Shown here in pieces: positions 1 through 38,369 of a stretch of DNA of 38,369 nt (position 1 is the first letter of the stretch; every line of letters begins with the position of its first letter). Source of the DNA: Candidatus Aenigmarchaeota archaeon LH_S6 (GTDB taxonomy: Archaea; Aenigmatarchaeota; Aenigmatarchaeia; QMZS01); NCBI GenBank assembly GCA_023659935.1, contig JAGXOK010000005.1:1-38369 (forward strand). The letters are read 5' to 3'. The position numbers and the translations under genes are program-made. The notes below the pieces were generated by a model. It was given only the letters and a program-made list of their open reading frames with translations, was not told where the DNA came from and ran no database searches.

Positions 1-51
1 TCATCGTTGGAAGCCACTTCCAAAAATCAATTTGGTGGTGGAGGATGTCAC
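1..51 (+). mobile_element. Right end of an IS200/IS605 (TnpB-type) element lying mostly to the left of the window
   Basis: 51 bp (TCATCGTTGGAAGCCACTTCCAAAAATCAATTTGGTGGTGGAGGATGTCAC) is the exact reverse complement of 20581-20631, which follows a TnpB C-terminal remnant. Contains hairpin TTGGAAG-CCA-CTTCCAA; ends GGAGGATGTCAC, similar to common tnpB right ends. Confidence 0.7.
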
Positions 52-380
52 TATTTCTGTTTGCAACATGAGTATAAATTTGTGTTGTTTGTAAATTTTT
101 ATGGCCTAATGATTGCTTAATATATCTTATATCCACTCCTGCTTCAAGTAAGTGAGTGGCAAAACTATGTCTAAAACTTCGTGGTCTTGGCTTTTTTTGC
201 TTATTCCTGCTTTTTAGTAGCATTTTTGACTATTTGTTGGACTGTTCTCTCGCTATATATTCTTCCTCTTTCTGAAATTAAAATTAAACTATACTTCTTT
301 GTTCTGTTTTCTTCCAAAATTTGTTTTAATTTCTTGTGTAAGAAAATAACTCTTTCCTTTTCTCCCCTCGTTTTTTCAAG
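52..380 (-). pseudogene. Tyrosine recombinase/integrase C-terminal fragment, frameshifted and 5'-truncated
   Basis: Minus-strand translation LEKTRGEKERVIFLHKKLKQILEEN...[21 protein letters not shown] then after a frameshift [51 protein letters not shown]: HxxR-, GH- and Tyr-box of tyrosine recombinases. N-terminal half absent; stop codon upstream of LEKTRG. Confidence 0.8.
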
Positions 381-386
381 TTAATT

Positions 387-869
387 ATGACATTTAACAA
401 AAACAAAGTAAAAAAACATTTTACAGCCTCTGCTTTAATTATTAATAAAGAAGGAAAAATATTATTAGTCAACCATAAAAAATTGGGTGTGTGGCTTTAT
501 CCAGGAGGGCATATTGAGGAAGGAGAAACTCCAGATGAAACGGTTGTACGTGAAGTTAAAGAAGAAACTGGTTTGGATTTAAAAATAATTGGTAGCAGAG
601 ACAATAATTTATCTGACTCAGAGACAGATGTTTCTGTTTTATATCAACCTTATGTTATATTATGTGAAAAAATAAATGGAACTAATGAACACTATCATAT
701 AGACTTAGTTTATTTATGTGAGATAAAATGTGAAGATAATATTGAGCTATATTATAATCATAGAGAATCTCGCAGTATTAGATTTTTTGGATTAGAAGAT
801 TTAGATAATATAAAATTGTTTCCTAACTTTAGAAAACTGATTGAGAAAGTACTAAGAGAAAGGGTATAA
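387..869 (+). CDS. NUDIX hydrolase
   Basis: Nudix box GGHIEEGETPDETVVREVKEETGLD. Confidence 0.9.
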   Translation: MTFNKNKVKKHFTASALIINKEGKILLVNHKKLGVWLYPGGHIEEGETPDETVVREVKEETGLDLKIIGSRDNNLSDSETDVSVLYQPYVILCEKINGTNEHYHIDLVYLCEIKCEDNIELYYNHRESRSIRFFGLEDLDNIKLFPNFRKLIEKVLRERV

Positions 870-937
870 TATTTATTTTAGATGCCCGAAAATTGACTCT
901 CACAAAAATAGAAATTTTGCTCGGCACTTCCGTGTTT

Positions 938-1091
938 GCCTAACAGCCGTTTTACGGAAAATTTACGCTTCGCCTAAAACCAGCCCTCTATGCATTTTAT
1001 TAGAGAGCAAGAGATATTGCAAGGATGTATTTAGTGGGGTTTCGTGAACTCAAGGGGACGCTGCGCTCTCGCTTCGCTCATGGCGTTGAAC
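938..1091 (+). repeat. Possible attC-like intergenic element
   Basis: Starts GCCTAAC (938-944; RYYYAAC type) and ends GGCGTTGAAC (GTTGAAC 1085-1091; GTTRRRY type) with GC-richer internal palindromic sequence (GCGCTCTCGCTTCGCTCATGGCG). Shares CTAACAG..TTTACGGAAAAT-like sequence with 1963-1985. Confidence 0.35.
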
Positions 1092-1111
1092 AGCGCTTAT
1101 ATTCAATCCGC

Positions 1112-1840
1112 CTACGCCTGCCTTAATAGAATTTTTGCTACTTTTTCTAGTTCTTGAGAAGAGAGTTTAATTCTTGATTCTTTATTTCGTATGTAATTAC
1201 ATAATTGATTAACTTTGAAAACAGGAACAGTTGGATTATTGCAACGCAAAATTACATTATCATGGCTAAAAACTACCATTCCCTCAACCCATAATCTTAA
1301 TGATTTATTAAATATTTTTTTTGACTCAATATACTGCTTTAATTTTAAAGCATTTCCTTTCACTTGTTTACTTGGACTTTTTATTTCGTGTTCTTCGGGG
1401 ATCTCCCATGTATCTTTATATTTATACCAATTATCTCCCTCACATCTAATTTCTCCTTCAAAATTTTTTGTTTCTATAATGAATATTCCATTAGTTCCTA
1501 AAACAACATGGTCAATATTTCCATAACACTTTGGTAAATTCACATCATTAATAAGATAATATGAATCTGGCAAATTTTGGAGGGCTTCTATAATTATCTG
1601 TTCCCCTTGTAACCCCTTACTATAATTTAAATAAGATTTAAGGAAAAACCCTCCAATTGGTAACGAAATAATAAAGATAAAAATTAGTGTAAAATTTGTA
1701 ATCAAAAATAGTGTAAAATTTGTAATCAAAAATGAGACTAAAAGTCCAAGTCCACCAATAGCAAAAAATATAATTGAAATATTTCTATGTAATTTTGCTT
1801 TCTCTTCCAAGTATGTTCCTGTTTTCTGAAGATTCTTCAT
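1112..1840 (-). CDS. NERD (nuclease-related) domain membrane protein
   Basis: N-terminal TM segments followed by GEQIIIEALQNLPDSYYLINDVNLPKCYGNIDHVVLGTNGIFIIETKNFEGEI, typical NERD. Confidence 0.8.
   Translation of the reverse strand: MKNLQKTGTYLEEKAKLHRNISIIFFAIGGLGLLVSFLITNFTLFLITNFTLIFIFIISLPIGGFFLKSYLNYSKGLQGEQIIIEALQNLPDSYYLINDVNLPKCYGNIDHVVLGTNGIFIIETKNFEGEIRCEGDNWYKYKDTWEIPEEHEIKSPSKQVKGNALKLKQYIESKKIFNKSLRLWVEGMVVFSHDNVILRCNNPTVPVFKVNQLCNYIRNKESRIKLSSQELEKVAKILLRQA
1686..1733. repeat. 24-bp x2 in-frame tandem duplication
   Basis: agtgtaaaatttgtaatcaaaaat repeated exactly twice; encodes LITNFTLF-LITNFTLI in the TM region of the NERD protein. Confidence 0.9.
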
Positions 1841-1924
1841 ATTATTAATTGTAAATTTTCTTCTCTTTAATAACTTTCTGAACGGCAGGCCACAGCGGAC
1901 TTTGATTTTTTTGCCTTCGACATT

Positions 1925-1979
1925 GTTGCACTAAAACTCAATCCTCACTACGTCTGAAAAACTAACAGTGATTTAACGG
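1925..1979 (+). repeat. 55-bp dispersed repeat copy A
   Basis: gttgcactaaaactcaatcctcactacgtctgaaaaactaacagtgatttaacgg; matches 3719-3773 with 3 mismatches. Confidence 0.9.
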
Positions 1980-1984
1980 AAAAT

Positions 1985-2008
1985 CCTTGCAGGAATTTCT
2001 CCAAATTT
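1985..2008 (+). repeat. 24-bp dispersed repeat
   Basis: ccttgcaggaatttctccaaattt identical to 4399-4422. Confidence 0.9.
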
Positions 2009-2009
2009 C

Positions 2010-2130
2010 CTAATTCTCTATGTGCTATTTCAGTTGTTGGAAATCTACAAGTGGGAATCGCACATATAGGTCCTGCTTCTACTAAGATTTGTCTTTTCAA
2101 TTCAGCAGAAATATCCGGTCTATCACTCAT
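2010..2130 (-). pseudogene. HNH endonuclease N-terminal remnant
   Basis: MSDRPDISAELKRQILVEAGPICAIPTCRFPTTEIAH resembles HNH endonucleases up to the first H; downstream part replaced by repeat sequence. Confidence 0.6.
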
Positions 2131-2353
2131 TTTATCATACCAAAAAAACTTTTATTCAACAAAATCTTAAACCTGTTTGCTCTTGCTTCTTTCCAGAAGA
2201 AGAAAGTAAAACTCTCGGGAATCCTTGCTAGAATTGAGAAAATTTTTTACAATATTTATGTAGCTTTTTCCTGTTTCAAAACTATATTTCCGCAACTTTA
2301 TCTCTTCAATGAGCTTTCCAATAAAAATCTCGCTAAATAGGCGTTAAATCCAA

Positions 2354-2470
2354 TTGAGTTTGAGTTTTCGTCATCAAACACGAAGTGCCATCTAACTAAA
2401 GAATAAAAGGGCGAATTCTGACTATTTAGTATATCTTTTTAATCCACCATATCTAGTAATTGATGGACTT
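2354..2470 (+). repeat. Left arm of 117-bp inverted repeat
   Basis: Reverse complement of 3574-3690 by direct comparison; no mismatch found. Confidence 0.95.
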
Positions 2471-3622
2471 CCCTTTCATTGTAGAAGATGTGGTAAATAC
2501 TTTTGTCCAAAACATAGACTTCCAGAAAACCATAATTGTCCTGGTTTGAAACAAGGAAACATATCTGAAAATTTAAGTGATAAAAGGAAAAAGTATCCCT
2601 ACAAAAAGGCTAAAAAACATTATTATGATGTTGATGAAGAGCATAAAAAAGAAAAAGCAAAAGAATTCTTTAATTCTGCTAGGAGAACATATTATAGAAT
2701 AAAAAACACTCTATTAAGCCCTTTTAGAAAATTCTCTTTTGAGAATTTATTCAAGGGTTTTTTCAAACTTCCTCTCCTTATTGGGTTGTTAATAATTTGG
2801 CTAATTATTTCAAAAATAATAAATAGCATCTTTTTAGAGATTGGTTATAGTATTGAACCCTATGGATTTTTATCATTCATTTTATTTTATGCCATTCTAT
2901 TCTTTGCACCAATCTATTTGGTTTATAGGTTCTTTACAGATATGCCTCATTATAAAAAATTCTCATATATTCTTGGTGGAATATTAAGCCTAATTGTAAT
3001 TTCATATGCTTTAAGCTGGGCTATCCCTCAAATTCCAGATACGACCTTTGAAAGAGAATTTTACATTCCGAATAGTGCAAGTTCAATAGAAGTAGAGATG
3101 AATGAATATCAATACTTATTTTACACTTCATTAAATAAAGCCCATTTTATGAATTGGATTTCTCAATTTACTATCTTTGATAAATATATTTTCAAAAAAA
3201 ATCTCCCAGCAGATATTATTCAATCTCTCAAAGAAAAATACCCTTCAAAAACTGATGACCAACTTGTTAGAGATGTTGTTTCTTTAGTACAAAATCTTGA
3301 TTATGATTATTCTAAATTAGATAGCCTTAGTTTTCAAGTTAGATTTCCATATGAAACTTTATATGAGGAGAAGGGTGTTTGTATTGAAAAGTCTTTGTTA
3401 CTATTAAGATTATTGAAAGAACTTAATTACAATACTGCACTTCTAACTTTTTATGGTGCAAATCATGCAGGAGTAGGAATCCAATGTAATAAGCCAAATT
3501 ATGAGGAATTTTGTTTCATTGAATCTACGAATTCTTTTGCTGTTGGGGAAGTTACTCCTGATCTAAGAGGAGAAAGTCCATCAATTACTAGATATGGTGG
3601 ATTAAAAAGATATACTAAATAG
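2471..3622 (+). CDS. AN1-type zinc finger + membrane + transglutaminase-like protein, 5' end apparently truncated
   Basis: Frame upstream of the tracked ATG (2546) reads [30 protein letters not shown], an AN1 finger lacking its first Cys pair. Then TM segments and transglutaminase-like [38 protein letters not shown]. No in-frame start found upstream. Confidence 0.7.
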
Positions 3623-3690
3623 TCAGAATTCGCCCTTTTATTCTTTAGTTAGATGGCACTTCGTGTTTGATGACGAAAACTCAAACTCAA
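3574..3690 (-). repeat. Right arm of 117-bp inverted repeat
   Basis: Contains the last codons (..[10 protein letters not shown]) and 3' flank of the AN1/transglutaminase-like gene; reverse complement of 2354-2470. Confidence 0.95.
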
Positions 3691-3718
3691 CTTCTTCGGG
3701 CTTTCAGCCCTCGACAAC

Positions 3719-3773
3719 GTTGCACTAAAACTCAATCCTAACTACGTCTGAAAAACTAACAGCAATTTAACGG
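3719..3773 (+). repeat. 55-bp dispersed repeat copy B
   Basis: 52/55 match to 1925-1979. Confidence 0.9.
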
Positions 3774-3803
3774 TTTCGCTCGGTTGCACTCACTCTGCTC
3801 GTA

Positions 3804-3829
3804 CTTCTCTTAATAGCGATGTTATGTGC
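3804..3829 (+). repeat. Core motif CTTCTCTTAATAGCGATGTTATGTGC, attC R'-like
   Basis: Same motif family at 4438-4463, 8210-8234 and 11652-11677. Confidence 0.55.
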
Positions 3830-3915
3830 AATATTACTCGTGGTGCCTCGCTTATCCAATCCCATTTGAAGTTATAGCAAATTTTATATACTATTTAATA
3901 CAATTTTATAATATT

Positions 3916-4344
3916 ATGTTAAAAGAATTACTTACTCCAAAAAAGAACAAAATTTTATTAGTCATTCCTTTTGCAATTCTGTTTTGGTTCTTCCCTATCA
4001 TAAGTAGAAGTATAATTGCAATTCCGTCCATTAATGTTTCATCATTAATTTTTTCTTTAATAATCAATCTTGCAATTGCATATCTTTTTAGCTGTTTAAT
4101 AATTAATAATTTAAACAACAAGAAAAAATTAATTCTAGTTATATGCATCATACTTGCGATTTATTTGTTGATACCAAAAGTTACTTCTTTTTATCTTGGT
4201 GATATGGGGGGAAAAACCAAAACCAACTGTGATTGCTATGGAATCGACTGGAGTGTAAGTTCATGCTGTCATTCTTCTGTTAATTATTGTATTGGAATTT
4301 GCAAAAGGAATGAAGATACAAGTTCTTGGGATTGGGGAGGATAA
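3916..4344 (+). CDS. Small membrane protein with Cys-rich C-terminal tail
   Basis: MLKELLTPKKNKILLV... hydrophobic segments then TNCDCYGIDWSVSSCCHSSVNYCIGICKRNE. Start moved from the tracked 3826 to ATG 3916. Confidence 0.55.
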   Translation: MLKELLTPKKNKILLVIPFAILFWFFPIISRSIIAIPSINVSSLIFSLIINLAIAYLFSCLIINNLNNKKKLILVICIILAIYLLIPKVTSFYLGDMGGKTKTNCDCYGIDWSVSSCCHSSVNYCIGICKRNEDTSSWDWGG

Positions 4345-4437
4345 TTTATCACTCGGCAACTCTGCGTCATACTGTCGGTCGCTTTGCTCCCTCGTTCGCC
4401 TTGCAGGAATTTCTCCAAATTTTTGCTAACGCAAAAA

Positions 4438-4463
4438 CTTCTCTTAATCACGATGTTATACAA
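4438..4463 (+). repeat. Core motif CTTCTCTTAATCACGATGTTATACAA, attC R'-like
   Basis: Matches 3804-3829; overlaps the pheT stop codon region. Confidence 0.55.
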
Positions 4464-6072
4464 ACAAAAACTCTACTCCTAATTCAAAGCCAACTACAGG
4501 GTTTTCAAGTTTAAAATTTTCTAAAACTTGTGGAGAAATTTCACCTATCACACCAACTTCTTTGTTATTAACGAGAATTTTCGCAACTCTTCCTTCAATA
4601 AATCTTGAGTCAAAAATCTTTTTCAATTTGTAGTTTGTTTTCAGATTTGAAAGGAAAGATTCCAGGACAGAAGAGATTTCCTCATACCCAACTGAAGAAT
4701 TAGTTATCATAGAGGAAAGAATGATTTTTTCCTTGTCTTTTCTAACAACCTTTCCAACCTCAAACACTTTCTGTGGTAGTTCATGATGTTGATTCTTTGA
4801 GAAGAAATCCAGCAGAGGAGGGATTAAGCTGGTTCTGATTTCCGTGTAGTTTTGGGAAGCTGGATTTCTGATACTGCACAGTTTTTCCTCTCTTTCCATC
4901 TTCTCGTTTTCTTCTTTTTTGTTGGTTAGGATAAATGATAAGATTTGTTGGAAACCTAAACCAATCATTACTTCTTCAACAACTTTCGAGAGTTTTTCCT
5001 TTTTGTTCTCTTCTCCAACAGTAAATATTTCCATTCCTTGAGGATAAATATTGTTGTAACCAAAAGATATTGCTATGTCTTCTATCACATCTCTTTCATC
5101 AAAAATATCATACCTGTAAGGAGGATAAACACATTCTATAAATTTGCCTTTTTGAGAGCACTCATAACCTGCCCTTCTTGACAAAGTCAAGATTTCCTTG
5201 TCACCCAAATTCAAGCCTAAGATTTTTCTCGTGTTTTCAGTACTTATTTTTGTTCTTCCTTTATCCATTACAGGATGTATTAATTTCTTATTTTTGTATT
5301 TGGTCTTCACTCTCTCAATTTTCCCTCCTCTCTCAGCAAAATCCAAAGCAAGTGAAAGTAAAGTTAAATTAACAAGTTTCTCATCTGTTCCTGTAACATC
5401 AATGAAAATGTTCTTTGTTTCTGGGTTTATTCTTCCCAACTTGTTTGAATTAATTATAGGTGGCATGGATATAACCTCTCCTTTTTTGTCAATTAAAATT
5501 GGTATTCCTTTCTTTACTAAGTGCTTATATTTTTTTCCTTTTTCATGTTTTTCCAATACTTGTTTAGGTGTCATTGATTCATTGTGTTCAAGAGGAACAA
5601 ATCTTATCTTTTCTGTTCCTAATTTGTATTCAATGTTTGGGGTAATTAAATCAAAATTTGAGATTCCTATTGCTATTTTTTCTCTTTCCCTGCCTAACAA
5701 AGAATGTAATCTCTCTTGTTTCTCCATCAGTTCCTTTATTGCTTCATCATTTAATTTAACTCCTTTAACCACGCAACAAGCAATATAAGGTCTTACTTTT
5801 TCCATCCCTCTACCAACAGAAACTTCAATATTAGAATCCTTATAACCCATTTTGGTTTTCAAGTCTAGATGGAGTTTTATTTCTCTTGCTATTCCTTCCA
5901 CGCTCCACAAGTCAGCTCTGTTAGTGTCTTTCATATCAACTTTTAAAGTATCATCATTAACTTCTTCTAGCTCCCCTTTACAAAACATTAGTAACTCATC
6001 TAATCTATCTATAGATAGGTCTCTACCAACCAGTTTTTCTAGCTCCTTCTTTGAAATTTCAATCTTTGGCAT
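4456..6072 (-). CDS. pheT: Phenylalanyl-tRNA synthetase beta subunit
   Basis: MPKIEISKKELEKLVGRDLSIDRLDELLMFCKGELEEVNDDTLKVDMKDTNRADLWSVEGIAREIK; archaeal-type beta subunit; downstream of pheS. Confidence 0.95.
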   Translation of the reverse strand: MPKIEISKKELEKLVGRDLSIDRLDELLMFCKGELEEVNDDTLKVDMKDTNRADLWSVEGIAREIKLHLDLKTKMGYKDSNIEVSVGRGMEKVRPYIACCVVKGVKLNDEAIKELMEKQERLHSLLGREREKIAIGISNFDLITPNIEYKLGTEKIRFVPLEHNESMTPKQVLEKHEKGKKYKHLVKKGIPILIDKKGEVISMPPIINSNKLGRINPETKNIFIDVTGTDEKLVNLTLLSLALDFAERGGKIERVKTKYKNKKLIHPVMDKGRTKISTENTRKILGLNLGDKEILTLSRRAGYECSQKGKFIECVYPPYRYDIFDERDVIEDIAISFGYNNIYPQGMEIFTVGEENKKEKLSKVVEEVMIGLGFQQILSFILTNKKEENEKMEREEKLCSIRNPASQNYTEIRTSLIPPLLDFFSKNQHHELPQKVFEVGKVVRKDKEKIILSSMITNSSVGYEEISSVLESFLSNLKTNYKLKKIFDSRFIEGRVAKILVNNKEVGVIGEISPQVLENFKLENPVVGFELGVEFLFV

Positions 6073-7291
6073 AGTAAAATGTGTCTCTCAACCATTTAAT
6101 ATTATAAGAATAAAGCTCCCTAATATCATTTATTCCAAGCTTGAACATTGCTAACCTGTCTATTCCCAGACCCCAAGCTATTACTGGTTCTTTCACACCA
6201 AAAGGTCTTGTCACTTCTTTCCTGAAAATCCCTGCTCCACCTAATTCAACCCAACCTAGTTTCTTGTGCTTCGCTGATATTTGCACAGAAGGTTCTGTAA
6301 AAGGATAATAATCAGGATAGAATTTTACTTCTTTTGCATCTGCTACTTCCTCAGCAAACTTCTTTAATAAACCTAAAAGGTGACGGAAGTTTAAATTAGG
6401 GTCCACAACAATACCCTCAAATTGATAGAACTCCAATAAATGGGTTGCATCAACAACATCAGGTCTAAACACTTTCACTAAGGAGAAATATTTTCCTGGT
6501 ATCTCCAAATTTTTCAGTTGCATAGCTGACAAAGTAGTTCCCTGGGAGATAAGAACATTTCTTTTTGCTTTATTGTAATCCCAACTATACTTCCAGCTTT
6601 CCTCATGTTCCTTCTTTACATCCTTTGCTAAATTTTTTTCCAACTCATCTTCCTTCATGTCAACATAAAACATATCATGGATATCTCTAGCGGAATGGGT
6701 TTGTGGCATGAACAAAGCATCGCAATTCCAAAACTCAGGTACCACTACCTTAGGTTCCATCTCCTTGAAACCGAGTCTTATCAATTTTTCCTTGACTTCA
6801 TCCAAAAATTTCTTGTAAGGTTGTTTCTTTCCAGAATAAATTTTCTTCCCAGGTGCTTCCACATTATAAGGCTTAAACTTCACTTTCTTCCAATAACCTG
6901 TTTTCAATAATTCAGGAGTCAGGTTCAAAACTTGTTTTCCAGCGAGCTTCTTTGCTTTCCTTTCCCTTTCTGTTATTTTCCTCACCAAATTCCTTTTAAT
7001 CAAAATTTTGGATTCCTCTTCTTTTAATTTTTCTTTTTCAGCTTTTTTTAATAGCTCTTCTAAATCATATTTTTCCTTGAGAGCCTTTTTACCTTTTTCA
7101 TTTAATTTTAATTTCCCTTCTTCTATTTTTACCCAGTTGTTTTTCTTAGCCCATTGCAAAGCAATGTTGAAGTTTTCCAATTTTTTTGCTTCATTAAAGG
7201 ATAGTTCTTTTTTCTGGAGTTTCTGAATTAAGTTTATTTCTGGTAATCCTTTTTTCAAATAATTTTGCCCTTCTTCAGTAAGTTCGTACAT
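6059..7291 (-). CDS. pheS: Phenylalanyl-tRNA synthetase alpha subunit
   Basis: C-terminal class II aaRS core ...FEGIVVDPNLNFRHLLGLLKKFAEE...WVELGGAGIFRKEVTRPFGVKEPVIAWGLGIDRLAM. Confidence 0.95.
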   Translation of the reverse strand: MYELTEEGQNYLKKGLPEINLIQKLQKKELSFNEAKKLENFNIALQWAKKNNWVKIEEGKLKLNEKGKKALKEKYDLEELLKKAEKEKLKEEESKILIKRNLVRKITERERKAKKLAGKQVLNLTPELLKTGYWKKVKFKPYNVEAPGKKIYSGKKQPYKKFLDEVKEKLIRLGFKEMEPKVVVPEFWNCDALFMPQTHSARDIHDMFYVDMKEDELEKNLAKDVKKEHEESWKYSWDYNKAKRNVLISQGTTLSAMQLKNLEIPGKYFSLVKVFRPDVVDATHLLEFYQFEGIVVDPNLNFRHLLGLLKKFAEEVADAKEVKFYPDYYPFTEPSVQISAKHKKLGWVELGGAGIFRKEVTRPFGVKEPVIAWGLGIDRLAMFKLGINDIRELYSYNIKWLRDTFYYAKD

Positions 7292-7343
7292 AATTATCTA
7301 AGATCAACAATATTATAGGACCCTAAATTTCTTATTCTCTTTG

Positions 7344-7720
7344 ATTTTACAGATAAAGTCCCAAAAAAGCTACTGACTTTAGTGAGGGTAGATGAATTGG
7401 GTTTAGGATAAGAGCAGTTAAAGTTTTCTATATATATTTATGGAGTTCTTTCTCTATAGCTGTGCTGGAGAAAGGTTAAAACTTCAGAACACTACACCTG
7501 TTAAAACCGTTGGCAACAACTAAATAAGAGGTAAGGTGCTTATACAACGAAAAAGACCAACGAGATTTAGGCTATATGTCTACTCTAGGGGAGCTATTTT
7601 GGCCCTACCCAGAACTGAGGCAGAGGCCTATAAAGAAGTCAGCAGACTTTAGGGGTTCAGAGTGCGATCTCAGAATCTCCTGACTTTAGTGAGGGAAGAG
7701 TGTAAAATGGCTCAAGAAAC
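7344..7720 (+). mobile_element. Internally deleted IS200/IS605-type (TnpB) element / PATE-like remnant
   Basis: Left part 7344-7427 matches 38263-38347. Short ORF 7440-7523 (MEFFLYSCAGERLKLQNTTPVKTVGNN*) may be fused N-/C-terminal TnpB residue. Right hairpin region CTCCTGACTTTAGTGAGGG (about 7678-7696) repeats the left CTGACTTTAGTGAGGG (about 7373-7388). Confidence 0.6.
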
Positions 7721-7781
7721 TTATATAACCCTCCTGGATTATTTTCAAGGTCTGCCATTAATATGGTATATTTTCCTTCCC

Positions 7782-8205
7782 TCATGGGATAATAAATTTC
7801 TTTTGTAATAAAAATATTTTCTTTCTCTCTCTAGTATCTAGTTCCCAAAAGATTGAATAATTATTTTTAAGATCCTGCACCCCACATTTCAGCAATTCAA
7901 GACCATAACCTTTTATTGCTTCTTCTGAGGCTATAACACCAGCGGAAGGGTTATCCAATTCGCGGACAATTTCTACTGCCTCTGCTGTACTATTTGTTGT
8001 CTTTAATTCTACACCCAAGTTCCTTAGATAATTCATAGACTGACCTAATGCTTTTGGATGAGAATAAATAACCTCTAAATTTTCTTCTTCATTATCTTTT
8101 ACCCCGCCAAGGCATTGGATGATGGATAATAAATTTCTTTTGTAATAAAAATATTTTCTTTCTCTCTAGTATCTAGTTCCCAAAAGATCGAATAATTATT
8201 TTTGG
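7782..8205 (-). pseudogene. Prephenate dehydratase fragment with partial tandem duplication
   Basis: YSHPKALGQSMNYLRNLGVELKTTNSTAEAVEIVRELDNPSAGVIASEEAIKGYGLELLKCGVQDLKNNYSIFWEL resembles the C-terminal part of prephenate dehydratase. The NNYSIFWELDTRE block occurs twice (about 7788-7870 and 8127-8205), with CT-repeat slippage and frameshifts. Confidence 0.7.
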
Positions 8206-8209
8206 TATC

Positions 8210-8234
8210 TTTCAGTTAATGTGATATGTTAGAC
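8210..8234 (+). repeat. Core motif TTTCAGTTAATGTGATATGTTAGAC, attC R'-like (GTTAGAC)
   Basis: Similar to 11652-11677 and, more distantly, 3804-3829 and 4438-4463. Confidence 0.45.
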
Positions 8235-8433
8235 GTAATTAAAATGAACTCTGAAATCCCCAACCACCCACACCCTAAATTGAGAGGGGTTGCTTATAAA
8301 AAAGAAAAATCCTTCGCTTAATCTTAATAAAACAAAAGGGAAAAATAAAATTGCTTTGCAACTTTATATAATATTAGTTAAGCAGTTTCACTTCGCTACA
8401 CCAAAAGATTTTTCTAACGAGCAAGTATTCTCT

Positions 8434-9027
8434 TTATTTTAAATTCTTAAAAACTAAATAATAAATCTGATTAATTCTTATTAACCCTGGTATTTTATCT
8501 TTCTTATCTATAGGGCAGACAAATATGCCTTGAGGTTCCATCTCCTTTGCCATAATATCAAAAAGTTCAAATGCAAGTGGAAGGTATTTTTTACCGATAT
8601 AACCATCCATTATCTTTGCTATAAAAATTCCCTTATTCTTCAGGATTCTTGGAACTTCAGTTTGTAATGTAATAAGTGCCTCTGCAAATTCTTGTTCTGT
8701 CCAAAACACTTCTTCTTCATTATTTAACATTTGGTCATTTATATTGAAGTTACTGATTTTCTCTTTAAAATAATAAGGCGGGTCAAAATAAATACAATCA
8801 ATAGAGTTACTTTCTTTTTTATTTAAATAATTATTAAAATCTGCCTGGATTACATCATCAAATAATTTTCTTTTATCTACCTTCATTATTTTATAATTTT
8901 CTTTCAAATCTTTCCAGGAAAGTCCTCTACCAAAGGTAATGTCTAATATAGTGCTTCCTTCTTTAACAAAAAATTTCAATATTTTCTGAAAAACAATATT
9001 TGTTGAACCCTGATAACATGTTAACAT
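8434..9027 (-). CDS. DNA methyltransferase-like protein (DPPYY motif)
   Basis: EGSTILDITFGRGLSWKDL (motif I-like), DCIYFDPPYYFKEK (motif IV DPPY). Confidence 0.7.
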   Translation of the reverse strand: MLTCYQGSTNIVFQKILKFFVKEGSTILDITFGRGLSWKDLKENYKIMKVDKRKLFDDVIQADFNNYLNKKESNSIDCIYFDPPYYFKEKISNFNINDQMLNNEEEVFWTEQEFAEALITLQTEVPRILKNKGIFIAKIMDGYIGKKYLPLAFELFDIMAKEMEPQGIFVCPIDKKDKIPGLIRINQIYYLVFKNLK

Positions 9028-9121
9028 ATTATAGATTGAATAAATTAGAATTTATATAACTGTTGGTAATATATAATACAATAACAAAACATTTATATAC
9101 TACTTATGTCATATTAATATT

Positions 9122-9268
9122 ATGGAAAATAAAAACAGAGAGACAACTAGTATAAAAATAAATCCTAAATTATGGAAGGAAATAAAAAAATATTGTATAG
9201 ATAAGAATAAAACCATCTCTGATCTTATTGAAAGATTATTAGATGAAGAATTAAAAAAGGAAGGTTAA
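9122..9268 (+). CDS. Small ribbon-helix-helix-like protein
   Basis: MENKNRETTSIKINPKLWKEIKKYCIDKNKTISDLIERLLDEELKKEG; RHH pattern; TAA one base before the next ATG (9270). Confidence 0.65.
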   Translation: MENKNRETTSIKINPKLWKEIKKYCIDKNKTISDLIERLLDEELKKEG

Positions 9269-9269
9269 A

Positions 9270-10241
9270 ATGAGTTATAAATCTGTATGGGACTTTGGAA
9301 GAGAGGGGAAAGCAAATTATAGTGTTCATGCTATTGGAGAATATCCAAGCAAAATTAGACCTATTGTTTTCGCAACAGTTGTAAATCGTTTTTCTTCAAT
9401 TGGAGATACAATACTTGATCCTTTCTGTGGTTGTGGGACATTAGCAGTAGAAGCGAAATTACAAGGAAGAAACTCCATAAATTATGATATTAATCCAAAT
9501 GCAATAGAACTTACTAAAAAAAAGTTAGATGCTTTAACAAAAGAAGAAATGGTCAAAGCAACAAATGAACTAATTAAAGATTTAGAAAAGGATTTTCAAA
9601 GTGTTTTAGGAAATGGTGATCTTAAATTTAAAAGTAAATTTAGACAAATTCAGGCACAAAAAGAGGTAAAAAAATTAAAAGAAAGATTAAAATTAATACA
9701 GCCGGATAATTCTGTTTTTCATAGGACAAAACATATTGTTGAAGTGAAAGATGCTAGAAAGTTAGAATTGTTAGATGAAAGTATTGATACAATTATAACA
9801 GATATTCCCTACGCAAGCATGATTAGATATTCAGATTTACCTAATGATTTGAGCACAATTGAAGATTATCCCAATTTTTTAGGAGAATTAACAACTTCAT
9901 TTAAAGAGATAGTAAGAGTTCTTAAAAAAGATAAATATTGTGTTATTTTTGTTGCTGATTATAGAGTTGGTGCATCAAGGAGAATTTTACCTGTTCATTC
10001 AGATGTTATACAAATAATGCAAAAATTAGGTTTGGTATTGTTTGATACTTATATTTGGAGATATTATAGAAGTGGGGGATTTAGACCCTTTGGAAAGAGA
10101 CCATTTCAAGCGATGAATATACACATTTACATCTTAGTGTTTTATAAACCTAATGGTGATGAAGAGTTGCATAAAAAAAATCGTCCTGTTAAATATAGAA
10201 AAAGATTATTGAAGAAAATGGAAAAAAACAAAGATTTATAA
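9270..10241 (+). CDS. DNA (N4/N6) methyltransferase-like protein
   Basis: DTILDPFCGCGTLAVEAKLQGRNSINYDINPNAIEL (motif I); IDTIITDIPYASM in motif IV position; VRVLKKDKYCVIFVADYRV. Confidence 0.8.
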   Translation: MSYKSVWDFGREGKANYSVHAIGEYPSKIRPIVFATVVNRFSSIGDTILDPFCGCGTLAVEAKLQGRNSINYDINPNAIELTKKKLDALTKEEMVKATNELIKDLEKDFQSVLGNGDLKFKSKFRQIQAQKEVKKLKERLKLIQPDNSVFHRTKHIVEVKDARKLELLDESIDTIITDIPYASMIRYSDLPNDLSTIEDYPNFLGELTTSFKEIVRVLKKDKYCVIFVADYRVGASRRILPVHSDVIQIMQKLGLVLFDTYIWRYYRSGGFRPFGKRPFQAMNIHIYILVFYKPNGDEELHKKNRPVKYRKRLLKKMEKNKDL

Positions 10242-10265
10242 ATTATTTCTTAAATCTATGTATTT

Positions 10266-11471
10266 ATGAAGTCGCATGTATTTGTAGTAGATGTAGATAG
10301 CTACCCTGTACATAGGGATAGATTATTTTGTGGTGTCAAGAATCCTAATAGAATAAATGCTAGAGGAAACCCGAATTCTAGTTTTTTTGGACTTTATGCA
10401 GATATAAAGGCATTAAGAAAGGGGGATTTAGTGTTTTTTTATCAAATGAGAAAAGGAGAAGAAAAACACCTTAGAGGTTTCAGGGGTGTTTTCAAAGTTG
10501 TGAGTGATCCTTTTTTTAGTGATGAGATTATTGATGGTGTTAGTAATTCTTTTAGTAACTTAGGTTCTTTAAATAAAAAAGTTTTAGGAAGATGTCCTAA
10601 ATGTGGTAGTTCAGTTTCTGATAAGCAAAAAGATGTTAAGAAAACAATTAATGGTAGGGAACGAAAGGTTACTATAAAATATTGTCAAAAATGTGGAGAA
10701 GAATTAGATTTTCATATTTTGCCAAATAGGGTATTGATAGAGCCTTTGGTTTATTATGATGATCCTATTGATGATAATACAGCGTATATTGACAGAAATT
10801 TCATAAAGAAAAAAGGTATGTTGTGGACAATGTTATTTAGAAAAACATTTGGAGCAGGAAGAGAAAGAAGCATAACCCATATATTACCAGAAGAAACAGA
10901 GAAATTATTGTTTATGTTCAAAACATTATTCAGAGAAAAAAAGATTGATACTTCCAATCATTATAACCCAGAAGTAATGAAACCTTTGATCGTACCATTA
11001 GATACTAAAGAAAATGGAGAGCTAGTTATAGAAGCCTATTTGGAAGCATGGATGATGGAGAATATTGATAAAAATATACCTGTTCTTAAAGAAATAATTG
11101 GTCCTGTCAACCAAATAGAATACATTGGAAATAATGTCCTTTATGGTATTGGCGGAGAAAAAGTAGATGTTTTAGTATTGCACAAAAAAAATGAAGAAAG
11201 ATTTAAGGCGACTGTTATAGAACTTAAAAAAGGCAAATTAAAAAAACAAGATATACTTCAGATTGGAAACTATACCAAGTGGATGGCACAATTAGTTTTT
11301 GGAGATAATACTAAAGAATCAAAAAATAAAATTCAACCTGTTCTAATTGGATTTCAAACACCACAAGATATCATTAGTTTTGCTAGAAATTTTATAACAG
11401 ATACTCAGTCGCCGATAATTCTAAATTATAAAGTTGGAAATAATACAATAAAGTTTGAGAGGATTCTTTAG
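10266..11471 (+). CDS. Putative endonuclease: EVE-like N-terminus, zinc ribbon, PD-(D/E)XK (NucS/DUF91-like) C-terminus
   Basis: N-term ...LYADIKALRKGDLVFFYQMRKGEE..FRGVFKV; RCPKCGSSVSDKQ...KYCQKCGEEL zinc ribbon; C-term EKVDVLVLHKKNEERFKATVIELKKGKLKKQDILQIGNYTKWM with D-x(n)-E-x-K. Confidence 0.65.
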   Translation: MKSHVFVVDVDSYPVHRDRLFCGVKNPNRINARGNPNSSFFGLYADIKALRKGDLVFFYQMRKGEEKHLRGFRGVFKVVSDPFFSDEIIDGVSNSFSNLGSLNKKVLGRCPKCGSSVSDKQKDVKKTINGRERKVTIKYCQKCGEELDFHILPNRVLIEPLVYYDDPIDDNTAYIDRNFIKKKGMLWTMLFRKTFGAGRERSITHILPEETEKLLFMFKTLFREKKIDTSNHYNPEVMKPLIVPLDTKENGELVIEAYLEAWMMENIDKNIPVLKEIIGPVNQIEYIGNNVLYGIGGEKVDVLVLHKKNEERFKATVIELKKGKLKKQDILQIGNYTKWMAQLVFGDNTKESKNKIQPVLIGFQTPQDIISFARNFITDTQSPIILNYKVGNNTIKFERIL

Positions 11472-11651
11472 AAAATATTTTTCTGATGCTCCTTTAGTTT
11501 TTAGAACATTTTGTCTGCTTCGCAGGATATCATTAAAAGCACTCCTTCTTTATTTTATTTAGAAATTTCGGCGGTTCCCACCGTCCTATTGTTCTTTTTA
11601 ACTTCTCCGTTCACTTGTAGTTTACTCTGTCTAAATTTCTCCTACGACAAA

Positions 11652-11677
11652 CTTCGGTTAATGCGATATGTCAACTA
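11652..11677 (+). repeat. Core motif CTTCGGTTAATGCGATATGTCAACTA
   Basis: Similar to 8210-8234; the two copies bracket the methyltransferase/endonuclease module. Confidence 0.45.
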
Positions 11678-11727
11678 ACTTCTTATTTTCTCTTTGGAAT
11701 GATAAGTATAACAATAAAGGGTTGAAA

Positions 11728-11877
11728 TGGGAAGGGCGTGATTTCCAACAACATCTGCTTTTTTGGGTGCAGACCTTTTGACCAATTTGGCCAATAAAGG
11801 GTTGCTTTGAACACGCGACATCATGGTCTTCAACCATGCGCTTTTGGTTTTAAACTCCCAGACTGAGCTACCTTCCC
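11728..11877 (-). tRNA. tRNA-Phe(GAA) with two noncanonical introns (12 nt in D arm, about 64 nt in T loop)
   Basis: Minus strand: GGGAAGG-TA-GCTC-AGTCTGGGA-GAGC (interrupted by TTTAAAACCAAA)-G-CATGG-TTGAAGA-CCATG-ATGTC-GCGTG-TTCAAAT (interrupted)-CACGC-CCTTCCC-A. All stems pair after removal of the two insertions. Confidence 0.88.
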
Positions 11878-11902
11878 ATAATCTTATTAAGATATTTTAA
11901 AT

Positions 11903-13612
11903 TCAAAAATAACCTAAAATCTCTTTTATCTCTTCAAGCAATTCTACATCAGTCTCCCTATAGTTTTTTAATTCTCTGTAATCTTCTCTTGAAATTGGAG
12001 TATATAAAATCTCTTCTTCTTTAATTTGCCTCCCAACTATAACTCTTGGAATTGAAATTGCTGCTTGTTCACCTCTTTCCAATTTTTTTATTGTTTTTCC
12101 CTCATTTTGTATTTGTTTGACACTTCCAATGATTTTTCCTTCTTTGTTCATCAATTTTGCATCCTCTTCTAAAACTCCAGCTAAAACTTCTACTCCAACA
12201 ATCGCTGGATTGCTCTGTCTGAAAACAAAACCTTTTAGCAATTTAATTTTCCCAATTTTTTTCATTCTTTGTTTTTTCTCTTCCTCTTCCTTTTGTTTCA
12301 ATTTTTCTATCCATTCCTCAAATTCTTCAAATAACTTATAAATAACTCTTCCTTCAATTACTCTTATTCCCTTACTATTTGCCAAATCTCTAAGAGGGTT
12401 ATCTACATTAAAACAAATTAAAACTTTATTTTCTGGAGAAACATCTTCGAGAGCAACAACGTCTTCTTTTGTTGGGGCTCCAATTTTTGCTCTTTTTATT
12501 TTAACATTTTCAAATAAATTTATCAGTGCTTCTAAACCTCCTAAACTAGAGGCTCTTAAAATAATTCCTTCACTCTGCTCTTCTATCTCCTTTGAAATCT
12601 GCTCTTTTTTCAATTCTTTTAAAACTTTCTCTTTTTCCTTTTTAGAATTAACAACCTGGAAATTAACACCTGCTAAAACATTTTCAATATTTTTTCCAAT
12701 AATTTTTACTCCTGCCGCTGCATAAACCTTACCTACGCTTACAAGTTTTTTCTCTGTCCTAATATCTTGTAAAGAGCTTGGCTTCAGCAAACCCCTTATT
12801 TTTACATAAATGGGTTCAGCAAGTTCAACTAACATTTCATCTCCAACTTTCAAAGTTCCATCATATAAAATTACATCTACATTGTTGCCCAATTTTTCAT
12901 CTTTTTTTAACTCCAGAATAACACCTTTTCCTCTATCAGATATTTTTAATTTATCAACTAGAAATTTTTGTGATAATCCAATCAAAATAGTAAATAAATT
13001 TGGGGTTCCTTCTCCTGTTCTTCCTGAACATGGAACAATTGCAAGCTCTTTTGTAAAATCTTTAATTTCAGAAAAGAGGGAGGAATTAAATCCATAATTT
13101 GAAAGTTCTCCTTCTACTCTATAAAACTTATCATAAAATTCTTGTTTTACATGTTCAGGTTGCTCTTTGAAATTAGTTAGAAAATCTTTACTACTATTTC
13201 TCCATCCTGTTAATCTGTCAATTTTTGTTAAGGCAACAACAAAAGGTGTTTTGAATTTCCTTAAAATTTTTAAACTTTCTTCTGTTTGGGGTTTTATCCC
13301 TTCGTTTATATCGATAGTTAAAATTGCCAGATCAGCAATTGCCCCTCCTTTTTTTCTCATTGCTGTAAAAGCCAAGTGTCCGGGGGTATCAATGAAAAGT
13401 AATCCTGGAATTTTTATTTTATCTCTTATCGTCTTTAGATATTGTGGAGCAATATCAAGTATTATAGAAATTTTAACATCTGTTGCTCCAATGTCTTGTG
13501 TAATTTTTCCTGCTTCCTTTTTTGCAACAACAGTCTTTCTTATATAATCTAATAGAGTTGTTTTCCCATGGTCAACATGACCTAGTACAGTAACAATAGG
13601 TTGCCTTATCAT
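11903..13612 (-). CDS. infB: Translation initiation factor aIF5B/IF-2
   Basis: IRQPIVTVLGHVDHGKTTLLDYIRKTVVAKKEAGKITQDIGATDV...IDTPGHLAFTAMRKKGGAIADLAILTIDINEG. Confidence 0.95.
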   Translation of the reverse strand: MIRQPIVTVLGHVDHGKTTLLDYIRKTVVAKKEAGKITQDIGATDVKISIILDIAPQYLKTIRDKIKIPGLLFIDTPGHLAFTAMRKKGGAIADLAILTIDINEGIKPQTEESLKILRKFKTPFVVALTKIDRLTGWRNSSKDFLTNFKEQPEHVKQEFYDKFYRVEGELSNYGFNSSLFSEIKDFTKELAIVPCSGRTGEGTPNLFTILIGLSQKFLVDKLKISDRGKGVILELKKDEKLGNNVDVILYDGTLKVGDEMLVELAEPIYVKIRGLLKPSSLQDIRTEKKLVSVGKVYAAAGVKIIGKNIENVLAGVNFQVVNSKKEKEKVLKELKKEQISKEIEEQSEGIILRASSLGGLEALINLFENVKIKRAKIGAPTKEDVVALEDVSPENKVLICFNVDNPLRDLANSKGIRVIEGRVIYKLFEEFEEWIEKLKQKEEEEKKQRMKKIGKIKLLKGFVFRQSNPAIVGVEVLAGVLEEDAKLMNKEGKIIGSVKQIQNEGKTIKKLERGEQAAISIPRVIVGRQIKEEEILYTPISREDYRELKNYRETDVELLEEIKEILGYF

Positions 13613-13651
13613 AAAATTAAATTGAAAAATAATTGTTGTTGAGTTTCTATT

Positions 13652-14629
13652 TTAAAGTTTCTTTTTAAATTCTTCCACAATTTTTACTTTAGTAGGATTC
13701 ACTTTATATTCCAACGCTAAATAATATGAAATCTGCTCCCCAAGAAGAATTGTATTAAATATTCTGCTCAAAATATCTCCTTTTTGTATATCTATTATTT
13801 CTACCTCTTGTTTTTTTGATTTTATTAATTCAACGGTGAGCTTGATTCTCTTAAGCATTTTAGGATGGTCTTCCAAATCCCTTAGAATAAGAACAAAAAA
13901 TTTTCCTAGAGGATTCTGCCAACCATTCATTTCATTATGGTTAAGTTCAGAAAAATAATGAGTAAACGCAGGAACTTTGGAATTTTCATTAAAACTAATT
14001 TTCCAGACATACCCAATTGATTTAAATTTATCTGGGGTATAAATAATGGGGATTTTTTTAAATAACTTTTTAGCAATTTCTTTTCCTCTATCTTCTAATT
14101 TTTTAGGTTTTAATTTTTTATCTAATTCTAAAACATCCTTTACATATTTTTTATCTATTAAACTTGCATTAAAAAAAATAGAAACTAAAGAAGAAAAGAG
14201 GTAACCAGTAGCCATTCTTGGTTGTAAATTAGAAGGAATCAGAATTAGGGGAGTTTTATTTTTTTCACAGAGTTTTTTTAATTTTCCTCCAGATGTTATT
14301 GCTATTGAAGGAATTTTTTTCTTAATTGCCTCTTTGTAAGAGGAAACAGTTTCTTCTGTATTTCCGGAATAAGAACTAAAAATTGATAATGTTTTTTTGG
14401 TTGTTTGAGTAGGAAGATTATAAGTCCTGTTCACATAGACAGGAATTGGCAAAGTAAGCCAGGTAGTTAAAATATCTGTTGGCCATGCACTACCACCCAT
14501 CCCAGAGACAACAATATTCTCAAATTTTCCTTTTATTCTAATATTTTTTGCAGACTCAAATCCAACTCTAAACTGTTTTGGAAAATCTAAAATAACTTTT
14601 CGCATTCCTGACTTATCTATTGTTTCCAT
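13652..14629 (-). CDS. SIS-domain sugar isomerase, bifunctional phosphoglucose/phosphomannose isomerase type
   Basis: NIVVSGMGGSAWPTDIL...IFSSYSGNTEETVSSYKEA...SELNHNEMNGWQNP. Confidence 0.85.
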   Translation of the reverse strand: METIDKSGMRKVILDFPKQFRVGFESAKNIRIKGKFENIVVSGMGGSAWPTDILTTWLTLPIPVYVNRTYNLPTQTTKKTLSIFSSYSGNTEETVSSYKEAIKKKIPSIAITSGGKLKKLCEKNKTPLILIPSNLQPRMATGYLFSSLVSIFFNASLIDKKYVKDVLELDKKLKPKKLEDRGKEIAKKLFKKIPIIYTPDKFKSIGYVWKISFNENSKVPAFTHYFSELNHNEMNGWQNPLGKFFVLILRDLEDHPKMLKRIKLTVELIKSKKQEVEIIDIQKGDILSRIFNTILLGEQISYYLALEYKVNPTKVKIVEEFKKKL

Positions 14630-15521
14630 AATATTTCTCCTGTTCTTTTATTGCAAGTTTTGCTGCACCTAGAGCAGGATTTTTTACAATTATTATCTTT
14701 GCCTTTTTAAATCTTTTTTTAACTCTCTTCTCTAGTCTTGTTAACAAAAATTTATTTTTAAAAACACCCCCAACAAGAGCAATTTTAAAATTTCCTTTTA
14801 GTTTTACTTTTTTTATTACTGTTCCTACTCCATTTTCAAGTTCATCAATTACAGAGGAAATAATCCTTACCGCAACCTTATCTTTCTTTTTGCATGCTTT
14901 CTCTAACAAAGGAGCAAACTCACCAACATTTGATTTGAGGGTTTTCGTATAAATCAAGTTAACTATCTCTCTCATATCTTTTATCTTAGCTTTTTTGAGA
15001 ACAAGTCTTTCTAAAATTGTTTTTTCCCCTCTCCCATCTCTTGATCTAACTGCTGCTCTCAAAACTTTCTGCCCAATAGAAAAAGCACTTCCCTCATCAG
15101 ATAAAATATAATCCAATCCTCCTGCCTTTGCAACCAAGTTTCCATTTTTTGCGTAATAGTTGGAACCGGTACCTGCAATTATCACAGCACCATTTTCTAA
15201 ATTTAGGGAGGGTAGTACCCCCTCTATATCACTCACAACAGCGAAAGGAAAATTAACTATTTTATTTATTAATTTAATAACTTTTTCTCTATCTTTTTCT
15301 GTATCTATGGCTGCCAGGGAAAAACAACCAAACAAAATTTTTCTATTTTTTATTTTGGTAACAAGATTGGAAACATTTTGAATAAATTCTTCTTCAGGTA
15401 TATTTCTATGAGATAAACACCTACCCTCTACCTCAAAAACTTTTTTACCTTTCAAATTTAGAAGAACCAATCTGCTTCTTGTTGAGCCACCATCAATTCC
15501 TAAAAAATATTTTTTGTCCAT
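14613..15521 (-). CDS. BadF/BadG-type ATPase / N-acetylglucosamine kinase-like
   Basis: KYFLGIDGGSTRSRLVLLNLKGK...NGAVIIAGTGSNYYAKNGNLVAKAGGLDYILSDEGSAFSIG. Confidence 0.85.
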   Translation of the reverse strand: MDKKYFLGIDGGSTRSRLVLLNLKGKKVFEVEGRCLSHRNIPEEEFIQNVSNLVTKIKNRKILFGCFSLAAIDTEKDREKVIKLINKIVNFPFAVVSDIEGVLPSLNLENGAVIIAGTGSNYYAKNGNLVAKAGGLDYILSDEGSAFSIGQKVLRAAVRSRDGRGEKTILERLVLKKAKIKDMREIVNLIYTKTLKSNVGEFAPLLEKACKKKDKVAVRIISSVIDELENGVGTVIKKVKLKGNFKIALVGGVFKNKFLLTRLEKRVKKRFKKAKIIIVKNPALGAAKLAIKEQEKYYGNNR

Positions 15522-15545
15522 AATTTAGAGAGTTATCCAAAGAAA

Positions 15546-16418
15546 CTAACCTTTATATTCCTCAACAATCTTCCTGAAGTCAGGTTTTCTTTTAAATCTG
15601 TGCCAAGTTCTTATCTGGGGCCATTGCCTTCTATAAGTTGGTTTTTTAACTTTGTAGAAAATTCCAATAGGAATTTTTGAGTTTTCACTATAACAGTAAT
15701 CCCACTCCAAAGACTTTTTCATCGCATCTTCATAATTACTTGAGTTATGGTTTACTTTCTCTAACTTATAAACGTGTTCTCTCAAAAATTGAGTTGTATT
15801 GTGATATGAAATACAGGGCTGTAAAATATCTATAAAAGAAAAACCTTTGTGTGTTATTGCTTCTTCAATCACTTTTGTCAGGTGAGGTATATCAAGAGCA
15901 AAACTTCTTGCCACAAAACTTGCACCATTTATCAAAGATAAAGCAAGGGGGTTTACTGGTTTTTCTCCTATTCCTAAGGGTGTTGAAGGGCTAACTAAAC
16001 CCTTTTCACTTGCAGGTGTTGCCTGTCCTGTAGTCAAAGAAAAAATCTGATTATTAAAAACCATAAAAGTTGCATTTATATTATACCTGCATGAATGGAC
16101 CAAGTGGGCAATTCCCTCTGCATAGGTTGCTCCATCCCCCCCAAAACCTATTACAGTTAATTCAGGATTTCCGATTTTTATTCCAAATAGAGTTGGAAGA
16201 GTCCTCCCATGCAAAGTATGAAAAAAATTTAAATTCAGGTAATCGTATATTTTGTCATAACAACCAACTCCACTAACTCCAACAATCTTATTCAAATCAA
16301 CTTTATTGTTATTTACCAAATTTGTTATTGCCTGTTTTACCCCACTCAAAATTCCAAAGTTAGTGCAGCCAGGACACCATGTTATTTTTTCCCCTGTATT
16401 TAAATCTTCTATTTTCAT
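15546..16418 (-). CDS. 2-oxoacid:ferredoxin oxidoreductase beta subunit
   Basis: TWCPGCTNFGILSGVKQAI...GFGGDGATYAEGIAHLVHSCRYNINATFMVFNNQIFSLTTGQ (TPP-binding). Confidence 0.9.
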   Translation of the reverse strand: MKIEDLNTGEKITWCPGCTNFGILSGVKQAITNLVNNNKVDLNKIVGVSGVGCYDKIYDYLNLNFFHTLHGRTLPTLFGIKIGNPELTVIGFGGDGATYAEGIAHLVHSCRYNINATFMVFNNQIFSLTTGQATPASEKGLVSPSTPLGIGEKPVNPLALSLINGASFVARSFALDIPHLTKVIEEAITHKGFSFIDILQPCISYHNTTQFLREHVYKLEKVNHNSSNYEDAMKKSLEWDYCYSENSKIPIGIFYKVKKPTYRRQWPQIRTWHRFKRKPDFRKIVEEYKG

Positions 16419-18064
16419 TTTAAAACCTTTTCAACTTTCATAACAATTTCTTCAGAAGTAAGAGGCCTTGCATTATATTTCAGAATCTTTTTTTCAATAA
16501 TTTTTCCTGTCTGCTCTGCAATTATATCTCCAAGCAGACCTGTAACATTGTTTTCAATTAAAATTATTTCATTTGAATTTTCTATTTCCCTCTTTACAAT
16601 TTCTGTTGGAAAGGGACAAATGTAGGAAATTTGTAAAAACCTGAAGTTCTCAAGTTTTTTCAGGGAATCAATTATTGCCCCTTTTGTAGAGCCCCACCCA
16701 ACAATCAAGTTTTTTCCTTCTCCATAAACGGATACAGGTTTAAGTTTATTTATTTCCTCTTTTATAAAATCCATTTTTCTAAGTCTTTTGTCATTCATTT
16801 TAACTATCAAGTCTTCTTTCTCTGTTGTATAACCAAGTTCATTATGTTCATAACTCGATGCCCTGACTTTTGCATTTTCTCCTGGAACTGCTCTTGGTGA
16901 AACACCATTTTCTGTTATAGAATAACTTTTGTACTCTTCTGAGGGTGTGGTAATAAAATTCGAAGGTTTTATCTTAGGTTCCTCAAACTCATCAAAACTA
17001 TAGTTACTTTCTCCAACATGTTTATCCCCCAAAATTATTGAGATAACTCTATATTTGTAGGCTAAATAAAAGGTTTCAATTGTTCTATAAAAACATTCTT
17101 TTGAATCTCCTGGAGCTACAACTACCCTAGGAAATTCCCCGTGTCCCGCATTTACTGCGAATTTCAAATCTCCCTGAGAAGTATAAGTTGGGACTCCATT
17201 TGCTGGACTTGTTCTTTGGCCTAAATATAATACTAAGGGAACTTCAGAAATTCCCTGTAGACTTATCGCCTCTGCCATCAAAGAAAAACCTAGTCCAGAT
17301 GTCCCCACCATACTTATAGCACCAGCATAACTTGCCCCTAGGGCAGCATTAATAATGGCAATTTCATTCTCGGGCTGGACAACCATAAAATCATTTTCAA
17401 TCTGTTTTGAGGCAAGAATATGTAAAACAGGAGTTGCTGGAGTTATAGGATATGCAAAATAAATATCAAGACTTGAAGCAATAGCTCCAGAAGAAATAGC
17501 TTCATTTCCAGTCATGAAATACTTATTTTTCTCATTTGGTTCAGGTAGTTCGATTTTCTGCTCAACAGAGGTGTAACCTCTTCTGATTAATTTCTCTATA
17601 ATATCTGTTTTTTTCTTAAACACTTCTTCAACAACCTTCAGAACATTTTCAATAGGGAGACCGAGAATTTTGAAAAATGCACCAATCAAAACATCAATAC
17701 CAAATTTTTTAGGTGTGCCTGTTTCTTCAAGGACTTTTGATATGTCAAGCTCAATTAAATTTCTCGCTTTTAGATTTTTATCCCCTAAAACAAAACCCCT
17801 CTTATTCAATTTTTCCCTGTGTTTATCTATTGTATCCTGATTCAGACTAATAATCATATCATAAAAATTTTCATGGGAATTAACCGGTTTATCAGAAACT
17901 TTTAGAATATTAAAATTGTGACCTCCTTTTATCAGAGAAGGATAATCCCTATAATTAAATACATAATAACCAGAATTTGTGAAAATCTTGCCAATTAATA
18001 AAGCTGTTTTTGCAATTCCTTGACCAGCGGCCCCACCTATTAATATCTGTTTTTCCATAATCAA
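16415..18064 (-). CDS. 2-oxoacid:ferredoxin oxidoreductase gamma-alpha fusion subunit
   Basis: ILIGGAAGQGIAKTALLIGKIFTNSGYYVFNYRDYPSLIKGGHNF then TGNEAISSGAIASSLDIYFAYPITPATPVLHILA. Confidence 0.9.
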   Translation of the reverse strand: MIMEKQILIGGAAGQGIAKTALLIGKIFTNSGYYVFNYRDYPSLIKGGHNFNILKVSDKPVNSHENFYDMIISLNQDTIDKHREKLNKRGFVLGDKNLKARNLIELDISKVLEETGTPKKFGIDVLIGAFFKILGLPIENVLKVVEEVFKKKTDIIEKLIRRGYTSVEQKIELPEPNEKNKYFMTGNEAISSGAIASSLDIYFAYPITPATPVLHILASKQIENDFMVVQPENEIAIINAALGASYAGAISMVGTSGLGFSLMAEAISLQGISEVPLVLYLGQRTSPANGVPTYTSQGDLKFAVNAGHGEFPRVVVAPGDSKECFYRTIETFYLAYKYRVISIILGDKHVGESNYSFDEFEEPKIKPSNFITTPSEEYKSYSITENGVSPRAVPGENAKVRASSYEHNELGYTTEKEDLIVKMNDKRLRKMDFIKEEINKLKPVSVYGEGKNLIVGWGSTKGAIIDSLKKLENFRFLQISYICPFPTEIVKREIENSNEIILIENNVTGLLGDIIAEQTGKIIEKKILKYNARPLTSEEIVMKVEKVLK

Positions 18065-19656
18065 CCAAAGAAATTTTTTAGCTTATTATAAGTTTTCTTA
18101 TAAACTTTTCCTGATTCTAATTTTTTTACATCCCTATGATATAAATCATCTTTTAATTTTCTTTTATTCTTTTTTTCCCATTCCTCTGTTGGGACGCTAG
18201 ATTCTTCCTGTACTTTATCCCTATAGTATTCTGGGAGAACATTGAAAGTACAGAAAGGAATTATCTTTTTATTTGGCATTAAATAATGAATAACACATCT
18301 TTTAACCCTCTCAATGTCATAGTTATATAAATCCTGAAAGTGCATAATCCCTATAAACAGGCTCTTGTGGTGAAGTTCCCCTAGGGCTTTGTAGTTATGT
18401 TTAATAAGAGCATTAAAAAGTAATTTAGACAAATTCAGGTTTTTTGGCTCCTTCTTTTTATCTATGAACTTTCTCAAATTCAAAATAATCTTTGAAGCAG
18501 TTAAATATTTATTTTTTCCTTTCTCAATTTCATCAGCTTTTTCATCCAAATATTCAAAAAAACCTTCAACATCAACAAATCTTGTTATTGGAACAACTTT
18601 ATCTCCATCGAGGAATAAATATGTTGCAGCCCCACAGGCAAAATGACAACTTAGAGAATATTGTGGTTTTCCAGTTATAGCTTCGACAAACCTTGTTATT
18701 GGCCTTATAACAGGAATAGGATAAAAGTCCTCTTTTAATATTGTACTGTTTGTCTGCTCTTCTAACTTTTTAATGACTTCTGGAATTGTTATTCTCTGCT
18801 TTTCCCTCTCCTTTCTAGGCATTCTTCCAACAAGAGAAACCGGCTGGAAATTTACAGATCTAACAATATCTAAATTGTTTAAACCAAAGTTTACCATTGA
18901 GCCTATTTCCTGGTTATTCATCCCTTTAATTACTGTTGGTACCAGAACAGTTTCCAAATTTGATTTTCTGAAATTCTTTAGAATATAGGGAACTTCCCAG
19001 TGATTTTTAGGATTTGCTTTTTTTGAAACTCCATCAAAACTTAAATACATCGTATTAACTCCCGCTTTTTTTATTTCCTTTGCAAATTTTAAGTTCTTAT
19101 AAAGTTTGTAAGTCCCCTGAGTATTTAACTGAACATGGTCATATCCTTCCTCTTTACAAATTTTGATAATATCAATTAAGTCTGGTCTTAACTCAGGATT
19201 CCCTCCAGTCAGCTGGATTGCTGTTGGAGGAACAGGCTTTTCTTCTCTCCCCACTCTCAACATTTCTCTTATTTGGCTTAAACTTGGTTCGTAAACGCTC
19301 CCTCCTTCCTTAGCATAATAAAAACAATACCAGCATCTCAACTCACACCTATTTGTAACTACTATATTTGCCAGGCAGGTCTGTGATTTATGAGAGGAAC
19401 AAAGACCACAATCAAAAGGACAATTTCCTGTACTTTTTGTGTTTAGGTTTGATACACCTTTTCCATTATAACCAAATTTTCTAAACTTGTTATACATTTC
19501 AGCATCAGAAAAATAAATTTCTTTAAATTTCCCATGTTTTGAACATTTTTTTTCTATCCAAACTTTTCCATTTTTAACAAAAACGCTAGCAGGAATTTTT
19601 TTAACACAAACAGGACACAAAGAGTAAGTTTTCTTTGGCAATTTCTGCTTATACAT
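18061..19656 (-). CDS. Radical SAM protein of the Tes/MJ0619-like family
   Basis: GNCPFDCGLCSSHKSQTCLANIVVTNRCELRCWYCFYYAKEGG...AIQLTGGNPELRPDLIDIIK; N-terminal CPVC zinc-binding-like motif. Confidence 0.8.
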   Translation of the reverse strand: MYKQKLPKKTYSLCPVCVKKIPASVFVKNGKVWIEKKCSKHGKFKEIYFSDAEMYNKFRKFGYNGKGVSNLNTKSTGNCPFDCGLCSSHKSQTCLANIVVTNRCELRCWYCFYYAKEGGSVYEPSLSQIREMLRVGREEKPVPPTAIQLTGGNPELRPDLIDIIKICKEEGYDHVQLNTQGTYKLYKNLKFAKEIKKAGVNTMYLSFDGVSKKANPKNHWEVPYILKNFRKSNLETVLVPTVIKGMNNQEIGSMVNFGLNNLDIVRSVNFQPVSLVGRMPRKEREKQRITIPEVIKKLEEQTNSTILKEDFYPIPVIRPITRFVEAITGKPQYSLSCHFACGAATYLFLDGDKVVPITRFVDVEGFFEYLDEKADEIEKGKNKYLTASKIILNLRKFIDKKKEPKNLNLSKLLFNALIKHNYKALGELHHKSLFIGIMHFQDLYNYDIERVKRCVIHYLMPNKKIIPFCTFNVLPEYYRDKVQEESSVPTEEWEKKNKRKLKDDLYHRDVKKLESGKVYKKTYNKLKNFFG

Positions 19657-19687
19657 ATTTTTATATCTTTTTAAAATATATAAAACT

Positions 19688-20098
19688 ATGGAAAAAGTCT
19701 ATGAAATCTTCAGCAATTTAGTTTCAACCTTAGGTTACTCAAGAGCCCACGCTTCAATACTCACAACCCTTTTTGCTCACAGAGAGTTATCTCTAGGGGA
19801 AATAGCCAAAAATACAAAATATTCTCTATCTTCAATATCCCTCTCTTTGGATTTGTTGGAGTTTTTAGGGTTGATTAAAAGATTCAGAAAAGATAAGAGC
19901 AAGAAAGTTTATGTTAAATTAGAAGGGGACCTGTTGTTGGCCCTGAAAGAACTTATTTTGATGAAAATCAATAGAGGAGTTAACAGTGCACTTGAGGAGT
20001 TGAAAAGAGAAAAAAAAGAAGAAACAGTTAAGAGGGAAATTTTAAGATTTAAAAAATACATAGATAACCTATACAAAGTTGAAATACCAAAAGATTAA
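19688..20098 (+). CDS. Winged-helix transcriptional regulator (MarR/TrmB/GbsR-like)
   Basis: YSRAHASILTTLFAHRELSLGEIAKNTKYSLSSISLSLDLLEFLGLIKRFR. Confidence 0.75.
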   Translation: MEKVYEIFSNLVSTLGYSRAHASILTTLFAHRELSLGEIAKNTKYSLSSISLSLDLLEFLGLIKRFRKDKSKKVYVKLEGDLLLALKELILMKINRGVNSALEELKREKKEETVKREILRFKKYIDNLYKVEIPKD

Positions 20099-20117
20099 GA
20101 ATTTAAGCAATTATCAA

Positions 20118-20273
20118 CTATTCTTTTTTAGCCCATTTACCTCTTTTTCTCCCCATTTTAAAGTATTTTCTACATTTTGATGAGCAGAAATAGAAAATCC
20201 GGCCTTTGTTGTTTACAAACATAACTCCTGAACCTTTTTTTACTATTTTCCCACAAAAAGAGCATTTTACCAT
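20118..20273 (-). CDS. rpl24e: Ribosomal protein L24e
   Basis: [51 protein letters not shown]; not in supplied ORF track (51 aa). Confidence 0.92.
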
Positions 20274-20274
20274 A

Positions 20275-20463
20275 TTAAGTGTATGCGCCTTCCATTTCCA
20301 TTTCCTTTAAATAAACAATATCACCTGCCTTGATTTTACCAACTGTTGTCCTTTCAAGTATTTTATTTTTCTTTTTACCTTCCAATAATTTACACTTAAC
20401 GATACTAATTCCTTTTGGTCCTTCTCTCCTAATGAGTTTTATAACTTCTGCTGCTTCTGCCAT
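20275..20463 (-). CDS. rps28e: Ribosomal protein S28e
   Basis: [62 protein letters not shown]. Upstream extension in the ORF track reads through the IS right end and is unlikely to be coding. Confidence 0.88.
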
Positions 20464-20580
20464 AAATACTTCTAAATTTAAAAAGGTAATTAATCCAGGA
20501 AAGGATATAAAGCCAAGTTTGGTTAGAATTAAAGAAGTTGGAATTTCAAGGGAGGAATTTTTTGAGTTATTGGGAAAAGT

Positions 20581-20790
20581 GTGACATCCTCCACCACCAA
20601 ATTGATTTTTGGAAGTGGCTTCCAACGATGAAATTATGCTATTGAGACTCATCGTATATAGTTCCTGCTTCCACGACCCGACTTGCTGACTGAGCAGTAG
20701 AGGTCAACTCTCCACAGGCGTGAATTCCCACTCGTCCAGCGGTATTTCTATTCCTTCCCTTAGTATAATATAACAAAATCCTTTAGTAAG
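20581..20790 (-). mobile_element. 3' remnant of an IS200/IS605 TnpB element: TnpB C-terminus plus omega-RNA-like region and right end
   Basis: Minus strand ...IILREGIEIPLDEWEFTPVES* (stop 20704-20706), typical TnpB C-terminal tail. Right end 20581-20631 identical (inverted) to 1-51. Confidence 0.75.
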
Positions 20791-20876
20791 GTAATTGAGC
20801 TACTACCAAAATCCTATATTATTAACTAAGCTTTTGGAAGTAGACTTCTTGGCTATTTTAAGTTAAAGAATAAATT

Positions 20877-21584
20877 ATGGAAGATATAGATGAATTAAAA
20901 AAGAAAATTGCAGGGGAAATTGTACTTTCTAATATTCCAGGGGAAACAATCAAAAAATGGAGGCAATTGTTCAAAATTCCTCAGGGAGAATTATCTAGAA
21001 AACTAAATATAAGTTCCTCTGTAATTTCTGACTATGAATCTGGTAGAAGGAAATCACCTGGAACAAAAATAATAGACAGAATTGTTAATGAGATTATAAA
21101 TATAGACATGAGGAAAGGAGGAAAAGTTATTGAAGAATTTTTAGCCTTGTATAAAACACCAGATTTCAAAACATTTATTTTAGCGATGAAAGAATTTGAA
21201 AAACCTGTAAAAATAAAAGATTTCTTAAGGGAAATAAATGGGGAGCCCTGCTATGAATTTGATAACATAGATATTTATGGTTATTCTTTAATAGACAGCG
21301 AGCGAGCGATAATAAATTTTCCACCATTAGAATTATCAAGAGTTTCTTCTCTGATAAACAGACATTGTTTGATATTCACGAATTTACAGAGAGGGAGGTC
21401 TCCTTTAGTAGCAATAAGATTGACAAACCTGAAACCAGGGCTAATTGTCTTGCATGGAATAAAAAAAGTAGATGAAACTGCCTTGAGAATTGCAAAACTT
21501 GAAAATCTACCTGTTGCCATCTCCTATGTTTCTACAGAAGACAGATTAATTAAACTGTCAGAAAATATTAATAACAAATTCTAA
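20877..21584 (+). CDS. XRE-family HTH transcriptional regulator, archaeal type
   Basis: IKKWRQLFKIPQGELSRKLNISSSVISDYESGRRKSPGTKIIDRIV. Confidence 0.85.
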   Translation: MEDIDELKKKIAGEIVLSNIPGETIKKWRQLFKIPQGELSRKLNISSSVISDYESGRRKSPGTKIIDRIVNEIINIDMRKGGKVIEEFLALYKTPDFKTFILAMKEFEKPVKIKDFLREINGEPCYEFDNIDIYGYSLIDSERAIINFPPLELSRVSSLINRHCLIFTNLQRGRSPLVAIRLTNLKPGLIVLHGIKKVDETALRIAKLENLPVAISYVSTEDRLIKLSENINNKF

Positions 21585-21876
21585 TTATTTTGAAATCATC
21601 CCTCTCAGAAATCGTAAAATAATCAACAATTCTTTTATCTTCACATTTTTCTGATACAGAGATATCAAAATCTAAAACTCTTTCCATACAACTTTCTATT
21701 CTATAACTGCTCTGGTTTAGTTTTTCTTCATCTCTCAGTATCTCTAAAGCATTATACACCTGCCCTTTCTTATTATTGAATTCCATAGAATTAATATTAA
21801 TTATAAGAGTAGGAAAAAGCAAAATTATAATTGCTATCAGCGCCTCCAGAGAAAATAAATAACCTTTCATAATCAA
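21568..21876 (-). CDS. Small protein with pilin-like/TM N-terminus
   Basis: MIMKGYLFSLEALIAIIILLFPTLIINI: short basic N-terminus, E near start of hydrophobic helix. Confidence 0.5.
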   Translation of the reverse strand: MIMKGYLFSLEALIAIIILLFPTLIININSMEFNNKKGQVYNALEILRDEEKLNQSSYRIESCMERVLDFDISVSEKCEDKRIVDYFTISERDDFKIIRICY

Positions 21877-21890
21877 TCACAAGAATAATT

Positions 21891-23030
21891 ATGAAAATAG
21901 GTCTTGTTGGAAAGCCGAGTTCAGGGAAATCAACCTTTTTTAAGGCAGCAACTTTAATAGATACAAAAATAGGGAATTTTCCATTTACAACAGTTAATCC
22001 AAGTATTGGATTTGGATATGTGAGAGTTAGTTGTCCTGAGAAATTTTTTAATGTAAAATGCAATCCAAGACAGGGTTATTGTATTGAAGGAAACAGATTT
22101 GTCCCTCTTGAATTAGTAGATGTTGCCGGGCTGGTCCCTGGTGCTCATGAAGGAAAAGGTATGGGAAATAAATTTCTGGATGATTTAAGACAGGCGGACT
22201 GTTTAATTCATATTGTTGATGCTTCAGGAACAACTGATAGTGAGGGAAAGGAATGTTCTGAACATAATCCTCTAGAAGATGTAAAATTTTTAGAGGATGA
22301 ATTAAATAGATGGTTTTTATCAATTCTTGAAAAAAACTGGAAAAAAATTAGTGATGCAAAGGATATAGCAAAACAGTTTTCTGGGTTGAAGGTATTACTT
22401 TCAGTAGTCTCAGAGACGATGAAAGAACTAAACCTTGATGAAAAAGTAAAAACCTGGACAAGTGAAGAAAGATTAAATTTTGTAAGTAGATTAAGAGAAA
22501 AAGTGCAGCCAATTTTGATCGCTGCAAATAAAGTTGATAAACCCGAAGCAGAAAGGTGGATTGGAGAGTTAACTAAAATTGGAGGAGTTCCTTGCTCAGC
22601 AGAAGCTGAACTTGCTTTAAAGGAAGCAGAAAAAAACAATTTGATAAAATATATCCCTGGAAACAAGGACTTTGAGATAATAGGAGAGGTTACAGATAAA
22701 CAAAAACTGGCCCTCGAAAAGATTAAAGAATCACTAAAAAAATTTAGTTCTACCGGAATCCAAGTTATAATGAATAAAGCAGTTTTTGAAGTTCTGCAAT
22801 ATATTGCTGTTTTTCCTGTAGTAAAAAAACTTAGTGATAAAGAAGGTAGGATTCTACCTGATGCTTTTTTGATTCCCCCAAATTCAACAGCTTTGGATTT
22901 TGCTTATAAAATTCATGAAGACCTTGGAAAAAAATTCATTACCGCGATAGATGTAAAAACAAAACAAAGAGTTGGAAAAAACTATAAATTAAAAAACCTT
23001 GATGTTATTGAGATTGTTTCAGGTAAATAA
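21891..23030 (+). CDS. YchF/Obg-related GTPase
   Basis: MKIGLVGKPSSGKSTFFKAATL...VDVAGLVPGAHEGKGMGNKFLDDLRQADCLIHIVDASG; C-terminal TGS-like domain. Confidence 0.93.
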   Translation: MKIGLVGKPSSGKSTFFKAATLIDTKIGNFPFTTVNPSIGFGYVRVSCPEKFFNVKCNPRQGYCIEGNRFVPLELVDVAGLVPGAHEGKGMGNKFLDDLRQADCLIHIVDASGTTDSEGKECSEHNPLEDVKFLEDELNRWFLSILEKNWKKISDAKDIAKQFSGLKVLLSVVSETMKELNLDEKVKTWTSEERLNFVSRLREKVQPILIAANKVDKPEAERWIGELTKIGGVPCSAEAELALKEAEKNNLIKYIPGNKDFEIIGEVTDKQKLALEKIKESLKKFSSTGIQVIMNKAVFEVLQYIAVFPVVKKLSDKEGRILPDAFLIPPNSTALDFAYKIHEDLGKKFITAIDVKTKQRVGKNYKLKNLDVIEIVSGK

Positions 23031-23051
23031 TTAATTAAAATTTAGTAGATT

Positions 23052-24047
23052 ATGGAAGATAAAGAAAAAAACAAAATCGGTTTTTATGGGTCTGTGATTT
23101 TATTAATTATTCTAATAGTTGTCTCGGGTTATTCCTTATTCTCTGTTTACAAAAATTCTGAGAAGATGGCTTCCCGTTATGGGACAGGAATTTCAAAAAA
23201 CTGGGCTGATGCAATGAACTGGCTTAAAAACAACTCCCCTGAGTGTACAGTAATCACAACTTATTGGGACCCTGGTTACTGGATTGCAGCCCTCTCTGAA
23301 AGAAAAGTAATATACGATGGAGGAAGTCAAGGTAGTATAAGGCATACTCCAATTGATGAGTTGAACGGTTTAGATTGTGTATTGGACAGAGAGGGTTATA
23401 TAGAGGAAGAAGACGGAAAAGAATATTGCGTAACTTCAAGAATGCAGGATATGGCTGGAGTACTTTATACTTCAAATGAAACAAAGGCAGCAAAAATATT
23501 AGAAACTTACTTGGGAAACTGCTCAGAAATGTATGAATTAGCATCAAGTGATTTGATTGGAAAATCTCATTGGTGGAGTTATTTTTCAAACTGGGACCCT
23601 GAAAAAGGTAAAGGTAAAGCTTATGATTATGCCAAGGTAAGGCTACAAGATCAGAGAAAATTATTGCTTGAAAATGGTACTGCTCTAATTTATGGTCCAT
23701 TTAACCTAAAAATTATTTTTGAAAATAATACCCAGAAGTTTGAACCATTACTTTTACAGGAAGGAAAATATCATAAAATTAAACATCTGGTAATTACCAA
23801 AAACAATACCCACATGAAACTAAATTATTCAGATGCAACCGTCCCAGGAACTCTGTGGGTAGATCCAAGCATGAAGCTAGTAATCTATATGCCAGAGCAG
23901 ATTGAGAACTCTATGTTTACAAGAATGTTTTTCTACGATGGAGAAGGCTTGGAATATTTTGAGCCCGCTTATATAAATCCACAAGTAAAATTGTTCAAAT
24001 TTAATATTGAGAAGTTTAGGGAAGATTTAGAAGCTGGAAAGATTTAA
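23052..24047 (+). CDS. Standalone STT3/AglB-like C-terminal domain protein with one TM segment
   Basis: NWADAMNWLKNNSPECTVITTYWDPGYWIAALSERKVIYDGGSQGS resembles the WWDXG region; only 331 aa, multi-TM N-terminal half absent. Confidence 0.75.
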   Translation: MEDKEKNKIGFYGSVILLIILIVVSGYSLFSVYKNSEKMASRYGTGISKNWADAMNWLKNNSPECTVITTYWDPGYWIAALSERKVIYDGGSQGSIRHTPIDELNGLDCVLDREGYIEEEDGKEYCVTSRMQDMAGVLYTSNETKAAKILETYLGNCSEMYELASSDLIGKSHWWSYFSNWDPEKGKGKAYDYAKVRLQDQRKLLLENGTALIYGPFNLKIIFENNTQKFEPLLLQEGKYHKIKHLVITKNNTHMKLNYSDATVPGTLWVDPSMKLVIYMPEQIENSMFTRMFFYDGEGLEYFEPAYINPQVKLFKFNIEKFREDLEAGKI

Positions 24048-24049
24048 GA

Positions 24050-24534
24050 ATGAAAACTATGCTAAATTTTACAAAGGAGTTTAAGTTTAAAAATTTTAAA
24101 TTATTTATTTTGGTTTTTATTCTAGTTTTCTTTAATTTGTCACCATTACTTGAAGCACATAATGAAACAGAGTATCCATTTTGTATTAATGGTAGTATTC
24201 CAGAAGGATATCTGTGTTGTAGGATTAATTAAACCAATAAAATATGTAATGTGGACTTACCTCTATATATACACTCACAAGACGAGGTTGGAGGTTATTA
24301 TCAGAAATAGTCAGAAAAATTTAGTGTTCTGAATATAATTTATGGTATAATTATAGGTACCATATTAGGTATTGCGATTGTATTTATCGTATCTCCCATA
24401 GACAGATATTTATCTAAGAAAATAAAATCTAAATGTAAAGAATTTATAGTCAGAATTATTATCTCTATTGTACTTTTAATATCAGCTATTTTTTTAGTAG
24501 AAAAACTTTTTAAATTAACAATCCACTTAATTTA
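24050..24534 (+). pseudogene. Degraded or frameshifted small secreted/membrane protein
   Basis: Frame 1 MKTMLNFTKEFKFKNFKLFILVFILVFFNLSPLLEAHNETEYPFCINGSIPEGYLCCRIN*; shifted frame continues NKICNVDLPLYIHSQDEVGGYYQK*SEKFSVLNIIYGIIIGTILGIAIVFIVSPIDRYLSKKIKSK... Confidence 0.5.
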
Positions 24535-24550
24535 ATTTTTTTGGGGATAA

Positions 24551-26467
24551 TTATTTTATAATCCCCCTAATCTCCTCAACACAATCAGGATTAGAAAGAG
24601 TACTCAAATCACCTAAATTTTCACCTGTAAACAATTTCCTCAAAATTCTTCTCATTATTTTTCCTGACCTCGTCTTTGGTAATTCTTTAACAAAATAAAC
24701 TTGAGAAAGTCTCGCTGTCTTTCCAATTTCTTTTTCAACTCTCCCTGCCAATTCCTTTTTTATCTTATTATTAGGTTTTCCAGATTTTAAAACAACAAAG
24801 GCTACAGGAACTTCCCCTTTTATCTCGTGAGACACTCCAATAATAGCAACTTCACTAACTTTTTTATTTGAATCAATTATATTTTCTAATTCTCCAGTTG
24901 ATAATCTGTGTCCTGCAACTTTTATAACATCATCTGCTCTCCCAACAATCCTTACCAATCCTTTCTTATCTTTGTAAGCTATGTCCTCAGTAAAATAAAC
25001 TTTGTCTCCATACTCACCAAAATAAGTTTTCTTGTATTTCTTAGGATTTTTGTAAACACCCCTCAATATTCCAGGGCTGAAAGGAGGTAAAATTACAAGA
25101 TTTCCTTTCTGGTTTGCTTTAACTTTCTTCCCTTTGTTATCCAAAATGTCTGTTTGCACACCTGGGAAAGGCATTCCCGCAAAGGTTGGTTTGAAAGGTC
25201 CCACTCCTGGTAAGGAGGTAATTAAAATTCCACCAGTCTCAGTTTGCCACCAAGTATCCAAGACAGGGCAACTTTCTTTTCCAACTTGAGCAAAAAACCA
25301 TTTCCAAGCTTCCTCATTTATTGGTTCTCCAACAGAAGCAATTAATTGCAAAGTCTTCAAGTTTTCCTTTACTTTTCCCACTTCCTTCTCAAACATTCTT
25401 ATTGCGGTTGGAGCAGTGTAAAAAGTTGTTACACCATATTTTTCTATTATATGACACCATCTGTCTAAAGAAGGATAATCAGGAGCACCTTCATATAAGA
25501 CAAAGGTAGTACCATTCAGTAAAGGGCCATAACAGGAGTAAGTATGGCCTGTTATCCAACCAACATCAGCAGTACTCCAAAAAATATCATCCTCCCATAA
25601 ATCAAAAATTAACTTCGCAGTCCAGTAAGTTTGCACAGTATATCCCCCACAAGCATGCATCACTCCTTTTGGTTTTCCTGTGCTTCCACTAGTAAACAAA
25701 ATAAATAATTTATCCTCTGAGTTCATTTGTTCTGGTTTACAATAATCTGATTGCTCTTTAATTAAGTCATCAAAAAAACAATCTCTTCCTTTAACAAATT
25801 TTATTTTGTTACTTGCCCTCCTTACAACAACCACTTTTTTAACCTTTGTTTCTTTAATTCCTTTATCAGCGCTATCCTTTAAATTAATTATTTTACCCCT
25901 TCTATAATATCCGTCACATGTTATTAAAACTTTAGCATCTATTTCCTGCATCCTTATTTTCAGGGCATTGGAAGAAAAAGCAGAAAACACAACAGAGTGG
26001 ATTGCTCCAATTCTTGCACAGGCAAGCATAGATATTATTGTTTCAGGAATCATTGGCAGGTAAATTCCTACTCTATCACCTTTTTTTACTCCTAACTTTT
26101 TAAGAGCATTAGCAGTTTTGTTTACTTTTCTGTATAGCTCATAATAGGTTAATTTTATCTCCCTCTCTCCAAGAGGTTCTGGCTCAAAAATCAGAGCAAC
26201 CTTATTTCTTCTTTTTTCAAGATTTCTCTCAAGACAATTATAAGAAATATTTATTTTACCTCCCTGAAACCATTGAAAATAAGGAGGTTTGTGAACAAAA
26301 GTTTTATTCCATTTTTTAAACCAATACAATTCCTTAGCAAGTTTCCCCCAGAACTTTATTGGATTTTTGCTTGCTTCTTTATAAATAGAATTATTATTTA
26401 TCCAAGCCTTTTTTTTAAATTCTTTATCTGGAAAATACAATTTCCCTCTCTTTATCAGTTTTCCCAT
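24551..26467 (-). CDS. acs: Acetyl-CoA synthetase (AMP-forming)
   Basis: KLFILFTSGSTGKPKGVMHACGGY, WWQTETGG, SGKIMRRILRKL. Confidence 0.95.
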   Translation of the reverse strand: MGKLIKRGKLYFPDKEFKKKAWINNNSIYKEASKNPIKFWGKLAKELYWFKKWNKTFVHKPPYFQWFQGGKINISYNCLERNLEKRRNKVALIFEPEPLGEREIKLTYYELYRKVNKTANALKKLGVKKGDRVGIYLPMIPETIISMLACARIGAIHSVVFSAFSSNALKIRMQEIDAKVLITCDGYYRRGKIINLKDSADKGIKETKVKKVVVVRRASNKIKFVKGRDCFFDDLIKEQSDYCKPEQMNSEDKLFILFTSGSTGKPKGVMHACGGYTVQTYWTAKLIFDLWEDDIFWSTADVGWITGHTYSCYGPLLNGTTFVLYEGAPDYPSLDRWCHIIEKYGVTTFYTAPTAIRMFEKEVGKVKENLKTLQLIASVGEPINEEAWKWFFAQVGKESCPVLDTWWQTETGGILITSLPGVGPFKPTFAGMPFPGVQTDILDNKGKKVKANQKGNLVILPPFSPGILRGVYKNPKKYKKTYFGEYGDKVYFTEDIAYKDKKGLVRIVGRADDVIKVAGHRLSTGELENIIDSNKKVSEVAIIGVSHEIKGEVPVAFVVLKSGKPNNKIKKELAGRVEKEIGKTARLSQVYFVKELPKTRSGKIMRRILRKLFTGENLGDLSTLSNPDCVEEIRGIIK

Positions 26468-26524
26468 AAATATTCAATTCTTTTAATATAAAAGTTAACA
26501 AAAATGAAAATAAAAAATAGGTAT

Positions 26525-26755
26525 TTAGAGTTCTTTTATTTTTTCTGCTATGAACTCTCTTAATTCTTCATTGCCTGCTGGTACTGCTATAGATTTTTTA
26601 TATCTCCTGCTTCCATCTGGGGTAAAAAATCCCCGAGCTATTTGCACAAATTCATTTTCCCCGTTTTCACTTTTTGCCAATTTCCTCGCTATTTCTAGGA
26701 AGTTATTTGTTCCGAATTTTCTTTCTTCACTTTTCAGTGTTTCAAATTCAACCAT
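26525..26755 (-). CDS. Small hypothetical protein
   Basis: 76-aa ORF: MVEFETLKSEERKFGTNNFLEIARKLAKSENGENEFVQIARGFFTPDGSRRYKKSIAVPAG. Confidence 0.6.
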   Translation of the reverse strand: MVEFETLKSEERKFGTNNFLEIARKLAKSENGENEFVQIARGFFTPDGSRRYKKSIAVPAGNEELREFIAEKIKEL

Positions 26756-26851
26756 TTGTTTTCACTAAAATAATTTGTTTTTAAACTTTAAATAGATAAC
26801 CATTTTAAAAAAGCTTAAGATATAGGGAATTAATTAAAACCAATAGCTATT

Positions 26852-29815
26852 ATGAGATATAAAGGGATTTCTCATTCTTTAGAAATTTTGATTGGCTTAA
26901 TTGTCTGTGTATTTATTTTGATGATTGCCCTTAAACTTTTAGGTGTTTACAGTGACTACCAATATGAACAGCAGGCACAAATCACAGCAAAAAATCTACA
27001 GACTGCAATGAATAGAGTATGTGTTTCTGGGCAGCCGATGGAAGTAAATGTTAATTTTCCTCAGGAATTAACAAGTGGGGGAAAGGCTACGAACCCTATA
27101 AGTCTTATTTTGGATAAATTTACCGGAAGGAAAGATGCAGTTACAAATGCTCTCAGGTATATGACTGCTCTACAATCCTATGGAGATCCCTGGTATGTTA
27201 TTTATTATGAAGATTTTCCTCAGGAAGAAGATGCTGGGTGGACTGGTTGGAGTGAAGTTGCTGCTATGAGGACGACTTCTATGGTAATGAGAGGAATAAC
27301 TGTCGCTTCTTGTGCCATGAATCTAATTCCTTTTTCAGGAGTCGGAAAGAGAATAAGTAGATTTGTTACCAAATTATCTGAAAGAGAAGGTAAGATTGCA
27401 AAACTGGCAAAAGCTGCAATAAAAATTTCAAGAAAAGCAAGAGCAACAGGAAGAGCTGTATCAAAAGTAAAAAACGTGGGAAAACTTTTAAATGCTCAAA
27501 AAACTAAATTAGCAAAAAAAATGTTCTTCAAAGAAATTGGAAAGAAAATTAGAGGAAAAGTAAATGTTGGCAAAGCTTGGTTATGGATTAAAGGCAAATC
27601 TATTAAACCGTTAACACGTCATCTTACAGAAAGTTCTAAATTGATAGAAGTTTATAGAGGATTTTTTAAAGTTGGAAATAAGCTTAAATCTGTTAGTGAT
27701 AGTGCAAATAATGTAGTCAAGAAATTAAGAGAAGTTGCAGATAAGGGTTTATATAAAGAAGTATCTAATGAAGAAATTAGAAAGGATGCAATAAACTTAA
27801 AGGCACTTAGTAATCCAAAACTTAGGACAAGAAAAGGAGCCTTGAGGGCTCTTGGTGTCTCAGATGTAAATAACTTCTATAAGAAGATTGGTAGGAAAGG
27901 AAAGAGATTTATGAATGAACTCGACTCAGATGAAATTAAAGCTATGTTACCAGAAGATGAGCACAGAGTACTTAAGGATTTAGCTCGAAAACTTGAAAAA
28001 AAAAGAGTTCCTAATAAAAAAGATATAGAAAATGCAAGGGGTATCATGGCAAGACTTGAGGCTAAAGGTTCTTGTAGGGGAGGAGGATGCAAAAAAATTA
28101 ATTCTTATCTGGATGTAACAGAAGACTACACAAATTTGCATAGGATGGGGGAAACTTTGAACAAAGAGAATCTAATTGATGATGCTTTTTCTTTCAGATA
28201 TACAAGATCTATTTTATTGGCAGAAGCAAGTGAACCTTTTGCTTCTGGTTTACCTGGACTTGCAGCATATATTGCGAGAGCTGCAAAAAGGGGCATGGTA
28301 TTTAGAGGGGGTCCAATCGCTACAAAATGGGGTATTTGGCATGGTTCTTCTTTTGTTTTTAGTAAGGCCCTCTCTCTTGCAGATGTATCTATGTTGAAGT
28401 TCTCTCCCTGTTCAGACCATGCTCTCTGTCTAAAATCTCAGGTAAATCCTTCAATAACAATCTATCCTTTAGATGAATGTAAAGAGGCAGGAATTGATTA
28501 CATACAGTTGGATAAATATCCTCCTGGAGAAGAAGGTGTACTTGGGTTTACAAGATGGATAGATTCTGTTACTGGTTCTTCCCCTGTTTCAAAGTTTTAT
28601 ACAGCAAGTCCCTGCGAAGGGAAATTAAAAATAGAAAAAAAAGAGTGTGAATGCTCAGGGGTCCAAAAACCTTATTTTGATTATAGTTCTCAGGATGTTT
28701 TTATCTTTGATTGTGTTCTGACATCAACAACAGAAGCAGAGTGTAATTTCACAAAGTATATGGACTATCTTAATGAAACAGAAGATCTGGGCCTAGTAAC
28801 AAAAAGTTCCTCGAGTTCCTCGGAGATAAATGTGAGTGAAATAACAAATAGCACAGGTCATTTTATAAAATACAATGTATCTGTTGATTTCAATGATGAA
28901 ATATGGGATCAAGGATACAAAGACTTTAAAAGTACAGAAGACCCCAGACCATTTAAATGTACAAAATATGTTACAGATACTGATCATCCTTTCTCTTGTG
29001 AATTTTCTATGCCTTCAATACCTTTCCATACAACAAAATGTGAGGGTAGTAATCTCTGGTTAGAATGCACAAATTGGACAGAAGGAGACACAGAAACAAA
29101 AGAATTGCCTGGGATGGAAGAAAAAACAGAAGTTGAAATCACAGAATGGTTTTGTGTACAATGGAATTTAACAGATTATGGAGCAGAGGAAAATACAGCC
29201 AAAATAATTAATGTGAGTGAGGAGTATGAGTGGGGGTGGGGTGGGCTAGATGGTCCTTCAGACACAGAAATAAAAAATAATTTAAATTCCACCCTAAACG
29301 AGGGAACCCCTCCAGGAAGTGCATGGAATATTAGTGACCCAGACGCATATTATAACTCTGTAATAGGAAATGTAATTAAAGCAATTAAGAATACTTCAGA
29401 AATAGAATTGAACAAAGGGGAGGACCCAAATAATGCAAGTATAAACGCGTTATATATGCATAATCTATATCCTAAAGATAAAACTCCTTGCTTAAGAGTT
29501 ACTTATATTAAGGATGATACCAAAGGTTTTTGTTATAGTTCCCCACCAAATGGAGAATTTTTAGAAGAAATAGGTACTATGGCTGGTTCTATAGTAACGC
29601 AAGCGACTCTGGAAGCAGGAGGAGCTGCATTGTGTGGACTATCGTCAATACCAACAGGAGGTACTACTGCTGTGGCTTGCGAAAAAGCTGCAAGTTTTGC
29701 AGCTTGTGAGATAGGGAATATGGTAATGTGGTATGGTCAAAATCAAGTAGCCGAACATAGAGAAGCAAGATTATGGCCTCACAACACTTTTTTCGGCAAG
29801 TATTACACAAAATAG
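26852..29815 (+). CDS. Large (987 aa) putative surface protein with pilin-like N-terminal helix
   Basis: MRYKGISHSLEILIGLIVCVFILMIALKLLGVYSDY; Lys-rich middle; Cys- and N-glycosylation-sequon-rich C-terminal half (many NxS/T). Confidence 0.7.
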   Translation: MRYKGISHSLEILIGLIVCVFILMIALKLLGVYSDYQYEQQAQITAKNLQTAMNRVCVSGQPMEVNVNFPQELTSGGKATNPISLILDKFTGRKDAVTNALRYMTALQSYGDPWYVIYYEDFPQEEDAGWTGWSEVAAMRTTSMVMRGITVASCAMNLIPFSGVGKRISRFVTKLSEREGKIAKLAKAAIKISRKARATGRAVSKVKNVGKLLNAQKTKLAKKMFFKEIGKKIRGKVNVGKAWLWIKGKSIKPLTRHLTESSKLIEVYRGFFKVGNKLKSVSDSANNVVKKLREVADKGLYKEVSNEEIRKDAINLKALSNPKLRTRKGALRALGVSDVNNFYKKIGRKGKRFMNELDSDEIKAMLPEDEHRVLKDLARKLEKKRVPNKKDIENARGIMARLEAKGSCRGGGCKKINSYLDVTEDYTNLHRMGETLNKENLIDDAFSFRYTRSILLAEASEPFASGLPGLAAYIARAAKRGMVFRGGPIATKWGIWHGSSFVFSKALSLADVSMLKFSPCSDHALCLKSQVNPSITIYPLDECKEAGIDYIQLDKYPPGEEGVLGFTRWIDSVTGSSPVSKFYTASPCEGKLKIEKKECECSGVQKPYFDYSSQDVFIFDCVLTSTTEAECNFTKYMDYLNETEDLGLVTKSSSSSSEINVSEITNSTGHFIKYNVSVDFNDEIWDQGYKDFKSTEDPRPFKCTKYVTDTDHPFSCEFSMPSIPFHTTKCEGSNLWLECTNWTEGDTETKELPGMEEKTEVEITEWFCVQWNLTDYGAEENTAKIINVSEEYEWGWGGLDGPSDTEIKNNLNSTLNEGTPPGSAWNISDPDAYYNSVIGNVIKAIKNTSEIELNKGEDPNNASINALYMHNLYPKDKTPCLRVTYIKDDTKGFCYSSPPNGEFLEEIGTMAGSIVTQATLEAGGAALCGLSSIPTGGTTAVACEKAASFAACEIGNMVMWYGQNQVAEHREARLWPHNTFFGKYYTK

Positions 29816-29829
29816 AACATTTTTTATTA

Positions 29830-29883
29830 ATTAAAAAGGTCTCTACCCCAAAAAGCAATGGAACACTTTATTGGTTAAATTAA
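29830..29883 (+). repeat. Intergenic sequence resembling the tRNA-Phe T-loop intron in permuted order
   Basis: AAAAGGTCTCTACCCCAAAAAGCA (21/24 to intron AAAAGGTCTGCACCCAAAAAAGCA) followed by CTTTATTGGTTAAATT (14/16 to intron CTTTATTGGCCAAATT). Confidence 0.45.
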
Positions 29884-29953
29884 GAAATAATGTCCTCCAG
29901 ACCCCATTATTTTTGGAAAACAATGGTATTAATACTCTTAAATAACTATTTTT

Positions 29954-31165
29954 ATGATAGAGTTAACATCTTTAAACAGGCACTGGGAAAAGGGGTTTAA
30001 TTATAATTTCCCAAAGAAGAGATTACTCTATGAGAAAATAATTCCTTTTTTAAACAAAAGATTTATTATTTCTATAGTTGGGTTGAGGAGAACAGGAAAA
30101 ACAACAATAATGAAGCAGATAATAGATTATCTCACTAAAAATATTAACAGAAAAAGGATATTATATTATTCCTTTGATGAACCTGCAGAATTAAAAGAAG
30201 TTATTGAGAATTATTTAAAAATAAGTGGATACTCTGTTGAGGACAAGTTATACATGTTTTTAGATGAAATTCAAAAAGTTGAAGACTGGCAAAATAAAAT
30301 TAAGATTTATTATGACAATTATCCAAATATAAAATTTATTGTTTCGGGTTCTTCAAGTCTGCACATAAGAAAAAAAGCAGAATCTTTGGCAGGAAGAATA
30401 ATAGAGTTTGAACTTGAGCCTTTGTCTTTTAAAGAATATCTTATTTTTAAAGAAAAAGAAGATTGGATAGATAACCAAAAACTTTTTGCTAATAACCTAA
30501 GAGAAGAATTCGAGAAATATATTTTTAGGCAGTTTATAGAAATTATAGATGAAGATTTAGAGACTATAAAACAATATGTAGAAAGTATAATTAGAAAAAT
30601 TATTTTTGAGGATATTCCTTTTATTTATCCTGTTGAGCAACCACAGGTTTTATTGAGAGTAATGCAGATAGTTGCAAACAACCCTGGAATGTTACTAAAT
30701 TACAAAAATTTATCCTCTGATTTAAATATAAATGAAAAAACATTATCTAATTATATTGAATATATGGAGAAAGCATACTTATTAGATAAACTATATAATT
30801 TTTCTAAGAATCTTCTAACAACAGAGAAAAAGCTAAAAAAAGTTTATCTAAAAACAAGTTCCTTCTGTACCACCAGTTTTTCAAATTTAAATAAACTTAT
30901 AGAAAATAGTGTAGTAATTCAGTTAAAAAGCAAATTTTTCTGGAGACAAAATTTTGAAGTTGACTGTATTTTAGTAAATGATAAAAAGATCGTCCCTTTG
31001 GAAGTTAAATATAAAGATGACATAAAACAAAAAGATATTAAAGGGATAAAAAAGTTTATTGATAAATATGATATTGCCAAAGGCTTTATATTGACAAGAA
31101 ATCTTGAGAAAGAGGAAGGAAACTTGAAGTATATTCCAGTATGGAAATATTTATTAAATTTTTAA
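29954..31165 (+). CDS. AAA+ ATPase with DUF4143-like C-terminal domain
   Basis: FIISIVGLRRTGKTTIMKQIIDYL (Walker A), KLYMFLDEIQKVEDW (Walker B), C-terminal EVDCILVNDKKIVPLEVKYKD. Confidence 0.88.
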   Translation: MIELTSLNRHWEKGFNYNFPKKRLLYEKIIPFLNKRFIISIVGLRRTGKTTIMKQIIDYLTKNINRKRILYYSFDEPAELKEVIENYLKISGYSVEDKLYMFLDEIQKVEDWQNKIKIYYDNYPNIKFIVSGSSSLHIRKKAESLAGRIIEFELEPLSFKEYLIFKEKEDWIDNQKLFANNLREEFEKYIFRQFIEIIDEDLETIKQYVESIIRKIIFEDIPFIYPVEQPQVLLRVMQIVANNPGMLLNYKNLSSDLNINEKTLSNYIEYMEKAYLLDKLYNFSKNLLTTEKKLKKVYLKTSSFCTTSFSNLNKLIENSVVIQLKSKFFWRQNFEVDCILVNDKKIVPLEVKYKDDIKQKDIKGIKKFIDKYDIAKGFILTRNLEKEEGNLKYIPVWKYLLNF

Positions 31166-31169
31166 TTAT

Positions 31170-31415
31170 TTAGATCAAACTCGTTCCTTCAACCTGAAGA
31201 GAATTTATCCCTTCTATTTTTTCTATTTTCTTTTCTAATTCCTCAATACTATTTGGTTTGTCTTCAAGAACAAAAACAACTTTTAAAGAAACAATACCAA
31301 AACCGATCTCTTCCTCTTTTATCTCTTTTGCTCCTAACTCTGATAATTCTTCTTTAATTTTTTCTTTTTTCTCCAAGTCGGGATTTATTTTATATACAAC
31401 AGCAACTTCTCCCAT
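31170..31415 (-). CDS. Elongation factor 1-beta
   Basis: MGEVAVVYKINPDLEKKEKIKEELSELGAKEIKEEEIGFGIVSLKVVFVLED. Confidence 0.88.
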   Translation of the reverse strand: MGEVAVVYKINPDLEKKEKIKEELSELGAKEIKEEEIGFGIVSLKVVFVLEDKPNSIEELEKKIEKIEGINSLQVEGTSLI

Positions 31416-31579
31416 TATGGACCCTCAAACCCGCAGTTTTTGCAAATATAGATCTTAGAATTTTTCCTGCAGACATCACATCTTATAATCTCTTGTTTCC
31501 TACACTTTGGACACATAAATCTCACAAAATTTTCTCCTATTACACCTTTTCCGCAACTTGTACAATACAAATTCTCCAT
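31415..31579 (-). CDS. Zinc-ribbon protein (HVO_2753-like)
   Basis: MENLYCTSCGKGVIGENFVRFMCPKCRKQEIIRCDVCRKNSKIYICKNCGFEGP; four CxxC; overlaps the aEF1-beta start. Confidence 0.8.
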   Translation of the reverse strand: MENLYCTSCGKGVIGENFVRFMCPKCRKQEIIRCDVCRKNSKIYICKNCGFEGP

Positions 31580-31632
31580 ATAAACTCTTCTTTTTAAAAA
31601 AAATAAAAGGTTTAACCTAAAAATATTTTTCT

Positions 31633-32262
31633 TTATACTGTAAAATCTTTTCTAAAGGGCTGCAAAGGAACAAAACTAAAACCAAAAAATTCCTTTTCTT
31701 CAAATTTATTTGGTTTTCTAATCACTAAAAAGATTGAGTTCCTAACTGGTATAACCAACCTTCCTCTAATTCTTAATTGCCCTCTCAGTTCAGTTGGAAT
31801 TTTATCTGCTGCTGCAGAAACCAGGATTTTGTCAAATGGTGCTTTTTCATGAAAACCCGCTGAACCATTCTTACAACTAAATTTCGCAATTCCTTTTTTA
31901 ACAAAATTATATTTTGCTGTGTTCCTTTCACCAATATCCTTTAATTCTTTTTTTATTTCTATCGCATAAACTCGTCCTTTATCTCCAACAATCTTAGATA
32001 ATAGGGCTGTTGTCCAACCAGAACCAGAGCCTATATCCAAAATCTTATCTCCTTTTTTTGGAAGTAAAAGTTCAAGCATAAAAGCAACTGTTAGAGGCTG
32101 TGAAATTGTCTGTCCAAAACCAATTGGCAGAGGCTCATTTACTTCACTGGAATTTTTTAAATCCTCAGGCAAAAAATCCTCTCTTCTTATTTTCTTAAAA
32201 GCAGAAATTATTTCAGGTGTTTTTAAATAACCTTGTTTTATCAATTCATTAAGGGTAGCCAT
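31633..32262 (-). CDS. pcm: Protein-L-isoaspartate O-methyltransferase
   Basis: EPLPIGFGQTISQPLTVAFMLELLLPKKGDKILDIGSGSGWTTALLSKIV. Confidence 0.92.
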   Translation of the reverse strand: MATLNELIKQGYLKTPEIISAFKKIRREDFLPEDLKNSSEVNEPLPIGFGQTISQPLTVAFMLELLLPKKGDKILDIGSGSGWTTALLSKIVGDKGRVYAIEIKKELKDIGERNTAKYNFVKKGIAKFSCKNGSAGFHEKAPFDKILVSAAADKIPTELRGQLRIRGRLVIPVRNSIFLVIRKPNKFEEKEFFGFSFVPLQPFRKDFTV

Positions 32263-32265
32263 AAA

Positions 32266-32703
32266 TTATTTTTTTAAGTTTCGAATTAACATCTTTATCT
32301 CATCCAAATCTTTCTGCATATCTTCAACTTCTCTCTCAGCCTCTTTGTCAACCAGATAATCCCTCTCAACCTTTACTTTTTCTTTTTCTTCTTCCCTATT
32401 CTGGCTCATCAAAATTATTGGAGCTTGTACTGCTGCCAGACAGGAAAGAGTCAGGTTAAGAATAATAAAAGGCCATGGATCCCAACGATAAAAGTATGCA
32501 GTGAGATTGAGGTAAATCCAAACAGATATAAATATAGATAAAAGAAATATAAAAGACCAGGAACCACAAAATCTTGTTAATTTATCTGCTGCCTTTTGCC
32601 CAAGAGTTAATTTTCTTTTGTGCAATAAATGGCTATCTTTCTCAAGTTTATTGTTTATCCTTGAAAATTTTTTTTTGCCAGAATTTTCTTTTTTCTTAAC
32701 CAT
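32266..32703 (-). CDS. DUF1003-family membrane protein
   Basis: TRFCGSWSFIFLLSIFISVWIYLNLT...DPWPFIILNLTLSCLAAVQAPIILMSQNREEEKEK. Confidence 0.85.
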   Translation of the reverse strand: MVKKKENSGKKKFSRINNKLEKDSHLLHKRKLTLGQKAADKLTRFCGSWSFIFLLSIFISVWIYLNLTAYFYRWDPWPFIILNLTLSCLAAVQAPIILMSQNREEEKEKVKVERDYLVDKEAEREVEDMQKDLDEIKMLIRNLKK

Positions 32704-32719
32704 ACGTTGATTTTTTAAA

Positions 32720-32949
32720 TGTTGGGAGAGGGGTTTGATGAAGGAGATTTTTTACCCAAAAAAATCTTACCCTCGCTCTCTGCGTTTCTCAGCGCTAAAA
32801 ATCATCGAATTCTCTCAAAGCTCACATTTTTCTTTTAGTTTTGGTTTTTAAAGGTTCCGAGCCCTTTTTTTGGCTCGAGCCTTTTTAACCAATCCAACCA
32901 ATAAAAGGCTCGTATGAGCGCAGCGCCTTAGCCACTAGACTACCCCAAC
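32720..32949 (-). tRNA. tRNA(CAT) (Met elongator or Ile2) with a 127-nt anticodon-loop intron and a 30-nt T-loop intron
   Basis: GTTGGGG-TA-GTCT-AGTGGCTA-AGGC-G-CTGCG-CTCATA[intron 32912-32786]A-CGCAG-AGAGC-GAGGG-T[intron 32768-32739]TCAAAC-CCCTC-TCCCAAC-A. All stems pair after excision. Confidence 0.85.
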
Positions 32950-32977
32950 ATAAATTTATAAGAAATATTTTTTATGG

Positions 32978-33559
32978 TTAATATCCTTTTCTTGCATCAG
33001 AAAAATCAGGTGCTTTATCCTGTTCTTCAAAATTAAATTCCTGCCAGTCTCTTTCAGCACTTTTTGTCGGTTTTTTATCTTCTGATTTCTTTTCTTCTGT
33101 TTTAACTTCTTTTCCCTCCTCTTTTTTAGATTCTGCAGAATTTTCTATCCCTCTCTTAATTTTCTCTGCAAGTTGTGGTAAATCTTCTCTTTTTACTTCA
33201 ATTTTTACGAGACTCTGGATTGGTAAACCTTTATCCCCTTCAAACCTTGGAATTATATGAAAATGTAGATGTGGTATCTCTTGACCAGCCAATTTTCCAT
33301 CATTTATTCCTATATTGTAATCTGTTGTTTCAACAATTTTAGGAATAACTTTTGCCAATTTAAAAATCACCAAAAACAGTTCTTTTGCCTCATTTTCTGG
33401 CATTTCTTCCAGTTTCTGATAATGCTTTTTTGGAATTATGATTGTATGTCCTAAGGAAGAAGGATTTACATCAAGAAAAGCAATGTTTAAGGAATCCTCA
33501 TAAACTTTGAGGGTAGAAATTTCTCCATTTGCAATTTTACAAAATAGACACTCTACCAT
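32978..33559 (-). CDS. HIT family protein
   Basis: CLFCKIANGEISTLKVYEDSLNIAFLDVNPSSLGHTIIIPKKHY...IPHLHFHIIPRFEGD. Confidence 0.93.
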   Translation of the reverse strand: MVECLFCKIANGEISTLKVYEDSLNIAFLDVNPSSLGHTIIIPKKHYQKLEEMPENEAKELFLVIFKLAKVIPKIVETTDYNIGINDGKLAGQEIPHLHFHIIPRFEGDKGLPIQSLVKIEVKREDLPQLAEKIKRGIENSAESKKEEGKEVKTEEKKSEDKKPTKSAERDWQEFNFEEQDKAPDFSDARKGY

Positions 33560-33641
33560 AATATTTTAACAATTATATTAATTACTTTTTGACTTCTATT
33601 ATTTCAGCTCCAAAAGGAACAGAAAATTCATACTTCTTAAT

Positions 33642-36071
33642 TTACTTCTGATTAATCTTAATCCCAACAACACTTGAAACCCCGTTTTCAGCAACAACAC
33701 CATAAACTTGATCACTCTTGGAGATTGTGGCATCATTATGAGTAATAATAATATATTGCTGTTCTTTGGAGAATTCTTTGACAACATCTATAACCTTTTT
33801 TGTATTTTCTCTGTCAAGGGTGGCATCAATTTCATCAAGTAAAACAAAGCAGCTTGGTTTGCATTTCTGTATTGCAAGCAGAAATCCTATTGCAGTTATT
33901 GTTTTTTCTCCCCCAGAAAGAGAATCTATACCCAGCAGTCTTTTTCCCTTTGGTCTTGCTTTGATAAGTAATCCGGAATAGATCTCTTCTTGCTCCTCTA
34001 AAACCAAATAACCTTCACCACCTGTGAACCTGAAATAAATATCTTTAAATTCTTTGTTCACCTCCCTGAACAAATCCATAAATTTCTCTTTTCTTCTATT
34101 TTCAATCTCAGTTATCACCTTCAAAATTGCATATTTTTCCTCAACAATTTTTTCAACTTTCTCTTTTAAATTTTCATATTCCCCTCTGTATTTTTCAAAG
34201 TCCTCAACAGCCTTCAGGTTTAGTGGACCTAATTTGCTAACTTCATTTGTATAACTTTTTAACCTATCTTTTAATTCGGAAATATTACCTTCCTCAACCT
34301 CATCAAATAATTCTATTTCAGAAAGTTTATCCTGATAATTTTTAACTTCTACTTCTATTCTTGCTAATTTTATTTTTTCATCAGATAAATCACTCTGCAC
34401 CCTTAATTTCCTTTCATACCCTTTCCTTCTTTTCTCCCTGCTTTTTTTAAGTTTTTCTTCTATTTTTTCAACTTCTTTTCCTATACCAGCATATTTGCTG
34501 CTTGTTTCTTTTCTCTTTTTGCTTACTTTTTCTAATCCTTTGTTTAAAACCTTTAATTCTTTCTCAAGATTTTTGTTTTCTTCAACCAGATTTTTAATTT
34601 CTTCCCTACTTTTAGTTAGGTCAAAAACCTGCTCTTTGTATCCCCCTAAAACAGCACCACTCCTCTCAATCAGGGAACCTTCTAAAGTTGCAATTCTATA
34701 CTTGTTTACAAACTGTTTGGAATTCTCTACTTTATCTATAATAATAGTATTTCCCAGAACATATTCAACAACCTTTCTGAATTTCTTATCAAAACTAACA
34801 ATGTTTATTGCCCTATCAATTACTCCTTTTCCCTTCGGTGCTTCTATAATATTTCCTTTAATCTTGTCAAGAGGCAGGAATTTTGCCTTACCTATCTTGT
34901 TTTCTTTCAAATATTTTATATAAACAGGAATTTTGTCAAAAGATTTTATAACCAAATCATTTTTTGTACTTCCAAGGGTAGCATCAATTGCCTGTTTGTA
35001 TTCAGGTTTGCAATCTATAATCTGTTTTACAGACCCAAGAATATCTTCCTTATCAATTAAAAATTTGATTGCCTTGGGTTTATTTATTTCTGAAATCTGT
35101 TCAATATATTTCTCCAACCTACCTCTTTCCTTGTTGTTTAAACTTATTTTATTTTCTAATTTTAAAATTTCACTTTTCACTTTTTCCTGTTCTTCTATTA
35201 TTTTAACCTCCTCGCTTCCCCTAAAAATATTTTTCCTATATTCCTTTACTTCATTTTCGTACTCTTCAGTACTTTTGTCTATATCCTGAACTTCTTTGTC
35301 TATATCCTTTATTTTTTTAGCATATTCCCGCTCTTTTTCACTGATCTTTTCTTTCTTATCAAGACAATCATCCAATTTTTTCTTTAAAATCGAGAATTTT
35401 ATTTTTTTAATTTTTGAATTCATTTCATTATAAGTTTCAACTTTTCTCTTTTCTTCTGATATATTCTGAAATAATTTTTCTTTTTCTTTCAAAAGCATAT
35501 TCTGTTCCTTCAAAATATCATCAACTTTCCTCATTTCTTTTTCACTCTTCTTCTTTTTTTCATCAAATTCAGCCAAACCTGCAAGTTTATCTATAACCTG
35601 TCTTCTTTCTAATGGATTCATTTCCAGAACTCTTGTAACATCCCCCTGGGCCACTATATTTAGCCAATTTGGCGAAATCCTTGCCTCTCTCAATAAATCA
35701 ATAATCATCTGCCTTGTCTCTATTTTATCGTTTAACCTATAAGTTGATTGTCCCTGTTGGTTTATCTTTCTCTCAATTTTAATTATCTCCCTATCAAATT
35801 TTATTTCTTTGTTGGAATTATCAATTTCAAATTCAACTTTTGCACTTTCACTTTCACTTTTATCACTCTTAAAAAGCAGGTCTTCCATCCTGTCTGCTCT
35901 CAGAGCCTTTGCAGAATTCTTCCCTAAAACAAAAGAGAAAGCATCTAATAAATTGGATTTTCCAGAACCATTATTTCCAGCAATGCAGGTGATTCCATCC
36001 CCAATAACCAAACCAACCTTGTTTTTAAAAGATTTAAAACCCTGTAAAGTTAACTTCAAAAGTTTTACCAT
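33642..36071 (-). CDS. smc: SMC chromosome segregation ATPase, short form
   Basis: LTLQGFKSFKNKVGLVIGDGITCIAGNNGSGKSNLLDAFSFVLG; hinge DILGSVKQIIDCKPEYKQAIDATLG; LSGGEKTITAIGFLLAIQKCKPSCFVLLDEIDATLD. Start set at MVKLLKL. Confidence 0.93.
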   Translation of the reverse strand: MVKLLKLTLQGFKSFKNKVGLVIGDGITCIAGNNGSGKSNLLDAFSFVLGKNSAKALRADRMEDLLFKSDKSESESAKVEFEIDNSNKEIKFDREIIKIERKINQQGQSTYRLNDKIETRQMIIDLLREARISPNWLNIVAQGDVTRVLEMNPLERRQVIDKLAGLAEFDEKKKKSEKEMRKVDDILKEQNMLLKEKEKLFQNISEEKRKVETYNEMNSKIKKIKFSILKKKLDDCLDKKEKISEKEREYAKKIKDIDKEVQDIDKSTEEYENEVKEYRKNIFRGSEEVKIIEEQEKVKSEILKLENKISLNNKERGRLEKYIEQISEINKPKAIKFLIDKEDILGSVKQIIDCKPEYKQAIDATLGSTKNDLVIKSFDKIPVYIKYLKENKIGKAKFLPLDKIKGNIIEAPKGKGVIDRAINIVSFDKKFRKVVEYVLGNTIIIDKVENSKQFVNKYRIATLEGSLIERSGAVLGGYKEQVFDLTKSREEIKNLVEENKNLEKELKVLNKGLEKVSKKRKETSSKYAGIGKEVEKIEEKLKKSREKRRKGYERKLRVQSDLSDEKIKLARIEVEVKNYQDKLSEIELFDEVEEGNISELKDRLKSYTNEVSKLGPLNLKAVEDFEKYRGEYENLKEKVEKIVEEKYAILKVITEIENRRKEKFMDLFREVNKEFKDIYFRFTGGEGYLVLEEQEEIYSGLLIKARPKGKRLLGIDSLSGGEKTITAIGFLLAIQKCKPSCFVLLDEIDATLDRENTKKVIDVVKEFSKEQQYIIITHNDATISKSDQVYGVVAENGVSSVVGIKINQK

Positions 36072-36097
36072 AACCAAACCTTTTTTTAAGAAAGAAC

Positions 36098-37009
36098 TCA
36101 CTTATTTTTTAGTAATTCACAAAATTTACAAACATCCCTTGAAGAAGGCTCGCCGCAGATTTTGCAGTATTTTATTTTCCCTTTTTTGTAAAATCCTTTT
36201 TTTAGAGAAGGAATCAATAAATCAGCAAATTTGACAATCTGGAATAGAGCTCCAGGATATTTTTCTTCCAAATCATAAAGATATTTTCTTATCGTTTTCC
36301 TAACTGATTTTTTTCCAAAAGGGCATTTTTTCTCTTTATAATAAGGTAGTCCCAGAGCATCACAGTAAGCAAAAACTTCCTCTTCAGGTATCTCTCTCAA
36401 GGGCTTTATCCTTGGGACAAATTTCTTTATTTTTTTATTTTCAACCTTTGCCCCCAACCTCAAAAATTTATCCAGATTACCAAAGACAAAATTTAATAAA
36501 ACAGATTCTGCTTCATCATTCAGATTAAATCCAAAAGCGAGTTTTGTTGTTTTGTTTTCCCTTGCTTTTTTATTTAACAAATATCTTCTTAAAACACCAC
36601 AGTAGGTGCAGGCGTTTATTTTTTCATCTTTTATAATTTCTGGCAGACTTTTTCCAAATTCTTCTTCGAAAGAATAAATTTTTAGGGGAACTTTCATTAT
36701 TTCACAAACTTCTCTTGCTTTTTCAATTGTTTTTTTCCTATAATCTCCTATCCCTTCATCTATTGCTATTGCAAAAATTTTCATGTCTTTTCTTTTCTTA
36801 ATTATTTCGTTTAAAATATATAAACAGGTGGTAGAATCTTTTCCCCCTGAAATTGCGACACAAATCTTATCATTTTTTGAAATTAGATTATTTATCCTGA
36901 TATTTTTTTTGACTTTTTTTTCTATTGACCTAACAAAACATTTTTTGCATAATTCTGTACCCTCATATTCCCTCCTGAAATAAGTTTTTTTACCGCATTT
37001 ACAAACCAT
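36098..37009 (-). CDS. PP-loop tRNA thiolation protein (TtuA/Ncs6-like)
   Basis: MVCKCGKKTYFRREYEGTELCKKCF...KICVAISGGKDSTTCLYIL...NACTYCGVLRRYLLN; terminal CxxC pairs. Confidence 0.9.
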   Translation of the reverse strand: MVCKCGKKTYFRREYEGTELCKKCFVRSIEKKVKKNIRINNLISKNDKICVAISGGKDSTTCLYILNEIIKKRKDMKIFAIAIDEGIGDYRKKTIEKAREVCEIMKVPLKIYSFEEEFGKSLPEIIKDEKINACTYCGVLRRYLLNKKARENKTTKLAFGFNLNDEAESVLLNFVFGNLDKFLRLGAKVENKKIKKFVPRIKPLREIPEEEVFAYCDALGLPYYKEKKCPFGKKSVRKTIRKYLYDLEEKYPGALFQIVKFADLLIPSLKKGFYKKGKIKYCKICGEPSSRDVCKFCELLKNK

Positions 37010-37027
37010 AATTTCAATTAGATAGAT

Positions 37028-37660
37028 TTACTTTAATGAGATATAAAGATCCTCAAACAAGTTTTCTTGTCTTACCTTTATTTTCTGCTGGTCTGTAAGG
37101 TGTAAAATAGCGATAAAATATCTTGCTATTTCCAGGTTATTCTTTGTATTTGTTAGTTCATAAAAACTTGTCTTATTTATCTTTGAAATTTCTTTAAAAA
37201 CCTTTTCTACATAATCTTCGATATCGATTTCAACTATCTTTTGCAAGTTTTTTATTTTTTCTTCTCTGTTAAGTCTGGTTTTTTCTTTCATTTTTTTTTC
37301 ACTCAGCACTTTTTCTAAGGTTTGAGTTAATTCTTCAAAAGTTATGTTTCTGGCTGGAATTCTTTTGAGAGGAGGCTCAAGGATATTTAGGTCATCAATA
37401 TTTATTGTCTCTAATTCTCTTTCTTCTGTTTCTTCTTTTATAAGACTCTCTGACTTTAATCTTAATAAAATGGCAGAAACCAAAATAAATCTTGCAGGAA
37501 CCCTAAAATTTATTTCTTTTAACTCTCTTAGATAATTTAATAGAGAATCTGCAAGTTTTGATATATCAATGTTCCATGGATCTAGACCTTCTTCTATTAT
37601 AATCTCTCTTAGAACAGATTGAAAATCAGAACCATTAATAATCAAGAAGAGAATATCCAT
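37028..37660 (-). CDS. scpA: Segregation and condensation protein A
   Basis: FQSVLREIIIEEGLDPWNIDISKLADSLLNYLRELKEINFRVPARFILVSAILLRLKSESLI. Confidence 0.92.
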   Translation of the reverse strand: MDILFLIINGSDFQSVLREIIIEEGLDPWNIDISKLADSLLNYLRELKEINFRVPARFILVSAILLRLKSESLIKEETEERELETINIDDLNILEPPLKRIPARNITFEELTQTLEKVLSEKKMKEKTRLNREEKIKNLQKIVEIDIEDYVEKVFKEISKINKTSFYELTNTKNNLEIARYFIAILHLTDQQKIKVRQENLFEDLYISLK

Positions 37661-37668
37661 AATATTAC

Positions 37669-37800
37669 TTATCTTGCAATTATTTTTTTGATTTTCTGGG
37701 CTCTATCTTTCATCAAAATTCTGTAGCCGCAGTGGGGACAGATAGCACTCTCTTTTGTTTTCTCAATCTTCCCCTTGCATTTGATGCAAATGTAAGTCAT
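37669..37800 (-). CDS. rpoP: DNA-directed RNA polymerase subunit P
   Basis: MTYICIKCKGKIEKTKESAICPHCGYRILMKDRAQKIKKIIAR; not in supplied ORF track (43 aa). Confidence 0.9.
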   Translation of the reverse strand: MTYICIKCKGKIEKTKESAICPHCGYRILMKDRAQKIKKIIAR

Positions 37801-38156
37801 TATTCCACCCTTGAGACTACTGCGGAACTTGGACAAACTATCAATACAGATTTTGGGCCCATTACAATATCACCCTTTATGGCAATAACAGTCTTTTTTA
37901 TTCTTTCGATTGCCCTTTTAAGTTCTCCTACATCCTTTTCCTTTAATTCTTCTGTCTCAACTACAACAACTTTCCCTTCTCTAACCTCTTTCTGGATTTT
38001 ATCTGTATCTTTATATCCAGATATTTTTTCTATTTTTATCTCTATCTTTCCTTTTGTATCAGTAGGCTGCTCAACAATTTTATTGAAGTCTACATATTTA
38101 TCTTCTTCTTCATCAGCATCTTTCACGTTTTTCCCAAAGATTTTTTCAAGTACCAT
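37800..38156 (-). CDS. sepF: SepF-like cell division protein
   Basis: GKVVVVETEELKEKDVGELKRAIERIKKTVIAIKGDIVMGPKSVLIVCPS. Confidence 0.8.
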   Translation of the reverse strand: MVLEKIFGKNVKDADEEEDKYVDFNKIVEQPTDTKGKIEIKIEKISGYKDTDKIQKEVREGKVVVVETEELKEKDVGELKRAIERIKKTVIAIKGDIVMGPKSVLIVCPSSAVVSRVE

Positions 38157-38262
38157 AATATATAAAATTATTTATAAGAGACAAGGAACTTTGATATTTT
38201 AAGGATTTTTGGTTTTGGCTCCTTCTTTTCTGCTTTGCAGAAATCACAGGGCAATACTACCA

Positions 38263-38369
38263 ATTTTACAGATAAAGTCCCAAGAAAGCTACCGACTTTT
38301 AGTCGTGTAGATGGATTGGGTTTAGGATAAGAGTATTTAAAGTTTTTTTATTAATATTATTATGAAGAT
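38263..38369 (+). mobile_element. Left end of an IS200/IS605-type element running off the window
   Basis: 38263-38347 matches 7344-7427; hairpin CGACTTTTAGTCG; a candidate ATG at 38362. Confidence 0.55.

Follow-up and report, generated by a model that had tools for sequence, protein, structure and literature searches.

Can a tRNA(CAU) gene that is interrupted twice, in the anticodon loop and again in the T-loop, be a working gene in a DPANN archaeon, and why is the first of its introns so long? The locus that raises these questions lies in a stretch of 38,369 nucleotides (hereafter the window), which is contig 55 of the 728,758-base, 71%-complete assembly GCA_023659935.1 (G000). Because its aIF2 is 96% identical to that of Ca. 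Aenigmarchaeota LH_S4, we place the genome in the Ca. Aenigmarchaeota (DPANN), in line with the DPANN-like character ascribed to it by the first-pass annotation. The tRNA precursor comprises 229 nt of the minus strand (32949-32721), with the discriminator A73 at 32720; its two neighbours, likewise on the minus strand, encode a HIT-domain protein (32978-33559) and a DUF1003 protein (32266-32703). Excision of both introns yields GTTGGGGTAGTCTAGTGGCTAAGGCGCTGCGCTCATAACGCAGAGAGCGAGGGTTCAAACCCCTCTCCCAAC-A, that is, 72 nt plus A73, with the anticodon CAT and every cloverleaf stem paired. The first-pass annotation had proposed that removing 32912-32786 and 32768-32739 would leave a paired 73-nt CAT tRNA, which is correct to the base, and that scanners expecting one canonical intron would miss the T-loop split, as proved true: ARAGORN detected nothing in the window, and nor did Rfam at gathering score. 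The parts of the gene, with the evidence for each in brackets, are as follows.

32720..32949, minus strand: tRNA(CAU) gene with two introns, A73 at 32720 (excision, orthologs in 10 genomes, covariation)
32913..32949, minus strand: exon 1, positions 1-37 (spliced cloverleaf)
32786..32912, minus strand: intron 1, 127 nt, at position 37/38 (excision, ortholog alignment)
32869..32912, minus strand: hairpin element, 44 nt, whose first base is the first base of intron 1 (repeat searches)
32786..32824, minus strand: conserved core of intron 1, TGAGCTTTGAGAGAATTCGATGATTTTTAGCGCTGAGAA (ortholog comparison)
32769..32785, minus strand: exon 2, positions 38-54 (spliced cloverleaf)
32739..32768, minus strand: intron 2, 30 nt, in the T-loop at 54/55 (excision, fold)
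32767-32745, minus strand: h' hairpin of intron 2 (fold)
32721..32738, minus strand: exon 3, positions 55-72 (spliced cloverleaf)

Orthologs were collected by a DNA search of relatives and by reading of the matches; eight of the genomes that yielded them are congeners, and the remainder represent two further genera in the family. Both introns are present in all 11 genomes (G000 and the 10 congeneric or confamilial ones), with lengths and sequences that differ among the 10 relatives. Intron 1 lies at 37/38 and measures 41-141 nt; intron 2 lies in the T-loop and measures 24-105 nt, at 54/55 in six genomes, at 53/54 or 54/55 in four, and at an exact site that is ambiguous between 56/57 and 60/61 in G010. 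When the spliced tRNAs were aligned (9 distinct sequences, 189 base-pair cells), standard pairs made up 98.4% of the cells, a value as high as this being reached in none of 500 shuffles, and five stem pairs varied on both sides (8 cells), again matched by 0 of the 500. Since ortholog introns occur in 10 genomes and the stems covary beyond all shuffles, the gene is not a product of chance. The tRNA(CAU) gene is real, and the whole family shares its double interruption, which is of a kind already known.

The repeat-rich introns, together with a genome completeness of just 71%, could be taken as signs of a pseudogene or a decaying, repeat-invaded tRNA whose work is done by another, intact CAU tRNA. 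We consider this very improbable, however, as all the stems are kept in the 11 genomes, with compensatory changes, and the exons are the most conserved part of the gene. Moreover, a search with the mature sequence found no intact elongator copy in the 71%-complete genome itself, and in those congeners that match, the best match is interrupted at position 37-39. A search of the genus for an unsplit CAT anticodon arm returned three pattern matches only, none of which had tRNA context on reading. The first-pass annotation had associated a pseudo-tRNA with an intact CAT tRNA elsewhere and junctions unfit for the bulge-helix-bulge (BHB) motif, and had asked for this motif at both junction pairs; the genome yielded no such intact elongator copy, and BHB-type pairing was found at both.

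Which tRNA(CAU) the gene encodes is a separate question. A separate gene (L038 in G007), with A1 and a GGG/CCC anticodon stem, encodes the initiator tRNA, and from the features below we infer that the present gene is most likely the elongator tRNA-Met. The Ile2 isoacceptor, which bears agmatidine at C34, also has a CAU anticodon; G1-C72 and A73 are compatible with both identities, and our comparison lacks an identified Ile2 gene. We nevertheless regard an Ile2 identity as unlikely. The core of intron 1 is complementary to the anticodon loop in such a way that a D'-like box has C34 at its N+5 place, a layout also seen in the tRNA-Trp intron of the genus, and guides for 2'-O-methylation of C34 are on record for elongator Met and Trp (PMC2584109).

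At the first junction pair of the probable elongator tRNA-Met, a central helix H of 4 bp joins exon CUCA (32918-32915) to intron UGAG (32791-32788), and the 3-nt bulges UA|C and AA|A, cut after the second base, reproduce both observed ends. The intron-side strand is UGAG or UGGG in 9 of the 11 genomes and CGGG in G002 and G003. No h' helix forms between the ends of intron 1, so the motif has the relaxed hBH form. For intron 2, the G006 and G004 copies fold into a near-canonical motif, in which an H of GAGG/CCUC is accompanied by a long h' and by GUA as the 3-nt 5' bulge; with the 3' bulge read as AAU the standard cut falls at T54|T55, giving exactly TTCAAAT. The window copy is a variant, with an H of 5 bp (GAGGG/CCUUC) and a 2-nt bulge. 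A competing fold, combining exon GGCGCU with intron AGCGCU and exon GCUCAU with intron AUGAGC, also scores well.

The enzyme expected to cut these motifs, a PF01974 endonuclease, is encoded by one gene in each of the eight congeners (8/8) and was not found in the 71%-complete MAG itself; a family profile search detected neither a second paralogue nor a beta subunit in the genus. It is alpha-type, 197 aa long in G002 and closest to the alpha proteins of M. jannaschii and N. equitans, and the Tyr, His and Lys positions are conserved in the family. We also looked for the loop of the ARMAN/Crenarchaea-type endonucleases, and there is no insertion at the place of ARMAN-2 Y160/K161 (PMC12397907); instead, the loop that leads from the catalytic Tyr to the catalytic His is 6 residues longer, a length shared with N. 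equitans alpha. As alpha4 endonucleases are described as requiring a canonical BHB (PMC4033280) and the motifs here are partly relaxed, the processing of both introns is not fully explained.

What, then, makes intron 1 so long? In the DNA search of relatives its first 44 nt matched dozens of other places, which revealed a repeat with the consensus NRAGCCUUUU-N17-AAAAGGCUYN'-AGCCAAA, a hairpin with a 10-bp stem followed by AGCCAAA. Copies with the exact stem number 17 in G000, 30 and 21 in its sister genomes G005 and G007, 4 in G002 (one of them with an unrelated-looking loop), 1 in G001 and 0 in four congeners, and the reversed pattern, used as a control, gave 0 matches. Stem positions 1 and 2 covary strongly (UA/CG/AU and AU/GC), with changes on both sides in 34 cells, a number that none of 500 shuffles reached. 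Intron 1 is thus long because it opens, right at its 5' splice site, with this 44-nt dispersed hairpin repeat. This is the new part of the analysis, unseen by the first-pass annotation, and it is where the hairpin sits, at 5' splice sites, that should interest specialists.

In at least 10 tRNA species, and likewise in 23S rRNA, there are introns in which the repeat begins no more than 1 nt from the 5' splice site. Such introns occur in the anticodon loop of elongator Met, Gly-UCC, Trp, Arg-UCU and His; in the D-loop of Ala-GGC and Phe, and of Thr-UGU with a degenerate copy; and in the T-loop of Asn, initiator Met, Gln, Val-UAC and others. In the 23S rRNA gene (L055; G000:C2, about 2616-2689), an intron near GAGAGTACATA|TCGACGG opens with the CGAGGC variant of the repeat. 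Where the flanks were read, the intronic copies were always in the sense strand, and their offset from the 5' splice site was 0-1 nt in most cases and about 4-5 in G007 Gln (L128) and L141. The offset is 0-1 in about 11 of the 13 different interrupted RNAs, for which the probability under uniform placement is ~1e-12 with approximate intron lengths; since the cases were collected by searching for the repeat, this statistic tests position inside the intron, not frequency. Ties of the repeat to start codons (8/87 versus 8.8% at random positions) and to stop codons (12/87 versus 7%) were at or near chance.

The repeat, with its 17, 30 and 21 copies in G000, G005 and G007, is a dispersed multicopy palindrome, as MITE and REP elements are. 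This raises the possibility that it is an ordinary element of this kind, landing wherever it is neutral, and that its position at splice sites is meaningless. Copies also lie between genes; two are beside or inside the repeats of a CRISPR-type array (L053, G000:C11:32900-36000; repeat like GTTTTAGAGATAGGTCCAGTAAAATAAGGATTGAAAC), and another (L052, G000:C33:32308) splits an apparent DDE-type transposase gene. We considered whether this last copy could be an mRNA intron, but it lies in reverse orientation and so reads as an insertion. In addition, copies L059/L066 are flanked by 15-nt direct repeats (TAAAATCAACACAGT) resembling target-site duplications, copy L073 by diverged 22-nt direct repeats, and G000 encodes a Y1 transposase. 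Neutral landing is a serious possibility, if somewhat short of even. Against it, some 11 of the 13 interrupted RNAs have the start of the repeat no more than 1 nt away from their 5' splice site, and in these RNAs its orientation is always sense. Flanking direct repeats, furthermore, are found at few copies only; as a general rule target-site duplication did not hold, since few loci lay above control when tandem arrays and CRISPR repeats were excluded. The Y1 transposase, for its part, does not track the copies (G007 has 21 copies and 0 Y1, G006 has 6 Y1 and 0 copies), and a link to an IS200/IS605-type Y1 transposase was rejected, there being no correlation with copy number.

The distribution of the repeat among close relatives bears on the history of the introns. 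In G001, G003, G004, G006, G007 and G008 intron 1 of elongator Met has the core and lacks the repeat, indicating that the core is older than the repeat and therefore that the repeat at least remodels introns. The Gly-UCC anticodon loop has no intron in G001, G004 and G008, a 28-nt intron without the repeat in G003, and an intron that begins with the repeat in G000, G005 and G002, which makes the genus a comparative system for intron gain and remodelling. Going further, we tentatively raise the rather speculative idea that the repeat could be a mobile intron module, which for BHB introns of tRNA and rRNA genes either inserts at the 5' splice site or brings that site along and supplies the intron-side helix, and that in this way, with an alpha-only, relaxed endonuclease, it might seed or remodel introns genus-wide. 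Both introns of the G010 tRNA-Met (L037) hold a different hairpin, TTTGATGGAACTTTTT..AAAAGTTCCAAAGAAA, which suggests that other hairpin families also colonise introns. The origin and spread of archaeal tRNA introns is the open question on which the repeat bears, and a 2014 review called for snapshots of tRNA intron insertion events (PMC4033280).

The older, 3' part of intron 1 could have a function of its own. Its UGAGC is invariant in the 11 introns and complementary to exon G31-A35, raising the possibility that the intron is retained as a box C/D-type guide for 2'-O-methylation of C34 in the same tRNA. With the UUGA (or AAGA/GAGA) after UGAGC as D' box, C34 falls at N+5, the fifth paired base; a GAUGA-like box lies downstream, and the tRNA-Trp intron of the genus is laid out alike, with a perfect CUGA in G007. 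In Haloferax, C34 methylation is guided by the Trp intron and, for elongator Met, by a separate sRNA (PMC2584109, PMC4090602). On the other hand, there is no upstream box C (RUGAUGA), the place of the C'-like G is taken by G, A, C or U, 5 of 11 introns have CUGG or CCGG instead of the D box CUGA, and the Rfam C/D models gave no match. The boxes being incomplete, we rejected a full box C/D sRNA reading, and the lack of box C together with the degenerate D box leads us to regard the C34 guide as a doubtful candidate.

Double interruption is not peculiar to tRNA(CAU). The window contains a second two-intron gene, tRNA-Phe(GAA), at 11877-11728 of the minus strand, whose spliced 73-mer plus A73 forms a perfect cloverleaf and whose introns are these:

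11854-11843, minus strand: D-arm intron of tRNA-Phe(GAA), 12 nt
11805-11742, minus strand: T-loop intron of tRNA-Phe(GAA), 64 nt

The two-intron pattern is thus general beyond tRNA(CAU), with Phe-GAA as the second case, a generality that the first-pass annotation also missed. The Rfam tRNA model finds 11 genes in the genome, and all those parsed by eye carry insertions, so automatic tRNA counts for the phylum are too low. TTAT or TAT directly precedes most of the tRNA genes read in G000, G005 and G006, possibly reflecting a fixed promoter distance.

Taken together, the locus is very probably a Ca. Aenigmarchaeota gene for a functional elongator tRNA-Met (CAU), with two BHB-type introns, the first of which consists of a core and a 5' hairpin repeat. 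The gene would be transcribed as the 229-nt precursor, from which the archaeal tRNA-splicing endonuclease would remove the BHB-type introns at 37/38 and at T-loop 54/55, and a putative RtcB-type ligase would then join the exons. The conserved 3' core of intron 1 provides the BHB half that contains the 3' splice site, together with the anticodon-loop complement. The variable 5' part appears to have been replaced or extended in this sublineage by the 44-nt hairpin repeat, its base placed exactly at the 5' splice site, where the hairpin probably provides a portable helix on the intron side of the 5' bulge.

Several known systems share features with this gene. Like the tRNA-Trp intron of Haloferax and Pyrococcus, intron 1 is antisense to its own anticodon loop and sets C34 at N+5 (PMC4090602, PMC2584109); it differs in being an elongator Met intron with incomplete boxes, in which a guide role is only a candidate. 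Like REP/MITE palindromes, the repeat is short, dispersed and sometimes tandem (PMC3733652), although its placement at RNA 5' splice sites is strict and no GTAG/CGTC tag or linked transposase was seen with it. N. equitans and ARMAN-1/2, likewise of DPANN lineage with more than one intron per tRNA, are listed with multi-intron tRNAs (PMC4033280); the first-pass annotation was therefore right about the DPANN genome, but the multiple introns it found notable there were already on record. Their endonucleases are (alpha-beta)2 or epsilon2, whereas here just an alpha-type enzyme, without the ARMAN loop, was found. Similar introns in different tRNAs are known and resemble the present case, except that here the 44-nt 5'-splice-site hairpin is common, not the whole intron, and it also occurs outside tRNAs. 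A further parallel is found in the Thermoproteales, with up to three introns per tRNA gene and 0.84 on average (Sugahara 2008; PMC8450103): there too BHB-type introns lie at 37/38 as well as at non-canonical sites, the T-arm among them, and simple scanners miss them. What sets the present genes apart is that they belong to a DPANN phylum and that the 5' ends of their introns carry a dispersed hairpin repeat which is present outside RNA genes too.
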